Assembly (NCBI RefSeq): GCF_025153525.1
Contig: NZ_JANZNR010000002.1
Span: forward strand, 62,001 to 126,000
Source: Psychroserpens sp. SPM9
Lineage (GTDB): Bacteria > Bacteroidota > Bacteroidia > Flavobacteriales > Flavobacteriaceae
Direction of reading: 5' to 3'
Length of the DNA: 64,000 nucleotides
The translations under genes were made by a program, and so were the position numbers. Numbering within the stretch: the stretch's first letter is position 1; every line of letters starts with the position of its first letter. The notes under the pieces are model-generated. The model had not been told where the DNA came from. It worked only from the letters and a program-made list of their open reading frames with translations, and did not search any database. This document shows positions 1 to 64,000 of this stretch, in pieces.

Positions 1-456
1 TAGTGTCCACATGCTATCCATGGTACTTATTTCCCAAACATCTTCTGTACCAGTATAACCTTCTGGTGCTGGTGGCGGATTATCTAGATCTTCTATTGGC
101 ACTAAATATTCAACGCCAACAAACTGCATCACATCATTCTCGTCTGGTACAAACAACAAGGCTTCAGGTTTTTCTATTTCAAATACATTGTCTATTAATT
201 CCAGTTTAATATAATGGTGTCCCATGTTAGGCATATAGCCAGTTGCATCAATATTCCAACCTGCTGCCATAGCATCATTTATAGCACTTATTGGGTTTAT
301 GGCTGCCCTTAATTGGTTGACTTCAATTTGCCAGGCTTCAAGTTCTGGTGCTGAATCGTCATCATTATTACAACTGACTAACAAAAGTGCTGCTATTAAT
401 AAAGCAAATAAAGTGCTATAATAAACTGTCTCTTTATTGTTTTTTAAATTTTTCAT
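1..456 (-). CDS. Partial lipoprotein of unknown function (3' end outside window)
   Basis: The minus-strand frame opens at the ATG whose complement is at 454-456 and stays open to the left window edge, giving about 152 residues. The N-terminus is a charged stretch followed by a hydrophobic segment and a lipobox (LLLVSC, Cys about residue 29), then an Asn/Asp-rich linker (NNDDD), typical of Bacteroidota surface or periplasmic lipoproteins. The visible mature part contains GHHY and an acidic, Pro-rich stretch; I recognise no domain. The protein continues beyond the window, so total length and C-terminal domain are unknown. It is probably anchored in the outer membrane. Confidence 0.8.
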   Translation of the reverse strand, partial: MKNLKNNKETVYYSTLFALLIAALLLVSCNNDDDSAPELEAWQIEVNQLRAAINPISAINDAMAAGWNIDATGYMPNMGHHYIKLELIDNVFEIEKPEALLFVPDENDVMQFVGVEYLVPIEDLDNPPPAPEGYTGTEDVWEISTMDSMWTL

Positions 457-523
457 GATTATTAGTTTTTATGTTTATAACTTGTTTCTATACTCTCTAA
501 TAATGCGCCTATGAAAAATAGAC

Positions 524-1195
524 TTATAATTTAATTATATTTTCTGATTCTTCCATCTTAGAAACATCAAATAAAATATCCTTATCTAATTCTTCTTCTT
601 GACGGTTTTGATAATCTCTTCTTATTTTAGATTCAAAAGCGAGCTTCTCAACTAATCCTTCAGGTATAAAGTGTGTAGGAGGGTCATTTGCAATTTCTGG
701 CATCTTGCAAACTGCTGCATATATTAATATATTAGCTATTAAGCATTCTACATCACCACGCCATGTTCCATCTAATAGCAAATCTGTATTAGCAGCAGCT
801 TCTATTTGAGGCCAAAATATAGGTGATGATAACAACTCGTATTGAAAACCATCTTGGGTAATTATCTTGACAATTGCTCTTAAATCAAAAGTTTCAAACC
901 AGTTCTTTAATATAATTGTAGAAGATTCATTGTTAACCCAAATGCCTTCTATTTCTCCATTATTCTTTACTTTGGCAGCATAATAAACCTGCTGATCAGT
1001 TTTAAAAGATCTATGGTGTGAAATATGATGTTTTTTATTACCATTGATTTTAATTCCATCTTCTAAATATTCAAAATGCACAGCCTTAATATTAAATTCA
1101 TGCTTCCAACTTGTAAATTTTATACCTTTTATTTGTAAACCTCCTGAAAGTGCTATCCCTACGCAAGCACTTAATCTCCTATTGTTAATTGACAT
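524..1195 (-). CDS. Hypothetical protein, 223 residues
   Basis: Open frame with ordinary flavobacterial codon use. The product has no signal peptide beyond a short Ala/Gly/Leu-rich N-terminal patch (about residues 10-20) and no clear membrane helix. The middle is beta-strand-like with aromatic residues; the C-terminus is charged (Glu/Asp/Lys). The gene lies 67 bases from the lipoprotein start and 147 bases from the downstream end of the AraC-type regulator, all on the same strand. I do not recognise a family. It could be a cytosolic protein of the same accessory block. Confidence 0.65.
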   Translation of the reverse strand: MSINNRRLSACVGIALSGGLQIKGIKFTSWKHEFNIKAVHFEYLEDGIKINGNKKHHISHHRSFKTDQQVYYAAKVKNNGEIEGIWVNNESSTIILKNWFETFDLRAIVKIITQDGFQYELLSSPIFWPQIEAAANTDLLLDGTWRGDVECLIANILIYAAVCKMPEIANDPPTHFIPEGLVEKLAFESKIRRDYQNRQEEELDKDILFDVSKMEESENIIKL

Positions 1196-1342
1196 AATTT
1201 TATGTATTTATATTTTTTAAAAAATAATTGATTTGGTAGTTAGATCTAATTCTAAATGCACCTTCAACGTCACTAAATTATGCAGTAAAACTCTAAGTAT
1301 CTGACAAAAACAATTCAATTACTTGTAAAATTAGACCAAAGG

Positions 1343-2431
1343 CTAATTTTTGAGAAGTTCTTTGGGTTGAATACCAAACCGTTTTTGGAAACACTTTGTA
1401 AAATAGGAAGGACTACTGAAACCAGAGTCGAATGCTGTTTCAGAAATATTATTATTGCTGTCAAAAAGTTCGAGTGCTTTTTGGAGTCTAAATTCTTTGA
1501 GTAAGGCATTAAGAGACATCCCAGTTAAGGATACACTTTTTCGATATAATTCAGATTTACTCATCGACATTTGCCTACTAAAGTCTTCAATCTTAAATTC
1601 TGGGTTTTGCCAATTATTATGAAGTGTTTGGGCCAACATTTCAGTAAATAAATCTTCTGAAGTATTAATACAGGTAATGCCTTCATTGGCTAATAGTTTT
1701 TCATATTCTCTTTTGTACATCTCCCTAATCATAGGTGAAATAACAATTTGTGCGCTATTACTAAACTTACATATAAATTTTGCATAATTGATAACATCAC
1801 CAAAAATCTGTTTGTTCTTTGTAACAGGTAATCCGCCATGTAAACTCATTTGCAAACCTATCTTTTTGCCACTATCTTGAAGTTGCTTCTGTATGGCCAA
1901 AGCGCATTCTACAGCTTTAAAAACGGTTCGAAAAGACAGTACAAATTCTTCGCTTCTAATCTCTCTACCTCCATGAGTTTTTGCAAGATCACTTACACAT
2001 GTTTTATAATCTTTGAGCCAGCGCTTGGTATTAGACTCGCCATATTTATATTCTAATAATTTTGTGTTTTCCCGAGTACAAACCAGCACAATTCTAAATG
2101 CTGGATCATTGAAAATCTTTAAACCTGTTAACCCGTCTATTAGATAGGTTTCCGGATCTTTTAATCGTCCTAAAAACATATTGACAACCTTGTCATCTAC
2201 TTCAATGATTTCTATAGGTGCGACTCCCAAAGCTTTAAGATGGGTTTTACGTAAATCTTCTTTAGTTGGTGCTTCTGCCAAACAAAACGCTCTACCTCTT
2301 TCAACATCAACCCAATAGGTGATACATTTACAATTAAACTCATCTTGAACTTTTAAATCTGCCGCATGTCCTTGAGCCACCATTTCTGGTGTTAACCCTG
2401 GAACAACGTGTAAATCCATGTAAAAAGGCAT
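1343..2431 (-). CDS. DUF4242 nickel-binding-type / cyclase-like / AraC HTH fusion regulator
   Basis: The start is set at the ATG at 2431, not at an in-frame ATG 72 bases upstream. The DUF4242 family normally begins MPxxMDxH as seen here, and TAAGG precedes this ATG. The product is about 362 residues. Residues 1-90 match the SCO4226/DUF4242 small nickel-binding fold (MDLHVVPG, YWVDVERG, FCLAEAP, a late His). Residues about 105-240 resemble a class III nucleotidyl cyclase (HGGREI, LHGGLPV, FGDVINYA), but the metal-binding Asp of the first strand and the GDG loop are missing (RSEE in its place), so catalysis is unlikely. Residues about 260-362 are an AraC-type HTH (FSSPSYFTKCFQKRFGIQP). It is probably a metal- or ligand-sensing transcription factor; the ligand is not evident. 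Confidence 0.8.
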   Translation of the reverse strand: MPFYMDLHVVPGLTPEMVAQGHAADLKVQDEFNCKCITYWVDVERGRAFCLAEAPTKEDLRKTHLKALGVAPIEIIEVDDKVVNMFLGRLKDPETYLIDGLTGLKIFNDPAFRIVLVCTRENTKLLEYKYGESNTKRWLKDYKTCVSDLAKTHGGREIRSEEFVLSFRTVFKAVECALAIQKQLQDSGKKIGLQMSLHGGLPVTKNKQIFGDVINYAKFICKFSNSAQIVISPMIREMYKREYEKLLANEGITCINTSEDLFTEMLAQTLHNNWQNPEFKIEDFSRQMSMSKSELYRKSVSLTGMSLNALLKEFRLQKALELFDSNNNISETAFDSGFSSPSYFTKCFQKRFGIQPKELLKN

Positions 2432-2556
2432 CCTTATATTTTTTTTATGTTTAAAATTTATAAATCTTAATTCGCTGACAAATAGATATAACTCGATTAA
2501 CATTCAGCATCACACTTGTAGGTTTTGAATGGTGGAGGCTACTCCATGAAAATACA

Positions 2557-3351
2557 TTAGTTTCCTGTTTCTATTTCTAAAATATCAACGATCAAAAAAT
2601 CTAAACTACCAGCATAAAAAGTCAGTTTACTTGCAGGTATTTTTATCCCTTCGACTTCAATTTCGCCATCCAGTAATACCATCCATCCTTCTTTGGCACG
2701 ACCTTTACCATTATCGATATGAACTGCGTGAAGTTTGTAATGCTGTTCAGGGATAACATATAAAGTTATGTCACCAGTATAATATCCATTTATATAGTAG
2801 TTAGGAAGCGCTTTAAACTTAATTGATTGACACAGTTGCCCAAATACATACTTTTCACCTACACCTTCTAGTGGTTTTGCTCCAGCATTTTTTAGGACTA
2901 GCGGATAACTAAAATGAAAAGCATGATGCTCTTTGTAAGTCTGTGCATAGTGTTCTGAGAGGCTATAGGGATACTTTTGATAAGCCTCGGGAACGTCGTC
3001 TTTTGTATATGATTTACCGTTGATACTGAAAAACGATTGTCCGTCTTTAATACCTTTGATGTAAATCCCATCCTCTCGTTTTCTGAAACAAATATATGTA
3101 TTTGTTTTATTGTTTAGGGATATGTCTTGTGAGTTAAGATTCCCATTCCAGAGAGAGGTTTGCTTCATTTTACCTGAAAAGGTATTCCACAGACCTTCCG
3201 GATCGTAATAATCGACTATTTTGTCAAAAATTTGTTGGGAAGACATATCCTCATTCGATTGTCCAATAGCGTATTGCTGTAATACCAGAAAAGCAATAAC
3301 AAACCCAGCAAAATTTGTAAGTCGTTTAAAAAAAGTGCTCCTTGATTTCAT
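2557..3351 (-). CDS. Secreted DUF6503-like protein
   Basis: 264 residues with an N-terminal signal peptide (basic MKSRSTFFKR, hydrophobic stretch, likely cleavage after IGQS about residue 31). The mature part alternates beta strands with many Tyr/Gly residues, contains the pattern YYDPEG near its start, and ends in strands resembling LolA/LppX-type folds. It looks to me like the DUF6503 family common in Flavobacteriia, but that assignment is from memory of sequence style only. It is separated by 23 bases from the methyltransferase gene upstream on the same strand, so the two may be co-transcribed. No lipobox cysteine is present, so it is probably periplasmic. Confidence 0.6.
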   Translation of the reverse strand: MKSRSTFFKRLTNFAGFVIAFLVLQQYAIGQSNEDMSSQQIFDKIVDYYDPEGLWNTFSGKMKQTSLWNGNLNSQDISLNNKTNTYICFRKREDGIYIKGIKDGQSFFSINGKSYTKDDVPEAYQKYPYSLSEHYAQTYKEHHAFHFSYPLVLKNAGAKPLEGVGEKYVFGQLCQSIKFKALPNYYINGYYTGDITLYVIPEQHYKLHAVHIDNGKGRAKEGWMVLLDGEIEVEGIKIPASKLTFYAGSLDFLIVDILEIETGN

Positions 3352-3374
3352 ATTAATCGTTGCCTATTAAAAAA

Positions 3375-4430
3375 TTACGGTCTTGCTTCTAATATTAAAT
3401 TGAATGGTGTTTCTGTTGCGCGTCTAAAGTGATTGAAACCCGCTTTGTGTGCAACGTCTCCTAATCGCTTTTCGCCTGCTTGTGCGCCTAATGCCAAACC
3501 GACTTCCTGGCTCATTGAACTTGGCGTACACAATAAGGTCGAAAAGGAATAAAATGCACGTCCTACAGGATTTATATTCTCTCGTAAGGTGTCGTTCGCA
3601 AATGGCTCGACAATCATACAGGTGCCATCAGGCTTTAAAGTTTGCTTCACATGTTCACAAGCGCCTACAGGATCTCCCATATCATGCAAACAGTCAAAGA
3701 AAGTTACGAGGTCGTAATCATTTCCAGGAAAATCTTTTGCAGTTGCAACCTGAAACGACATATTATCTAAACCAGAATCTTTTGCGACACGAGTCGCATG
3801 ATCGATAGAACCTTGGTGAAAATCGAATCCTATGAATTCTGAATTTGGAAATGCCTTAGCCATAATCATTGTTGAAGCAGCATGACCACAACCAACATCG
3901 GCAACCTTAGCTCCTTTTTGTAGTTTTTCAACAACACCATCTAAAGATGGCAACCATGTTTGTACCAAATTAGTCGCATAAGATGGTCTGAAGAATTTTT
4001 CGGTTCCACAGAACAAACAACTGTGATGATCTCCCCAAGATACACCCTCTCCAGACTGAAAGGCTTTTTCCATGGTTGGTACATCGTGGTACATTGACGA
4101 AATGGCATAATACGCGCCTGTCATTAACACAGGACTATCTGAGTTACTAAAAACAAATGCCTGTTCTGGTGATAACGTGAAGGTTTCATTCGTATCATCG
4201 TATTCTACATATCCTGAAGCGGCATGAGCCGATAACCATTCTCTTAAATAGCGTTCATTGACATTTGCTGCTTTGGCAAGTTCGGCTGAAGTTGCGCTAC
4301 CTTTTGCTTCCATAGCTTTATAAATGCCTAGCTTATCACCTATAATGATAAGTGGTCCAATTGCTGCGGCTCCCATTTCGGTTACCATTTTGCCTAAAAG
4401 CGTGTTTAATTTGTTTTCGTCGATTCCCAT
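3375..4430 (-). CDS. SAM-dependent methyltransferase with N-terminal winged helix (Rv2258c-like)
   Basis: 351 residues. The first about 90 residues form a winged-helix dimerisation domain typical of Rv2258c-like and plant-type O-methyltransferases (SAELAKAANVNERYLREWLSA). The Rossmann SAM-binding domain follows, with motif I VADVGCGHA near residue 177, an acidic strand end (FIGFDFHQ), and FFDCLHDMGDP. The C-terminus (FNLILEARP) completes the fold, so the length is normal. The substrate cannot be told from sequence. The gene is followed after 23 bases by the secreted DUF6503-like gene, and its upstream region holds two palindromes at 4492-4548. Confidence 0.8.
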   Translation of the reverse strand: MGIDENKLNTLLGKMVTEMGAAAIGPLIIIGDKLGIYKAMEAKGSATSAELAKAANVNERYLREWLSAHAASGYVEYDDTNETFTLSPEQAFVFSNSDSPVLMTGAYYAISSMYHDVPTMEKAFQSGEGVSWGDHHSCLFCGTEKFFRPSYATNLVQTWLPSLDGVVEKLQKGAKVADVGCGHAASTMIMAKAFPNSEFIGFDFHQGSIDHATRVAKDSGLDNMSFQVATAKDFPGNDYDLVTFFDCLHDMGDPVGACEHVKQTLKPDGTCMIVEPFANDTLRENINPVGRAFYSFSTLLCTPSSMSQEVGLALGAQAGEKRLGDVAHKAGFNHFRRATETPFNLILEARP

Positions 4431-4491
4431 AATTGATAGTTTTAAAATGAACGGAGTTTGTTCATTGAGTGCAAGCTAACTAAGACATATA

Positions 4492-4548
4492 GAATAGTCT
4501 TTCACTATTCTTTTATGGACACGAACTATTTATGCAAGCCCATAAAAG
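4492..4548. repeat. Two overlapping inverted repeats upstream of the methyltransferase gene
   Basis: GAATAGT at 4492-4498 pairs with ACTATTC at 4504-4510 (5-base loop). CTTTTATGG at 4510-4518 pairs with CCATAAAAG at 4540-4548 (21-base loop). They lie in the 176-base gap between the methyltransferase start (4430) and the end of the hybrid sensor gene (4607). They could be an operator for the methyltransferase gene or part of the sensor gene's 3' end; neither has a strong U-tract on the minus strand. No other structure is clear in this gap except a weak GACTA/TAGTC pair at 4548-4565. Confidence 0.4.
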
Positions 4549-4606
4549 ACTAGCAGTATTTAGTCAAAAAAGTCAATCAAAATAAATTCAACTTGCTTAA
4601 TATCAA

Positions 4607-7600
4607 TTATTTATGCATTGCACTGGGAGACTGACCAAATTCTTCTTTAAATGCGCGACTAAACCAAGAAGGATCATTAAAACCTACGTCGTAAGCAATT
4701 TCAGAAATTGATTTTTCAGTACTTTGGATGAGATCTTTAGCTTTTTCCAATCGGACAGATCGAATAAAAACCGCTGTAGATTTACCTGTTATAGCTTTTA
4801 GCTTTCTGTAGATTTGAGATTCGCTCATTCTCATTTGTTGCGCCACGTGTCTTGAGCCTAAATTTGGATTATCGATATCAGCATGAATCATTTGAATCAC
4901 TTTCTGAAGAAATTTTGTTTCTGGCGTGTTCTCTTGGGAGTTTAATATTTGAGAAAATTTATTATTAGCAAATGATTGGGTGATCCGCTTACGAAGGATA
5001 ATAAGCTGGTCGATACGTGTGAGCAATTCGGCTTTTAAAAAAGGTTTCGTTAAATATGCATCTGCGCCATGTTGTAAGCCTTTGAGTCTATCGCTTTCAG
5101 AAGTTTTTGCAGTCAGTAAAATCACTGGAATATGGTCTGTACGCTCATCTGTTTTTAATATTTTGCAAACTTCAAAACCATCACGTCCAGGCATCATCAC
5201 ATCACAAATAATGATATCTGGAATTTTCTCAAACGCTTTTTCCAAACCCAAATCCCCATTATTAGCAAATCGGCAATGGTATTTATTTTGTAAACACAGC
5301 CTTAAATAATAAGCCACATCGGTATTGTCTTCTATAATTAAAGCTTCGGGTAAATGAGCATCTGTATCAAAAAGTTGTAAAGACCATTCTTGATTTTCTG
5401 GTAGATCTTCAACAGAATCCATCGGATTGTTTAACGTTGGTGCTGTGATTTTTGAATGTTGAGTTACCGGAATCGTAACAACAAATTCAGAACCTTTACC
5501 TACTTTACTTTTTACTGAAATGCTTCCATTCATAAGTGTGACCAGTTCTTTGGTTAGTGCTAAACCAATTCCGGTGCCTTTTCCAGCTTTAGACAATGAA
5601 TTTTCTACCTGATAAAATCTATCAAAAATATGTGGAATTGCACTTTCCGGAATACCAATACCATAATCTTTGACTTTGATACTCACAACTTCAGCATCTT
5701 TAGCGATGTCTTTTTTGACATGAAAAATTATATTTTCTGCAGAAGAGGAAAATTTAATTGCATTAGACAGTAAATTGGATATCACAATTTGCAACTTGCC
5801 ATCATCAAAATCTGTTATAAGGCTTTCAGTTTCAAAATAAGTGGTAATATTTATTTGCTTTGTTTTTGCCAACGATTGAAAGCTCTCACAGATATACCTT
5901 AAAAAAGGAATGATATCGCCTTGTATTAAGTTTAGCTCCATTGTACCACTTTCTGCCTTACTAATTCCTAATAACTGATTAACCAGTAAGAGTAAATCCT
6001 TACCATTACGCTCAATAATACTAATGGCTTCATTAGCCGTTTGATAATTTTGTACTTTGAAATCATCTTTAATAGTCTCGCTTAGTCCCAGAATTACGGT
6101 AAGTGGTGTTCTAAATTCGTGAGTGATGTTGGTATAAAGATTGCTTTTTAGCGTATTGAGATCTTTAAGCTTATTGCGCTCTGCAATAGCCAGTTTTTTG
6201 GATAATTGAAAGTTATAAAACACATAAACCAAATACCCTAAAACTAAAGCGTATAAAGTATAAGCCCACCAGGTTGCCCAAAATGGTGGTAATATTGCCA
6301 AATTCATTACTAGGGGATCTTGGTTCCATTCTTTTCCTCTTGAAAACCCATTTACTTCCAGCGTATAATCACCACTGGGTAAATTGATGAACTGTACCTC
6401 GTTATCTTTTAGTGTAATCCAGTCTTGATTATCTGGAAGCAATCGGTATGCAAATTCTACACTTTTATCTATTCGGTAATCTATGGATGAGATATCTAAG
6501 TAAAATGGGAACTGATTATGTTTAAACTGTAAGTGTTTTGTATTGATTAAATCATCCGTTAGTATCTTATTTTGTAAAACAGCATGATCTTGTTTTTCAT
6601 TTTTAATCCGTAATTCTGAAAAATACAATGGTTTTGGTGTATCAATATTGTCGAAATCATTCGGATTAAAATAGGTGACGCCATCAATTCCGCCGAGATA
6701 GATAATCCCATTATTGTCTTTAAATCCTGCATGAATATCAAATTCTCTTCCTTGGATATTATCAGAATCTTTATAATGGCTAAACTGCTGATTGTTATTG
6801 TCAAATCTTACAATCCCATCATTGGTTCCTAACCAGATATTGCCATTTTCATCACCTTCTACAACATATATGATATCATTGGGAAACTGTTTTTGAACTT
6901 TCCAGTTTGTAAAATTCCCATCACGCAATACCGAAAGCCCTTTTCTGGTACCAAACCACACGTTACCATTTACATCATTATAAATATCATATATAGTATT
7001 TTGAGGTAAGGAATTAGAATTGTTACTATCGTGAAGATAATTTTTGAATTCTGGGTTAGAAAACTTATGTCCGTTAAAACTAAGTTTACTCACACCATTT
7101 CTGGTTCCAACCCATAAATTACCATTCGCATCAAATTTTAAGCATTGTGCCACATCATTAACCAAAGTATTACTATCGTCTTTATCGTGTTTAAATTGGG
7201 TTATGGTTAGACCTGTTTCTGTATCGAGTTTAAGTTTAAAAATACCATGCCCTGAGGTTGCTGCCCATAAATCCTTATTAGAATCTAAAGCAATATCCAT
7301 TAAGAAATTGGCACTGATTGAATTTGGATTTTCATGATCATGAAAGAAATTAGAAATTATGGGATGTTCTGGATCAAAATTATTTAAATCCATCATACTC
7401 AAGCCTCTTGAAGTTGCGATCCACAATCGCTTATTTACTTGATCTTCCTGAAGACCTCTTACGGTGGGTCCTGCCAAATAATTTGGAGAATCCTGATGGT
7501 GAAAATACTGATAGGTTTTAGAATCTGTAATTAAATTTAATCCACCACGAGACGTACCAACCCATAAACCGATATCATTTTTATATACTGAAAATATAAC

Positions 7601-8692
7601 GTTATCATTAAGGAGTTGTGCGCCTTTTTTGTTCTTAGAAATATTATTAAAATAAGGCACTTCAAAATCTAATAAATTCAGTCCGCTCGCCGTGCCAACT
7701 AATATGTTGTTTTCAGAAATTCTAAGTAAAGAATGTACCGTATTATTTGTTAATTGTAATTTGCTTTCATCAGAGTTTTCATATTTAGTTTTTATGCTAT
7801 CATCTGCCCAGTTATAAAGGTATAAGCCATTCCCCGAACCAACCCAAACGCTTTTATCATCATTCTCCAAAAATGTAAGTACATATTTTGTCTTGAACTT
7901 ACCACTCACTTCCAGTTCTTTATGTGTGATTTTGTGTGTTTCAATATCAAGTCTGAATAGCCCTTCGTTGCTTCCAACTAACAATATGGCATCTAAAACG
8001 TAAAAAGACCGTATTTGCTCGCCAGTTGTAGCTATAAATTTCGGTTCTTTTTGAGCATTAACATCATAAGTATAGATATCTCCGTTTAATGTCCCAATCC
8101 ATAATTTATCGTGATTAGAATCGTATTGAAGTGCTGTAATCGCTTTGTTGAAAACAAGGTCTTGCTTTTGCGTGTTCTGACTATCAATTTTAAAAAGTCC
8201 ATGTGTATCACTTCCAACCCATATTGAGTGGTTTGCATCAGTTTCTAAAGCTGTGATATTCGATATGGTTTTATCACTTTTTAATTCAATTTTTCTGAAT
8301 TTAGTATAGCCATTCTCTAGAATACTCAAGCCATTATTCATGGTTCCAATCCATATATTCCCATGACCATCCTCAAGCAATTTATTTATAAAACTACCTT
8401 GAAGGCTTGCCGGATTGGATTCATCATATAAATAATGCTTAAATGATTTACCATCAAACCTGTTTATTCCATTTGCCGTTGCAATCCATGTAAACCCATG
8501 TTTATCTTTAATAAGGTCGTTAATTGAAGCTTGTGAAAGGCCTTGCTCTAAGTTAAAATGTTTAATTCTGAAAGCTTCGTTGTTAGATTGGGCTAAAGCT
8601 GAAGACAATGACAGCATCATAATGCCTAAACACAAAAAAGTAAAGCCTTGCCATTTATTGTTAATACGCAATCTAACACACCCAATAACCAC
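4607..8692 (-). CDS. Hybrid two-component system sensor-regulator (HTCS)
   Basis: 1361 residues in one chain. A signal peptide (about 1-35) precedes a long periplasmic region of repeated propeller strands (motifs such as IWIGT, LWVGT, WFGTRKGL recurring roughly every 45 residues), then a Y_Y_Y-type beta-sandwich (about 700-790) and one membrane helix (about 795-820). The cytoplasmic part has a HisKA domain with phospho-acceptor His858 (THEFRTPL), HATPase_c with GIGIP and GTGIGLAL, a receiver domain with Asp1164 (CDVMMPGRDG) and Lys near TKPF, and a C-terminal AraC HTH. All catalytic residues are present. HTCS proteins sense oligosaccharides or similar ligands in Bacteroidota, but no SusC/D pair is adjacent, so the target regulon is unclear. 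Confidence 0.95.
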   Translation of the reverse strand: MVIGCVRLRINNKWQGFTFLCLGIMMLSLSSALAQSNNEAFRIKHFNLEQGLSQASINDLIKDKHGFTWIATANGINRFDGKSFKHYLYDESNPASLQGSFINKLLEDGHGNIWIGTMNNGLSILENGYTKFRKIELKSDKTISNITALETDANHSIWVGSDTHGLFKIDSQNTQKQDLVFNKAITALQYDSNHDKLWIGTLNGDIYTYDVNAQKEPKFIATTGEQIRSFYVLDAILLVGSNEGLFRLDIETHKITHKELEVSGKFKTKYVLTFLENDDKSVWVGSGNGLYLYNWADDSIKTKYENSDESKLQLTNNTVHSLLRISENNILVGTASGLNLLDFEVPYFNNISKNKKGAQLLNDNVIFSVYKNDIGLWVGTSRGGLNLITDSKTYQYFHHQDSPNYLAGPTVRGLQEDQVNKRLWIATSRGLSMMDLNNFDPEHPIISNFFHDHENPNSISANFLMDIALDSNKDLWAATSGHGIFKLKLDTETGLTITQFKHDKDDSNTLVNDVAQCLKFDANGNLWVGTRNGVSKLSFNGHKFSNPEFKNYLHDSNNSNSLPQNTIYDIYNDVNGNVWFGTRKGLSVLRDGNFTNWKVQKQFPNDIIYVVEGDENGNIWLGTNDGIVRFDNNNQQFSHYKDSDNIQGREFDIHAGFKDNNGIIYLGGIDGVTYFNPNDFDNIDTPKPLYFSELRIKNEKQDHAVLQNKILTDDLINTKHLQFKHNQFPFYLDISSIDYRIDKSVEFAYRLLPDNQDWITLKDNEVQFINLPSGDYTLEVNGFSRGKEWNQDPLVMNLAILPPFWATWWAYTLYALVLGYLVYVFYNFQLSKKLAIAERNKLKDLNTLKSNLYTNITHEFRTPLTVILGLSETIKDDFKVQNYQTANEAISIIERNGKDLLLLVNQLLGISKAESGTMELNLIQGDIIPFLRYICESFQSLAKTKQINITTYFETESLITDFDDGKLQIVISNLLSNAIKFSSSAENIIFHVKKDIAKDAEVVSIKVKDYGIGIPESAIPHIFDRFYQVENSLSKAGKGTGIGLALTKELVTLMNGSISVKSKVGKGSEFVVTIPVTQHSKITAPTLNNPMDSVEDLPENQEWSLQLFDTDAHLPEALIIEDNTDVAYYLRLCLQNKYHCRFANNGDLGLEKAFEKIPDIIICDVMMPGRDGFEVCKILKTDERTDHIPVILLTAKTSESDRLKGLQHGADAYLTKPFLKAELLTRIDQLIILRKRITQSFANNKFSQILNSQENTPETKFLQKVIQMIHADIDNPNLGSRHVAQQMRMSESQIYRKLKAITGKSTAVFIRSVRLEKAKDLIQSTEKSISEIAYDVGFNDPSWFSRAFKEEFGQSPSAMHK

Positions 8693-8965
8693 CTTATTAC
8701 CAATTGATTAATAAGTACTAAAGTTAATGTTTTTTAAGCAGATGCTACGAATTTTGAAATCTATATCATCACACGCAAATGAAAACACTAAAATTTGTTG
8801 ACAACAAGCTAATGACCCATAACTTTTCACTAATTTTATTCACATCCAAAGTATATATATATCACTATATTATTAACTGACAGTTATAAATAAAAAAATA
8901 TAATAACTTGTAGATTATTAAAATGTATATTTTATATACTCACAGATATATTTTTTACAATTTAT

Positions 8966-8995
8966 TTGGTGATTAAAATAATTGTTTTATATTTG
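8966..8995 (+). promoter_or_regulatory. Bacteroidota-type promoter of the retron-like RNA
   Basis: TTG at 8966-8968 and TATATTTG at 8988-8995 are separated by 19 bases, matching the TTTG / TAnnTTTG consensus of the Bacteroidota primary sigma factor. This predicts transcription start near 9001-9003, about 25 bases before the a1 repeat. The 270 bases between the sensor gene start (8692) and this promoter are very AT-rich and show no gene or clear structure. Confidence 0.75.
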
Positions 8996-9026
8996 CATAA
9001 GTTCTTTGAAAGAGTATTGAAAATTG

Positions 9027-9042
9027 TAGTAATTAAATTCAA
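9027..9042 (+). repeat. a1 arm of inverted repeat closing the retron-like RNA
   Basis: TAGTAATTAAATTCAA is complementary to 9319-9334 over 16 bases with a single G-U pair. In retrons the a1/a2 duplex brings the branching guanosine next to the reverse transcription start. The first G after this arm is at 9052, a candidate branch point only. The arm can alternatively form a local hairpin, GTAGT 9026-9030 with ACTAC 9043-9047. Confidence 0.75.
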
Positions 9043-9318
9043 ACTACTAAAGTGTATTAAGTTACACAACCAATTTATGGTTCTATTGGCGACGGCACGT
9101 AGCGCTCTTAAAGAGTTACGATGTAAACGCTGTTTCGGTTAACGATTGAAACAGATGAAGTCATTCACGTAAGAAAACTGCTAAGATGTATTAAGGCAAA
9201 ACCCTTGAAACGCTTAAAAGCTATTCTGATTTGAGTAAAGCTAATAACTGGCAATTAGTCTAACAAGGCTATGTAATGGCAAGGAATAATTCGGGGGTGA
9301 TATTGTGGACAACGCATA

Positions 9319-9334
9319 TTGAATTTAATTATTA
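9319..9334 (+). repeat. a2 arm of inverted repeat closing the retron-like RNA
   Basis: TTGAATTTAATTATTA is the partner of 9027-9042. It lies between two direct copies of GCATATTG (9314-9321 and 9336-9343), the first of which overlaps its start. Confidence 0.75.
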
Positions 9335-9353
9335 AGCATATTGGAAAAATGGC

Positions 9354-9372
9354 AAGGCAATAGTGCCTTTTT
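9354..9372 (+). terminator. Intrinsic terminator of the retron-like RNA
   Basis: AAGGCA (9354-9359), loop ATAG, TGCCTT (9364-9369) and then further Ts: a 6-bp stem with U-tract. It ends the RNA 20 bases before the 81-residue gene. It probably separates most of the non-coding RNA from the protein operon, with read-through or another start supplying the latter. Confidence 0.7.
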
Positions 9373-9391
9373 AATTAAAACCCAAAGATAT

Positions 9392-9637
9392 ATGCGTGAA
9401 GAAAGCAATTATCAGTACGTCGATGATCTCATACTAGGTATGAATACCATCCTTTCCGAGAGACGTTGTTCATTCTCGGACGAAGAAAAAGTTCATTTAA
9501 CTAATGCAATTAGGTATTTGGAAGATTCCAAGAAAAAAGGCAATAAAAAGCCAATTGATTGGAGTCTAATATTCAGAGGAATTGATTTACTCAGTAGAGT
9601 ATTTTCAAATTTTGATGACTTTAAGAACTTATTCTGA
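9392..9637 (+). CDS. Small orphan protein in the retron-like locus (81 residues)
   Basis: The frame is open from 9341, but an ATG there would lie inside the terminator, so the ATG at 9392 is preferred (product begins MREESNYQYVDD). The protein looks mostly helical: an acidic first helix, a Cys in ERRCSFSDEE, a Lys-rich turn (SKKKGNKKP), then an amphipathic helix (DWSLIFRGIDLLSRVF) and an acidic-aromatic end. No signal peptide or clear membrane helix. I do not recognise a family. Its place between the RNA and the HTH-RT pair suggests it belongs to the system, possibly as effector or accessory; that is inference. Confidence 0.6.
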   Translation: MREESNYQYVDDLILGMNTILSERRCSFSDEEKVHLTNAIRYLEDSKKKGNKKPIDWSLIFRGIDLLSRVFSNFDDFKNLF

Positions 9638-9672
9638 CCCGACACCCCTTAATTTTTTTAAAACAGTACTAT

Positions 9673-9966
9673 ATGGATTTAGGACTAGCAATCAAGTCAA
9701 TAAGAAAGCAAAAAGGTTTAAAACAAACCGAATTTGCTCAACTTTGTGATATAACGCAAGCGTATTTATCTCAAATAGAAAATAATAATAAAGAACCTAA
9801 TCTTTCTACATTGAAAGTAATTTCTAATAATTTAGAAACACCTTTACCAATATTGTTTTTTCTTTCTATTGATAGCGAAGATATTAGCCCAGAGAAAAAA
9901 GAAGCGTTTAAAATAATTGCTCCATCTGTGAAATCACTGATTAATCAATTTTTTGCAACTCAATGA
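9673..9966 (+). CDS. XRE/Cro-type helix-turn-helix protein of the retron-like locus
   Basis: 97 residues. Residues about 4-58 form a lambda-Cro/XRE HTH (LAIKSIRKQKGLKQTEFAQL, then TQAYLSQIENNNKEPNLSTL), followed by a helical tail of about 35 residues (ISPEKKEAFKIIAPSVKSLI) that could mediate dimerisation or partner binding. Its TGA stop overlaps the RT start (ATGA at 9963-9966), so the two are translationally coupled. Retrons pairing the RT with a small HTH protein are known (type VI in the published scheme, from memory). It may be an autoregulator, the toxic effector, or an antitoxin-like partner; the sequence does not decide. Confidence 0.85.
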   Translation: MDLGLAIKSIRKQKGLKQTEFAQLCDITQAYLSQIENNNKEPNLSTLKVISNNLETPLPILFFLSIDSEDISPEKKEAFKIIAPSVKSLINQFFATQ

Positions 9967-10796
9967 TCCGTACTACTAAACATTTAGCGTATACACTAAA
10001 AGTAGATTTCAAAGAAATTGAATCAATTATTAAGAATATAGATAACTTCTATAGGGAGAAAATAGAAATTAAGACAGATAAATTCGGAAAACCAAAACTT
10101 GACGCTCAAGGAATTCCAAAAAAAAGAATAATTCATCCAAGTAAAAAAAGGCTAAAAATTATTCAAAAAAGAATTCATCGAAATATTTTAAATAAAATAG
10201 AAATGCCTAGTTATGCATATGGAGCTGTAAAGAAAAAAGACAATGTAGACAATGCAAAAAAACATCTAGGTAAAAAGTACAAATTCACTACTGATTTAAA
10301 AGATTTTTTTCCCTCAATTAAAAATGAGGCTGTTTTTAAAATGTTTGTTAGTCAAGGATTTTCTCCAACAGTGGCAAGAATTCTAACACAACTAACAACA
10401 TATAAAGGACAAATCCCTCAAGGAGCACCTACATCCTCCACTCTTGCAAATTTGGTTTTTATCAAAACGGGAGACATTTTAAATAAGTTTGCTAAAAATA
10501 ATGGTGCTACTTTCACTTCATTTGTTGATGATATGACTTTTTCGTCCGCAAAAGATTTTAAAAACAAAATTCCAGAGATTCTGAAAATAATTACTTTAGA
10601 TTATAAGATCAGTCACAAAAAGACTAATTATTCTCGAAACCCAAATGTAACAGGTTTGCACGTTATGAATAACCATTTAGAACTTCCGAAATCATTTAAG
10701 GAAAAATTAGCCTCGACTGAAGGAAAGTCTCCTCAACAAATTGCTGGCCTTTTACTCTATAAAGAAAAAGTAGATAGATCAAATAAAGGAAAATAG
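9963..10796 (+). CDS. Retron-type reverse transcriptase
   Basis: 277 residues, a little short for retron RTs (about 300). It carries the two retron hallmarks: region X NAxxH as NAKKH (97-101) just before the RT3 motif TTDLKDFFPSI (Asp111), and region Y VTG (229-231) in NVTGLHVMNN. QGAPTSS (153-159) is the RT4 motif. The catalytic box is FVDD (187-190), with Phe where most retrons have Tyr. The N-terminal RT0-RT2 part (RIIHPSKKRLKIIQKRIHRN) is present; the C-terminal thumb is basic and short. It should prime cDNA synthesis from a 2'-OH of the upstream structured RNA. The gene is AT- and Lys-rich compared with the flanking housekeeping genes, and its start overlaps the HTH gene. Confidence 0.93.
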   Translation: MIRTTKHLAYTLKVDFKEIESIIKNIDNFYREKIEIKTDKFGKPKLDAQGIPKKRIIHPSKKRLKIIQKRIHRNILNKIEMPSYAYGAVKKKDNVDNAKKHLGKKYKFTTDLKDFFPSIKNEAVFKMFVSQGFSPTVARILTQLTTYKGQIPQGAPTSSTLANLVFIKTGDILNKFAKNNGATFTSFVDDMTFSSAKDFKNKIPEILKIITLDYKISHKKTNYSRNPNVTGLHVMNNHLELPKSFKEKLASTEGKSPQQIAGLLLYKEKVDRSNKGK

Positions 10797-10935
10797 CCAG
10801 TTACCAACAACGTGTATAATTAATTGCTAGTGTTGGCTAAGCGCAGGATTTTTTCTCACAATTTACTATATTGCTTATCAAAGAATAACAGCGTACTTGT
10901 GCGCAACTAACCATGTATGTAAACGTTAGAGTTAC
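10794..10935. repeat. Palindromic element at the 3' flank of the retron-like locus
   Basis: Starting at the RT stop codon, TAGCCA (10794-10799) pairs with TGGCTA (10834-10839) and CCAACA (10804-10809) with TGTTGG (10831-10836). Further on GCGTAC/GTGCGC (10891-10904) forms a hairpin. The ends carry related inverted cores: AACGT within CAACAACGTGTATA near 10807, and AACGTT at 10922-10927. From memory, elements beginning CAACAACGTGTATAA and ending in an inverted AACGTTGT recur at accessory-gene boundaries in flavobacterial genomes, so this may mark the edge of the inserted cassette. It could also end transcription (T6 at 10849-10854, 10 bases after the outer stem). Confidence 0.5.
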
Positions 10936-10957
10936 TACGCTTCTAAAACAAGATTTA

Positions 10958-12298
10958 TTAATCGCAGCCCATATCTTGAGATGACATGCTATCTGCATTA
11001 GGAAAACAATAGCCTGTTGGTAAGGCGTCTGGAACATAGCGTTGTAAATTGCTGTCGTATAAAGCATGCTCTAAAAAAGCCGTAATAGCATCAATATCAT
11101 CATCCGATAAATTAAGCGGTGCAAACAACGGAGAAATTTGAGTTAATGGCACGTCTTGATTTTCAATAACAGCATTGTTTTTATAACGAATAACTTCTTC
11201 AATAGAGTGGAAACTTCCGCCATGACCAAAAAAAGCGACATCTTTTAAATTATAAAGCTGTGGTGTTTTAAACTTATAGTCATCTTCAGGATTTCCTGTA
11301 AATCCACCACGTCCACGTTTTGTTGCGTCATCAATAAGTGTCAGTATGTTTTCACCAGCCAAATCATTCATTCCTAAAGCATAAAAATTCATATCGTTTA
11401 AAGCCGGTCCTGAATGGCAAGAAAAGCATTTTGCGTCGTCAAAAAATAGTAAGGCTCCCTTAGTTTCTTGAGCATTCATTGCATTTTGATTGCCATTTAA
11501 CCATTGCTGAAATGGTGCCTGATTAGGTAATAAGGTACGTTCATAGGCAGCAATAGCTAGTCCTGCATTTACTTTTGAATACCGCTCAGATACAGGCACA
11601 TCTGGAAAAGCTTCATCAAACATCGTTTTATAATCAGAATTTAAAACAAAGTCTTCATTAATCACTAATCTATGCACATCTAAACCTGCAATAGCTTGAA
11701 TTTCCACACCTTCAAAGCCTAAATTATTAACTTCTTTTGGTGTTCCAACAGTCCAATTAGCATCTGTACCTTGATTGGTTCCAGTACCACCAAATTGACC
11801 ATTCCAAAGCATAACATCTTGATAGGCTACATTAAGTGCACTTGGTGATCTAATAGGTTGTACATCTAAGTCAGCTTCAGCGTACATGCTATTTTTAAAT
11901 CGGCCTTCTCCATGAATTCCAAAACCCATTCCGCCTTCACCTATACCTTGTAAGATTCCACTTTGAAAACCTGCTTGGGCGTGATGACAACTTGCACAAG
12001 AATAGGTATGCATACCTTCTTCCATAGTTGGATTTTCTGCAAGACCTGTTTCATGAAACAGCATTTTACCTAATTCGACTTTAGCTTCGGTAAGCGGATT
12101 ATTAATATCGTTAGGAATCAAACTAAAATCTGTTGCTAAAGGCTGAATTAATGCCGCCTTTGAACCATAAAGTTCTACGATTCTATTTTCTAAGAGATCT
12201 TGTGACGGAATAGTCACATAATTATCATCATCAGACGCACAAGACATAAGTGTAAACAAAGCGCCAACAACATATGCTGATATTTGTAATTTTTTCAT
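10958..12298 (-). CDS. Di-haem cytochrome c peroxidase / MauG-family lipoprotein
   Basis: The start is placed at the ATG at 12298, giving a signal with lipobox LMSC (Cys20); the in-frame ATG 36 bases upstream would spoil it. The product is 446 residues. Two haem c sites, CASCH (101-105) and CFSCH (about residue 295), fit the bacterial di-haem peroxidase/MauG fold. Conserved surroundings include LGKMLFHET, SCASCHHAQAGF, RSPSALNVAY and KTPQLYNLKDVAFFGHGG. It acts at the outer membrane or periplasm, reducing peroxide or oxidising a protein or small substrate with electrons from cytochrome c. The neighbour downstream of the retron element is otherwise unrelated. Confidence 0.9.
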   Translation of the reverse strand: MKKLQISAYVVGALFTLMSCASDDDNYVTIPSQDLLENRIVELYGSKAALIQPLATDFSLIPNDINNPLTEAKVELGKMLFHETGLAENPTMEEGMHTYSCASCHHAQAGFQSGILQGIGEGGMGFGIHGEGRFKNSMYAEADLDVQPIRSPSALNVAYQDVMLWNGQFGGTGTNQGTDANWTVGTPKEVNNLGFEGVEIQAIAGLDVHRLVINEDFVLNSDYKTMFDEAFPDVPVSERYSKVNAGLAIAAYERTLLPNQAPFQQWLNGNQNAMNAQETKGALLFFDDAKCFSCHSGPALNDMNFYALGMNDLAGENILTLIDDATKRGRGGFTGNPEDDYKFKTPQLYNLKDVAFFGHGGSFHSIEEVIRYKNNAVIENQDVPLTQISPLFAPLNLSDDDIDAITAFLEHALYDSNLQRYVPDALPTGYCFPNADSMSSQDMGCD

Positions 12299-12441
12299 TT
12301 TGATTGGTTTAATAGCTTCTGAAAAGTAAACCAAAATAAAAATTTAATTAAAAATAATAGATTAACAGTCCTTTTAATAGTTCAGATAAGTCTCTGTAAG
12401 ATAAAATGTTAACTTTTACAGATTAAAGAACCGTACAACTT

Positions 12442-13776
12442 TTAAGCTCTTGCTTCAAACCTTAAAAAGCCGTTTTTGGGTTTCAATGTAATTAAAGGTG
12501 TGATTTCAATCCTTTCAAAATCGGGATGTATTTTAAATTTAGAAACCAATTGGGTCACCGCAATAATCATTTCAAACATGGCGAAGTTATTTCCAATACA
12601 TTTTCTTGGTCCAGCACCAAAAGGAAAATATTGCGATGAAAATTTTCGGCCACCTTCAGCAAAACGTTCTGGTAAAAAAGTATTGGGTTGATCCCATAAT
12701 TTAGGATGACGATGAATCTCATACACCGAAAACAACAAGTTTGAACCGGCTTTAAAATGCATATCGTTAAACGCGTCATCATGAATATTAACACGATCAA
12801 TAAAATATGCAGGCGGATATAATCGCATGGATTCTTCGATGACCTGCTGACAAACTTTTGAAGCCATTACACGGCTCATCAGATCGGTTGTAGATTGGTT
12901 GACTTCTGTAATTTCTTCAAATAGCTTCTCTTGCCACTCTGGATGTAAGGCTAAAAGCTGACATGTAAACGTTAGCGCGTTTGAGGTTGTTTCGTGACCT
13001 GCTGTGAATAAAATTAGAATTTCGTCAATGAGTTGTTCTTCATCCATTGCATTGCCGTCATCATAGCGCGCATCTAACAACATGTCTAACAAATCATTTT
13101 CTTTGCATTTAGAAACACGTCTTTCATTGACTATTCGCTTTAAAATATCACGTGCCTCTCTCGTTAAACCTAAGTACTTTTCAATTTTACCACTGGCTTT
13201 AAACCACCAGCCTAAATACGGTTGCCTAAGTTCTTTCACCATCATTTTTTGAGCTGCTTCGGTAATGTATTGAAGTCGGTTAATATCATCTTGATTTGCA
13301 GCACTACTGAATAAAGATTTTACAACCGTTTGAAATGCCAAATCATTTAGAATAGGAAATATATCAATAACTGTATCTGTTTCGATACGTTTATATTCTG
13401 AAAGAATAGCATTTTGAATAGACGCTAATAAATTTTCAAGTTGTTTTTTATGAAAGGCAGGCTGGATAAGTTTTCGTTGTTTTTTCCAATGCTCGCCTTC
13501 TGAAGTCAATAAACCTTTCCCTACATATTTGGCTAAATCTTCGGTTTGGATTTTAGATTTTACATAGTTTTTCTGATGCTTCTGAAGCACATATTCGGCA
13601 AAAGCAGCATCTCTGGAAAAAAAAACAACAGTATTGAACCCTACTTTCAATCTAAAAACATCGCCTAGGTTTTCAAAATTTTGGGCATGAAATGGCAGCG
13701 GATTTTTAAGTATTTCAAACGAATGCTTTATAAATCTGGTTAAAGGAACTGTAGGTATTTGTTTGTATGTATTCAT
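12442..13776 (-). CDS. Cytochrome P450
   Basis: 444 residues with the complete P450 signature set: I-helix oxygen-binding AGHETTSNAL, K-helix ExxR as ESMRLYPPAY, the meander FLPERF, and the haem-thiolate loop FGAGPRKCIGNNF with its Cys. There is no N-terminal membrane anchor, as for soluble bacterial P450s, and no fused reductase, so it needs separate ferredoxin and reductase partners not encoded here. The closest style is the CYP102/CYP4-like fatty-acid or terpenoid hydroxylases; the substrate is not clear. It stands alone between the di-haem peroxidase gene and ruvB. Confidence 0.93.
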   Translation of the reverse strand: MNTYKQIPTVPLTRFIKHSFEILKNPLPFHAQNFENLGDVFRLKVGFNTVVFFSRDAAFAEYVLQKHQKNYVKSKIQTEDLAKYVGKGLLTSEGEHWKKQRKLIQPAFHKKQLENLLASIQNAILSEYKRIETDTVIDIFPILNDLAFQTVVKSLFSSAANQDDINRLQYITEAAQKMMVKELRQPYLGWWFKASGKIEKYLGLTREARDILKRIVNERRVSKCKENDLLDMLLDARYDDGNAMDEEQLIDEILILFTAGHETTSNALTFTCQLLALHPEWQEKLFEEITEVNQSTTDLMSRVMASKVCQQVIEESMRLYPPAYFIDRVNIHDDAFNDMHFKAGSNLLFSVYEIHRHPKLWDQPNTFLPERFAEGGRKFSSQYFPFGAGPRKCIGNNFAMFEMIIAVTQLVSKFKIHPDFERIEITPLITLKPKNGFLRFEARA

Positions 13777-13838
13777 TACGTAATCTCCTTTGTTCGTAAA
13801 ATGAGATTCTGAAACAAGTTCAGAACGACGTCAGTTTA

Positions 13839-14861
13839 TTAAAACAATCCGCCTTGAGTTGGCCCTTTTATTTTACCAAGATGTCTGTAAGCTAACTCCG
13901 TGACTTCGCGACCACGAGGTGTTCTCATGATAAATCCTTGCTGAATTAAAAAGGGTTCATACACCTCTTCTATTGTTTCGGCACTTTCGCTAACTGCAGT
14001 AGCTAAAGTTGTAATGCCTACAGGACCACCTTTAAATTTATCGATAATAGTTTCTAGAATCTTATTATCCATTTCGTCCAGGCCATGAGCATCTACATTA
14101 AGAGCTTCAAGTGCAAATTTTGCAATCTTGATATCAATGTTTCCGTTGCCTTTTATTTGGGCAAAATCACGAACGCGACGCAATAAGGCATTAGCTATTC
14201 TGGGTGTGCCACGGCTACGTCCTGCTATTTCCACAGCTGCTTCCATAGAGATGGGCACATTTAAAATTGATGCGCTACGTTGTACAATAGTTGTTAGTAA
14301 TTTGGTGTTGTAATATTGAAGTCTGCTTTGAATCCCAAAACGAGCGCGCATAGGAGACGTTAATAATCCCGATCGGGTTGTCGCTCCAACGAGTGTAAAG
14401 GGGTTCAAATTAATTTGAACGGTTCGGGCATTGGGTCCAGACTCGATCATGATGTCGATTTTATAATCTTCCATTGCAGAGTATAGGTACTCTTCGACTA
14501 TCGGACTTAAGCGATGAATTTCATCAATAAACAGAACATCACGTTCATCGAGATTAGTTAATAAACCAGCGAGATCACCTGGTTTGTCTAAAACAGGTCC
14601 TGAGGTCACTTTTATCCCTACGTTGAGTTCGCTTGCTAAAATGTGTGCTAAGGTGGTTTTTCCTAATCCTGGAGGACCATGAAATAAAGTATGGTCTAAA
14701 GCTTCATCTCTTCCATTGGCGGCCTGAACAAAAATTTGAAGATTTTCCAACACTTGATCCTGGCCTGTGAAATCATCAAAGGATAAGGGTCTTAATTTTT
14801 TTTCTACGTCCAGTTCTTCAGGAGAAAAATTATCGTTTGTTGGATCTAGGTTTTCGTTCAT
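13839..14861 (-). CDS. ruvB: Holliday junction branch migration helicase RuvB
   Basis: 340 residues, normal length. Walker [13 protein letters not shown], Walker [14 protein letters not shown], sensor 1 [12 protein letters not shown] and the arginine finger region MRARFGI are intact, followed by the winged-helix DNA-binding domain ([29 protein letters not shown]). RuvB forms hexameric rings that pump DNA through the RuvA-bound Holliday junction during recombination. ruvA and ruvC are not nearby, which is common in Bacteroidota. Two small lipoprotein genes lie upstream on the same strand. Confidence 0.97.
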
Positions 14862-14939
14862 CTTTAGTTCCTAAAAAAACAGGAAAGTTCACTTTTGTTA
14901 AACTGCAAATCTATTTAGTTCAAATTTAATAATAAGAAT

Positions 14940-15392
14940 TTACATTATAGTCATTTTTTGTATTGAACCATCTTCATCTACAATAAATGATAATCCTTTT
15001 GAACCAACCCAGTTTTGTAAGTTATTAGATGGTTTCTCTAAAATTGAAAACTCTGCATCTTCAGAAGGAACAATTGGTATAAAATAATCCTCTGATAACC
15101 TCAAAAATCTATTGGTTAATCTCATATACTGTTCATTTTTATAATAATCGTCACAACTATTGAAATGAATAGTAAAGCGTTCCTTGAAACCATAAATAGC
15201 TACAAACTGTTTTTTTAAATTATACTTGTCTGCATTTGAGTTCATACTTGCTGCTTCAAAATATTCAATTATGTATTCAGAATGTTTATTATCTAACTCA
15301 TAAATTATGCGGTCATCATTACTATTTCTATGGTCTGTATGACATGAAAATAGAACCATCAAAATCATTAAAGAATATAGGTGTTTCGACAT
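14940..15392 (-). CDS. Small lipoprotein of unknown function
   Basis: 150 residues with a short signal and lipobox VLFSC (Cys17), then a polar mature domain with Tyr-rich, Asp-rich strands and no recognised family. The ending (SFIVDEDGSIQKMTIM) is strand-like. Its neighbour upstream is another small lipoprotein gene, separated by a terminator, so they are probably separate transcripts. Location: membrane-anchored, inner or outer leaflet not decidable. Confidence 0.7.
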   Translation of the reverse strand: MSKHLYSLMILMVLFSCHTDHRNSNDDRIIYELDNKHSEYIIEYFEAASMNSNADKYNLKKQFVAIYGFKERFTIHFNSCDDYYKNEQYMRLTNRFLRLSEDYFIPIVPSEDAEFSILEKPSNNLQNWVGSKGLSFIVDEDGSIQKMTIM

Positions 15393-15405
15393 ATATCAAA
15401 TATAA

Positions 15406-15437
15406 CTAAAAAGCCTTTCGCGTTAGATGAAAGGCTT
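15406..15437 (-). terminator. Intrinsic terminator after the Cys-rich lipoprotein gene
   Basis: AAGCCTTTC (15411-15419) and GAAAGGCTT (15429-15437) form a 9-bp stem with a 9-base loop; on the minus strand it is followed by TTTTTAG. It lies 37 bases past the stop of the 15474-15974 gene. Confidence 0.8.
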
Positions 15438-15473
15438 ACTAAAAAAATTTTAAAATATATGGATATTTAACTC

Positions 15474-15974
15474 CTATTCAAATCCTGTCGTAGATCGTTT
15501 ACAGTCATTGGTTGGTCCTCCAGGAAGGCTTTGGTAACGCGTGCATTTAGTACAATAATCCCCATCTGGCAAACACCCACAACAACTCGCACAAGCTGTT
15601 GATGTACATACAGTATTACCAGTTCTATACTCATTATCAGAATTTTTTATCAATGCGATAGTAGATACTTGCATATCCTTACCATAAAAACGCAAATAAT
15701 TCTTGCTATGAATAGTAATTACTTTACAATATTGTGGCTCTATTTCCAAATCAGCAATAGCTATATACTTTCGAAAAGATGCCATAATTTTTTCATCACT
15801 GACATCAAGTTTAACTTTTCCATCCTTTTCATATCCTATTTTACTGTTAGTTAGTCTTTTGAAACTTAGTTCTTCTTTAACTGATGATTCTGTGGAAATA
15901 CGACTATCATCTTCTTTTCCACAAGAAAATAACAAGAAGACCATAACCGCTAATAAACTAAATGTACTTTTCAT
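15474..15974 (-). CDS. Lipoprotein with cysteine-rich C-terminus
   Basis: 166 residues. Signal peptide and lipobox LLFSC (Cys18) are followed by a linker and a beta-type domain. The last 45 residues hold eight cysteines, including CASCCGC and CTKC, spaced like a disulfide knot or a metal site. No haem CxxCH motif is present. I do not recognise the family. Because the N-terminus carries an outer-envelope lipoprotein signal, disulfides are more likely than a zinc site. Its own terminator follows, so it is probably monocistronic. Confidence 0.7.
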   Translation of the reverse strand: MKSTFSLLAVMVFLLFSCGKEDDSRISTESSVKEELSFKRLTNSKIGYEKDGKVKLDVSDEKIMASFRKYIAIADLEIEPQYCKVITIHSKNYLRFYGKDMQVSTIALIKNSDNEYRTGNTVCTSTACASCCGCLPDGDYCTKCTRYQSLPGGPTNDCKRSTTGFE

Positions 15975-16160
15975 AATAATCTGATTCTTAGATATTTATA
16001 AAATTATAAAAAAAACCGATATAAACTAATTTCCACATATTAATTTTATAATTCGTCTTCTGTGAGATCTGGAATCTTTTGTCGCATTAGAATCAGATTC
16101 TTCTTCCTAACATTTACTATCAGGAGTCAGAATGACAAAGCAGTCAAAACAAATATAAAC

Positions 16161-16193
16161 AAAAAGCCTTTCGATAGTTACGAAAGGCTTTTT
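16161..16193 (-). terminator. Intrinsic terminator of the ACIII-oxidase operon
   Basis: A 13-bp perfect stem, AAAAAGCCTTTCG (16161-16173) with CGAAAGGCTTTTT (16181-16193), loop of 7. It lies 21 bases beyond the coxA stop and has a U-tract on the minus strand. The stem shares AAGCCTTTC/GAAAGGCTT with the terminator at 15411-15437. The rest of the 15975-16213 gap shows nothing else. Confidence 0.85.
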
Positions 16194-16213
16194 CAATATT
16201 TTATATATAAATC

Positions 16214-18004
16214 TTAATGCTGTAATTCTTCTTCACCATCGTATAATGGCACATTCTGAGGCACGAAATCGTCTTCATGACCAGGTTTACTGTAATCGTA
16301 AGCCCATCTGTGAACATGAGGAATCTCACCTTCCCAGTTGCCATGGATATGCTTGATTGGAGCCGTCCATTCTAAAGTATTAGAACGCCATGGGTTTTGA
16401 GTTGTTTTCTTTCCGTAGAAAATCGAATAGAAGAAATTCCATAAGAATACCAATTGGAAAATCCCACCAACAATTGCAAACATTGTAATCACAACATTCG
16501 CATTAGCAGTATCATCAAATAATGGGAAATTAGAGTTTGTATAATAACGTCTTGGTAATCCTGCCATTCCAATAAAGTGCATTGGGAAAAAGACACCATA
16601 AGCACAAATTGCAGTTACCCAGAAGTGTAAATAGCCTAGGTTTTTGTTTAACATACGACCGTACATTTTTGGGAACCAATGGTAAATACCTGCAAACATT
16701 CCGTAAAGTGCAGAAATCCCCATTACTAAGTGGAAATGCGCCACAACAAAATAGGTATCATGAACATTGATATCTAAGGCACTATCACCTAAAATAATAC
16801 CCGTTAAACCACCTGTGATGAATGTAGATACTAAACCGATAGAGAATAGCATTGCTGGATTCATCTGGAGATTACCTTTCCAGAGCGTGGTAATATAGTT
16901 GAATGCTTTTACTGCGGAAGGAATCGCAATTAATAAGGTTGTAAAAGTAAATACAGAACCTAAGAATGGATTCATACCAGAGATAAACATATGGTGACCC
17001 CAAACGATGGTTGATAAGAAGGCAATCGCAAGGATTGACATCACCATCGCACGATAACCGAAAATTGGTTTACGGGAGTTTGTAGCTATAATTTCGGAAG
17101 TAATTCCTAATGCTGGCAATAAAACGATATATACTTCAGGGTGACCTAAGAACCAAAATAAGTGCTCAAAAAGTACTGGAGAACCACCTTGGTAATGTAA
17201 AACTTCACCTTGTATAAATATATCAGATAAGAAGAAGGACGTCCCAAAACTTCTATCCATGATTAATAATAAAGCTGCCGATAATAATACAGGGAACGAT
17301 ACAATACCGATAATAGCGGTTACAAAGAAAGCCCATATAGTTAAAGGTAGTCTTGTCATAGACATTCCTTTTGTACGTAAGTTAATTACAGTTACAACAT
17401 AGTTAAGCGACCCTAACAATGATGATGCAATGAATATAGCCATCGATACTAACCACAAGGTCATACCTGCACCAGAACCACCTTGTGCCATTGGTAAGGC
17501 ACTTAATGGCGGATAAATTGTCCATCCTGCTGCCGCTGGTCCAGCCTCAACAAATAATGAAATAACCATGATAACACTTGAAAGGAAAAACAACCAGTAC
17601 GATACCATGTTTAAGAAACCAGAAGCCATATCTCGTGCTCCAATTTGCAACGGAATAAGTAAGTTACTAAAGGTACCACTCAATCCAGCTGTTAATACAA
17701 AGAATACCATGATGGTACCATGAATGGTGACTAATGCTAAATAAATATCGGCATCCATAACACCACCTGGCGCCCATTTCCCTAATAATGCTTCAAAAAG
17801 AACATTAGGCTCTTCTGGCCATGCGATTTGCATACGGAACATAATGGACATCAAAACTCCAATAACACCCATAATGGTACCTGTGATAAGGTACTGCTTA
17901 GCAATCATTTTATGATCTTGACTAAATATGTATTTAGTTACAAAAGTCTCTTTATGATGATGTCCGTGATCGTCGTGTGCGTGAGTATCTGCGTGTGCTG
18001 ACAT
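16214..18004 (-). CDS. coxA: Cytochrome c oxidase subunit I
   Basis: 596 residues, about 12 membrane helices, haem-copper oxidase catalytic subunit. Visible are the CuB-His/Tyr stretch GHPEVYI, the second CuB region WGHHMFISGM, and the haem a/a3 ligand region VHDTYFVVAHFHLVMG. The E-containing GHPE motif with the Tyr crosslink fits type A oxidases. The His-rich N-terminus (HADTHAHDDHGHHH) is typical of flavobacterial versions. It is the last gene of the operon, 25 bases after coxB, so electrons arrive from ACIII through cytochrome c domains or directly. No subunit III gene is in the window. Confidence 0.97.
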   Translation of the reverse strand: MSAHADTHAHDDHGHHHKETFVTKYIFSQDHKMIAKQYLITGTIMGVIGVLMSIMFRMQIAWPEEPNVLFEALLGKWAPGGVMDADIYLALVTIHGTIMVFFVLTAGLSGTFSNLLIPLQIGARDMASGFLNMVSYWLFFLSSVIMVISLFVEAGPAAAGWTIYPPLSALPMAQGGSGAGMTLWLVSMAIFIASSLLGSLNYVVTVINLRTKGMSMTRLPLTIWAFFVTAIIGIVSFPVLLSAALLLIMDRSFGTSFFLSDIFIQGEVLHYQGGSPVLFEHLFWFLGHPEVYIVLLPALGITSEIIATNSRKPIFGYRAMVMSILAIAFLSTIVWGHHMFISGMNPFLGSVFTFTTLLIAIPSAVKAFNYITTLWKGNLQMNPAMLFSIGLVSTFITGGLTGIILGDSALDINVHDTYFVVAHFHLVMGISALYGMFAGIYHWFPKMYGRMLNKNLGYLHFWVTAICAYGVFFPMHFIGMAGLPRRYYTNSNFPLFDDTANANVVITMFAIVGGIFQLVFLWNFFYSIFYGKKTTQNPWRSNTLEWTAPIKHIHGNWEGEIPHVHRWAYDYSKPGHEDDFVPQNVPLYDGEEELQH

Positions 18005-18029
18005 AATCTATTTTCTTTTTTAAATCTTT

Positions 18030-19091
18030 TTAGTTAGTTAAAGAATTCTTGAATAATTTTTGCTCCTTAATCCAAGCATCATATTCTTCTTGAGTTTCTA
18101 CAATAATCTTCATCTGCATATTGTAGTGTGACTTACCACAAATTTTGTTACAAAGCAGCAAATAGTCAAACTCATAGGTTACTTCTTGTCCTCTAGCCTC
18201 AATATCTGCTCTGTTTTCTGCTCTCAATGCATTGATATTAGCCACTTTTTCTACAATATCAGGATTCTGACGCATTTCGGCAGTCGTTACTGTTGGTGTA
18301 AACCCAAATTGCGTAATCATACCAGGAACACAGTTCATTTGTGCTCTAAAGTGAGGCATATAAGCTGAGTGTAATACATCTTGAGAACGCATTTTAAATA
18401 ATACTGGTCGGCCAACAGGTAAGTGTAATTCTGTAGTAATGATATCATCTTGTGCATAAGGGTCAGACTCATCTAAACCTAATATGTTAGCACGATCAAT
18501 ATCGATTAATCTTACGTTAGCCATACCTAAAACATTATCGTCACCTGCATATCTCGCTTTCCAGTTAAACTGTTGCGCGTATAATTCGACAACTAAAGTA
18601 TCTTCCGTTTCTTCTACATTCATAATACTCGTCCAAGTAAATAATCCGTAGATTATTAAACCCGCTAACACCACAACAGGAATTAGAGTCCAAATAGCCT
18701 CTAAGGTATTGTTATCAGCATAAAATAATGCTTTACGTCCTTTTTCACCTTTGTATTTAAATGCAAAATAGTGTAATAAAAACTGTGTTATCGTTTGTAC
18801 TATAAAAATAAGTACCATGGAGATAATCATTAAATTATCTAAACCTGGTCCATGTTCTGAAGCTGAATTAGACATTAAAGGTAAGTCTCCTAAATACCAA
18901 AAACTCGCAATTGTAATGGCATAGATGAAGACTAAGAATCCCATCATTAAATAACCATTAATTTTATTGTCTTTATCTGTAGCTACTTGACTATTAGATG
19001 ACCCTACTTGAGCCAGATCAAATATTTTGACCATTTGCCAAATTGCAACTCCTATGAAAAGTACTATTATAATTGTTAAAAAAGCAGTCAT
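18030..19091 (-). CDS. coxB: Cytochrome c oxidase subunit II
   Basis: 353 residues. Three hydrophobic helices (about 1-20, 45-70, 85-110, with a further one near 135-155) precede the periplasmic cupredoxin domain with the CuA site: His in DVLHSAYMPHF, then C-x3-C-x3-H-x2-M as CNKICGKSHYNM. It accepts electrons and passes them to subunit I. There is no fused cytochrome c domain, so a separate cytochrome (the ActE or ActA haem domain in the same operon) is the likely donor. Confidence 0.95.
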   Translation of the reverse strand: MTAFLTIIIVLFIGVAIWQMVKIFDLAQVGSSNSQVATDKDNKINGYLMMGFLVFIYAITIASFWYLGDLPLMSNSASEHGPGLDNLMIISMVLIFIVQTITQFLLHYFAFKYKGEKGRKALFYADNNTLEAIWTLIPVVVLAGLIIYGLFTWTSIMNVEETEDTLVVELYAQQFNWKARYAGDDNVLGMANVRLIDIDRANILGLDESDPYAQDDIITTELHLPVGRPVLFKMRSQDVLHSAYMPHFRAQMNCVPGMITQFGFTPTVTTAEMRQNPDIVEKVANINALRAENRADIEARGQEVTYEFDYLLLCNKICGKSHYNMQMKIIVETQEEYDAWIKEQKLFKNSLTN

Positions 19092-19118
19092 TGTCGTTTC
19101 TGTTCTTTATATATTTTA

Positions 19119-20510
19119 TTAATAATGGAAATGTTCACTCTCTTTAATAAACGGATTTCGTTTTGCCAGTAATGGTGCTTTTGTTAAAGCTGTAAAAACA
19201 ATAAACAAGAATAATCCTGCAAAGAGACAAATGGAACCTATTTCTGGGATTCCGATAAACCATCTATCTCCAACTGTAGCTGGCATAATCATGTTGAAAA
19301 CATCAATATAGTGTCCGCAAAGAATCACAATACCAGCCATAACTACAAACCAAGGAATTCGTTTGTAATCACTATTCATTAATACTAATAATGGGAATAC
19401 AAAATTCATCACAACCATACCTAAAAATGGTAATTGGTAGTCTTGGAATCGCGTCACAAAATAAGTAACTTCTTCTGGAATATTTGAATACCAGATCAAC
19501 ATAAATTGAGAGAACCATAAATAGGTCCAGAAAATACTGATACCAAACATGAATTTTGCTAAATCATGTAAATGACTATCATTTACAAATGGTAAGTGTC
19601 CTCTTGATTTAAGATACATGGTTATCATTGCAATAACAGTAATACCACTTACGAACATTGAAGCAAATACATACCATCCAAATAATGTAGAGAACCAGTG
19701 AGGATCAACACTCATAATCCAATCCCATGACATCATAGATTCGGTATAGATATAAAATACTAAGAATCCTGCAGCGATACGGAATGACTTTTTAAAGTTT
19801 CTGTTATCGGTAGCATTATCTTGTGCAATAGAAAATTTTCGTGCAAAGTGTCTGTATAATGACCATCCTGCTATAAAGACCAAACCTCTAATAATAAATC
19901 CAGTCATATTTAAGAATCCTGATTTACCATCAACTAAAGCATCATATTTATCGCTATCAGGATTGGTTAAATCTGGGTCCATCCAGATAAAGATATTGTT
20001 ATGTCCTATGTAATGAGAAGCAACAGCAATCCCTAAAACTATCAATGCACCTGGTAAAACGTAAGCTGTGATTGCCTCCATAACTCTAAATAATACAGGA
20101 GACCAACCTGCCTGAGAAGCAAATTGTACAGCATAAAATGCTAACACACCTAGAGCAATCATAAAGAAGAAAAACGCTGCTACATATAATGCAGACCAAG
20201 GTCTGTTTTCTAGTTGGTGTTGTACGTGCTTTGCATGTTTATCATCATGATGCTCTTTAGCATCTGCATGAGAACCTTCTCCATGAGATTCTTCAGCATG
20301 AGATGTTCCATGATCATTGGCAACAGTATGTGCATCGGTTGTTGTTTCATGACCACCTCCATGATGTCCAGCTTCTTCAAGAGCAATCATCTTTTTCACA
20401 TCGTCTAAAGATTTATGAGATGTTGCAAATCCATATCCTACACCTATTAATCCGAGGATTATTAGGATAATAGAAGCCATTTTTAATCGATTTGAAATTT
20501 TATATTCCAT
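19119..20510 (-). CDS. actF: Alternative complex III subunit ActF (NrfD-like quinol subunit)
   Basis: 463 residues, about 10 membrane helices, related to ActC/NrfD. Between the first helix (about 12-28) and the second (about 105-130) lies a periplasm- or cytoplasm-facing segment very rich in His, Asp and Glu (about residues 47-100, with GHHGGGHE, HADAKEHHDD). Helix motifs such as SVDPHWFSTLFGWYVF are typical of ActF. It forms the membrane part of the quinol:electron acceptor oxidoreductase with ActC. Gene order actA-B-C-D-E-F is standard for Bacteroidota. Confidence 0.92.
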   Translation of the reverse strand: MEYKISNRLKMASIILIILGLIGVGYGFATSHKSLDDVKKMIALEEAGHHGGGHETTTDAHTVANDHGTSHAEESHGEGSHADAKEHHDDKHAKHVQHQLENRPWSALYVAAFFFFMIALGVLAFYAVQFASQAGWSPVLFRVMEAITAYVLPGALIVLGIAVASHYIGHNNIFIWMDPDLTNPDSDKYDALVDGKSGFLNMTGFIIRGLVFIAGWSLYRHFARKFSIAQDNATDNRNFKKSFRIAAGFLVFYIYTESMMSWDWIMSVDPHWFSTLFGWYVFASMFVSGITVIAMITMYLKSRGHLPFVNDSHLHDLAKFMFGISIFWTYLWFSQFMLIWYSNIPEEVTYFVTRFQDYQLPFLGMVVMNFVFPLLVLMNSDYKRIPWFVVMAGIVILCGHYIDVFNMIMPATVGDRWFIGIPEIGSICLFAGLFLFIVFTALTKAPLLAKRNPFIKESEHFHY

Positions 20511-20529
20511 TATATAATCTTTATCTATC

Positions 20530-21090
20530 TTATTTTTCTAAGTCTGCTTTTAACTTTAATACATAATCAACAACTTGCCAACGCTCTTCTTCATTCAATT
20601 GATTTGCATAAGAACCCATGGCATTTTTTCCGTAGTAAATAGTATGGTAAATACTACCTGCTGTAATAGCGCGACCTGCATCATCATAACTAGGGATTCC
20701 TAGTATTTTTTCATTTTTAACTAAAGTTCCTTGACCATCACCTTTTCTTCCGTGGCAGATTCCACAGTAAATATCATATAATTGTCCGCCTCTATTAGAA
20801 TCAATTTGCGTAGAATCTAACGGACTCGTTAATGTTGTTTTAGCTAAGTCATAACCTTCAGTCGTGTTTTCAATTTCAAAAGGCATGTGACCACCTCTAG
20901 GAATTGTTCCTTCTGCTGGTATTTGAGCTTCCATACCACCTTCAAAAACATCAGCTTGCTGGTAAGTTTCGTAAGGTACGGGCTCATACATATTAGGCAT
21001 GAATTGGTAATTAGGTCTAGTGTCCTTTTTACAGGCCACAACACTTGCAAATACCATTAATACTATTGCTATTTTAATTAAGCTTTTCAT
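20530..21090 (-). CDS. actE: Alternative complex III subunit ActE (mono-haem cytochrome c)
   Basis: 186 residues. Lipobox VVAC (Cys20) anchors it in the membrane; one haem site CGICHGRKGDGQG (about residue 112) and a distal Met (NAMGSYANQL) define a class I cytochrome c domain. In ACIII it docks to the periplasmic face and carries electrons to the oxidase. Spacing to actF and actD is about 10-20 bases, so translation is closely coupled. Confidence 0.93.
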   Translation of the reverse strand: MKSLIKIAIVLMVFASVVACKKDTRPNYQFMPNMYEPVPYETYQQADVFEGGMEAQIPAEGTIPRGGHMPFEIENTTEGYDLAKTTLTSPLDSTQIDSNRGGQLYDIYCGICHGRKGDGQGTLVKNEKILGIPSYDDAGRAITAGSIYHTIYYGKNAMGSYANQLNEEERWQVVDYVLKLKADLEK

Positions 21091-21099
21091 AGTTATCGT

Positions 21100-21630
21100 T
21101 TAGTGCGCTTTATCAATTAAATTAATCTCTACGGCTCCTGTTTCCTTTAACAAATCTGTCAATTCGTTTTCATTGTTATGAACAGCAATTTCCATTAAAA
21201 AATGGTCATCGGTAGTTCTTGGGTCTGGATTTTCAGCTTTTTTAAATGGCCACATTCTACTTCTTAAATAAAACGTGATCACCATTAAGTGTGCTGCAAA
21301 AAATACAGTTAACTCAAACATAATTGGTACAAAAGCGGGCATATTTTCGATGTAGCTAAAACTTGGCTTACCACCAATGTTTTGAGGCCAATCTTCAATC
21401 ATAATGAAATTCATCATAACGATTGCCACTGTTAAACCAACACAACCATACATAAATGAGGCTATGGCTATTCTTGTAGGCGCTAATCCCATCGCTTTGT
21501 CTAGTCCGTGAACTGGAAAAGGCGTATAAATTTCTTCAATATGATGTCTTTCTGCCTTCACTTTTTTGACAGCATTCATTAAGACGTCATCATCTGTATA
21601 AATAGCGTGAATTACTTTTGAAGCTTCCAT
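21100..21630 (-). CDS. actD: Alternative complex III subunit ActD (DUF3341)
   Basis: 176 residues of the DUF3341 family. A cytosolic N-terminal domain (VIHAIYTDDDVLMNAVKKVK, EEIYTPFPVHGLDKAMGL) is followed by two membrane helices (about 57-77 and 100-122) and a short tail. Its place between actC and actE is the standard order. The function is structural within the ACIII membrane core. Confidence 0.93.
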   Translation of the reverse strand: MEASKVIHAIYTDDDVLMNAVKKVKAERHHIEEIYTPFPVHGLDKAMGLAPTRIAIASFMYGCVGLTVAIVMMNFIMIEDWPQNIGGKPSFSYIENMPAFVPIMFELTVFFAAHLMVITFYLRSRMWPFKKAENPDPRTTDDHFLMEIAVHNNENELTDLLKETGAVEINLIDKAH

Positions 21631-21638
21631 GTACTATT

Positions 21639-23369
21639 TTAGTTTATTAATTTTTTAGCTTGTCCAGACCAATCATCACGTTCGGCTCTTCCAGGGAAAG
21701 AACCTGTGATATCATCTAACAAATCGTATTCTCTTTTTGTCATTTTACTTACTTGAGCGTAAGTAAATATTCCTATACTATTAAGAACTTCTTCCATCTT
21801 TGGCCCAATACCATTGATTACTTTTAAATCGTCAGCAGTTTGTAAAGCAGGATCAAAAGTACCAACTCCTTTAAGCAGATTTTCCAATTTATCTGATTTA
21901 TCCTGAGTTGGTTGTTTTGAAGTTGTTTTCGCTTCAATTTTTAAGTTAGAGGTTCTTTCATCAGCACCAGTTCCTACTAAGCTATCACCTCGTTCTCTAA
22001 TTTTCTTATAGCGTTCACCTGATGATTTCAAGATTGTTTTTACTTCAGCTTGTGCAATCACAGGGAAAGTTCTCGCATATAATAGGAAGAGTACAAAGAA
22101 AAATCCAATAGTTCCGATAAAGATTCCAATATCAACAAAGGTTGGCTGAAACATTGTCCAAGATGATGGTAAGTAATCTCTGTGTAATGAGGTTACGATA
22201 ATTACGAAACGCTCAAACCACATTCCTACGTTTACTACAATGGAGATAAAGAATGAGAACATGATACTTGTTCTTAACTTTTTAAACCACATAAACTGAG
22301 GCGAGAATACGTTACAAGACATCATCATCCAGTAAGCCCAAGCGTAAGGACCTGTTGCTCTGTTTAAGAAGGCGTATTGTTCGTATTCAACACCAGAATA
22401 CCAAGCAATGAATAACTCTGTGATATAAGCCACACCAACAATAGAACCTGTAATCATAATGACTATGTTCATTAATTCAATATGTTGTACGGTGATATAA
22501 TCTTCCAGACTACATACCTTTCTCATAATTATAAGAAGTGTATTTACCATGGCAAACCCAGAGAAAATCGCACCAGCAACGAAGTATGGTGGAAATATCG
22601 TGGTATGCCAACCAGGAATTACTGAGGTCGCGAAATCAAAAGATACAATGGTGTGTACCGAAAGTACTAATGGTGTTGCTAAACCTGCAAGAACCAATGA
22701 TACTTCTTCAAAACGTTGCCAGTCTTTAGCACGTCCAGACCACCCGAAACTCAATAAAGAATATATTTTCTTTTGGAATGGTTTTACTGCGCGATCACGA
22801 ATCATCGCAAAATCTGGTAATAAACCTGTCCACCAGAATACAAGTGACACCGATAAATAGGTAGAAATTGCAAATACATCCCAAAGTAGTGGAGAGTTGA
22901 AGTTTACCCATAAGGACCCAAATTGGTTTGGAATAGGTAATACCCAATATCCTAGCCATGGACGACCCATGTGAATGATTGGGAATAACCCAGCTTGAAC
23001 TACTGAGAAAATTGTCATCGCTTCAGCAGAACGGTTAATTGCCATTCTCCATTTTTGACGGAATAGTAATAGTACTGCAGAAATTAATGTTCCTGCGTGA
23101 CCAATACCAACCCACCAAACGAAGTTAGTAATATCCCAAGCCCATCCAACGGTCTTATTTAATCCCCAGGTTCCAATACCTGTAGAAATTGTATAGATAA
23201 TACACCCGATTCCCCAAAGGAATGCGACCAGTGAAATTGAAAATACAATCCACCAAGCTTTGTTTGCTTTTCCTTCAACAGGTGCAGCCACATCTACTGA
23301 TACATCGTGATATGATTTTTCTCCTGTAACTAAGGGTCTTCTAATAGGTGCTTCGTAATGAGACGCCAT
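21639..23369 (-). CDS. actC: Alternative complex III subunit ActC (NrfD) with C-terminal helix-hairpin-helix domain
   Basis: 576 residues. The first about 455 form the NrfD-type quinol-binding membrane subunit with about ten helices (for example GWAWDITNFVWWVGIGHAGT and MGRPWLGYW). Then comes a polar linker (about 460-510) and a 64-residue tail (513-576) with DDLKVINGIGPKMEEVLNSIGI, a helix-hairpin-helix pattern usually seen in DNA-binding proteins and as an add-on in other Bacteroidota proteins. The quinol site is assumed from family. The tail lies on the side where the last helix ends, and its role in a respiratory complex is unknown. Confidence 0.93.
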   Translation of the reverse strand: MASHYEAPIRRPLVTGEKSYHDVSVDVAAPVEGKANKAWWIVFSISLVAFLWGIGCIIYTISTGIGTWGLNKTVGWAWDITNFVWWVGIGHAGTLISAVLLLFRQKWRMAINRSAEAMTIFSVVQAGLFPIIHMGRPWLGYWVLPIPNQFGSLWVNFNSPLLWDVFAISTYLSVSLVFWWTGLLPDFAMIRDRAVKPFQKKIYSLLSFGWSGRAKDWQRFEEVSLVLAGLATPLVLSVHTIVSFDFATSVIPGWHTTIFPPYFVAGAIFSGFAMVNTLLIIMRKVCSLEDYITVQHIELMNIVIMITGSIVGVAYITELFIAWYSGVEYEQYAFLNRATGPYAWAYWMMMSCNVFSPQFMWFKKLRTSIMFSFFISIVVNVGMWFERFVIIVTSLHRDYLPSSWTMFQPTFVDIGIFIGTIGFFFVLFLLYARTFPVIAQAEVKTILKSSGERYKKIRERGDSLVGTGADERTSNLKIEAKTTSKQPTQDKSDKLENLLKGVGTFDPALQTADDLKVINGIGPKMEEVLNSIGIFTYAQVSKMTKREYDLLDDITGSFPGRAERDDWSGQAKKLIN

Positions 23370-23403
23370 AATCTATTATAATTGTTTCTTAATTAATTCT
23401 TTT

Positions 23404-26400
23404 TTATGCTTCTGTTGTATTTCTCACTTTCGTCTGGTACTGCACATTAGGTTTGGTACCAACACTTTCTAATAAGTGATACATACGATCATCTTCTTTA
23501 AGTTTTGCAACTTTAGAGCTTTTATCATTAATGTCTCCAAATACCATAGCGCCACTGCTACAAGCTGCAGAACATGCGGTTTGGAATTCACCATCTTTGA
23601 TTTCTCTTCCGTCACGTTTAGCGTCAAGAATAGTTTTTTGTGTCATTTGAATACACATAGAACATTTTTCCATCACACCACGAGAACGAACTGTAACATC
23701 TGGATTTAATACCATACGTCCTAAATCGTCATTCATATGGTAATCAAACTCATCATTTTGAGCGTATAAGAACCAGTTGAAACGACGTACTTTATACGGA
23801 CAGTTATTAGCACAGTAACGGGTACCAACACAACGGTTGTATGCCATATGGTTTTGACCTTGACGACCATGTGATGTAGCAGCCACAGGGCAAACAGTTT
23901 CACAAGGTGCATGGTTACAATGCTGACACATTACTGGTTGGAAAGCTACTTGTGGGTTATCAGCTGGATTTTCTAATTCTCCAAATCCGCCTAATGACCC
24001 TTTATCTCCCCAAAGTCCAGAAAATTCATCTTTTTTCTTATCATCTTCAGCGAATGTATCTTCTGAAGAATAATATCTATCAATACGTAACCAGTGCATA
24101 TCACGACTACGTCTAATTTCTTCTTTACCTACGACTGGTACATTATTTTCTGCATGACAGGCAATAACACATGCACCACAACCTGTACACGAATTTAAAT
24201 CGATAGATAAGTTAAAGTGATGTCCTATTGAACGATCAAACTCATCCCATAAATCTACATTAGGATCGGTAACAGGAGTTTCCTCATGGTTTAATGACAC
24301 CATAGGAATTCTATTCCATCCATGTTTATGATCTTGGCTATCGTAAGTATTAAATATTTCTAAAGTCGTTTCTTTAATAATATCACCACGTCCCATCAAT
24401 GTATTTTGCAACTGAACACATGCAAATTCATGCACACCTGAAGCTTTTTTGATCGATACGCTTTGTGCTGTATTGAAATTCTGGTATAATGGATAAGCAT
24501 TAACACCAGTCATCATTTCTTCTTTTAAACCTGCTGTTCTACCATAACCTAAAGATAATCCAATAGATCCTTTAGCTTGTCCAGGCTGAATAATTACAGG
24601 TACATTTTTTACAGTAACACCATTAACCGTTACATCGGCATAACTACCATTTAATGCTCCAGTAGCAACATGCTCATTCATCAAATTATTTGACTTTGCA
24701 TCTGCTGCTGAAATGGTTAAATAGTTATCCCAAGATGTTCTTGTGATTGGATCAGGAAATTCCTGTAACCAAGGGTTATTAGCTTGCTGACCGTCACCCA
24801 TACCAACTTTGGTATACAATGACAGCTCCATACCTTCAGACTTAGCAGAAGCAACTAAAGCTCTAGCTGCTGCTCCAGCAGAAATAGCTGTTACTGATGT
24901 GTTTAATACAGTTTCTAATTCCCCTTCAGCATCAACAACATCGTCGGCAGTATTAGTCGTTTCAGTTGCAATACTTCCAATATAAACACCATCTTGAAGT
25001 GCTTTGTTAAAAGATGAACCTGTTAAAATACTACTTCCCCAAGCATCCTTAATGTACTCACGGTAACTCATAGTGCTACCTGTCCATTTTAATAAAGCTT
25101 GTTGAAATTGACGTGTATCAAACAACGGACGAATCGTCGGTTGCATTAAACTGTAATGTCCTTTTTTAAGCTCGACATCACCCCAAGACTCTAAATAATG
25201 AGGTGCTGCTGCTGTATATTGTGAAACTTTTGCTGTTTCATCTGCTTTCATCGAAAACGCAATTGACAATTCCGTTTTTTCTAAACCTTCAGCAAAATCT
25301 GCAGCATTAGGTAAGGTATACATTGGATTCACACCACTCATGATGATTCCGCCAACGCGACCTGCTTTCATATCAGCTACTAATTTAGCTACAGAAGCAT
25401 TATTACCTTGTCTAGTTAGTATTGGTGTAGAAGGATCAAATGCTTTACTATTGAGGTGTTCATTAATTGCTAATGCTACTAGTTGAGCATTGACATCTTG
25501 AATCCCTGTAACTAAAACACCGTTACGTCCTGCTTTATCTAATTCGGAAGCTGCTTTTTGAACAGCTGCATTAATATGTTCTGGTAAATCTGTAGAAACA
25601 GAACCACCAACAATCATACTATATAATTTTGCTAGTGCTTGTTTTTGCTGACTTGGTGTTAAAGGCACACGCTTGTCTGCATTCGCACCAGATAATGACA
25701 TATTTGATTCAAACTGAATGTGGCGTGACATTTTTCCGTTCTTCGGAACACGACCTTGGGCGTATCCAGCATCAAATCCGCCACCTTGCCAATCGCCTAA
25801 GAAATCTGCGCCAACAGAAACAATAGTCATCGCTTTAGAGAAATCATAACTCGCTAATCCGCGTGTTTTGTATCGCGCTTCAAAAGCATCTAAAGCAGGT
25901 GATTCTGAAACAGCATCATAAACAACATGACGTACATTGCCATACTTAGATTTGAATTCTGAAATCAATTTTGATGTTGACGGACTAGCATAGGTTTGTG
26001 TTAGTAACACAATCTCTTTTCCAGCATTCATCAAGTCTGTTAATTTCTGATTCGTTTCCGTATCAAAAGTTCCCCATGAAATCGTTTGATCGCCTTTCAT
26101 CGGACCTTTAACTCTTAAACTATCGTATAATCCTAAGACAGAAGCGTTAACTCTTGCATTAGCACCATTATGTGTTTTTGCTAAGTTGTTGTTTTCTATT
26201 TTAATTGGACGACCTTCACGTGTTTTTACTAAAACACTTGCAAAATCAAATCCATCAGCAATTGTAGTTGCATAATAATTAGCAACACCAGGAATAATAG
26301 ATTCTGGTTGAACTACATAAGGAATTGATTTAATGACTGGCCCTTCACAAGCTGCTAATGATGCAGCAGCAGTACTAAAACCAACATACTTTAAAAAGTC

Positions 26401-26559
26401 ACGACGCGTTGTAGAAGAAGATTCTAATGTTTTCTTATCGCCTAAGAATTCATCAGTAGGAATCTCTTCAACAAATTCATTTTGTTTTAGCGTCTCAACA
26501 ATAGAGCTATTTTCGTTTAGCTCTTCAACACTTTTCCAGTATTTCTTGTTTGATGACAT
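23404..26559 (-). CDS. actB: Alternative complex III subunit ActB (molybdopterin-oxidoreductase-like iron-sulfur protein)
   Basis: 1051 residues. A twin-arginine signal sits inside the N-terminus (TRRDFLKYVG, Arg52-Arg53) with lipobox Cys71 (LAAC), a known feature of ActB. The first about 730 residues are the degenerate molybdopterin-family domain that has lost cofactor. The rest is a four-cluster ferredoxin domain: CTGCGACVIAC, CQHCNHAPCETVCP, CVGTRYCANNCP and CSMC...CSAAC. It relays electrons between the quinol subunits and the haem subunit on the periplasmic side. Confidence 0.95.
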   Translation of the reverse strand: MSSNKKYWKSVEELNENSSIVETLKQNEFVEEIPTDEFLGDKKTLESSSTTRRDFLKYVGFSTAAASLAACEGPVIKSIPYVVQPESIIPGVANYYATTIADGFDFASVLVKTREGRPIKIENNNLAKTHNGANARVNASVLGLYDSLRVKGPMKGDQTISWGTFDTETNQKLTDLMNAGKEIVLLTQTYASPSTSKLISEFKSKYGNVRHVVYDAVSESPALDAFEARYKTRGLASYDFSKAMTIVSVGADFLGDWQGGGFDAGYAQGRVPKNGKMSRHIQFESNMSLSGANADKRVPLTPSQQKQALAKLYSMIVGGSVSTDLPEHINAAVQKAASELDKAGRNGVLVTGIQDVNAQLVALAINEHLNSKAFDPSTPILTRQGNNASVAKLVADMKAGRVGGIIMSGVNPMYTLPNAADFAEGLEKTELSIAFSMKADETAKVSQYTAAAPHYLESWGDVELKKGHYSLMQPTIRPLFDTRQFQQALLKWTGSTMSYREYIKDAWGSSILTGSSFNKALQDGVYIGSIATETTNTADDVVDAEGELETVLNTSVTAISAGAAARALVASAKSEGMELSLYTKVGMGDGQQANNPWLQEFPDPITRTSWDNYLTISAADAKSNNLMNEHVATGALNGSYADVTVNGVTVKNVPVIIQPGQAKGSIGLSLGYGRTAGLKEEMMTGVNAYPLYQNFNTAQSVSIKKASGVHEFACVQLQNTLMGRGDIIKETTLEIFNTYDSQDHKHGWNRIPMVSLNHEETPVTDPNVDLWDEFDRSIGHHFNLSIDLNSCTGCGACVIACHAENNVPVVGKEEIRRSRDMHWLRIDRYYSSEDTFAEDDKKKDEFSGLWGDKGSLGGFGELENPADNPQVAFQPVMCQHCNHAPCETVCPVAATSHGRQGQNHMAYNRCVGTRYCANNCPYKVRRFNWFLYAQNDEFDYHMNDDLGRMVLNPDVTVRSRGVMEKCSMCIQMTQKTILDAKRDGREIKDGEFQTACSAACSSGAMVFGDINDKSSKVAKLKEDDRMYHLLESVGTKPNVQYQTKVRNTTEA

Positions 26560-26592
26560 ATTATATAATTGAATTACTTCTTATTAAATTTA

Positions 26593-27885
26593 TTAATAGT
26601 GACACTTACCACATTCTAATCCGCCCATTTGAGCAGCCGTAAGTTTATCTACACCATATTTCTTAGACAATTGCTCATGTATTTTTGTGTAATACGCATT
26701 ATCTTCAACCTTAACATTGGTATCTCTATGACAATTGATACACCATCCCATTGTTAAAGGTGCAAACTGATACACTTCTTCCATTGTTTCAACTGGTCCA
26801 TGACATGTTTGACATTGCACACCTGCAACCTCAACGTGTTGTGAGTGGTTGAAGTAAGCAAAATCTGGAAGATTATGAATTCTCACCCATTTAACTGGCT
26901 GTGATTCTCCAGTATACTTTTGATCGGCATCACTCCATCCCGCAGCAGCATATAATTTCTGAATTTCTCCATCATAAAATGCCTTATCATACTTCGCCGT
27001 AGTTTCTCCTTTATATTCATAAATTGACTTGTGGCAATTCATACATACATTTAATGACGGAATACCAGATGTTTTACTAACTCTTGCTGAAGAGTGACAG
27101 TACTTACAATCAATACCATTATCTCCTGCGTGAATTTTATGCGAGAAGTGAATTGGCTGTACAGGTTGATATCCTTGATCAACACCTATTTGAGATAGGT
27201 AACCATAGACAAAATATGCACTAGCTAATAAGAAAAAGATAGCTGTAACCAAAACCAAGAACTGGTTTTGAGCAAAGGCTTTCCAGATTGGAAGGCTTTT
27301 GTCTTTAGCAGCAGCTTCAATACCTTTTTCTTGTGCAAAGCGATTTAATGTTTGTCTTACTAAAACTAAAGCAATTGCCAATAAGGCAAATAATACTGCT
27401 AAAGCACCTAAGATTAATTTGTTTGAGATTCCACCTTCAACTGGAGTAACAGGTCCAACAGTAGTAGTGCCACCTCCACCATTATCTTCTGGAATAGGCT
27501 GAGCCGTATAAGCTAAAATATCTGAGATATCTTGATCTTCTAATTGCGGGAACGCTGTCATAGCTGTTCCATTGTACTCATTAAAAATCTGGTTTGCATA
27601 AGCATCACCAGCCTTAACCATTCCTGCACTGTTTCTAATCCATGCACTAAGCCAAGCTCTATCTAAACCATGTTCTTCATCCAGACGCGCTTCTACATTA
27701 CGTAGCGCAGGTCCAGTCATTTTCTTATCTAATTGGTGACAAGACGCACAATTGGTGTTGAATAAAGTTTTTCCTTTTGCAGGATCGCCTTCTTGGGCTG
27801 TAAGTGAAGTGGAAAACGTAAGTAAAATAACCAATCCTATGTAAGGAATCTTTGAGGCTAGTTGACGGTAAATCACCTGTATCAT
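26593..27885 (-). CDS. actA: Alternative complex III subunit ActA, multihaem cytochrome c with extra N-terminal haem domain
   Basis: The start is placed at 27885 because a signal peptide follows directly (ASKIPYIGLVILLTFSTSLTAQ); the earlier in-frame ATGs at 27969 and 27930 lie at or very near a predicted -7 box at 27967-27974. The product is 430 residues. An N-terminal class I cytochrome domain has one haem site (NCASCHQ), followed by one membrane helix (LGALAVLFALLAIALVLV) and a second near FLVLVTAIFFLLASAYFV. The C-terminal domain has five sites: CKYCH, CMNCH, CQTCH, CINCH and CGKCH. The five-haem part equals classical ActA; the sixth haem is an added domain. Confidence 0.93.
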   Translation of the reverse strand: MIQVIYRQLASKIPYIGLVILLTFSTSLTAQEGDPAKGKTLFNTNCASCHQLDKKMTGPALRNVEARLDEEHGLDRAWLSAWIRNSAGMVKAGDAYANQIFNEYNGTAMTAFPQLEDQDISDILAYTAQPIPEDNGGGGTTTVGPVTPVEGGISNKLILGALAVLFALLAIALVLVRQTLNRFAQEKGIEAAAKDKSLPIWKAFAQNQFLVLVTAIFFLLASAYFVYGYLSQIGVDQGYQPVQPIHFSHKIHAGDNGIDCKYCHSSARVSKTSGIPSLNVCMNCHKSIYEYKGETTAKYDKAFYDGEIQKLYAAAGWSDADQKYTGESQPVKWVRIHNLPDFAYFNHSQHVEVAGVQCQTCHGPVETMEEVYQFAPLTMGWCINCHRDTNVKVEDNAYYTKIHEQLSKKYGVDKLTAAQMGGLECGKCHY

Positions 27886-27966
27886 ATTGTTAGTTGAATT
27901 ATCTTCTAAACTTTGGTATGATTTTTTCATTATTGCTATTGAAAAAAACGTTTGTAAAATCTCATG

Positions 27967-27974
27967 CAAAAATA
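27967..27974 (-). promoter_or_regulatory. Probable -7 element of the ACIII operon
   Basis: On the minus strand TATTTTTG matches TAnnTTTG; the -33 element is weak. It predicts a start near 27960, about 75 bases before the actA ATG at 27885. The remaining 150 bases to the SPOR gene start (28130) hold no other clear feature. Confidence 0.45.
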
Positions 27975-28129
27975 ATACTTATAGACCATTTTAGAAATGT
28001 TACAGAACTGTTAATTGATAATTTATAAGGATTCTAAATAATATTTATGTGCTGAAAATAGTTATTATTTTTAACTATTGAAACAACACATTAAAAAAAT
28101 CGTTTTCTTTGTACTAAATTTCAAAATAT

Positions 28130-28510
28130 ATGAAAGCATCTACATTAAAAAACTCGTTGTTTTTACTGGCATTATTAGCCATTGCTAATCCGTTATTCGC
28201 ACAGGATGGTGTGGTCACAATTGATCAGGATCAAGACATCTCAAAACTTTTAGAGTATAAAAAAGATGTAAAAACTGTTGATTTATACAAAATACAATTA
28301 GACTTTGGTTCGCGTTCTGAAGCCATGGCATTAGAACAAAAATTTAAAAACACCTTTTCGCAATGGCCAACTGATGTGGTTTATGAAACGCCTAACTATA
28401 AAGTTTGGGTTGGTAATTTTAGCACCCGTTTAGAAGCGGATATTGCACTTTTAAAAATTAAAAAGAAATTTTCAAAAGCTATGGTTTTTGAACCTAAAAA
28501 GGACAACTAA
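28130..28510 (+). CDS. Secreted SPOR-domain protein
   Basis: 126 residues with a clear signal peptide (cleavage about after NPLFA, residue 24). Residues about 45-122 form a SPOR-type fold (YKIQLDFGSRSEAMALEQKF, YKVWVGNFSTRLEADIAL, FSKAMVFEPKK), which binds denuded peptidoglycan. It faces infB across a shared two-way terminator. In Flavobacteriia a small secreted SPOR protein next to infB is usual. It is periplasmic and its cell-wall role is inferred from the domain. Confidence 0.8.
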   Translation: MKASTLKNSLFLLALLAIANPLFAQDGVVTIDQDQDISKLLEYKKDVKTVDLYKIQLDFGSRSEAMALEQKFKNTFSQWPTDVVYETPNYKVWVGNFSTRLEADIALLKIKKKFSKAMVFEPKKDN

Positions 28511-28530
28511 AAATAGTATGCTATTAAAAT

Positions 28531-28562
28531 AAAAAAAGCGACTCAATGAGTCGCTTTTTTTT
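28531..28562. terminator. Bidirectional terminator between the SPOR gene and infB
   Basis: GCGACTC (28538-28544) and GAGTCGC (28548-28554) form a hairpin flanked by A7 and T8, so it serves both convergent transcripts. Confidence 0.85.
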
Positions 28563-28575
28563 GGGGTCCTAATTA

Positions 28576-31299
28576 TTATTTAAGTTTCTTTTTCACTTCA
28601 ACTTCTTGGAATGCTTCTAGAACATCATCGACCTGAATGTCGTTATAGTTTTTAAGTTGCATACCACAATCGTAACCTTTAGCGACTTCTTTCACATCAT
28701 CTTTAAAACGTTTTAATGATGTTAATTCTCCAGTATGAATAACCACACCATCTCTAATAAGTCGAATGCCTGAGTTTCTATAAATTTTTCCGTTGGTTAC
28801 CATACATCCTGCAATAGTTCCAATTTTAGAAATTTTAAAGGTTTCTCTAATTTCAGCGGTTCCTGTAATCTCTTCTTTAAGCTCTGGAGATAACATTCCT
28901 TCCATCGCATCTTTAAGATCATTAATCGCATCATAGATAATGGAGTATGTTCTGATGTCAATTTCTTCATTATCAGCAATTTGACGTGCATTACCCATAG
29001 GTCGCACATTAAATCCGATAATAATCGCATCAGATGCCGTTGCTAACAGCACATCACTTTCGGTAATGGCTCCAACACCTTTATGAATGATATTGACTTG
29101 GATTTCTTCCGTAGATAATTTCTGAAACGAATCTGTTAAAGCTTCAACAGATCCATCCACATCACCTTTAAGAATGATATTTAATTCTTGGAAATCACCA
29201 AGTGCAATACGACGTCCAATTTCATCAAGTGTAATATGACGTTGTGTTCTTACAGATTGCTCGCGTTGTAACTGGGTACGTTTGGCTGCAATTTGCTTCG
29301 CTTCACGTTCGTCTTCAAAGACGTTAAATTTGTCACCTGCCTGCGGCGCACCATCTAATCCTAAGATGGAAACTGGTGTTGATGGTCCGGCAGCTTTCAC
29401 TTCTTTTCCACGCTCATCATGCATCGCTTTAACCTTACCACTGTTTTTACCAGCAAGGACATAATCTCCTACTTTTAATGTTCCGGCTTGTACTAAAATA
29501 GTCGACACATATCCACGACCTTTGTCGAGAAATGCTTCTACTACTGTTCCTGATGCCAATTTATTTGGATTTGCTTTCAGCTCTAATAATTCGGCTTCAA
29601 GCAATACTTTTTCCAGTAATTCTTTTACTCCTGTTCCATTTTTAGCTGAAATATCATGAGATTGAATTTTCCCACCCCAATCTTCAACTAGTAAATTCAT
29701 ATTGGCTAATCCTTCTTTTACTTTTTCAGGATTTGCTCCAGGTTTATCAATTTTATTGATTGCAAAAACGATTGGCACTTCGGCAGCTTGTGCGTGTGCA
29801 ATGGCTTCTTTTGTTTGAGGCATTATGGCATCATCGGCAGCGATTACAATAATTGCTAAATCGGTTACCTGCGCACCACGAGCACGCATTGCTGTAAAGG
29901 CCTCGTGACCTGGTGTATCTAAGAATGCTATTTTTTGTCCGTTATCCAACTGAACTCCATAAGCTCCAATATGCTGTGTGATTCCACCAGACTCTCCAGC
30001 GATTACATTTTCTTTACGAATATAATCCAGTAAAGATGTTTTACCGTGATCAACGTGACCCATAACCGTAATGATTGGCGCACGACTGACTAAATCTTCT
30101 GGTTTATCTTCAACTTCTTCAATTGATTCTTCAATATCAGCAGTAATAAAATCAACTTTGTAACCAAACTCATCAGCAACAACCGATAAAGTTTCGGCAT
30201 CTAATCGTTGGTTCATAGTAACCATCATACCAAGCGACATACAGGCTGATATAATTTCGGTTACAGACACATTCATCATCGTAGCAACTTCGTTTGCTGT
30301 TACAAACTCGGTAACTTTAAGAATTTTGCTTTCAGCTGCTTCGATTTTTTGATCGATTTCGGTCTGCTCTCTATGTTGTTCTCTTTTCTCTCTACGGTAT
30401 TTCGCCCCTTTCCCTTTAGAGGACTTTCCTTGAAGTTTCTCTAAAGTTTCACGTACTTGCTTTTGTACTTCTTCTGCACTTGGTTCTTCTTTTACAGTAG
30501 AACCTCGCTTACCTTGGTTTTTACCTTTGTAGCCACCACGTTGGTTACCACCTCTGTTATTAGATCTATTATCGCCACCTGTTGAAGGTCCTTTACTAAT
30601 ACGACGACGTTTTTTCTTGTTATCATCAGTACTCGCTTTTTTCTCTTCTTTCTTCTTTTTAGGCTTATTGAATTTTGACAAGTCAATTTTATCACCAGCA
30701 ATTTTTGGACCTGATAGCTTTTTATATTGTGTTTTAAGCGTTTCCTCTACAGGCTCGCTTTCTGGTTCATTTTCAGGCTCGGCTTCTTTTTTAGGCGCTT
30801 CTTTGGCTTTAGGCTTTTTAGCTTCAGGCGCTTTAGGTTTGTCAGCCTTTGGTTCTGGCTCTACTTCCTTTTTTGGCGCTTCTTTGGCTTCGGGAGTTGC
30901 TTCAGCTTTTGGTGCTTCAACAGCTTCTTCCTTTACCTTTTCCTCTTCCTTTTTCTCTAAGTCGATTTTTCCAACTTGCTTAGGACCACTTAATTCTGCC
31001 TTAGCTTTAACAACTTCACGAGCTTTAGCTTCTTTTTGAGCCTTTTCTTCCAATTCACGCTCGCGTTGTTCACGTAACTCTTCCTTTTCTTTTAGCTTTG
31101 CTTCGCTAACTTCTAATGAAGCTACTTTTTTACTAGCGTCAGTTTGAAATTCGTTGGAAAGAATTGCATAAACCTCTTCTGATATTTTTGTATTAGGGCT
31201 CTTCTCTATCTCGACACCTTTTGATTCTAAAAAATCAACAGCACGATCTATAGAGATGTTAAGTTCCCTTAATACTTTATTTAATCTAGTTTGAGCCAT
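28576..31299 (-). CDS. infB: Translation initiation factor IF-2
   Basis: 907 residues. The N-terminus has an IF2_N domain ([20 protein letters not shown]) and a long Lys/Glu/Pro-rich low-complexity region (about 75-330) followed by a second IF2_N-type segment. The GTPase domain begins near residue 410 with G1 GHVDHGKTS, then DTPGHEAF and NKID, followed by the IF2 domains that bind fMet-tRNA. It places initiator tRNA in the ribosome. It is the last gene of rimP-nusA-infB. Confidence 0.98.
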
Positions 31300-31345
31300 A
31301 AATTGCTTATAATATACTTAAAAATCTTTTATACCTTATTAGGTA

Positions 31346-32578
31346 TTAGTCTTCAAATTCTTCTTTAAGAATTCTAATGACATCTAATATTGTTTCTTCT
31401 TCTAAATCTGTACGTTTAACAAGATCTTCAACATCTTGTTCTAAAATACTTTTAGCCGTATCTAATCCTACTTTACTGAATTCTTCAATAATCCAGCCTT
31501 CAATTTCATCGGTAAATTCGCTAAGTTCTACATCTTCTTCAGCACCTTCTCTAAACACGTCAATTTCATAACCTGTTAATTTTCCTGCCAATCTAATATT
31601 ATGACCGCCTCTACCAATAGCTTTAGATACTTCTTCTGGTTTTAATAAAACCTCAGCACGTTTATTTTCTTCATCTAATTTAATAGACGTTACACGCGCA
31701 GGACTTAATGCTCTTGTGATAAATAATTGAAGGTTATTGGTGTAATTAATAACATCAATATTTTCGTTTCCTAATTCGCGAACAATCCCGTGAATTCTGG
31801 ATCCTTTCATACCCACACAAGCACCAACTGGGTCAATTCTATCATCGTAAGAATCTACAGCAACTTTTGCTTTTTCACCTGGAATTCTGACCACATTTTT
31901 AATGGTAATTAAGCCATCAAATACTTCCGGAATTTCTTGCTCAAACAATTTCTCTAAAAAAGCAGGTGCCGTTCTAGACATGATAATTGCAGGCTTGTTA
32001 CCTTTTAATTCAACACTTTCGATGATACCTCTAACATTTTCACCTTTTCTAAAAAAATCGGAGGGGATTTGCTTATCCTTAGGAAGGATAATTTCATTCC
32101 CTTCATCATCTAATAAAATGATTGCTCTATGGCGAATATGATGAACTTCGGCTGAATAAATCTCTCCTTCAAGATCTTTAAACTGCTTGTAAATATTAGT
32201 ATTGTCGTGCTCGTGAATCTTAGAAATTAAATTTTGACGTAATGCTAAAATCGAACGACGTCCTAAATCTACTAATTTCACTTCTTCAGCAACATCTTCA
32301 CCAACTTCAAAATCGGGCTCTATTTTTTGAGCTTCGCTTAATGCAATTTCCTGATTTGGTTCTTCAACTTCACCATCAGCAACAACAATTCTATTTCTCC
32401 AAATTTCTAAATCGCCTTTGTCTGGGTTAATAATGATATCAAAATTATCGTCATCCCCATATTTCTTCTTTAATGCATTTCTTAATACATCTTCTAAAAT
32501 CGCCATTAGCGTTACACGATCGATTAATTTTTCGTCTTTAAATTCTGAAAACGAATCAATTAATGCAATATTTTCCAT
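31346..32578 (-). CDS. nusA: Transcription termination/antitermination factor NusA
   Basis: 410 residues, typical of Bacteroidota NusA, which lacks the extra C-terminal repeats of enterobacteria. N-terminal RNA polymerase-binding domain (ENIALIDSFSEFKDEKLIDR), S1 domain (EIYSAEVHHIRHRAI), and two KH domains (GMKGSRIHGIVRELG; AIGRGGHNIRLAGKLTG) are present. It controls pausing, termination and antitermination. The rimP-nusA-infB order is conserved across bacteria. Confidence 0.97.
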   Translation of the reverse strand: MENIALIDSFSEFKDEKLIDRVTLMAILEDVLRNALKKKYGDDDNFDIIINPDKGDLEIWRNRIVVADGEVEEPNQEIALSEAQKIEPDFEVGEDVAEEVKLVDLGRRSILALRQNLISKIHEHDNTNIYKQFKDLEGEIYSAEVHHIRHRAIILLDDEGNEIILPKDKQIPSDFFRKGENVRGIIESVELKGNKPAIIMSRTAPAFLEKLFEQEIPEVFDGLITIKNVVRIPGEKAKVAVDSYDDRIDPVGACVGMKGSRIHGIVRELGNENIDVINYTNNLQLFITRALSPARVTSIKLDEENKRAEVLLKPEEVSKAIGRGGHNIRLAGKLTGYEIDVFREGAEEDVELSEFTDEIEGWIIEEFSKVGLDTAKSILEQDVEDLVKRTDLEEETILDVIRILKEEFED

Positions 32579-32590
32579 AACTATTATGAA

Positions 32591-33055
32591 TTAAAATTTT
32601 ATTACAACTTGAGCTTTTGAAATCGTATCATAGGCGATTTCTGCTTGCTTCTTTACGGTTACTTTTCCTTTACCAACAGGTTTAGGCTCTCTTGTTTTCC
32701 ACTCTAACTGAATCGTATCTTGATTCGCTTGGGTAAGCGTTCCTTCGATAGTTTCACTGGTTGTCGTCTTAACATTTAATGTGCGTCCTACATTTTTTTT
32801 ATACTGTCTTTTATTTACCAAAGGTGCTGTTGCTCCTGCCGATAAAACTTCTAAAGAAAAATCTTGTTCTTCTCTATCTAAATTATGTTCAATAGCTCTG
32901 CTAATAAACATGCAATCTTCTACCAATACACCATTATCCCCATCTATGATGACTTTTATGGTATTATCTGATAATACTTCAAAATCAATCAAAAAGAGGT
33001 CTTCACGTTGCTGCAACGCTTCATCTAATAATTTTTGAACAGTATTCTTGAACAT
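32591..33055 (-). CDS. rimP: Ribosome maturation factor RimP
   Basis: 154 residues. N-terminal alpha/beta domain (DNTIKVIIDGDNGVLVEDCMFISRAIE) and C-terminal SH3-like barrel (YKKNVGRTLNVKTTT, EGTLTQANQDTIQLEW) match RimP, needed for 30S subunit assembly. Its ATG lies two bases after the stop of an 11-codon minus-strand mini-ORF in the leader, which suggests coupled control. Confidence 0.95.
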   Translation of the reverse strand: MFKNTVQKLLDEALQQREDLFLIDFEVLSDNTIKVIIDGDNGVLVEDCMFISRAIEHNLDREEQDFSLEVLSAGATAPLVNKRQYKKNVGRTLNVKTTTSETIEGTLTQANQDTIQLEWKTREPKPVGKGKVTVKKQAEIAYDTISKAQVVIKF

Positions 33056-33057
33056 TT

Positions 33058-33093
33058 CTAAGTATAAAAAGAGCGGACTTTCCGTCCGCTCAT
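33058..33093 (-). promoter_or_regulatory. rimP operon leader: terminator-like hairpin inside an 11-codon mini-ORF
   Basis: GAGCGGAC (33071-33078) and GTCCGCTC (33084-33091) form an 8-bp, GC-rich stem; on the minus strand it is followed by TTTTTA, as in an intrinsic terminator. An ATG at 33093-33091 opens 11 codons (MSGRKVRSFYT) that read through the stem and stop with TAG at 33060-33058, two bases before the rimP ATG. The leader is therefore a candidate attenuator, in which translation of the mini-ORF or a bound protein would melt or permit the hairpin. Confidence 0.55.
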
Positions 33094-33119
33094 TATTCTT
33101 TTTTCTTCAAACAACGCTG

Positions 33120-33152
33120 CAAATATACAACATTTTAATTGATTTCTACAAA
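33120..33152 (-). promoter_or_regulatory. Promoter of the rimP-nusA-infB operon
   Basis: On the minus strand TTTG (complement at 33149-33152) and TATATTTG (complement at 33120-33127) are 21 bases apart, matching the Bacteroidota consensus. It predicts a start near 33113 and a leader of about 58 bases including the hairpin. Confidence 0.65.
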
Positions 33153-33211
33153 TGCGTTTACTTTCGATTTTTATTATTAAATTTATATACAAGAATTTAA
33201 ACCAATTCCTC

Positions 33212-34036
33212 ATGAAAAAAATACTCGTTCCCACAGATTTTTCTAAAGAAGCCGAAAGTGCATTGAAAGTTGCTTCGCAAATCGCTAAAAAGCATGGTAG
33301 TGAAATTTATCTGCTGCATATGTTAGAAATTCCGATGCAGGAATTAGATGCTGTTAGCAGTCATGCCGATGTACCAGAAGTAATGTTTTTTATGAAAATG
33401 GCACATCAAAAGTTTAAAGATATTATGGATAGTGACTACTTAAAAGGAATTACCGTTCATGAAATCGTAAAACCTGATGGTACATTTAATGGCATCTCTG
33501 AAATTAGTAAGGAACATGGTATTACCATGATAACCATGGGGTCACATGGTGCCAGTGGTTTAAAAGAAATGTTTATTGGTTCTAATGCCGAAAAGGTGGT
33601 GCGTTCTTCTGATGTTCCTGTGTTAGTGATCAAAAACGATCATGAAGATTTTAGTGTTGATGATATTGTTTTTGCTTCAGATTTTAAAAACGATAATAAA
33701 GAAACCTATCGTCAGGCAACCGAATTAGCGACGGCATTTGGAGCGCAAATACACCTCTTAATGGTTAATACAGCTAGCAATTTTACAACGACCGAAAAAG
33801 CTAACCAGCGTATCAATGCCTTTATTGAGGACTATAGCTTTAAGAATTTTACGGTTAACATCTATAATGATGAATCTATTGAAAAAGGCATCCTTAATTT
33901 CTCTAAACTTATAGATGCTGATCTTATTGGAATAAGTACGCATGGCCGACAAGGCATCTCTCATTTCTTCAACGGAAGCATTAGTGAAGACCTTGTTAAT
34001 CACGCAAAAAGACCTGTGATTACTTTTAAAATCTAA
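33212..34036 (+). CDS. Tandem universal stress protein (UspA family)
   Basis: The start at 33212 (product MKKILVPTDFSKE) fits the family; the longer frame from 33152 would add 20 residues with no family match. 274 residues form two Usp domains. The first has the ATP-binding loop G-x2-G-x9-GS as GSHGASGLKEMFIGS near residue 123. The second ends with STHGRQGISHFFNGS. Such tandem Usps bind ATP and act in stress survival; the exact role is unknown. A terminator follows at 34060-34089. Confidence 0.9.
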   Translation: MKKILVPTDFSKEAESALKVASQIAKKHGSEIYLLHMLEIPMQELDAVSSHADVPEVMFFMKMAHQKFKDIMDSDYLKGITVHEIVKPDGTFNGISEISKEHGITMITMGSHGASGLKEMFIGSNAEKVVRSSDVPVLVIKNDHEDFSVDDIVFASDFKNDNKETYRQATELATAFGAQIHLLMVNTASNFTTTEKANQRINAFIEDYSFKNFTVNIYNDESIEKGILNFSKLIDADLIGISTHGRQGISHFFNGSISEDLVNHAKRPVITFKI

Positions 34037-34059
34037 AACGGTTAAACCCATAAAAGAAA

Positions 34060-34089
34060 AAGTCTTCCTGAAAACAGGAAGACTTTTTT
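34060..34089. terminator. Bidirectional terminator between the Usp gene and tRNA-Gln
   Basis: An 11-bp stem, AAGTCTTCCTG (34060-34070) with CAGGAAGACTT (34075-34085) and tetraloop AAAA, has T runs on both strands. It ends the usp transcript and, on the minus strand, the tRNA transcript. Confidence 0.9.
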
Positions 34090-34090
34090 G

Positions 34091-34163
34091 TTGGCCCACT
34101 AGGGATCGAACCTAGACTCTTTGGTACCAAAAACCAATGTGTTGCCAATTACACCATAGGCCA
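34091..34163 (-). tRNA. tRNA-Gln (anticodon UUG)
   Basis: 73 nt on the minus strand. Acceptor arm TGGCCTA/TGGGCCA, D arm around GTGTAATTGGCAACAC, anticodon stem TTGGT/ACCAA with loop TTTTGGT (anticodon TTG at 34-36), and T arm CTAGG-TTCGATC-CCTAG. The CCA end is not encoded, as usual in Bacteroidota. Confidence 0.95.
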
Positions 34164-34180
34164 ATCTCTTAAAGAGGGTG

Positions 34181-34211
34181 CAAATTTAGTACAAAGTTTT
34201 ATTTGTACAAA
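34181..34211 (-). promoter_or_regulatory. Promoter of tRNA-Gln
   Basis: TAAATTTG (complement at 34181-34188) and TTTG (complement at 34208-34211) are spaced 19 bases apart, a strong match to the consensus. The remaining bases up to 34313 probably hold the promoter of the DUF2723 gene but show no clear box. Confidence 0.7.
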
Positions 34212-34313
34212 TAATTTTTTATAAAAAAATTAAAAAATGGTAACGTTTACTTAAAATCTGTAGCGCTTTACATATTTATTGTTAAATTCGCTCGCATATA
34301 AATAGACTGTTTT

Positions 34314-37300
34314 ATGACACATTTCAACTTCAAGAAATGGAATACCATTTTAGGATGGTTGGCTTTTACCATAGCTTTAATCACTTATGCTTTAACCATT
34401 GAACCTACGGTAAGCTTTTGGGATGCTGGAGAATACATCTTGACCTCATCAAAATTACAAGTTGGTCACCCACCAGGCGCTCCTTTATTTCAAATGCTGG
34501 GTGCTTTTTTCTCAATGTTTGCTATTGAGCCTGCACAAATTGGAGCGATGCTTAATATGATGAGTGCTGTTTCTAGCGCTTTTACAATATTATTTATGTT
34601 TTGGACCATAAGTATGCTCATGGTGAAACTGGCAGCTATTTCTAACAAAACCGATAAAACCACTGAAAACAATTCAAAAACAGTCTTAACAAAAAATCAG
34701 TATATAGCCATTTTAGGAAGTGCTTTAGTGGGAAGTTTAGCCTTTACGTTTACCGATTCGTTTTGGTTTAATGCTGTAGAAACCGAAGTATACGCCATGG
34801 CTACCTTAATTATGGCCATTCTTTTTTACTTAGGCTTGCGTTGGGAACAAGATATGCATGAACCTCGCGGTCACAGATGGCTCATCTTAATCGCTTTTGT
34901 TATTGGTTTATCCTTTGGTGTTCATTTTATGGGACTCTTAACGATTCCCGCTTTAGGACTTATCTATTACTTTAAAAACTACAAAACGATTACTGTAGTC
35001 AATTTCATTCTTGCTAATGTGATTGCTGCAGCGATATTATTATTTATTTTCAAATTATTATTGCCAAATGCCCTGCGTTTATTTAGTGCTTCTGAAATTT
35101 TCTTTGTCAATACCATTGGGCTTCCGTTTAATTCAGGATCAATCATCGCCGGAATTTTGGTTATCGCTGCGTTTTATTTCGGATTAAAATACACCAGAGA
35201 TAAAGGTTATAAATATGCCAATACATTAACCCTTTGCCTTATTTTTATATTTATTGGGTTCTCATCATGGGTCATGTTACCTATTCGCGCCAATGCAAAC
35301 GTAATTATTAACGAAAACAATCCTTCAAGTGCGCGCGAGCTTTTAGCTTATTATAACTTAGAACAATATCCCGAAACTCACTTGTTTTACGGACCTTTAT
35401 TTACCGATCAATACACAGGATTAGATGAAAACAATCCGTATGTTGATGACAAGCCTAAGTATGAGAAAGATTATGAGAAAGGCGAATATGTAATTGTAAA
35501 TAAATGGAAAAATGCCAAGCAAAATTATAACTCCAGCCAAGCTTCTATTCTCCCTAGAATGTGGAGTTTTGAGCATGCCGAAAATTATATGATGTTTACA
35601 GGCTTACTCGACTTTAAAATCAAGCCGCAATATCAAATGGAAAATCAGGTACGCGCCATTGTTAATGATTTTAGAAATGAAGTCGCTCAGGGTAATGTCG
35701 ATTACGAAGATTATAATGCCTTTTTGAAAAAGTTTGGTCGTGACTTTTTAGATATTGAAAAACCATCGTTTGGAGACAACCTCTATTATATGATAGATTA
35801 CCAGTTAGGCTATATGTATTGGCGCTATTTTATGTGGAATTTCTCAGGAAGACAAGATGACATCCAAGGTAGGTATGATGATTTACACGGCAATTGGATT
35901 AGCGGTATCGATGCGATAGACCAATGGCATTTAGGAGCCTCTCAAGAGAATCTTCCTAGTGATGTTAAAAACAATAAAGCAAGAAACACCTATTATATGT
36001 TACCGCTTATTTTAGGTATTATTGGCTTTTTATTTGTGCTTTCAAGAGATCCGAAACGATTTTGGGTCTTATTAGTGTTTTTCCTGTTTACAGGATTAGC
36101 AATTCAATTTTACACCAATGTTCGACCTTTTGAGCCTCGAGAAAGAGATTACTCGGTTGTTGGTTCCTTTTATGTGTTTGCAATATGGATTGGTTTTGGT
36201 GTGTATGCGATTTATGATTTTCTGCGGAAATTTACCAGCAGTAAATTTTTAGCTCCAGCAATTACAGTCGTTTGTTTGGTCTTAGTTCCAGGAATTCTTG
36301 CTGCTGAAAATTGGGATGACCACGACCGTTCTGAAAAATACACAGCTCAGGCTATGGCCAGACACTATTTAGAATCTTGCGCACCAAATGCTATTTTATT
36401 TACTATTGGTGACAACGATAGTTTTCCGCTTTGGTATCTACAAGAAATTGAAGGTGTAAGAACCGATGTTCGCGTTGTTAATACGAGTTTATTTCAAACC
36501 GACTGGTATATTGATCAGATGAAACGTAAAGCTTACGAAAGTGACCCTATTCCATCACAATTAACTCATGAACAATACCGTTTCGGAACACGAGATTATA
36601 TCATGAAATACGAGCTCATTGAAGACACCTTAATGATTAAGGATTTTATGGATTTTATTTCTAGTGATGATCCAAAATACAGCCTTAAATACGGTTTACA
36701 ACGTCGAGGCGAAGACACTTCGGTTTATCCTGATCAATTACTTAATTCTAACTATTTACCAACAAGTAATGTTAGAATTCCGGTTAATAAAGCCGCTGTA
36801 TTAGAAAATGGTGTTGTTAAACCTAAAGATGCCGATAAAATAGAACCTTATATTGATATTCGTATTACCGCTGGTGGATTATACAAAAATCGCTTGTTGA
36901 TGTTAGACATCATTGCCAATAATGATTGGAAACGTCCAATTTATTTTACAGGTGGTGCTTTTAGTGATGAGGATTATATCTGGATGAAAGATTATTTACA
37001 ACTCGACGGACTTTGTTACAAACTCGTGCCGATAAAAACACCTGTAGATAAAGCCAATCCTTTTGATATGGGACGTGTTGATTCTGAATTGATGTACGAA
37101 AAAGTGATGTCCTGGGATTGGGGAAATAGTGGTAGCAATACTATTTATCACGATGTTGAAACTCGCAAAAACGGAATCACTTACAGAGGAAACCTTGCCA
37201 GACTTCTGGAACAATTAATCAATGAAGAAAAGTATGATAAGGCTGAAAAAGTAGCAGACCTTGCCATGGAAAAAATGCCTGTGAATAAATTTGGTTTCTA

Positions 37301-37670
37301 CACCCTTTTAGAACCTTATATAAGCGGGTATTACGAAATAGACAAAAAAGATAAAGCCAGAAAACTCTATACCGATGTCGCTAGAAAATACCAAGAAAAC
37401 TTGACGTATTGGAGCGGACTCACTATAGACAATCAAACGCGATATCTGGACGAAATTGTCACAGACATTGAACGCTACAGAAGCCTTGTTGATTTGCTGG
37501 TTATTTATAACGATAAAGAGTTTGCAATGCAGGAAACCGAAAAATTCAACAACTATCTTAAACTCTTTAAACATTTCACCGGTGAGGAAGATGTCGACGC
37601 TACACCTCCAAGAGAAGATAGAGATATGCCTAAAGACACGATTGATAGTATTCTAGGAATTCAAGATTAG
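34314..37670 (+). CDS. DUF2723 family membrane glycosyltransferase (GT-C fold)
   Basis: 1118 residues. About 12 hydrophobic helices occupy residues 15-400 and 555-660. The first periplasmic loop holds the conserved EPTVSFWDAGEYI with the catalytic-type Asp, and then QVGHPPGAPLF, both hallmarks of DUF2723, related to protein O-mannosyltransferases. A soluble periplasmic C-terminal domain of about 450 residues follows, including TPR-like helices near 960-1010. From knowledge of the family, these enzymes transfer sugars from lipid carriers to proteins or glycans in Bacteroidota. It lies 8 bases before the polysaccharide deacetylase gene. Confidence 0.9.
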   Translation: MTHFNFKKWNTILGWLAFTIALITYALTIEPTVSFWDAGEYILTSSKLQVGHPPGAPLFQMLGAFFSMFAIEPAQIGAMLNMMSAVSSAFTILFMFWTISMLMVKLAAISNKTDKTTENNSKTVLTKNQYIAILGSALVGSLAFTFTDSFWFNAVETEVYAMATLIMAILFYLGLRWEQDMHEPRGHRWLILIAFVIGLSFGVHFMGLLTIPALGLIYYFKNYKTITVVNFILANVIAAAILLFIFKLLLPNALRLFSASEIFFVNTIGLPFNSGSIIAGILVIAAFYFGLKYTRDKGYKYANTLTLCLIFIFIGFSSWVMLPIRANANVIINENNPSSARELLAYYNLEQYPETHLFYGPLFTDQYTGLDENNPYVDDKPKYEKDYEKGEYVIVNKWKNAKQNYNSSQASILPRMWSFEHAENYMMFTGLLDFKIKPQYQMENQVRAIVNDFRNEVAQGNVDYEDYNAFLKKFGRDFLDIEKPSFGDNLYYMIDYQLGYMYWRYFMWNFSGRQDDIQGRYDDLHGNWISGIDAIDQWHLGASQENLPSDVKNNKARNTYYMLPLILGIIGFLFVLSRDPKRFWVLLVFFLFTGLAIQFYTNVRPFEPRERDYSVVGSFYVFAIWIGFGVYAIYDFLRKFTSSKFLAPAITVVCLVLVPGILAAENWDDHDRSEKYTAQAMARHYLESCAPNAILFTIGDNDSFPLWYLQEIEGVRTDVRVVNTSLFQTDWYIDQMKRKAYESDPIPSQLTHEQYRFGTRDYIMKYELIEDTLMIKDFMDFISSDDPKYSLKYGLQRRGEDTSVYPDQLLNSNYLPTSNVRIPVNKAAVLENGVVKPKDADKIEPYIDIRITAGGLYKNRLLMLDIIANNDWKRPIYFTGGAFSDEDYIWMKDYLQLDGLCYKLVPIKTPVDKANPFDMGRVDSELMYEKVMSWDWGNSGSNTIYHDVETRKNGITYRGNLARLLEQLINEEKYDKAEKVADLAMEKMPVNKFGFYTLLEPYISGYYEIDKKDKARKLYTDVARKYQENLTYWSGLTIDNQTRYLDEIVTDIERYRSLVDLLVIYNDKEFAMQETEKFNNYLKLFKHFTGEEDVDATPPREDRDMPKDTIDSILGIQD

Positions 37671-37678
37671 TTATTTCA

Positions 37679-38320
37679 ATGAAAATAACACCTGTTAAAA
37701 CACCATTAGTTGCTAAAAAGATGTTCCCAAACTATGTTTGGGACATCCCGACAACTAAAAAGGAATTGTTTTTAACCTTTGATGATGGTCCTACACCAGA
37801 AATCACACAATGGACCTTAGACACCCTTAAACAATACAATGCCAAAGCAACTTTTTTTTGTATTGGATCTAATATAGAGGCGCATCCTGATATTTTTAAT
37901 GCTATTTTAAAAGATGGGAATAGCATTGGCAATCATACCCATCAGCACATTAAAGGATGGTCAACAAAAACTAAGGATTACCTAAATAATGTCCTACAAG
38001 CCCAAGAGGTGATTACCAAACAAACTAACTCAAAAAGGGCTGGGCTTTTTCGTCCTCCTTATGGGCAAATAAAACCAAAGCAAGGCAAAGAGTTAATTGC
38101 GTTAGGCTACAAAATTATTATGTGGGATGTGCTCTCTTTTGATTGGGAACAAACGCTTACTGAAGACAACTGTTTAGAAAATGTACTTTCTAAAAGCAAG
38201 CCTGGTAGCATCATCGTGTTTCACGATAGTATAAAAGCGTCTAAAAATATGATGTATGCGCTTCCAAAAGTATTGGAAACATTTAGCAATAAAGGTTATG
38301 TGTTTAAGTCTTTAACTTAA
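37679..38320 (+). CDS. NodB-type polysaccharide deacetylase
   Basis: 213 residues, carbohydrate esterase 4. Motif 1 LTFDDGPTP (catalytic and metal Asp), motif 2 GNHTHQH (metal His), motif 3 RPPYGQ, motif 4 DVLSFDW and motif 5 IIVFHDS are all present. No signal peptide is seen, which is unusual because targets (peptidoglycan or exopolysaccharide) are outside; the product may be exported otherwise or act on cytosolic intermediates. It follows the GT-C gene by 8 bases, so co-transcription is likely. Confidence 0.92.
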   Translation: MKITPVKTPLVAKKMFPNYVWDIPTTKKELFLTFDDGPTPEITQWTLDTLKQYNAKATFFCIGSNIEAHPDIFNAILKDGNSIGNHTHQHIKGWSTKTKDYLNNVLQAQEVITKQTNSKRAGLFRPPYGQIKPKQGKELIALGYKIIMWDVLSFDWEQTLTEDNCLENVLSKSKPGSIIVFHDSIKASKNMMYALPKVLETFSNKGYVFKSLT

Positions 38321-38332
38321 CACTAATTTTGA

Positions 38333-38629
38333 TTACAGATATTCTTGAACAATACCAATAAGCGTATTGGCGTCTTGTTCGCCACTATGTCGCCATTTCA
38401 TTTCTCCGTTTTTATAAATAATAAGAGTAGGAAGCCCTTTAACTCGCAACGCTTCAGCTAGTTCCTTATTTTTATCAACGTCAATTTTAATGACTTTTGC
38501 TTTGTCACCTAATGCAGCAGCTACATCTCTCATAACAGGATGCATGGCGGTAGATTGCTCATTCCATTCTGTAAAAAAATCTAACAGAACAGGAATATCT
38601 ACATCAATAAGTTCCCCAAATTTTGACAT
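38333..38629 (-). CDS. Thioredoxin-fold protein lacking the active-site cysteines
   Basis: The start is placed at 38629 (product MSKFGELIDVD). 98 residues with the full thioredoxin fold: DFFTEW before the active-site loop, cis-Pro in GLPT (Pro67), and the end strand and helix (DANTLIGIVQEYL). Where WCGPC is expected the sequence reads WNEQS (22-26), so both redox cysteines are gone. It cannot do dithiol exchange and probably works as a chaperone or binding module. It is convergent with the deacetylase gene. Confidence 0.85.
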   Translation of the reverse strand: MSKFGELIDVDIPVLLDFFTEWNEQSTAMHPVMRDVAAALGDKAKVIKIDVDKNKELAEALRVKGLPTLIIYKNGEMKWRHSGEQDANTLIGIVQEYL

Positions 38630-38683
38630 ACGTTTAAACTTTTGAATCAAATATGTGTATACAAATATAACATTTCCACGCTA

Positions 38684-39910
38684 TTAAGCATTATTTGTAC
38701 CCTTTTTAAGTGTAATTACGGTTACTTCGGGCCAAATCCCGACACGTCCAGGATAGCCTAAATACCCAAATCCTCGGTTGACATTTATGTACTGCCCCAA
38801 TTCTTCATAAATACCTGCCCAACGCTTATAACGCCATTTTACTGGACTCCATTTAACCCAACCCGGAATCTCAATTCCAAATTGCATCCCATGGGTATGC
38901 CCACTTAGAGTTAAATGATAATGGTAATCATCATAAATAACGCATTCATCCCAATGGCTTGGGTCATGACTCATTAATATTTTAAAATCATGAGCGTCTA
39001 TGTGCTCAGTAGCCTTCCTAAGATCGCCTGCTTTTTTAAATCCGCCTTTCCCCCAATTCTCTACACCAACAATAGCGATTCGTTCTCCGTTTTTTTCAAT
39101 AAATCGGCTTTCATTCAGTAATACATTATAACCCATTTCCTTTTGAATCTTTATAAGATCGTTAAGGTTACGTTGCTTGTCTTCCTCAGATTCCCAATCG
39201 ACATAATCGCCATAATCATGGTTTCCTAAAACCGAAAACACACCATCTTTAGCTTTTAAGGTTCCGAAGAGATCCTTCCATGGTAACATTTCAGAAGCTT
39301 TATTATTCACCATATCACCAGTAAACATAATCACATCTGATTTTTGTTGATTGATAAGATTTACACCATATTCAATTTTTTTGCGATTATCAAAACTTCC
39401 GGAATGAATATCACTAATCTGCGTGATGCGATAGCCATCAAAAGCCTCTGGCAAATCTTCAAAATGTAGCGTATAATCTAAAACTCGAAAACGATATTTT
39501 CCTTTATACATTCCGTAGAGTAAAGATGTAAACGGAATGGCAGCCAAACCTAATGCCACTTGGCTAATAAATTTGCGTCGTGAAGGCATGTAAAAAGATT
39601 CTTTGGTGACTAACTTATCATACAAACCAATAACGCTTCTAACAATATCTTCTCCTAAAAGGATTGGTACGATGACTAGGTTTAAAGACATGAAAGCCAA
39701 TAAAAACCCAAAAGAATAACTTTTAATTGGCGTTAATACACGTCCTTCGGTTCCTATAGAAAACTGATAAATAAAATTTCCAGCGACCACCAATGCAATC
39801 AGAATAAACAAAATATGTATCCAACCCGCTTTAGTAACTGTCTTAATTGCTTGATAACCGTAAATTGAAATAAGAGAATAGATTAAAATAAATATAATCC
39901 AACGCACCAT
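38684..39910 (-). CDS. Membrane-anchored calcineurin-like metallophosphoesterase
   Basis: 408 residues. Four hydrophobic helices in the first 130 residues are followed by a calcineurin-like domain with all five motifs: SDIHSG, GDMVNN, GNHDYG, SHDPSHW and SGHTHGMQFG. This is the YkuE/YaeI-like group, which in other bacteria hydrolyses UDP-2,3-diacylglucosamine or phospholipid head groups. The substrate here is not certain. Confidence 0.9.
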   Translation of the reverse strand: MVRWIIFILIYSLISIYGYQAIKTVTKAGWIHILFILIALVVAGNFIYQFSIGTEGRVLTPIKSYSFGFLLAFMSLNLVIVPILLGEDIVRSVIGLYDKLVTKESFYMPSRRKFISQVALGLAAIPFTSLLYGMYKGKYRFRVLDYTLHFEDLPEAFDGYRITQISDIHSGSFDNRKKIEYGVNLINQQKSDVIMFTGDMVNNKASEMLPWKDLFGTLKAKDGVFSVLGNHDYGDYVDWESEEDKQRNLNDLIKIQKEMGYNVLLNESRFIEKNGERIAIVGVENWGKGGFKKAGDLRKATEHIDAHDFKILMSHDPSHWDECVIYDDYHYHLTLSGHTHGMQFGIEIPGWVKWSPVKWRYKRWAGIYEELGQYINVNRGFGYLGYPGRVGIWPEVTVITLKKGTNNA

Positions 39911-40021
39911 AGATGAAGTTTTTCCAAAGATAAGGTATTTTAAAAAGGAAGTATGTTGCCAAAATATATTTAACGATACCTTAAGATTTAGTATCTTTCA
40001 TTCGATTTATAACAGCCTTCT

Positions 40022-42970
40022 ATGAAATCCATATTTTATTTTGCTTTAACAACTTTATTTCTAATAAGTTGCAAAACAGAATCACCAATAGAAATTGCAA
40101 AAAAAGACCAACCACTAATCAATTACGTCAACCCTTTTATAGGAACTGGTGGTCATGGTCATACCTATCCTGGTGCTACAATGCCGTTTGGAATGATGCA
40201 ACTGAGTCCTGATACGCGATTAGACGGCTGGGATGGTTGCTCTGGTTACCATTATAGTGACGAATTTATCTACGGATTTTCGCATACTCACCTTAGCGGA
40301 ACAGGTGTTAGTGATTATGGCGATATTCTTTTAATGCCTACAAATACTGTTAATTTTAACAACGGAAGCGATGGCAAATCAGGCTATCGTGCACATTTTT
40401 CTCATGACAATGAGATTGCGCAACCAGGCTACTATAAAGTACATTTGGACTCTACAAATATCGACGTAGAATTAACCGTTTCTAAACGTAGTGGTATCCA
40501 TAAATACGAATTCCCTCCTGAAAGCAAACAGTTTATCATTCTCGATTTAGAACATCGAGACCAGTTGTTAGATTATAAAATTCAGAAAATTAACGATTCA
40601 ACGATTACTGGATACAGACATTCAAAAGCTTGGGCAACCGATCAGCGCTTATTCTACACGCTCCAATTTTCAAAACCTATAAAAGCCATTACTTATGAAG
40701 AAAACGGAACTGCTGTCTCTAAAAACTACAAATACCAGAGTAAAAAAGCGGCTATAGAGTTTGACAATGCTACTAACGAAACTGTGTATGTCAAAGTTGC
40801 TATTTCGGCAGTTGACGAAGCTGGAGCCTCCAACAATCTTAAATCAGAACTTGATAAAAAATCATTTGATCAAATTAAAAAGGAAGCTCAAGATGCCTGG
40901 GAAATACAATTAGATAAAATTATAATCGAGTCTGCTAATACCGATTATAAAACCAATTTTTACACCGCTTTGTACCACAGCATGTTGGCGCCTAATCTCT
41001 ATCAGGATGTTGATGGACGCTATCGTGGTATGGATTTAAAAATCCATGAAGCTAATGCCTTTGAGTACTATACCGTTTTCTCTCTTTGGGATACCTATCG
41101 TGCTACTCATCCGCTTTACACCATTATTGAGCAAGACAGAACAAACGATTTTATCAATACATTTTTAGCAAAGTATGATGAAGGCGGCATTATGCCTATT
41201 TGGGATTTAAGTGCCAATTATACAGGTTGTATGATTGGTTATCATGCGGTTCCGGTAATTTCTGATGCCTATTTAAAAGGGATTAGAAATTATGATACTG
41301 ATAAGGCCTTTGAAGCGATGAAGCATTCGGCGACTAGAGATCAACTCGGACTCAAGTCTTACAAAACATTTGGGTTTATTCCTGTCGAAGAAGAAAGTGA
41401 ATCGGTTTCTAAAACGCTCGAATATGCTTATGATGATTGGACGATTGCTCAAATGGCAAAAGCTATGGGAAAAACAGATGATTATAAAACCTATACCGAA
41501 AGAGCACAATACTATAAAAACATCTATGACCCAGAAAGCAAATTTATGCGTGGACGCTTTAGAAACACCTGGTTTTCACCTTTTGATCCTTATGAAGTAA
41601 ATTTCAACTATACTGAAGCCAACTCCTGGCAATACAGTTTTTATGTCCCTCAAGATATTTCTGGTTTTATGAAGGCTTTAGGCGGAAAAGACAAACTCGA
41701 AAATCAGCTCGACAAACTATTCACAGCTGAAGCTCAGACTTCTGGCCGAAACCAAGCCGATATTACAGGGTTAATTGGACAATATGCTCACGGAAATGAA
41801 CCAAGTCACCATATGGCTTACCTCTATAACTTCGTTGGAAAACCACATAAAACTCAAGAGAAAGTATACCAGATTCTGACCGAATTGTACACTAATGAAC
41901 CTGATGGAATTTCGGGCAATGAAGACTGCGGACAAATGAGTGCTTGGTATGTGTTTTCTTCTATGGGATTTTATCCCGTAACGCCTGGTTCGAATCAATA
42001 TATCATAGGTACACCTTTATTTGATAAAGCCACCATTAATTTAGAAAACGGCAAGCAATTTACCATACAAGCTCATAACTTGAGTGCAACCAATAAATAC
42101 ATCGAATATGTATATCTCAATGGTGAAAAATTAGACCGAAGTTATCTCACACATGAGGAACTTGTGAATGGTGGCACTCTAGAATTTCATATGAATGACA
42201 ATCCTGCTGTTTGGGGAAGCCTTGAACATCAATATCCAAAAACAGAAATCAATGAGCATCTCATTGTTTCTGCGCCTTTTATAGCGCAAGGAGATGTGGC
42301 TTTTAAAGGCGAAACGGAAGTGGTTTTACAATGCATCGATGAAGAGGCTTCTATTTATTACAGCTTGAATGGTGAGGATTTCATAAGCTATGAAAATGCA
42401 TTTAAAATTTCTAAGCCAACGACATTGCAAGTGTATTCAGAAAAAAACAATACGAAAAGTGCAACGATTGAAACTAAATTCTATAAAATCGATCCAAACC
42501 TTTCTATAGAACTCGAGACAGCATATGCCAATCAATATAATGCTGGAGGTAATGATGCCTTAATTGATGGCATTTTAGGAACTCAAGATTTTAGAACTGG
42601 TACATGGCAAGGTTATCATGATGAAGATTTGATCGCCACAGTCGATTTGGGGCGTTTGAAGTCAGTAAATATGGTGTTCATCAACTTTTTACAAGACCAA
42701 GGTGCTTGGATTTTTTATCCGACTCAAGTCGAATGCTTTGGCTCTGTAGATGGTGTGAATTTTGAACCAATTGACAGTAAAAAAATAATTGATACTGCTA
42801 AACGATCAGAAGATATAGAAATTAAAAAAGTGTACTTTAAACAACCTTCTAAAAAATTTCAGTTTATAAAAATCGTCGCAAAAAAAATGGGCGAATTACC
42901 AGAATGGCATTTAGGGTATCCTCATGATGGACGAAGCTGGATTTTTGCTGACGAAATATCAATTAAATAA
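40022..42970 (+). CDS. GH92 alpha-mannosidase, lipoprotein
   Basis: 982 residues. Lipobox LISC (Cys17) puts it at the cell surface or periplasm. The GH92 core starts with the typical VNPFIGTGGHGHTYPGA and FGMMQLSPDT; GNEDCGQMSAWYVFSSMGFYP carries the catalytic acid region. GH92 enzymes are calcium-dependent exo-alpha-mannosidases acting on N-glycans. After the core (about 740) come a chitobiase-type beta domain (IYYSLNGEDF) and a C-terminal F5/8-type discoidin domain (about 840-982, with NMVFINFLQDQGAW) that may bind sugar. It is the first gene of the N-glycan operon. Confidence 0.95.
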   Translation: MKSIFYFALTTLFLISCKTESPIEIAKKDQPLINYVNPFIGTGGHGHTYPGATMPFGMMQLSPDTRLDGWDGCSGYHYSDEFIYGFSHTHLSGTGVSDYGDILLMPTNTVNFNNGSDGKSGYRAHFSHDNEIAQPGYYKVHLDSTNIDVELTVSKRSGIHKYEFPPESKQFIILDLEHRDQLLDYKIQKINDSTITGYRHSKAWATDQRLFYTLQFSKPIKAITYEENGTAVSKNYKYQSKKAAIEFDNATNETVYVKVAISAVDEAGASNNLKSELDKKSFDQIKKEAQDAWEIQLDKIIIESANTDYKTNFYTALYHSMLAPNLYQDVDGRYRGMDLKIHEANAFEYYTVFSLWDTYRATHPLYTIIEQDRTNDFINTFLAKYDEGGIMPIWDLSANYTGCMIGYHAVPVISDAYLKGIRNYDTDKAFEAMKHSATRDQLGLKSYKTFGFIPVEEESESVSKTLEYAYDDWTIAQMAKAMGKTDDYKTYTERAQYYKNIYDPESKFMRGRFRNTWFSPFDPYEVNFNYTEANSWQYSFYVPQDISGFMKALGGKDKLENQLDKLFTAEAQTSGRNQADITGLIGQYAHGNEPSHHMAYLYNFVGKPHKTQEKVYQILTELYTNEPDGISGNEDCGQMSAWYVFSSMGFYPVTPGSNQYIIGTPLFDKATINLENGKQFTIQAHNLSATNKYIEYVYLNGEKLDRSYLTHEELVNGGTLEFHMNDNPAVWGSLEHQYPKTEINEHLIVSAPFIAQGDVAFKGETEVVLQCIDEEASIYYSLNGEDFISYENAFKISKPTTLQVYSEKNNTKSATIETKFYKIDPNLSIELETAYANQYNAGGNDALIDGILGTQDFRTGTWQGYHDEDLIATVDLGRLKSVNMVFINFLQDQGAWIFYPTQVECFGSVDGVNFEPIDSKKIIDTAKRSEDIEIKKVYFKQPSKKFQFIKIVAKKMGELPEWHLGYPHDGRSWIFADEISIK

Positions 42971-42972
42971 TT

Positions 42973-43338
42973 ATGGCTTTTAACGCATTAGTACCGACAT
43001 TAGAAGTTAAAAATATGGATGAAACCATTGCGTTTTATAAAACACATCTTGACTTCGAATGTATTAGTAGAGAATCAAATGATTGGGCATTTGTTCAAAA
43101 AGATGAGATCAACATCATGTTTTCATCGCGTTTTCATAAGGATAAATTCCCGGAAACTGTTTTTACAGGTGGATTATACATTTATGTAGATGATGTAGAT
43201 GTCGTTTGGCAAATACTTAAAGATAAAGTAGACATTTGCTATCCCTTAGAAAATGTTGAATATGGCATGCGAGAATTTGCTATCCTAGATTGTAATGGCT
43301 ATAGATTACATTTTGGGCAGGAACTAGAAATTAACTAA
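42973..43338 (+). CDS. Glyoxalase/VOC-family protein
   Basis: 121 residues with the two-fold beta-alpha-beta-beta-beta VOC layout ([48 protein letters not shown]). Its ATG lies two bases after the mannosidase stop, so it is tightly coupled to the operon. The metal ligands are hard to fix (His, Glu in HFGQELE). It may be a small-molecule binding or isomerase protein; the substrate is unknown. Confidence 0.85.
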
Positions 43339-43349
43339 CAACAATTAAA

Positions 43350-45020
43350 ATGACTAATCAAAACAACAAATCAGCTTTAACAACTCTCGTCACAGTTTTC
43401 TTTTTCTGGGGGTTTATTGCAGCATCTAATGGTGTCTTTATTCCTTTTTGTAAAACCTACTTTAACATTGACCAGTTTCAATCACAATTGGTAGATTTTG
43501 CATTTTATGGTGCGTATTATCTTGGGGCACTTTTTCTGTTTTTAATGTCTACTGTCATCAAAAAAGACATACTAAACAATTGGGGCTACAAAAATGGGAT
43601 TGTATACGGTCTTCTGTTATCAGCTATAGGTGCTTTTGTAATGTATCCTGCTACGTCTGGTGCAGAGCAAGGTCAAACAGCTGTATTCTATTTTGTACTC
43701 ATTGCTTTGTTTATTGTTGGATTAGGATTTTCATTACAGCAAACAGCTGCTAACCCATTTGCCATAGCACTTGGGGATCCAAAAACAGGATCGCACAGGC
43801 TTAATTTAGCTGGTGGTATTAATTCATTTGGAACGACTATTGGTCCCGTTGTAGTAAGCTTGGTTATATTTGGCTCGGCCTCATGGAGTACTGATGAATT
43901 AGCTCAAATGATTACTAATAATGAAATCACTTTAGTAACTGTACAAGGCTTATATTTGGGCGTAGGCGCCTTATTCTTAGTGGCAGCAGCGTTATTTCAC
44001 TTTTCAAAAAAGTTACCTTCGCTAAAATCTGACAAGCCCTTTGAACCCGCTAACAAAGCGGCTCTATTATTAATTGTATTAACCTTGATAATCATTAGCT
44101 GTTTTGGTTATATTTTTAGTACTTATTCTGGAGATGCAACAACGACTGAAGCTATAGAACAAACACGACTTATTATTCTATTTGTAGCTCTTTTTGCTGT
44201 AGTTGCTGCCGTATTTACCGCCTACACCAGCGCTTCTAAAAAACCTGAAGGTTGGGGCGCCATGAAATACCCACAGCTTGTCTTAGGAATGCTCGCCATT
44301 TTCACCTATGTAGGTGTCGAGGTTACCATTGGAAGTAATCTTGGAGAACTCCTAAAACAAAGCATTAATGATACTGGATTAAATGCTATCGGATTACCCG
44401 TTCTAAACGATTCTCAACTGGGCTCTTATATTTCTTTGTATTGGGGCGGACTCATGATTGGTCGTTGGGTTGGAGCCATTACGGTTTTCAATCCGAGCAA
44501 AGGTTTGAAAAAAGCACTGCTCATTATTGTACCTTATGTTGCATTTGGAGTCATTATTTTAGCGAACTCTATTAAATACAGTTTTACATCTGATGAGATT
44601 CTCTTTTTTGCAATATGTATAGCCGTTCAAATTGGTGGTTTTTTCTTAGCAAAAGACAATCCGGTTCAAACACTTAAAATCTTCAGTTTATTAGGGGTTT
44701 TAGCCATGTTGATTGGTTTATTCTCTTCAGGAAATGTCGCCTTATTTGCATTTTTATCAGGTGGATTATTTTGTTCAATTATGTGGCCATGTATTTTTAC
44801 ATTAAGTATTGCAGGCTTAGGAAAATACACCTCTCAAGGTTCTGCTTTTTTAATTATGATGATTTTAGGTGGTGCTATTATTCCTCCTGTACAAGGCAAA
44901 TTAGCTGATGTATTTAATATTCAATCTTCATATTGGATTGCTGTAGCTTGCTTTGGATATTTATTATTTTATGCTTTTAGAACCAAAGCGGTATTAGACA
45001 AACAAGAGGTCACTTATTGA
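43350..45020 (+). CDS. MFS sugar transporter (FucP/GluP-like)
   Basis: 556 residues with about 12-14 hydrophobic helices. N-terminal [17 protein letters not shown] and the following [19 protein letters not shown], plus [13 protein letters not shown], are typical of the fucose/glucose/galactose:H+ symporter group. The mid-molecule loop is longer than in FucP. Placed between a mannosidase and an N-glycan amidase, mannose or GlcNAc is the likely cargo; this is inference. It starts 12 bases after the VOC gene. Confidence 0.92.
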
Positions 45021-45059
45021 TTTCACCACTAAATATGTAACCGCATAAAACACAAACTC

Positions 45060-46076
45060 ATGAAACGTAGAAATTTTTTAAAAAATGCCTCTTTAACTGG
45101 AGTCGGACTTGCTGTTGGAACGACACTTGTAGCTTGTGCTGAAACAACTTCGGAAGAAAAAAAGTCGGTAGATACCTCTGCAACAAATAACAACACTAAA
45201 GCTTCATTACCATTGGTTATTGCAACCTGGCACGTCATGGATGCTACCGCAAAAGCGATGGAAGTGTTACAAGCTGGAGGAAATGCTCTTGATGCTGTCG
45301 AGCAAGGCTGCATGGTTGAAGAAGCTAATGAGAAAGGGCAATCGGTTGGTAAAGGTGGCTTGCCCGATCGCGACGGAAACGTGACACTCGATGCTTGTAT
45401 TATGGATAAACATGGCAATTGTGGCTCTGTGGTCTATCTGCAAAATATTACACATGCGGTTTCAGTAGCCAGAAAAGTGATGGAAGACACTCCTCACGTG
45501 ATGCTCGCAGGAGAAGGCGCCAAACAGTTTGCTATTTCTGAAGGATTTCAACCCGAAGATTTGTTGACAGACGCTTCAAAAGAGGCTTGGGAAAAATGGA
45601 AAGTAGAAGCCAAATACAAACCTATTATCAATATCGAAAATCATGACACCATCGGGATGCTCGCCATCGATAAAAATGGGGACATTTCTGGAGCCTGTAC
45701 CACAAGTGGGCTGGCCTATAAAATGGGAGGTCGCGTTGGAGATTCGCCTATTATTGGTTCGGGTTTATTTGTAGACAATGAAATTGGCGCTTGTGTGGCA
45801 ACTGGTTTAGGCGAAGAAGTGGTAAAAACTGTTGGTAGTTTTTTAGTCGTAGAGTTGATGCGACAAGGTAAATCGCCACAAGAAGCCTGTGAAGAAGCCA
45901 TTAGCAGAATCGTCAACAAACCTAACAGCAATTTTAAGGATTTTCAAGTGGGTTATATCGCAGTCAATAAAAATGGAGAAACGGGTAGTTACGCTATCCA
46001 CCAATGGTTTAGTATGACCAAGTTTCAAGATGGTGTGAATGAGCAGATACAGTCTGATTTTTTTAATAAAGCTTAA
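45060..46076 (+). CDS. N4-(beta-N-acetylglucosaminyl)-L-asparaginase (glycosylasparaginase)
   Basis: 338 residues. A Tat-like signal (MKRRNFLKNASL, hydrophobic stretch, Cys26 in VACAE) exports it as a lipoprotein. The Ntn-hydrolase core matures at Thr197 (NHD|TIGML), which becomes the catalytic nucleophile; GRVGDSPIIGSG and ATGLGEEVVK complete the site. It cuts the GlcNAc-Asn bond of N-glycopeptides. Its presence downstream of GH92 and the transporter fits an N-glycan operon. It overlaps the convergent aldehyde dehydrogenase gene by four bases. Confidence 0.93.
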   Translation: MKRRNFLKNASLTGVGLAVGTTLVACAETTSEEKKSVDTSATNNNTKASLPLVIATWHVMDATAKAMEVLQAGGNALDAVEQGCMVEEANEKGQSVGKGGLPDRDGNVTLDACIMDKHGNCGSVVYLQNITHAVSVARKVMEDTPHVMLAGEGAKQFAISEGFQPEDLLTDASKEAWEKWKVEAKYKPIINIENHDTIGMLAIDKNGDISGACTTSGLAYKMGGRVGDSPIIGSGLFVDNEIGACVATGLGEEVVKTVGSFLVVELMRQGKSPQEACEEAISRIVNKPNSNFKDFQVGYIAVNKNGETGSYAIHQWFSMTKFQDGVNEQIQSDFFNKA

Positions 46077-47485
46077 AACCACTTAATCGTTAAATCCACT
46101 AACTTCTGTTTGAAACTAGAATATGGAGGCATTAATAAATCCACTGCGCCTAGTGTATGCTGTTTTAAAACCGAACGCTGATTAGAAAATTCTAAAAAGC
46201 CAAAATAGCCATGCGATTTTCCAATACCACTATTATTAGAACCTCCAAACGGTAAATTATGGTTGAGAAACTGCAATAAATTATGATTGATACAAGTGCT
46301 TCCTGCTCTGGTATTATTAATAATCTGTGTTGTACGTTTTTTATTTTTACTGAAAATATAAAGTGCCAGCGGTTTTTCTTTTGAATTGATATAATCTATG
46401 ACCTCATCAATCACTTTATAAGTTTTTACCGGAAGTATGGGTCCGAAAATTTCATTTTGCATCAATTCACTGTCTTCGGAAACTTCAAACACTAAAGTGG
46501 GTTCTATATAATTATCTTTTTCATCTGAAACTCCGCCAACTTCAATGCTTGCATTTCTTGAGGAAGCATCGTCTAAGTAGGATTTCAATCGTTCAAAATG
46601 TTTCTGATTCACAATTCTTCCCAAAGAATCAGATTCGGAAGGATTTTCAGAATAAAAGGCTTTCAGAGTTGTTTTAAAAGTTTGGATAAATTCAGCTTTA
46701 ATACTGTCGTTAATAAACACATAATCGGGAGCAATACAAGTTTGACCTGCATTGAGAAACTTTCCGAAGATAATTTTCTTAACCGCTTTATCTAAATTTG
46801 AAGTATCGTCAATAATGACTGGCGACTTTCCGCCTAGCTCCAGAGTCACCGACGTTAAATGCTCGGAAGCGGCTTTCATCACAATTTTGCCTACCTGTGG
46901 CGACCCGGTGAAAAAGATATGATTAAATGGGAGTTTTAAAAGTTCTTGAGAGACCTCAACGTCGCCTTCTAAAAGAGCGACTTCGTTATCATTAAACAAA
47001 TCACTTACTATAGCCTGCATTACTTTAGATGTGTGAGGTGTCATCTCACTTGGTTTTAAAATAACCGTGTTTCCTGCAGCAATAGCCGATACTAATGGTC
47101 CGAAAGTAAGGTTTACAGGGAAATTCCATGGAGATATAATGAGGCAAACCCCTTTTGGCTCATTTTTAATCCACGATGAACTTCCTAATAAAGCCAAAGG
47201 TGTATCTACTTTTTGTCGTTTTAACCAGGACTTTAAATTAGAGGCTACAAAATTAATTTCATCGACAACTGGATAAATTTCGGTAAGGTCTGTTTCTAAC
47301 TGTGGCTTTTTAAAATCGGCATAGAGTGCATCCCGTAACTCTTGTTTATAGGTTTTTTCCAAAGCAAATTGTAACGCCTTTAATTTTTTAAGGCGCTCTT
47401 TATAATGCGTTCTACCTACAGCAAATTGATTTGCTTTTTGCTTCTCGAAAAGTTTAAAATACCTGTTATCTGAATAATCTGTCAT
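46073..47485 (-). CDS. Aldehyde dehydrogenase (class 3-like)
   Basis: 470 residues. Catalytic Cys in NAGQTCIAPDY, Glu in TLELGGKSP, cofactor loop FTGSPQVGK, and the C-terminal motif NLPFGGSNNSG are present. The short length and a hydrophobic C-terminus resemble class 3 / fatty aldehyde dehydrogenases (ALDH3). It oxidises medium- to long-chain aldehydes with NAD(P); the natural substrate is unknown. No N-terminal signal. It is convergent with the glycosylasparaginase gene. Confidence 0.93.
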   Translation of the reverse strand: MTDYSDNRYFKLFEKQKANQFAVGRTHYKERLKKLKALQFALEKTYKQELRDALYADFKKPQLETDLTEIYPVVDEINFVASNLKSWLKRQKVDTPLALLGSSSWIKNEPKGVCLIISPWNFPVNLTFGPLVSAIAAGNTVILKPSEMTPHTSKVMQAIVSDLFNDNEVALLEGDVEVSQELLKLPFNHIFFTGSPQVGKIVMKAASEHLTSVTLELGGKSPVIIDDTSNLDKAVKKIIFGKFLNAGQTCIAPDYVFINDSIKAEFIQTFKTTLKAFYSENPSESDSLGRIVNQKHFERLKSYLDDASSRNASIEVGGVSDEKDNYIEPTLVFEVSEDSELMQNEIFGPILPVKTYKVIDEVIDYINSKEKPLALYIFSKNKKRTTQIINNTRAGSTCINHNLLQFLNHNLPFGGSNNSGIGKSHGYFGFLEFSNQRSVLKQHTLGAVDLLMPPYSSFKQKLVDLTIKWF

Positions 47486-47660
47486 TTAATCCGTAACGTT
47501 TTTATTGGGCTGTAAGCCGTTTTTGTGCATTTCATCGATGTTTTTTGCGGTCGTTTTCATCTTAACTAAAAATCGCCCGCTTTATCTAATATATTCATTA
47601 TCGCCTCGAATGTTGCGTTTCTTTGAACTGAGTTTAAAACAAAATACCACAATAACAATT

Positions 47661-47933
47661 ATGAAAAAAGTATTAACCATATTAGCCTTTACATTATTAC
47701 CTTTCCTTTCAATGGGACAGGAAACTAATGTAGATATCAAAAATAACGATACTGTAGAAACTGTTATTGTAAATAAGGAAGAAACTCCAGAAATTAAAAA
47801 AGAGACAACATCAAGTTCTGCTGCTAAAGCGCAACTATTAAAAATAAACAGAAAGAAAACTTCTGAAATTATTAGCATTAAAGCCTATAGAAAAAGTTTA
47901 CAGATTAAAGTAAAAACTATTAAGCTTTGTTAA
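47661..47933 (+). CDS. Small secreted protein of unknown function
   Basis: The start at 47661 gives a standard signal peptide (MKKVLTILAFTLLPFLSMGQ), whereas the longer frame from 47505 adds an implausible N-terminus. 90 residues; the mature part is short, with a run of charged residues (EETPEIKKETT) and a basic end (KAYRKSLQIKVKTIKLC). No domain is recognised. It is followed by a strong bidirectional terminator, so it is probably monocistronic. Confidence 0.7.
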   Translation: MKKVLTILAFTLLPFLSMGQETNVDIKNNDTVETVIVNKEETPEIKKETTSSSAAKAQLLKINRKKTSEIISIKAYRKSLQIKVKTIKLC

Positions 47934-47951
47934 TCAAAACATATAAAACAT

Positions 47952-47985
47952 AAAAAAATCCGAAACTTGCGTTTCGGATTTTTTT
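47952..47985. terminator. Bidirectional terminator before cphA
   Basis: A 15-bp stem (47952-47966 with 47971-47985, loop TTGC) centred on ATCCGAAAC/GTTTCGGAT with A- and T-runs on both sides; it serves the small secreted gene and cphA. Confidence 0.9.
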
Positions 47986-48004
47986 ATGTTTAGAACTCAT
48001 GCCT

Positions 48005-50644
48005 TTATGAAAATGTCAATGTGCCATTAGCTTCCTGTTCTTTAAATTGCTTTACCAGATCTAAAGCGTCAGGAATCACATCACTACACAAAATAATCAG
48101 AGAGCCTTTCACTGCATTTTTCACAGCATGGGTTATGGCTTCTTTTTCTGAAGGGATAATGGTTGTTTTCTTATTAGGATCTTTCATTTGAATCCCATCA
48201 TTGAGCATTTTAATCAACTCTTCTTCGGTTTTTCCGCGTAAGCGTTTATCCTGGCGAATAATAATTTCGTCAAACATTTCGGCAGCAATCGATCCCATTT
48301 CGTTATTATCTTCAACACGTCTATCACCAATTCCTGCAATAATTCCCACTTTTACAGTGGCATCTAATTCGTCGGTAAACTTTTGAAGGGCTCTCATTCC
48401 TGCTGGATTATGCGCATAATCTAATAAGATGCTAAAGTCATTAAACTTAAATAGATTTAAGCGTCCTGGGGTTTGTGAAGCCGAAGGAATAAAGGTTTCT
48501 AAAGCCGCTTTCATATCTTCGATACTAATCCCTTGCACATGAGCTGCAAGCACAGCACCTAGTACATTTTGAATCATGAACTTCGCTTTGCCGCCATAAG
48601 TCAACGGAATATCTTCAGCCTTCATCAGACGCATTTTCCATTCGCCTCTACAAATGGTTACATAACCATTTTCATACACTGCTGTAATCCCATTAAGACG
48701 TTGTAAAGCTTTAATTCTAGGGTTATTTTCATCCATCGAAAATAAGGCAATATTACATTCGACATTACGTCGCATATCGTATACCAAATCATCATCGGCA
48801 TTTAATATGGCATAGCCATCAGGCAGTACGGTTTCGGGCACAACGGCCTTAACTTTAGCTAGTTGCTCTATGGTATGAATTCCTTTTAAGCCTAAATGAT
48901 CGGCAGCAACATTGGTAACAACAGCTACATCACACTTTTTAAATCCTAATCCGGCACGTAATAAACCGCCTCGTGCACATTCTAAAACAGCAAAATTCAC
49001 GGTTGGATCTTTAAGTACAAACTCGGCACTCGACGGACCAGTACAATCGCCTGTCATGAGTAATCTGTTTTGTATATAGACACCATCACTCGTGGTATAG
49101 CCCACACGATAGCCTTTCATCTTGGCGATATGCGCAATAAGACGCGTGGTTGTAGTTTTTCCGTTAGTTCCAGAAGTAGCAATAATAGGAATACGACCTG
49201 TATCTCCTTTTTGAGGAAACAATTTATCAATTACAGGAGCAGCTACATTACGAGGTAAGCCTGTTGTTGGTGCTAGATGCATTCTAAACCCTGGACCAGC
49301 ATTAACTTCAAGAACAGCACCACCTGTTTCCGATAATGGTTTAGAAATGTCGGTGGTCATGATATCAATTCCGCAGATATCCAGATCTATAATTTTAGAA
49401 ATCCGCTCAGCCATACTCACATTTGCTGGATGAATAATATCTGTGATATCTTCGGCAGTTCCGCCTGTACTTAGATTTGCCGTATCTTTTAAAACTAGGC
49501 GTTCGCCTTCGGCAATTACAGATTCTAAGGTATAACCTGCATCTTTAATAATGGTTTTGGTCAGTTCGTTAACAGAGATTTGCGTGAGCACATTTTCATG
49601 CCCAAAACCTCGTCTCGGATCACTATTAACTTTATCTATGAGCTCTTGTACCGTAGATGTTCCGTCACCTATAACATGAGCAGGCGTACGAATAGCTCCA
49701 GCCACTAATTTGTTATTTATGACTAATAATCTATAATCTTCACCTTTAATAAACTTTTCAACGATAATCGCTCCGCTTTTAGAACTTTCTTTAGCATGAT
49801 GAAAGGCTTGAAGCGCATCTTCATAATTTTGAATATCGACAGTAATCCCACGACCATGATTACCATCAATGGGCTTAATAACTAGAGGGTAACCAACATA
49901 GCGGCAGGCTTCTTCTAAGCTACGTTCACGACGAATGATATCACCTTTAGGCACTTCAACTTCGGCTTGTTCCAGTAAGTATTTTGTATCTTCTTTATCA
50001 CAAGCCAATTCTACACCAATACTACTTGTTTCACTGGTGACTGTTGCCTGAATTCGCTTTTGATTAGCACCATATCCCAATTGACACAATGAGTATTTAT
50101 TTAATCGAATCCACGGAATGCCTCTCGATTCAGCTTCTTCTACTATAGAACCTGTACTTGGCCCTAAGCGATCGGCTTCACGTAATTCGCGCATTTCCTG
50201 AATATCTTCAGATAAATCATAGTCTTCACCAGAAATTAAAGCTTCACAAATTCTAACGGCTGCTTTGGCTGCATAGCGACCAACCGATTCTTCCATATAA
50301 GCAAAAACGACATTATAAACCCCTACTTCACCATACCCTCTGGTTCTTCCGAAGCCAACATCCATCCCAGCTAAGGTTTGGATTTCTAATGCAATATGCT
50401 CAATGATATGTCCCATCCAGGTCCCTTCTTCCACACGCTGAAAAAACCCACCAGGAGATCCCACAGAGCAACGATGCTCATACATTCCGGGGAACATCGC
50501 TTTTAGACGATCGTAAAAACCTTCTACTTTATCTGATGGTCGTTCTTCCATCTCCTGAAGATCTAAAACCATGACGATTAATTTGTGACGTCTAATAGAC
50601 CAATAATTTGGTCCTCTCATTGCATTGATACTGCGTATATCCAT
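48005..50644 (-). CDS. cphA: Cyanophycin synthetase
   Basis: The start at 50644 (MDIRSINAMRGPNYWS) matches CphA family N-termini; the longer frame adds 24 hydrophobic residues. 879 residues, near the usual length. Domains in order: N-terminal CphA domain, ATP-grasp (VIKPIDGNHGRGITVD; VLEVNAGPGFRMHL) that adds Asp, and a Mur-ligase-like domain (ATSGTNGKTTTTR; AVVTNVAADHLG; ILLDYAHNPAG) that adds Arg. The product would be multi-L-arginyl-poly-L-aspartate. A divergent cyanophycinase gene lies 96 bases away. Confidence 0.93.
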   Translation of the reverse strand: MDIRSINAMRGPNYWSIRRHKLIVMVLDLQEMEERPSDKVEGFYDRLKAMFPGMYEHRCSVGSPGGFFQRVEEGTWMGHIIEHIALEIQTLAGMDVGFGRTRGYGEVGVYNVVFAYMEESVGRYAAKAAVRICEALISGEDYDLSEDIQEMRELREADRLGPSTGSIVEEAESRGIPWIRLNKYSLCQLGYGANQKRIQATVTSETSSIGVELACDKEDTKYLLEQAEVEVPKGDIIRRERSLEEACRYVGYPLVIKPIDGNHGRGITVDIQNYEDALQAFHHAKESSKSGAIIVEKFIKGEDYRLLVINNKLVAGAIRTPAHVIGDGTSTVQELIDKVNSDPRRGFGHENVLTQISVNELTKTIIKDAGYTLESVIAEGERLVLKDTANLSTGGTAEDITDIIHPANVSMAERISKIIDLDICGIDIMTTDISKPLSETGGAVLEVNAGPGFRMHLAPTTGLPRNVAAPVIDKLFPQKGDTGRIPIIATSGTNGKTTTTRLIAHIAKMKGYRVGYTTSDGVYIQNRLLMTGDCTGPSSAEFVLKDPTVNFAVLECARGGLLRAGLGFKKCDVAVVTNVAADHLGLKGIHTIEQLAKVKAVVPETVLPDGYAILNADDDLVYDMRRNVECNIALFSMDENNPRIKALQRLNGITAVYENGYVTICRGEWKMRLMKAEDIPLTYGGKAKFMIQNVLGAVLAAHVQGISIEDMKAALETFIPSASQTPGRLNLFKFNDFSILLDYAHNPAGMRALQKFTDELDATVKVGIIAGIGDRRVEDNNEMGSIAAEMFDEIIIRQDKRLRGKTEEELIKMLNDGIQMKDPNKKTTIIPSEKEAITHAVKNAVKGSLIILCSDVIPDALDLVKQFKEQEANGTLTFS

Positions 50645-50740
50645 AGGTTGATTTTTTAAGTGAAAGATTATAAATATAACATTTTTCAATAGAAAAATTA
50701 GTTTATTTTTGCCCAATATTCAAACTATAGGATAGATTTT

Positions 50741-51601
50741 ATGCAGAAGATTAAAGGAACACTTATTCCTATTGGAGGAAACGAAGATAAAGGGATTGAA
50801 GACAATGAGATGTACACTCTAGAATTTATTGACGAAGGTATTTTATATCATGTTGTTAAAGAAGCTGGAGGTATTAATTCAAAAATTGTTGTGATTCCTA
50901 CGGCTTCAAGTATTCCGAAGGAAGTTGGAGAAAACTACTTGACCGCCTTTAAAACTCTAGGCTGTACAGATGTTACGGTATTAGATATTAGAAGTAAAAA
51001 AGATGCTGAAAAACAAGAATCAATTGATCTTATAAAATCGGCAGATTGCATCATGTTTTCGGGTGGTAACCAATCTAAGATTACCAATAAAATTGGCGAT
51101 TCTACCATACATTCTATTTTATTAGAACGCTATACCAATGAAACAGGGTTTGTAATAGCTGGTACCAGTGCTGGTGCCATGGCTATGACTAAGCAAATGA
51201 TTGCTGGTGGAAGTGCTTCTGAAGCGTTTATAAAAGGGGCTGTTCATATGTATAAAGGATTAGGCTTGATTCCGAGTTTAATTATCGATACGCATTTTAT
51301 AAAACGTGGTCGTTTTGGCAGAGTGACTGAAGCCGTAGCTCAACATCCTAAGTTAGTGGGTCTTGGTTTGGCTGAAGATACCGGACTCATTATAAAAAAT
51401 GGTTGTTTTGAAGTTATAGGTTCGGGAATGGTTATCGTTTTTGATGGCAGAAAAATCAAGCACAATAATCATAAAATCTTAAAAGAAGGCACACCAATGT
51501 CTTTAACCAATTTAAGAACGCATATCTTATCTAATGGTGATCGCTTTAACATTAAAAAGAAAAAAGTGGAAGTTCTTCCTATTGAGGCTCCTTTCATCTA
51601 A
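50741..51601 (+). CDS. cphB: Cyanophycinase
   Basis: 286 residues of peptidase family S51. Catalytic Ser143 sits in AGTSAGAMAM. Other family marks are KIVVIPTASS near residue 48, FSGGNQ (106-111) and DTHFIKRGRFGR (substrate-binding loop). The enzyme cuts cyanophycin to beta-Asp-Arg dipeptides. It is divergent from cphA and near isoaspartyl peptidase, which together make a full turnover set. A TATTTTTG box at 50704-50711 could be its -7 element. Confidence 0.92.
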   Translation: MQKIKGTLIPIGGNEDKGIEDNEMYTLEFIDEGILYHVVKEAGGINSKIVVIPTASSIPKEVGENYLTAFKTLGCTDVTVLDIRSKKDAEKQESIDLIKSADCIMFSGGNQSKITNKIGDSTIHSILLERYTNETGFVIAGTSAGAMAMTKQMIAGGSASEAFIKGAVHMYKGLGLIPSLIIDTHFIKRGRFGRVTEAVAQHPKLVGLGLAEDTGLIIKNGCFEVIGSGMVIVFDGRKIKHNNHKILKEGTPMSLTNLRTHILSNGDRFNIKKKKVEVLPIEAPFI

Positions 51602-51643
51602 TTTTTTTGATTTAACTCATTAATTATTCTAGATTTAAGGCTT

Positions 51644-51982
51644 ATGAAAATTAGGTTTTACTTCGGAATTCTTTTTCTTCTACTTCAAGTGGGCGGAATT
51701 GTGTATGCACGTTTCACACCCGAACGTTTTTTTTGCTGGGCACCTTATGATAGTCATACGCTATTTGAAACCTTTGTAACCATTGATGGGATAACCTTAA
51801 CTCAACAAGAAGCCGAAGCGCGATACCAATACAAAATGAAAGGTTGGGAACAACGTTCTATTGACAATATTTTCTCATTAATTTCTCAATATGAAGACAC
51901 TTATGGTAAGGCTGATAATGCTAAGGTTATTGTGAAATATTCTACCAATGGTCACCAAGAAAAAGAATGGATATATAACTAA
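51644..51982 (+). CDS. Small protein with N-terminal membrane segment
   Basis: 112 residues. A hydrophobic helix (about 5-21) is followed by a polar domain with paired Cys/Trp (FFCWAPYDSHT) and helical C-terminus. Its stop overlaps the ATG of the next gene by one base (TAATG), so the two are translated together. Not recognised as a family; it is probably a partner of the HTTM-type membrane protein. Confidence 0.65.
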   Translation: MKIRFYFGILFLLLQVGGIVYARFTPERFFCWAPYDSHTLFETFVTIDGITLTQQEAEARYQYKMKGWEQRSIDNIFSLISQYEDTYGKADNAKVIVKYSTNGHQEKEWIYN

Positions 51983-53079
51983 TGAACAGCTTTATCTCTT
52001 TTATAGTACGACCATTTCAGTTTGAAGGCACCAAGATGCTACCCAACATCTTATTGATGTGTAAGCTTACCGTGATTCTGCTTAGTGTACATCATTTTTT
52101 TTTCAAAATAAACGATCCGTTTATTCCGTTTATTCCAGCTTTAGATAATTTTAATGATTACCCTAATGTCTTCAAATATGTCTTAAGAACTTTATATGTC
52201 GTTGGAGCCTTTGGTGTTCTGTTTAATATTAAAGTCCGAACCTCCAGCATCCTCACAGGTTTAGTCGTTATTTTAAGCATTTTAGCTTCAAAACCGCTGT
52301 TTTTTAATCATGCTTTTATCTGCGGATGCGCTTTAATTTTAGGCGGATTATCGAGCGATAAAGAACCACCTTACTTGCTTATATTTCAATTAAGTTTAGT
52401 CTATTTTGGAGCATCTATTAATAAGTTTCTGGAACCCGATTGGTGGTCTGGAGCCTTTATGGACACCTGGTTAGGAACAGCAAGAGCGAATCCTGTATAT
52501 TTATATGTTTCAGAATTATTGCCAAAACTAGTCTTTGCGAAGCTTTTGTCTTATATCGCTATGTTTACTGAGTTTGCAATTGCTGTGTTAATCCTATTTA
52601 AAAAAACAAGGAATTTAACGGTTTGGTTCATCATCATTTTCCATACCTCTTTGTTTACATTGACCTCGTTTAGATTTGGTCATTTTATTGAATCTTTAGC
52701 CATTGTGTTATTGGCGTTTTTAAGCATTCCGAAAGAACAATTACTTATTAACTACAAAGAACACTCCTTAAAAAAATTAAAACAGTTCTTTACTTTTTTA
52801 GATCGAGATAAAAAGCAAGTCTGGGATCCAATAACTTCTGAAAGTCCACATTGGCTTAGCCTTAAGACGAAAGACAAAACACTTTACAATCACGAGGCTT
52901 TAAAAGATATGCTTTTATATACGCCTAACTTTTTCATGCTTATGATAGCCATTGATATGGCGATGTACATTGTGTTGTATAATCATAGAACCATCTTATT
53001 TGTGTTCAATATGATCTTTATCTGGAGTGTCATTTTGTATTTTCTCCCTGTGAAGTGGTTTAGAAAAACAGAGGTTTAG
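51982..53079 (+). CDS. HTTM-like multi-pass membrane protein
   Basis: 365 residues with about 8 hydrophobic helices. The stretch SINKFLEPDWWSGAFMDTWLG and LTSFRFGHFIESLAIVLLAFL resemble horizontally transferred transmembrane (HTTM) proteins distantly related to vitamin K-dependent gamma-carboxylase, but the resemblance is from sequence style. It forms a pair with the small gene upstream. The function is unknown, and the pair stands between cyanophycinase and an acetyltransferase gene. Confidence 0.6.
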   Translation: MNSFISFIVRPFQFEGTKMLPNILLMCKLTVILLSVHHFFFKINDPFIPFIPALDNFNDYPNVFKYVLRTLYVVGAFGVLFNIKVRTSSILTGLVVILSILASKPLFFNHAFICGCALILGGLSSDKEPPYLLIFQLSLVYFGASINKFLEPDWWSGAFMDTWLGTARANPVYLYVSELLPKLVFAKLLSYIAMFTEFAIAVLILFKKTRNLTVWFIIIFHTSLFTLTSFRFGHFIESLAIVLLAFLSIPKEQLLINYKEHSLKKLKQFFTFLDRDKKQVWDPITSESPHWLSLKTKDKTLYNHEALKDMLLYTPNFFMLMIAIDMAMYIVLYNHRTILFVFNMIFIWSVILYFLPVKWFRKTEV

Positions 53080-53085
53080 ATAGTG

Positions 53086-53904
53086 TTATAAATACAATTC
53101 CATTTCATATTGATTGACCGTATTTGATAAACCTACAGCTTCGATAGCGCGAAGTTTTTCTTCAAGTCTGTCATCAACATTAATAATCCTGACTTGTTTT
53201 GCAATGGATTGAATAGCCTGAAATAATCGCTTCCAATTTTCGTTTTGATTTATTAGAACTTCCAGTTGGTTAATAGTTCCATTCTCTGTGTTAATTGCAA
53301 AAAATGATTCTATTTTATCTTCATGATACACGTAATAATAATCAGAATTCCCATGTTCTAAACACCTAGAATGAAAATCCCATGAGTAGGTGTCTTGATT
53401 TGGAATATGGTCCCAGTCAATCTCAAAAAAAGGTACTTTCTTGACAATTATCTGAGTTTCATCTGTTGATAAATCCCCTGCAAAACATTTAAACGTTTTA
53501 CAAATATTAAATCCGACACCTTGATAAGCCTTAACTGCTTTTTCGTTTTCGGTAATAACTTCAAGAACACTTTTGGTAATTCCATGACGTTTTAAATCTG
53601 CAATAGCATATTCGTAAATAAACTTTACAATTTTTTGTCCTCTGTATTCTGGAATGACACCTGTTCCTGTATTAAACGCAACTCGTTCTCCATGACGATC
53701 ATCAATGGCATGAATTATAAAACCAACTAATGTATCACCATCAAACATTCCATAAGACCAATTGAAGTTAACTTTAGCTGCTTCCCAACGCTTCTTATAA
53801 TAATTATAATCTGTAGGCATTGTGACAAAATAGTTTTCAAACGCAGATAGAAAACACGTCATTATCGTATTAAAATCTGTATGTCCTAGATGCTTAACAG
53901 TCAT
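53086..53904 (-). CDS. GNAT-family N-acetyltransferase
   Basis: 272 residues. The N-terminal GNAT domain carries the acetyl-CoA motif GTGVIPEYRGQKIVKFIYEYA and then VLEVITENEKAVKAYQGVGF. A second, degenerate GNAT-like half (about 150-272) lacks the CoA motif. It begins four bases after the isoaspartyl peptidase stop, so they are in an operon. The acceptor substrate is unknown. Confidence 0.88.
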   Translation of the reverse strand: MTVKHLGHTDFNTIMTCFLSAFENYFVTMPTDYNYYKKRWEAAKVNFNWSYGMFDGDTLVGFIIHAIDDRHGERVAFNTGTGVIPEYRGQKIVKFIYEYAIADLKRHGITKSVLEVITENEKAVKAYQGVGFNICKTFKCFAGDLSTDETQIIVKKVPFFEIDWDHIPNQDTYSWDFHSRCLEHGNSDYYYVYHEDKIESFFAINTENGTINQLEVLINQNENWKRLFQAIQSIAKQVRIINVDDRLEEKLRAIEAVGLSNTVNQYEMELYL

Positions 53905-53907
53905 GAT

Positions 53908-54837
53908 TTATTTATAAATAGAAATAGTTTCTTCTCCTTCAGACGTTTTACTCGCACGATACATGCCTTCGGTATTAAAAGGCATAGCGATATTACCTTT
54001 GGCGTCAACAGCAATCAATCCGCCATCTCCACCAATTTCAAGAATTCGTTTATTTATGACTTCTTCGGAAGCATCTTGCAAACTCATGTTTTTATGTTCC
54101 ATAAGGCAAGCCACATCATAAGCCACAACGCCTCTAATAAAAAATTCACCGCTTCCAGTACATGAAATCGCACAAGTCTTGTTATTGGCATAATTTCCGG
54201 AACCAATCATCGGACTATCACCGACGCGCCCCCATTTTTTATTAGTCATGCCGCCTGTAGATGTCGCTGCAGCAATGTTTCCGTTTTGATCACAAGCCAC
54301 AGCACCAACAGTACCAAATTTAGAATCTTTTTTTGTTGAGTGATCCAGCTGAAACTGATCGGTATCTTTTATCTCCAGCCATTGTTTGTGACGAAATTCA
54401 TCATAAAAATAAGCAGCGTCTTCGAGCGTATAATTTAGCTCTTTAGCAAATTTCATTGCGCCTTCGCCTGCTAAAAACACATGGTCGCTTTGTTCCATGA
54501 CATCACGTGCTAGACTCACCGGATTTTTAATTCCGGTAATTAAACTCACAGCACCAGCATTTAAAGTCTTTCCATCCATAATACTCGCATCCATTTCGTG
54601 GGATTCGGTTGCTGTAAACACCGATCCTTTGCCTGCATTAAATAAAGGCGAATCTTCTAAAACCTTGACGGCAACTTCAACAGCGTCTAAAGCCGCTCTG
54701 CCATCATTTAAAATCGCATAACCTGCATCTAAAGCCGCTTTTAAATCGTTTTTATATTGAGCTTCTAATTCTTGGGTCATCATGCCTTTTACCAATGTAC
54801 CTGCACCACCATGAATGGCTATCGAAAACTTTTTCAT
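53908..54837 (-). CDS. iaaA: Isoaspartyl peptidase / L-asparaginase (plant-type Ntn hydrolase)
   Basis: 309 residues. It begins MKKFSIAIHGGAGT as in the family. Autoprocessing Thr176 lies in KFGTVGAVACD; GRVGDSPMIGSG forms the substrate site. No signal peptide, so cytosolic. It cleaves beta-aspartyl dipeptides such as beta-Asp-Arg, the product of cyanophycinase, which fits the nearby cph genes. It is a distant paralogue of the exported glycosylasparaginase at 45060. It is divergent from polA. Confidence 0.92.
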   Translation of the reverse strand: MKKFSIAIHGGAGTLVKGMMTQELEAQYKNDLKAALDAGYAILNDGRAALDAVEVAVKVLEDSPLFNAGKGSVFTATESHEMDASIMDGKTLNAGAVSLITGIKNPVSLARDVMEQSDHVFLAGEGAMKFAKELNYTLEDAAYFYDEFRHKQWLEIKDTDQFQLDHSTKKDSKFGTVGAVACDQNGNIAAATSTGGMTNKKWGRVGDSPMIGSGNYANNKTCAISCTGSGEFFIRGVVAYDVACLMEHKNMSLQDASEEVINKRILEIGGDGGLIAVDAKGNIAMPFNTEGMYRASKTSEGEETISIYK

Positions 54838-54938
54838 GCACTCCTTTTTTTACTTCGGAAAATTACAAATTGTAGTTCAATTTATTCCCTATAAACGCAT
54901 AAGTTTTTGTAGCTTTATAAACTTCAAAAATCAATCCG

Positions 54939-57785
54939 ATGTCAGATCAAAAACGCTTATTTCTTGTCGATGCCTACGCCCTTATTTTCCGTGGGTATTA
55001 CGCTTTTATAAAAAACCCGAGAATCAATTCCAAAGGTGAAGATACTTCAGCCATTATGGGCTTTATGAACTCCTTACTCGACGTCATCAAACGTGAGCGC
55101 CCAGATCATTTAGCCGTTTGTTTTGATAAAGGTGGAAGCGCAGACCGCGTCGAAATGTTTGAAGCCTACAAAGCCAATCGTGATGAAACTCCCGAAGGCA
55201 TTAAAACTGCAATTCCGTATATCTGTGAAATTCTTAAAGCCATGCACATTCCAATCATGGTCAAGGAAGGTTACGAAGCCGATGATGTGATTGGCACCTT
55301 GTCGCGTCAAGCCGAAAAAGAAGGCTATAAAATCTATATGGTTACTCCCGATAAAGATTTTGCGCAACTCGTTACCGAAAACATTTTTATGTACAGACCT
55401 GTTTTTGGTGGTGGCTACGAAACTTGGGGCATTCCTGAAGTACAGAAGAAATTTGAAGTAACCGATCCCATGCAAGTCATTGATTTTTTAGGCATGATGG
55501 GCGACTCAAGTGATAATATTCCGGGACTTCCAGGTGTTGGTGAAAAAACGGCTAAAAAATTCATCGCTCAATTTGGAAGTATGGAAGGCTTATTAGCCAA
55601 TACCGACCAGCTTAAAGGAAAAATGAAAGAAAAAGTTGAAGCCAATGGCGAACTTGGTTTACTTTCAAAAAAACTGGCAACCATTATGCTGGATGTTCCT
55701 GTGACATTTAATGCGAAAGATTTTGAACTCGATCATCCTGATGTTGAAAAGGTCAAGCAAATTTTTACCGATTTAGAATTTAGACGACTGACCGATAATT
55801 TCTTAAAAACATTTGCTACAGAAGTTCCTGATGCTGCAACCACGACAAGCTCTCAAACTGAAACCAAGCCTAAAGCGACTCCAAAAGAACAACAATCGGC
55901 TGGTGCTGGACAATTTTCATTGTTTGGTGGTGATGCTTCGGCGACTCCTGATACCGCTTCAGAATACACTCGTAAAACGGCTGAAAACACGGCTCATTTT
56001 TACCAGAGTATCGCACCAGGAATGGCGACCAAATTGTTTGTCAATAACCTGATGAATCAAACATCGGTGTGTTTTGATACCGAAACTACAGGGCTTAATC
56101 CGCTCACAGCTGAACTCGTTGGTATCGCCTTTTCATGGGAAGCCGGAAAAGGCTTTTATGTTCCATTTCCGGAGGATAAAGAAGCTGCGCAAGAACTCAT
56201 AGAAGTCCTGCGACCGTTTTTTGAAAATGAAACCATCGAAAAAATTGGTCAGAATTTAAAGTATGATATTAAAGTCCTCGCTAAATATAATATCGAAGTC
56301 AAAGGCAAACTCTTTGACACCATGTTAGCGCATTACCTCATCAATCCAGATATGCGACATAATATGGATGTGCTTTCTGAAACTTACCTCAATTACACAC
56401 CGATTTCAATTACCGAACTCTTAGGAAAAAAAGGTAAAAACCAACTGTCGATGCGTGAGGTTCCTTTAGAAAAACAAACCGAATATGCCGTTGAAGATGC
56501 CGATATTACGCTTCAGTTAAAAGAGCATTTCGAAAAAGAACTCGGCGAAGCCAATACCCAAAAATTGTTTGACGAAATTGAAATTCCGTTGCTTCGCGTC
56601 TTAGCGACGATGGAACTGGAAGGTATCAATCTGGATCAGGATTTTCTGCATTCGTTATCAGAACAACTCAATACAGATATTGCCAACCTTGAAAAAAGTA
56701 TTTATGAAGCTGCTGGTGAAGAATTTAATATCGCCTCACCAAAGCAATTGGGTGTTATTTTATTTGAAAAATTAAAACTGGTCGATAAGCCTAAAAAAAC
56801 CAAAACCGGACAATATTCAACAGCAGAAGACGTACTGAGTTATTTGGCAAAAGAGCATGCAATCATTCAGCAAATTTTAGACTACAGAGGCTTGTCAAAA
56901 TTAAAAAGCACCTATGTCGATGCCTTGCCTTTACAGGTTGAAGCACACACAGGACGCGTACATACCGATTATATGCAAACGGTGGCTGCAACGGGACGAC
57001 TGAGTAGTAATAATCCGAATTTACAAAACATTCCGATACGTACCGAACGTGGTCGTCAGGTTCGAAAAGCCTTTGTGCCGAGAAACGATGAGTACACCTT
57101 ACTCGCTGCCGATTATTCACAGATTGAACTCCGAATCATCGCAGCCTTAAGTCAGGAAGAAACCATGATTGAAGCCTTTAAAAATGGAGAAGACATTCAC
57201 GCATCGACGGCTTCTAAAGTATTTAACGTGCCTATTTCTGAAGTCACTCGCGAGCAACGAAGCAATGCCAAAACCGTCAACTTCGGAATCATTTATGGGG
57301 TGTCTGCTTTTGGCTTAAGTAATCAAACCAATTTATCGCGTAGTGAATCTAAAGAGTTGATTGACACCTATTATGAAACCTATCCGAAGCTACGTAGTTA
57401 TATTCATGAGCAGGTTGATTTTGCGCGAGACCATGGATATGTACAAACCGTTTTAGGCAGGCGTCGTTATTTAAAAGACATTAATTCTCGTAATGCTGTG
57501 GTTCGTGGAGCTGCTGAACGAAATGCCGTGAATGCACCTATACAGGGAAGCGCTGCCGATATCATCAAAATTGCGATGATTAATATTCATAAACAGCTCC
57601 AGGCAGGCGATTATAAATCAAAAATGCTGTTGCAAGTCCATGATGAATTGGTATTTGACATCTACAAACCCGAACTCGAGACCATGAAAACCCTTATCAA
57701 AACCGAAATGGAAAATGCATACAAATTAGAGGTGCCTTTAGATGTCGATTTGGATATTGGTGATAATTGGTTGGAGGCGCATTAA
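54939..57785 (+). CDS. polA: DNA polymerase I
   Basis: 948 residues. 5'-3' exonuclease domain (FLVDAYALIFRGYYAF; GEKTAKKFIAQFG), then a Ala/Thr/Gln-rich linker (about 290-330) and a 3'-5' exonuclease with an intact DxE in CFDTETTGLNP, and the polymerase domain with DYSQIELRIIAAL, RSNAKTVNFGIIYG and VHDELVFD. Proofreading is therefore expected. It has the normal replication and repair role. A Nudix gene starts 13 bases after its stop. Confidence 0.98.
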   Translation: MSDQKRLFLVDAYALIFRGYYAFIKNPRINSKGEDTSAIMGFMNSLLDVIKRERPDHLAVCFDKGGSADRVEMFEAYKANRDETPEGIKTAIPYICEILKAMHIPIMVKEGYEADDVIGTLSRQAEKEGYKIYMVTPDKDFAQLVTENIFMYRPVFGGGYETWGIPEVQKKFEVTDPMQVIDFLGMMGDSSDNIPGLPGVGEKTAKKFIAQFGSMEGLLANTDQLKGKMKEKVEANGELGLLSKKLATIMLDVPVTFNAKDFELDHPDVEKVKQIFTDLEFRRLTDNFLKTFATEVPDAATTTSSQTETKPKATPKEQQSAGAGQFSLFGGDASATPDTASEYTRKTAENTAHFYQSIAPGMATKLFVNNLMNQTSVCFDTETTGLNPLTAELVGIAFSWEAGKGFYVPFPEDKEAAQELIEVLRPFFENETIEKIGQNLKYDIKVLAKYNIEVKGKLFDTMLAHYLINPDMRHNMDVLSETYLNYTPISITELLGKKGKNQLSMREVPLEKQTEYAVEDADITLQLKEHFEKELGEANTQKLFDEIEIPLLRVLATMELEGINLDQDFLHSLSEQLNTDIANLEKSIYEAAGEEFNIASPKQLGVILFEKLKLVDKPKKTKTGQYSTAEDVLSYLAKEHAIIQQILDYRGLSKLKSTYVDALPLQVEAHTGRVHTDYMQTVAATGRLSSNNPNLQNIPIRTERGRQVRKAFVPRNDEYTLLAADYSQIELRIIAALSQEETMIEAFKNGEDIHASTASKVFNVPISEVTREQRSNAKTVNFGIIYGVSAFGLSNQTNLSRSESKELIDTYYETYPKLRSYIHEQVDFARDHGYVQTVLGRRRYLKDINSRNAVVRGAAERNAVNAPIQGSAADIIKIAMINIHKQLQAGDYKSKMLLQVHDELVFDIYKPELETMKTLIKTEMENAYKLEVPLDVDLDIGDNWLEAH

Positions 57786-57797
57786 GAAGTTTATCGT

Positions 57798-58205
57798 ATG
57801 AAAAAAATAGAAGTTGTTGCAGCAATTATATATTTCGGAAATGAAATTTTATGTGTTCAAAGACCTAAAAACAAGCTAAGTTATATTTCAGAAAAATTTG
57901 AATTTCCTGGAGGGAAAATTGAAAAAGGAGAAACAAAAGAAGAAGCTTTAAAAAGAGAACTTATTGAAGAATTAAATTTCATTCCCACTAAAATTGAAGA
58001 TTTATTTCTGACAGTTGTTCACAAATATCCTGATTTTGAATTAACAATGCATAGTTTTGTTTGTTATGCCGAAACTAAAGATATAAATTTAAATGAACAT
58101 ATTTCTTGTGAATGGCTAACACTAAATGACTTAATTAAGCTAGATTGGGCAGAGGCAGATATTCCAATAGTTAATAGATTAGTTCAGAATGGACAAAAAG
58201 TTTAA
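57798..58205 (+). CDS. Nudix (MutT-like) hydrolase paired with the helicase
   Basis: 135 residues. Nudix box G-x5-E-x7-REUxEE visible as GGKIEKGETKEEALKRELIE (about 39-58), preceded by EFPG. Such enzymes hydrolyse 8-oxo-dGTP or other nucleoside diphosphate derivatives. Its end overlaps the helicase start by 17 bases, so the two are co-translated. Base composition is more AT-rich than polA upstream, as in the helicase, which suggests joint acquisition. Confidence 0.9.
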   Translation: MKKIEVVAAIIYFGNEILCVQRPKNKLSYISEKFEFPGGKIEKGETKEEALKRELIEELNFIPTKIEDLFLTVVHKYPDFELTMHSFVCYAETKDINLNEHISCEWLTLNDLIKLDWAEADIPIVNRLVQNGQKV

Positions 58206-61200
58206 TGATAATTTTAGAGATAGTTTATTAACTGGATTCATTGATAAGACATTAGAGTCTGATGTTCTTTATCAACCTGAATTACTTATTAATAGGAAAA
58301 TACCTAGAAAAAAAGTACTATCTACAATCATTAAGGAATTAGAAACTTGTGAAAGCTTTTACATATCTGTCGCTTTTGTTACAACTGGAGGTGTAGCTAC
58401 TTTAATAAACACTTTCAAAAATCTAGATGAAAAAGGAATTAAAGGAAAAATCCTTGTTTCTCAATATCTGAATTTTACTCAGCCTGAAGCTTTAAGAAGA
58501 TTATCTCAATTTAAAAACATTGAATTAAAAATAATTACAAAAGAAAATTCACACTCCAAAGGTTACATTTTCAAACATTCTGAATATTATAATTTAATTG
58601 TTGGAAGTAGCAATTTAACATCTTCAGCTTTAACTACAAATAAAGAATGGAACATGAAAGTTTCGGCTAGAAACTCTAGTTCAATTGTAGATAAAGTAAT
58701 AAAAGAATTTGAGAGTGATTTTAATGTTGGAGAAATTGTAAATGAATCTTATATCAAAAATTATGAAGATGTTTATAAAAAACAATATCTAGTTTATAAA
58801 AAAAGTCAGGAAGAATTATCTGAAGAGCTTAGTTTAGAAATAACTCCTAACTCAATGCAAATTGAAGCATTGGAAAATTTAGAAAAGTTAAGGGAAATTA
58901 ATAATAAAGCCTTAATAATTTCAGCAACAGGTACAGGAAAAACATTTTTAGCAGCTTTTGACGCCAAAACTTTTAATCCAAAAAAGCTCTTATTTGTAGT
59001 TCATAGATTAAACATTGCAAAAAAAGCTATGGAAACTTTCAAAACAATTTTTGGCAATACTAAAACAATGGGATTGTACTCTGGTAACAAAAGAGAATTA
59101 GATTGTGACTTTGTTTTTTCAACCGTTCAAACAATATCCAAATCTACTCATTTAAAACAATTCGACAGAGCTTGTTTTGACTACATAATTATTGATGAAT
59201 CCCATCGTTCTGGAGCTGAATCATACACTCGATTAATAGATTATTTCCAACCAAAATTTCTTCTTGGCATGACTGCAACGCCTGATAGAACTGATGGAAA
59301 TGACATTTATAGCCTATTTGACCATAACATCGCTTATGAAATTAGGTTAAGTAAAGCTATGGAAGAAGACATGCTTATTCCGTTTCATTACTATGGTGTC
59401 ACAGATTTATCAGTTAATGATGAAATACTTGAAAATGAATCAGATTTTAGATTATTAACTGCTGATGAAAGAGTAAATAAAATCATAGAAAAAATTGAAT
59501 TCTATGGTTCTGACAATGGAATAACAAGAGGTTTAATTTTTTGTTCTAAAAAAATTGAAGCTAAAGAATTATCTGAAAAATTTAATCAAAAAGGCTACAA
59601 AACTGTTGCTTTAACTGGAGACAGTTCGGAAGAAGAAAGAACATCAGCAATTAATAAATTAGAGAGTACCGACTTGACAGAAAAATTAGACTATATTTTT
59701 ACTGTTGATATATTCAATGAAGGAATTGATATTCCTAAAATTAATCAAGTTGTAATGATTCGTCCAACGCAATCAGCAATCATCTTCATTCAGCAATTAG
59801 GTAGAGGTTTAAGAAAAACTGACGAAAAACATTATCTAACTGTAATTGATTTTATAGGCAACTACAAAAACAATTATTTGATTCCTATTGCCTTATATGG
59901 CGATACATCATATAATAAAGATAAAATAAGGAAATTAATTTCTGAAGGCAGCAATATGATTCCAGGAGAATCCACAATCAATTTTGATGAAATCACCAAG
60001 GAAAGAATATACGCTTCCATTGATTCTGCTAACATGCAATTGCTTACAGATTTAATGATTGACTATAATAATTTAAAGAGTAGAATTGGTCGAATTCCTA
60101 TGATGATGGATTTTGTAAAAAATAATGCACGAGAACCATTCTCATTTATTGAATATTCCAAATCTTACTTTAATTTCATTAATAGAATTGATAAGACCTT
60201 TGACAAATCTTTAAATAAAAAACTTGCTGAGTTATTAGAGCTTTTTTCAAAAGAGATTAATAATGCCAAAAGAATTGAAGAAAGTATAATTTTAAAAGAA
60301 TTACTTAATTCAAACGAACTTAAAATTTCAAAACTCAATGAATTAATACATGATAGATATCAATATAAACCTACTACAGAAACTATAGATTCTTGTATTT
60401 CTAATATTAATTTTCGTTTTATTCGAAAAGAGGAAAAAATCATCTATTTATATAAAAATACCCTAAGGTTTCATGATGAGTTTAAAGAATTACTTAACAA
60501 TAACATTTTCAAAGAATTTTTAATTGACTCTATAGACTATTCTATTTATACTTTCAATAATAATTTTGACAAAGATTATTACAAAGGAGGACTTATTCTT
60601 TTTAATAAATATAGTAGAAAAGATGTTTGCAGATTGTTGAATTGGGAAAATGATATAAGTAGTACTGTTTATGGCTATAGAACAAGAAATGAAATCACTC
60701 CATGCTTTGTAACTTACCATAAGTCGGAAGATATTGAAGACACAATAAAATATAACGACTATTTTATTTCTCCTTCAATCTTCGCATGGGAATCAAGGTC
60801 CAACAGAAAATTAACTAGTGAAGAAATTAAAAATGTAATTAATTCTAAACGCATATTACTTTTTGTAAAAAAAGAAGATGCTGAAGGAACTGATTTTTAT
60901 TTTATGGGAGATGTATCTATCATAAAAGATTCAATTCAACAAGCTGAAATGCCTGAATCTGGAAAACCAGTAGTTCATTTCAAATTCCAATTAGATGTGC
61001 CTGTAAAAGACGATTTATATAATTATATAACTGCAGACAATAAGAAGAAAACAACTGATAAAGTCATAAATTCTAAAGTTAAATTAATAGAAAATGAAGT
61101 AAAGCAATCAGAGTCTACTATTCCAATATATGATTTCTATGCCGCAGCTGGTACCTTTAGTGAAATGCAAAATGAAAAAGAGTACAACTTAATATCTGTT

Positions 61201-61554
61201 CCAGAAAAATATGCTAGTGATGATTACTTTGCTTGTAGAGTCATTGGAGAATCAATGAATAAGATAATTCCGAACAACTCAATTTGTTTATTCAAAAAGT
61301 ATTTTGCTGGTTCTCGTAGTGGAAAGATTCTCCTAATCGAAAATCGAGATTCTTATGACCCAGATTTCAACTCATCATTTACTGTAAAAACTTATTCAAG
61401 TGAAAAAATCATTACAGATGAAGGTTGGCAACATAACTCAATAATTTTGAAACCTAACTCTTATGATAAAAGTTTTAAAAACATAATTCTTGATGAAGAA
61501 AATAGCAAAGAAATGAGAGTAATTGGAGAATTTGTAAAAGTATTAGAAAACTAA
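58189..61554 (+). CDS. PLD nuclease - SF2 helicase - DUF3427-like - S24 peptidase fusion
   Basis: 1121 residues. Residues about 40-165 form a phospholipase D-like nuclease half (SHSKGYIFKH, then VGSSNLTSSAL). A superfamily 2 helicase follows: Walker A ATGTGKT (246-252), DESH (336-339), MTATPDRTDG (361-370) and motif VI QLGRGLRKT near 540. The 600-900 region resembles DUF3427-type tails. The end is a LexA/S24-like peptidase with Ser1022 in GESMN and Lys1067 in VKTY, an expected 45-residue spacing. The chain would couple nucleic-acid unwinding or cutting to a self-cleaving protease. Similar PLD-helicase proteins occur in defence islands; the role here is inferred. Codon use is AT-rich. Confidence 0.9.
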   Translation: MDKKFNDNFRDSLLTGFIDKTLESDVLYQPELLINRKIPRKKVLSTIIKELETCESFYISVAFVTTGGVATLINTFKNLDEKGIKGKILVSQYLNFTQPEALRRLSQFKNIELKIITKENSHSKGYIFKHSEYYNLIVGSSNLTSSALTTNKEWNMKVSARNSSSIVDKVIKEFESDFNVGEIVNESYIKNYEDVYKKQYLVYKKSQEELSEELSLEITPNSMQIEALENLEKLREINNKALIISATGTGKTFLAAFDAKTFNPKKLLFVVHRLNIAKKAMETFKTIFGNTKTMGLYSGNKRELDCDFVFSTVQTISKSTHLKQFDRACFDYIIIDESHRSGAESYTRLIDYFQPKFLLGMTATPDRTDGNDIYSLFDHNIAYEIRLSKAMEEDMLIPFHYYGVTDLSVNDEILENESDFRLLTADERVNKIIEKIEFYGSDNGITRGLIFCSKKIEAKELSEKFNQKGYKTVALTGDSSEEERTSAINKLESTDLTEKLDYIFTVDIFNEGIDIPKINQVVMIRPTQSAIIFIQQLGRGLRKTDEKHYLTVIDFIGNYKNNYLIPIALYGDTSYNKDKIRKLISEGSNMIPGESTINFDEITKERIYASIDSANMQLLTDLMIDYNNLKSRIGRIPMMMDFVKNNAREPFSFIEYSKSYFNFINRIDKTFDKSLNKKLAELLELFSKEINNAKRIEESIILKELLNSNELKISKLNELIHDRYQYKPTTETIDSCISNINFRFIRKEEKIIYLYKNTLRFHDEFKELLNNNIFKEFLIDSIDYSIYTFNNNFDKDYYKGGLILFNKYSRKDVCRLLNWENDISSTVYGYRTRNEITPCFVTYHKSEDIEDTIKYNDYFISPSIFAWESRSNRKLTSEEIKNVINSKRILLFVKKEDAEGTDFYFMGDVSIIKDSIQQAEMPESGKPVVHFKFQLDVPVKDDLYNYITADNKKKTTDKVINSKVKLIENEVKQSESTIPIYDFYAAAGTFSEMQNEKEYNLISVPEKYASDDYFACRVIGESMNKIIPNNSICLFKKYFAGSRSGKILLIENRDSYDPDFNSSFTVKTYSSEKIITDEGWQHNSIILKPNSYDKSFKNIILDEENSKEMRVIGEFVKVLEN

Positions 61555-61575
61555 CCGAAAGAATCTAATTTCGTT

Positions 61576-61663
61576 TTACCTTCTCCTCCTCTTCTTCCCC
61601 TTCTTAAACATCACCTTATCCTTTAGTTGAATAAAAAGACTCTGCATCATTAAAGGTATTTTA
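61576..61663 (-). pseudogene. Duplicated 3' end of ygiQ (remnant)
   Basis: This 88-base stretch is a diverged copy of the last 89 bases of ygiQ at 62514-62602. It includes the same stop and, on the minus strand, DKVxFKKGKK followed by Arg codons, after a small net deletion that shifts the frame upstream (2 bases shorter). It sits 21 bases past the helicase gene and 937 bases before the true copy, so it marks a recombination or insertion at this place. Confidence 0.8.
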
Positions 61664-61772
61664 GCTTTAACAAGTAAATTTATATATTAAACTCAAAAGG
61701 ACAAAACATAAAAATTAATCATTTTAATTAGAATTAAAAAAAACGGTCATTATTATTTTCCAAAAAAAACAA

Positions 61773-61800
61773 AAAAAGCAGGATTAAAAATCCTGCTTTT
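61773..61800 (-). terminator. Intrinsic terminator of the PfpI gene
   Basis: AAAAAGCAGGATT... pairs with ...AATCCTGCTTTTT around a short A-rich loop, with a U-tract on the minus strand; it lies 22 bases past the stop of the PfpI gene. The rest of 61664-61772 is AT-rich and shows nothing. Confidence 0.85.
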
Positions 61801-61822
61801 TATTCTTAATATTAGGTAGCTA

Positions 61823-62383
61823 TTATGCTGTTTGCATTTCGTGTTTACCTTCATAAACTTCCTCTACTAATTTAGCATTAAAAGCAGGCAAATCTTCTGG
61901 TGATCGGCTTGTAACTAAGCCTTCGTCAACTACTACCTCTTGGTCTAACCAATGTGCACCTGCATTTTCAATGTCGGTTTTGATAGAGTTAAACGACGTT
62001 ACCTGTCTGCCTTTTAAAACATCTGCTTCTGCCAACAACCATGGTGCATGGCAAATGGCTGCCACAGGTTTTTTATTTTCAAAGAATGACTTTACAAAAT
62101 CTACGGCCATTTTATTTCTTCTCAAAATATCAGGATTAATGACACCTCCTGGTAACATTAAAGCATTATAATCTTCTTGAGATACTTCATCTAAAGTTTT
62201 ATCCACTTTGTAAGCTTTACTCCAGTTTCCATTATCCCAACCTTTAATTTCGCCTGTTTTTAAAGAGACAATTTGCACCTCTGCTCCTGCTTCTTCTAAA
62301 GCATTTTTAGGTTCTCTTAATTCACTTTCTTCAAAGCCATCGGTTGCTAAAATTGCAACAATCTTTTTTTTCAAATTTTCCAT
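61823..62383 (-). CDS. DJ-1/PfpI-family protein (type 1 glutamine amidotransferase-like)
   Basis: The start is placed at 62383 (product MENLKKKIVAILA), 36 bases after an in-frame ATG with a lysine-rich extension. 186 residues. Nucleophile elbow Cys111 in AICHAPW, Glu in DGFEESEL and LMLPGGVINPD are typical of PfpI-like proteins (protease or stress-related deglycase proposed; substrate uncertain). It lies between the ygiQ remnant and intact ygiQ, all on the minus strand. Confidence 0.9.
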   Translation of the reverse strand: MENLKKKIVAILATDGFEESELREPKNALEEAGAEVQIVSLKTGEIKGWDNGNWSKAYKVDKTLDEVSQEDYNALMLPGGVINPDILRRNKMAVDFVKSFFENKKPVAAICHAPWLLAEADVLKGRQVTSFNSIKTDIENAGAHWLDQEVVVDEGLVTSRSPEDLPAFNAKLVEEVYEGKHEMQTA

Positions 62384-62513
62384 TATCATTTGTGATTTTT
62401 TTGGTTTATAATTACCCATATAATCTAATAGATTTATGAATCAATACCAAAAAACCAATAGAGATTAACCTAGACTTAACAACGAATGTTAAGGAGTCTT
62501 AAAATACTTTTGT

Positions 62514-64000
62514 TTACCGCCTCCTCCGCTTCTTCTTCCCCTTCTTAAACGTCACCTTATCCTTCCGCTGATTAAAAGGCACAGCATCATTAAAGGTGTT
62601 TTTGGCCTCACCTTTAGGTTTATTTTTTCGCCATTTTTCGGTTTTGGCAGGAAGTAAGACGTCTAATAAATCCTGACGACCCAGTTTATTCAAGGTCTTT
62701 CTAATCCACGCCTTATTTTCATCTTTATACCAGAAGAAAAAACGATGCTGCTCATCTTTTTCCTTACGCGTTTTTGGCGTGTTCACTTTTTTAAGCGTAT
62801 ACGGATGATACCCACTATAATAAATCACTGTCGCTACAGTCATAGGTGTTGGTGTAAAACCTTGGACTTGCTCTAACTGAAAGCCCATATCTTTGGTTTC
62901 GGCAGCGAGATTCGCCATGTCCTCTACTTCGCAAGCCGGATGGTTCGAAATAAAATACGGAATCAACTGAAGCTTCAACCCTTTCTTAATATTAATCTTA
63001 TCAAAGCGCTCCTTAAACTTATGGAAGTACGTAAACGACGGCTTACGCATCAGCTTTAACACCGGATCGCTGGTGTGCTCTGGTGCCACTTTTAAGCGAC
63101 CAGACACATGCTTAGTCATCACCTCTTCGGTATAATCGTCAAGCTCTTTCGGATCGGCATTTTTATTAAATTCTGGCACCAGCATATCGTGGCGAATTCC
63201 AGAACCGATAAACGATTTCTTTACTTTCGGGTGACTGTCAACCGCCTGATACAATTCGGTTAGCGGTTTATGAGACGTATCGAGATTACTGCAAATTACT
63301 GGCGAAATACAACTCGGCGCCACACACTTATCGCAAATCGATTGTACCTTTCCTTTCATTTGATACATGTTGGCACTCGGACCACCAATATCAGATAAAT
63401 AACCTTTAAAATCAGGCATATTCGCAACCGTATCAACCTCCTTTAAAATGGATTCCTGACTTCGGGATGCAATAAATTTTCCCTGATGTGCCGAAATCGT
63501 GCAAAAACTACAACCACCAAAACAGCCTCTATGAATGTTGATAGAAAACTTAATCATTTCAAAAGCTGGAATGGGTCCGCGTTTATTGTATTTCGGATGC
63601 GGCAATCTCGTGTAGGGCAAATCGAAAGAGGCATCAATTTCGGCCTCAGTCATGGTTGGATAGGGCGGATTAATCATCAAGGTCTTATCACCTACTTTCT
63701 GAAAAATTCGTCGCGCTGCCAGCTTATTCGATTCCTGCTCAATCACCTTAAAATTAGAAGCGTATTGCTTTTTATCCTTTAAACAAGTTTCATGAGACGC
63801 AATTTCAACATCTTCCCAATTGCTGTTTTTCGGAATTTTATCATGTTTATCTAAAAGTACTGCTGTTTGATTTACGGTATTGATACTTTGAAACGGCACG
63901 CCTTTTTCCAGCAAACGAACAATTTCACGAAGCGGTTGTTCGCCCATTCCATACACGAGCATATCAGCTTTTGACGTCTCCAAAATGGTTGGCATCAATT
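62514..64000 (-). CDS. ygiQ: YgiQ-family radical SAM protein (N-terminus beyond window)
   Basis: The minus-strand frame runs to the right edge, so the N-terminus is missing; about 495 residues are visible of a normal length near 650-720. The radical SAM motif is CFGGCSFC (C-x3-C-x2-C) in a FSINIHRG context. Further conserved stretches are LSDIGGPSANMY, KSFIGSGIRHDML and VAPEHTSDPVLKLM. The C-terminus is very rich in Lys and Arg (KKGKKKRRRR). The enzyme is of unknown substrate (UPF0313). A diverged copy of its tail lies at 61576-61663. Confidence 0.95.
   Translation of the reverse strand, partial: LMPTILETSKADMLVYGMGEQPLREIVRLLEKGVPFQSINTVNQTAVLLDKHDKIPKNSNWEDVEIASHETCLKDKKQYASNFKVIEQESNKLAARRIFQKVGDKTLMINPPYPTMTEAEIDASFDLPYTRLPHPKYNKRGPIPAFEMIKFSINIHRGCFGGCSFCTISAHQGKFIASRSQESILKEVDTVANMPDFKGYLSDIGGPSANMYQMKGKVQSICDKCVAPSCISPVICSNLDTSHKPLTELYQAVDSHPKVKKSFIGSGIRHDMLVPEFNKNADPKELDDYTEEVMTKHVSGRLKVAPEHTSDPVLKLMRKPSFTYFHKFKERFDKINIKKGLKLQLIPYFISNHPACEVEDMANLAAETKDMGFQLEQVQGFTPTPMTVATVIYYSGYHPYTLKKVNTPKTRKEKDEQHRFFFWYKDENKAWIRKTLNKLGRQDLLDVLLPAKTEKWRKNKPKGEAKNTFNDAVPFNQRKDKVTFKKGKKKRRRR

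Follow-up and report, generated by a model that had tools for sequence, protein, structure and literature searches.

A predicted type VI retron in Psychroserpens sp. SPM9 and the conserved elements of its leader RNA

The window analyzed in this study is a stretch of 64,000 nucleotides from Psychroserpens sp. SPM9. All elements named in the initial annotation of positions 8966–10796, which had read this segment as a retron-like locus, were found present (Table 1). Three plus-strand genes, encoding a small protein (SP), an XRE-type helix-turn-helix protein (HTH), and a reverse transcriptase (RT), follow a leader RNA, and the HTH and RT genes share an ATGA overlap at their coordinates, as had been described. 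The best PADLOC models for the three proteins were SP_VI (79.3 bits), HTH_VI (104.1 bits), and RT_VI (258.8 bits), respectively; the next-best PADLOC model for the RT was RT_III-A (184.8 bits). Type VI reportedly belongs to the retron classification of Mestre et al. 2020. With an RT of the type VI group, an adjoining HTH_VI XRE protein, and SP_VI, the locus is, judged from its sequence, an intact-looking retron of this known but little-studied type, as the pairing of RT and HTH had indicated. The 81-residue protein had been regarded as an orphan addition; because SP_VI is its best PADLOC match, it is a standard type VI part, and its reading as a new component was rejected. This agrees with a description of type VI as an RT with a DNA-binding protein and small auxiliary proteins in PMC8541194. 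The AT-rich insert noted at the outset is real but modest, since its G+C content was 26–35% vs. 31–41% in the profiled flanks (500-base windows).

Table 1. Features of the locus and their positions in the window.
Feature	Position	Strand	Evidence or remark
Whole inserted unit, about 2.13 kb	8799-10930		putative boundaries
Operator-like palindrome TTAACT-N3-AGTTAT, 11/12	8873-8887		score reached by 0/200 shuffles
Weaker operator-like copy, 9/12	8903-8917		30 nt further on
Weaker operator-like copy, 8/12	8935-8949		32 nt further on
TAnnTTTG promoter element	8988-8995	+	at most 30 nt upstream of box in 18/24 loci
boxA-like leader box GTTCTTTGA	9001-9009	+	exact in 21/24 type VI-like loci
a1 arm	9027-9042	+	pairs with a2; own-versus-swapped tests
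Hairpin A GUGUA-UUAAGU-UACAC	9052-9067	+	compensatory changes; 12 selected sequences, 7 distinct
Hairpin B AACCA-AUUUA-UGGUU	9068-9082	+	RNA fold
Variable region	9083-9274	+	presumed part of msd template
Repeat R1 (AATGGCAAGG)	9275-9284	+	identical to R2
GAACwACG-type element before a2	9307-9321	+	seen by eye in alignments
a2 arm	9319-9334	+	pairs with a1; own-versus-swapped tests
Repeat R2 (AATGGCAAGG)	9348-9357	+	identical to R1
Hairpin AAGGCAATAGTGCCTT, terminator-like	9354-9369	+	sequence; T-run in window
a1', second partner for a2	9371-9379	+	covaries across loci; weak in window (25%)
SP_VI small protein	9392-9637	+	81 aa; PADLOC PDLC02970, E 5e-23; proposed effector
HTH_VI XRE protein	9673-9966	+	97 aa; PADLOC PDLC02926, E 8.4e-31; proposed autorepressor
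RT_VI reverse transcriptase	9963-10796	+	277 aa; PADLOC PDLC02952, E 1.3e-77; tree
attC-like 5' half after RT gene	10796-10827	+	90% over 30 nt to site in L001

The locus was compared with relatives in a set of 24 type VI-like loci from Bacteroidota (designated by L numbers), whose gene starts were set by hand. The best 30 of the 38 places obtained by the search were examined, and SP and HTH were present together in seven of these 30. In the translation of the window's RT, NAKKH was read at residues 97–101 and VTG at 229–231, as reported initially; NAxxH and VTG are hallmarks of retron RTs. The residues N97, H101, T230, and G231 were invariant across nine aligned type VI RTs (near-copies included). 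Among 51 retron-type RTs, the type VI-like enzymes (22 rows, two near-copies dropped) formed one branch with a support of 100/100, and the RT of the window fell inside it; this tree was built without L002, L006, L018, L036, L039, and L042 and included no DGR or group II RT. A search with the window's RT found no relatives in viral contigs and three loci, one of them a fragment, in the genome collection. By profile search, nine loci were retrieved from viral contigs, three with an HTH_VI-like gene and none with an SP gene.

A consensus promoter had been proposed upstream of the RNA. Sigma-70-like sites were rarer than in shuffles (5 vs. a mean of 11.3, SD 4.4). A TAnnTTTG element, which we take to be a promoter element of the Bacteroidota -7 type, is found at 8988–8995. 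The GTTCTTTGA box downstream of it was present in 21 of the 24 type VI-like loci vs. one of 33 other RT loci, in which 293 to 1500 upstream bases were searched (one-sided Fisher p 2e-11). The box itself (GTTCT[TC]TG within 800 bases upstream) served as the anchor for the leader stretches. Across 18 genomes, the box following TTTG was not clearly enriched (112 matches, with the retron sites and an overlapping double match counted in, vs. 99 in reversed controls), which ruled out a general promoter-proximal element. The box is conserved across the loci and may function as a boxA; in that case, expression of the retron would be coupled to the Nus antitermination machinery.

The RNA from 8999 to 9391 has a minimum free energy of -94.2 kcal/mol (z -2.86), with 2/100 shuffles as stable or more so, and three sub-segments on their own were not unusual (z -1.01, -0.08, and -0.69). 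No Rfam family reached its gathering score on the leader RNA; msr-msd models exist in PADLOC, according to PMC9252829. The 16-bp inverted repeat said to close the RNA is exact (a1 with a2), and the upstream RNA with these arms is kept in relatives. In own-versus-swapped tests on 16 representatives, covariation was found for a1:a2 (z 8.2) and a2:a1' (z 7.3), and R1 matched R2 within loci (z 5.0), with none of 50,000 permutations reaching the observed sum, in statistics that ignore descent among the loci. L001, L002, L006, L020, L048, L050, L055, and L058 were left out of these tests, and the controls gave z -2.3 (a1 vs. the variable region) and z -0.7 (a1 vs. the 3' end). Within single loci (21 of the 24, without L002, L006, and L055), a1:a2 was weak in four, where 17% or more of swapped pairs were as good, and a2:a1' was weak in nine (20% or more), including the window. 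The within-locus test of R1 and R2 covered 22 loci, without L002 and L006, and for a1 also without L055. The two repeats are direct repeats on either side of a2, and a1' is placed just before the SP gene. The direct identity of a1 and a1' was unconvincing (295 vs. 267 ± 10.8, largest permutation 317).

For hairpin A, 12 of the 24 loci were chosen for having a stem of 5 bp and a loop of 6 nt at this position, so its 100% pairing is partly a matter of choice. Ten cells changed on both sides, and none of 500 shuffles was as high in this count or in the covariation score; the numbers of double-change pairs and of pair types did not stand out from shuffles (275 and 411 of 500). Within this selected set, the alignment carries compensatory changes. 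A further hairpin, b1:R1, gave 289 vs. 249 ± 10.3 in the swap test, the largest of 20,000 permutations being 290, and reached p < 0.05 against shuffles in only 6 of the 20 loci used (without L002, L006, L008, and L051; window p 0.31). When the window was aligned with L001 and L002, the variable region looked by eye less well conserved than the sequence on either side. As for the intrinsic terminator claimed originally, the hairpin with a T-run is there in the window, but relatives, by eye, do not preserve the T-run.

The structure of SP was predicted with a pLDDT of only 74.6, and a fold search gave no match at E 0.001. Among 23 small proteins (L006 left out), the best 18-residue hydrophobic stretch was always higher in the last 36 residues than in the rest of the protein; in 20 of the 23, the C-terminal stretch was not more hydrophobic than in shuffles of the same protein (p 0.05). 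The four small proteins from loci without an HTH gene, and those of L053 and L056, did not match the SP_VI profile. Mean column identity was 60% for HTH vs. 34–36% for SP; the L047 row is ten residues short in alignment A4 and whole in alignment A6. The predicted structure of HTH (pLDDT 93.0) retrieved ClgR at E 5e-4, followed by C.BclI, DdrO, and CapH at E 1e-3 to 2e-3. The HTH gene is missing in 4 of the 24 loci, a distribution that requires three or more changes of state on the tree; the RT, the leader, and a small gene stay. An operator-like palindrome (p 0.025 or better, with a consensus derived from the same loci on which it was scored) was found in eight of the 19 HTH-bearing loci and in none of the four that lack the gene (L055 left out), a difference that is not significant (Fisher p 0.15). 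It was undetected in the other 11 HTH loci, and the scores of six of these do not exceed those of the loci lacking HTH. These counts suggest that operator-like sites accompany the HTH gene; HTH would then be a repressor, and the palindromes the DNA sites to which it binds.

At its left end, the inserted unit looks by eye like the start of the unit in L001, where it has the appearance of a mobile cassette, and on the right, sister genomes align again from a point between 10932 and 10957. Arms of attC-like sites paired at all four sites picked in L001 (p 0.02 or better, 400 shuffles); pairing at the site in the window was not significant (p 0.17). No integron integrase (TIGR02249) scored over the curated cut-off in 12 genomes; 11 of them match at 1e-20, as do unrelated controls. 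The peroxidase and P450 genes adjoin in all eight relatives read. Because the sensor gene did not turn up in the flank examined in those relatives, no clean empty site was obtained. The spread of the unit is patchy: of 23 genomes from the genus, one carries it.

The explanation preferred here, to which we give an even chance, is a type VI retron with HTH as repressor, SP as effector held by RT-msDNA and triggered by phage, and a switch at a2. One promoter, repressed by HTH at the palindromic operators, would drive the transcript, and the boxA-like element at its start would allow RNA polymerase to continue across the long untranslated stretch. Through a1:a2, the leader would fold into msr/msd, and the RT would bind this RNA and copy part of it into msDNA. 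SP, the likely effector, would be kept inactive by the RT-msDNA complex until phage interference with the complex releases it; its hydrophobic C-terminal helix might then act on the membrane or some other vital component, with the result that the cell stops the infection. The 3' module (R2 and a1') may capture a2 in place of a1, balancing retron RNA against SP mRNA. The locus is read as probably a phage-defence module, and in retrons of known mechanism, according to PMC12948488, msDNA holds the effector until phage attack.

Other readings were weighed against this one. We see practically no chance that the RT is a group II intron, DGR, or DRT enzyme instead of a retron RT: its matches to the group II intron (27 bits) and Drt2 (33 bits) models are weak, the retron models score far higher (St85, 141 bits, which like the group II match stays below the model's own curated cut-off), solved retron RTs score above group II and Drt2 enzymes in profile comparison, with Ec86 and Kva2 the closest, and the NAxxH and VTG motifs are in place. 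A position outside the retrons, one of two outcomes that would have spoken against the initial annotation, was ruled out by the PADLOC, profile, and solved-RT scores; the other, relatives devoid of the upstream RNA, was not observed either. That HTH is itself the effector, freed from RT-msDNA to bind cell or phage DNA and halt growth, with SP as adaptor or antidote, is unlikely. HTH is far better conserved than SP, its gene overlaps that of the RT, DNA-binding HTH proteins are counted among retron effectors (PMC8867640), and type VI is described by its DNA-binding protein (PMC8541194). Against this, HTH is absent from some loci in which a small gene, the leader, and the RT stay, and its predicted fold resembles that of small regulators, C proteins and CapH among them; comparison with the relatives suggests that its role may be purely regulatory. 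It is quite improbable that the locus is a retron RNA/RT module that serves regulation or a mobile element and takes no part in phage defence. The cassette look of L001 and the patchy spread would fit it, but patchy, moved units are common for defence systems as well. Moreover, retrons of known function are defence systems in the account of PMC12948488.

The 3' elements (R1/R2, a1', and the hairpin) could simply serve the mRNA as leader or terminator, without relevance to the retron RNA. The T-run of the hairpin in the window, like that of an intrinsic terminator, and the weak a2:a1' pairing there speak for this; yet R1 matches R2 within loci beyond swapped controls, a2 covaries with a1' although it covaries with a1 too, and the T-run is, by eye, not kept in relatives, so that we consider it unlikely. 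A very improbable variant gives R1 and R2 the role of template-realignment sites and has type VI retrons producing long tandem-repeat DNA in units of about 58–73 nt, not single-unit msDNA. If this were true, the RT would copy from R2 back to R1, and the nascent cDNA end would re-anneal to R2, giving a 73-nt unit in the window; DRT10 and telomerase do likewise with short units.

The literature searched, with subscription papers including the defining one outside its scope, gave no account of the mechanism of type VI retrons, and the open literature searched held no description of the box, R1/R2, a2:a1', the operator-like palindromes, or loci without HTH. Similarly, the literature search found no relevant report of retrons and boxA together. 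Comparison with the relatives brings out repeats that were not anticipated in the RNA, along with a start sequence resembling that of rRNA, and yields testable claims about the identity of the effector, the binding sites of HTH, and the RNA elements that must change together.

The box resembles that of rRNA leaders. The gamma-proteobacterial rRNA boxA consensus is GYTCTTTAANA according to PMC5725501, and GTTCTTTGAAA agrees with it at 10 of 11 positions. Boxes of a similar kind precede 16S rRNA in relatives: the strict pattern occurs in 4 of 15 16S leaders (one copy per genome, three of them too short), with further resemblances by eye. Two bases distinguish the retron box from GTTCATTAACAT, the box in the host's own rRNA leader, and the retron box sits 5–12 nt after TAnnTTTG, near the presumed transcript start. 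HTH shares with CapH and the restriction-modification C proteins the XRE fold of small regulators; those proteins are regulators, whereas for HTH the operator-like sites alone point to such a role. In DRT10, a repeat-spacer-repeat (A-B-A') RNA pattern is likewise kept despite sequence change, with a spacing of 9 nt in the main example of PMC12632851, whereas here the spacing is about 58–73 nt in clear cases. DRT10 makes tandem cDNA, while the repeats here are known from RNA sequence, and the RT matches retron models best; DRT10 was compared by description only. Among solved RTs, Ec86 and Kva2 are closest by profile (137.8 and 129.8 bits), but they have other partner proteins, and Ec86 aligns over only about 200 residues; Kva2 is a type IX retron. 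From the type VI retron no difference in kind was seen: the same three genes are present, together with an upstream RNA bearing a1:a2 arms.

The layout proposed in the initial annotation was confirmed. It comprises a promoter, an RNA of ~390 nt containing a 16-bp inverted repeat, a hairpin resembling a terminator, and, on the plus strand, three genes, of which the second and third overlap by ATGA. These encode a small protein (SP), an XRE protein (HTH), and a reverse transcriptase (RT). The window lies on contig C22 of a 3.8 Mb genome in 41 contigs, which, judged by Algibacter pectinivorans as closest named relative, probably belongs to the Flavobacteriaceae. The whole RNA folded better than most shuffles (z -2.86; 2/100 shuffles at least as good), while three short sub-parts folded alone did not. 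Coordinates are summarized in the table.

Features of the type VI retron locus and its surroundings (window positions)
Feature	Start	End	Remark
Cassette-like unit (putative boundaries)	8799	10930	
Retron locus	8966	10796	
Leader box	9001	9009	boxA-like
a1	9027	9042	upstream arm
Direct repeat, copy 1	9041	9061	
Hairpin A	9052	9067	
Hairpin B	9068	9082	
Direct repeat, copy 2	9175	9195	
R1	9275	9284	direct repeat flanking a2
a2	9319	9334	arm pairing with a1
R2	9348	9357	direct repeat flanking a2
a1'	9371	9379	second partner of a2
SP	9392	9637	81 aa
HTH	9673	9966	97 aa
RT	9963	10796	277 aa

All three proteins matched PADLOC type VI profiles, namely SP_VI (E 5e-23), HTH_VI (E 8.4e-31), and RT_VI (E 1.3e-77, 258.8 bits; next retron type 184.8 bits), and SP had no Pfam or NCBIfam match at E 0.1. 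The earlier view of the 81-residue protein as extra to type VI proved wrong, because of its SP_VI match and because a passage in PMC8541194, citing Mestre et al., describes type VI retrons as an RT with a DNA-binding protein and small auxiliary proteins. The gene set is ordinary, and the locus is a member of an already known retron type.

In the phylogeny of retron-type RTs that had been proposed as a check, comprising 51 RTs from the studied loci, the 22 type VI-like rows formed a single branch (support 100/100). The other 29 rows were retron-type RTs from the same searches; as group II and DGR enzymes were not among the 51, the distinction from these is based on profile scores (retron St85 141 bits, Drt2 33, group II 27; none above its own curated cut-off) and on solved structures (retron Ec86 137.8 bits, Kva2 129.8, Drt2 31.3, group II maturase 24.7).

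At a threshold of 1e-20, 35/397 genomes from the family had an RT_VI match; at 1e-62, this applied to 12/395 from the phylum and 5/395 from the order. Among the best 30 of 38 family loci, SP and HTH were present in seven. Within the genus, the window's RT was matched at 1e-20 in its own genome only (1/23). The public genome collection contributed two closer relatives, the metagenome-assembled genome L001, whose RT is 83% identical to that of the window, and Algibacter pectinivorans (L002), with 81% identity; three relatives come from plasmids. The comparison of related genomes, likewise suggested beforehand, revealed the order SP-HTH-RT in 20 of 24 type VI-like loci. The other four (L045, L046, L050, and L054) combine a type VI-branch RT and a leader RNA with a gene for a small basic or hydrophobic-tailed protein, without an HTH gene. 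On a Riemerella anatipestifer plasmid (L055), the upstream leader is gone and an IS4351-type transposase gene stands there, adjoining a predicted floR gene. On three viral contigs (L035, L037, and L040), an HTH_VI-like gene directly precedes a retron-type RT of another branch; no SP was found.

The RNA segment analysed at each locus began with the leader box and ended at the start codon of SP. Its elements follow in the order box, a1, hairpin A, hairpin B, variable region, R1, a GAACwACG-like element, a2, R2 within a hairpin, a1', and start codon. Pairing was scored for each locus's own segments against segments swapped between loci, independently of any single alignment. Across 21 loci, a1:a2 reached 534 (swapped 372 +/- 16.5; largest of 20,000 permutations 452) and a2:a1' 490 (364 +/- 16.5; largest 438), with a2 and the 3' segments overlapping by 5 nt in this test. 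For 16 representatives with non-overlapping segments, z was 8.2 for a1:a2 and 7.3 for a2:a1', and none of 50,000 permutations reached the observed sum; the negative controls gave -2.3 (a1 vs variable region) and -0.7 (a1 vs 3' end). At single loci, a1:a2 was equalled by at least 17% of swapped pairs in 4/21, and a2:a1' by at least 20% in 9/21, the window included.

Judged from covariation among these sequences, a2 has two partners, a1 upstream and a1' downstream. Since both cannot occupy the same a2 bases simultaneously, this suggests that the RNA switches between its retron fold and a local hairpin upstream of SP. We hold the switch only as a hypothesis, because the local stem is weak in the window and is built instead from bases on the 5' side of a2 in L046, L050, L051, and L056.

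Hairpin A showed compensatory changes at 3/5 pairs in 12 sequences (7 distinct) selected for having that stem and loop length. Its covariation score and its number of doubly changed cells exceeded all 500 shuffles; the numbers of doubly changed pairs and of pair types did not exceed them (275 and 411 of 500). The remaining loci carry a different hairpin near this position, none being recognised in L055 and L056. The window RNA also contains an 86% direct repeat, its copies 134 nt apart, that includes hairpin A's 5' side.

R1 and R2 are equal within a locus and different between loci (e.g., window AATGGCAAGG, L045 TGTAACAGG, L054 TTTTAGGCACGTG). Their identity score over 22 loci was 376 (swapped 304 +/- 11.7; largest of 20,000 permutations 361), with z 5.0 for the 16 representatives. 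The spacing is 58–73 nt in clear cases and 52–76 in the full listing, in which the repeats of L008, L046, L051, and L052 are doubtful. R1/R2 are unlikely to be HTH sites, as clear repeats also occur in HTH-less L045, L050, and L054.

A 15-base palindrome, TTAACT-N3-AGTTAA, its consensus taken by eye from these same loci, lies upstream of the promoter. It is perfect in L007, L044, L053, and L056, and occurs twice in L047, 32 nt apart; the window has an 11/12 match, followed at intervals of 30 and 32 nt by two weaker copies. Against shuffles, p 0.025 or better was reached in 8/19 HTH loci (11 fell short) and 0/4 HTH-less loci, a difference that is not significant (Fisher p 0.15), and six HTH loci scored no better than HTH-less ones. 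The predicted HTH structure (pLDDT 93.0) matched the regulator ClgR best (E 5e-4), then C.BclI, DdrO, and CapH (E 0.001–0.002). Presence of the HTH gene requires at least three changes on the RT tree, which may be losses, or losses mixed with regains. HTH proteins are counted among retron effectors in a review (PMC8867640), which speaks for the rival reading of HTH as the effector; most likely, it is a repressor of the operon, dispensable for core function. Given this dispensability, and with RT and RNA as the sensor part, SP is by elimination the likely candidate effector. SP is poorly conserved (34–36% mean column identity), and its model shows three longer helices at moderate confidence (pLDDT 74.6), with no fold match at E 0.001. 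The last 36 residues hold the most hydrophobic 18-residue stretch in 23/23 small proteins, including the four very different ones from HTH-less loci; against shuffles of the same protein, only 3/23 passed p 0.05. The small proteins of the four HTH-less loci and of L053 and L056 had no SP_VI match.

In L001 (1762–5608), four attC-like sites picked by eye have genes between them, the retron being one of the units; their arms pair better than most of 400 shuffles (p 0.003, 0/400, 0.010, and 0.020). The window unit is similar at its left end, and its right end is attC-like with pairing no longer convincing (p 0.17). No integron integrase above the curated cut-off was found in 12 genomes searched. 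The unit looks like what may be a former integron-type cassette.

The leader box GTTCTTTGA was exact in 21/24 type VI-like loci, one base off in L046 and L051, and lost with the leader in L055; TAnnTTTG stood ≤30 nt upstream in 18/24. It occurred in 1/33 other RT loci (0.3–1.5 kb upstream searched), namely L033, ~0.9 kb upstream of its RT. As the promoter-plus-box pattern was hardly commoner genome-wide than in reversed controls (112 vs 99, 18 genomes), fixation of the box at type VI retrons is specific. A role in antitermination is our inference.

In the literature searched, mostly at abstract level and with the defining type VI paper and the published RNA model outside the comparison, no earlier description was found of several of the RNA and regulatory features that accompany this ordinary type VI gene set. 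In the boldest reading, R1 and R2 would allow the RT to begin anew on the template, as in DRT10 (PMC12632851); we regard this as very improbable. The box with its next two bases fits 10/11 positions of the boxA consensus GYTCTTTAANA, quoted from PMC5725501 and gamma-proteobacterial. It also resembles boxes 84–158 nt before 16S rRNA in the window's and related genomes (strict pattern in 4/15 leaders), the genome's own rRNA box differing from it by two bases.
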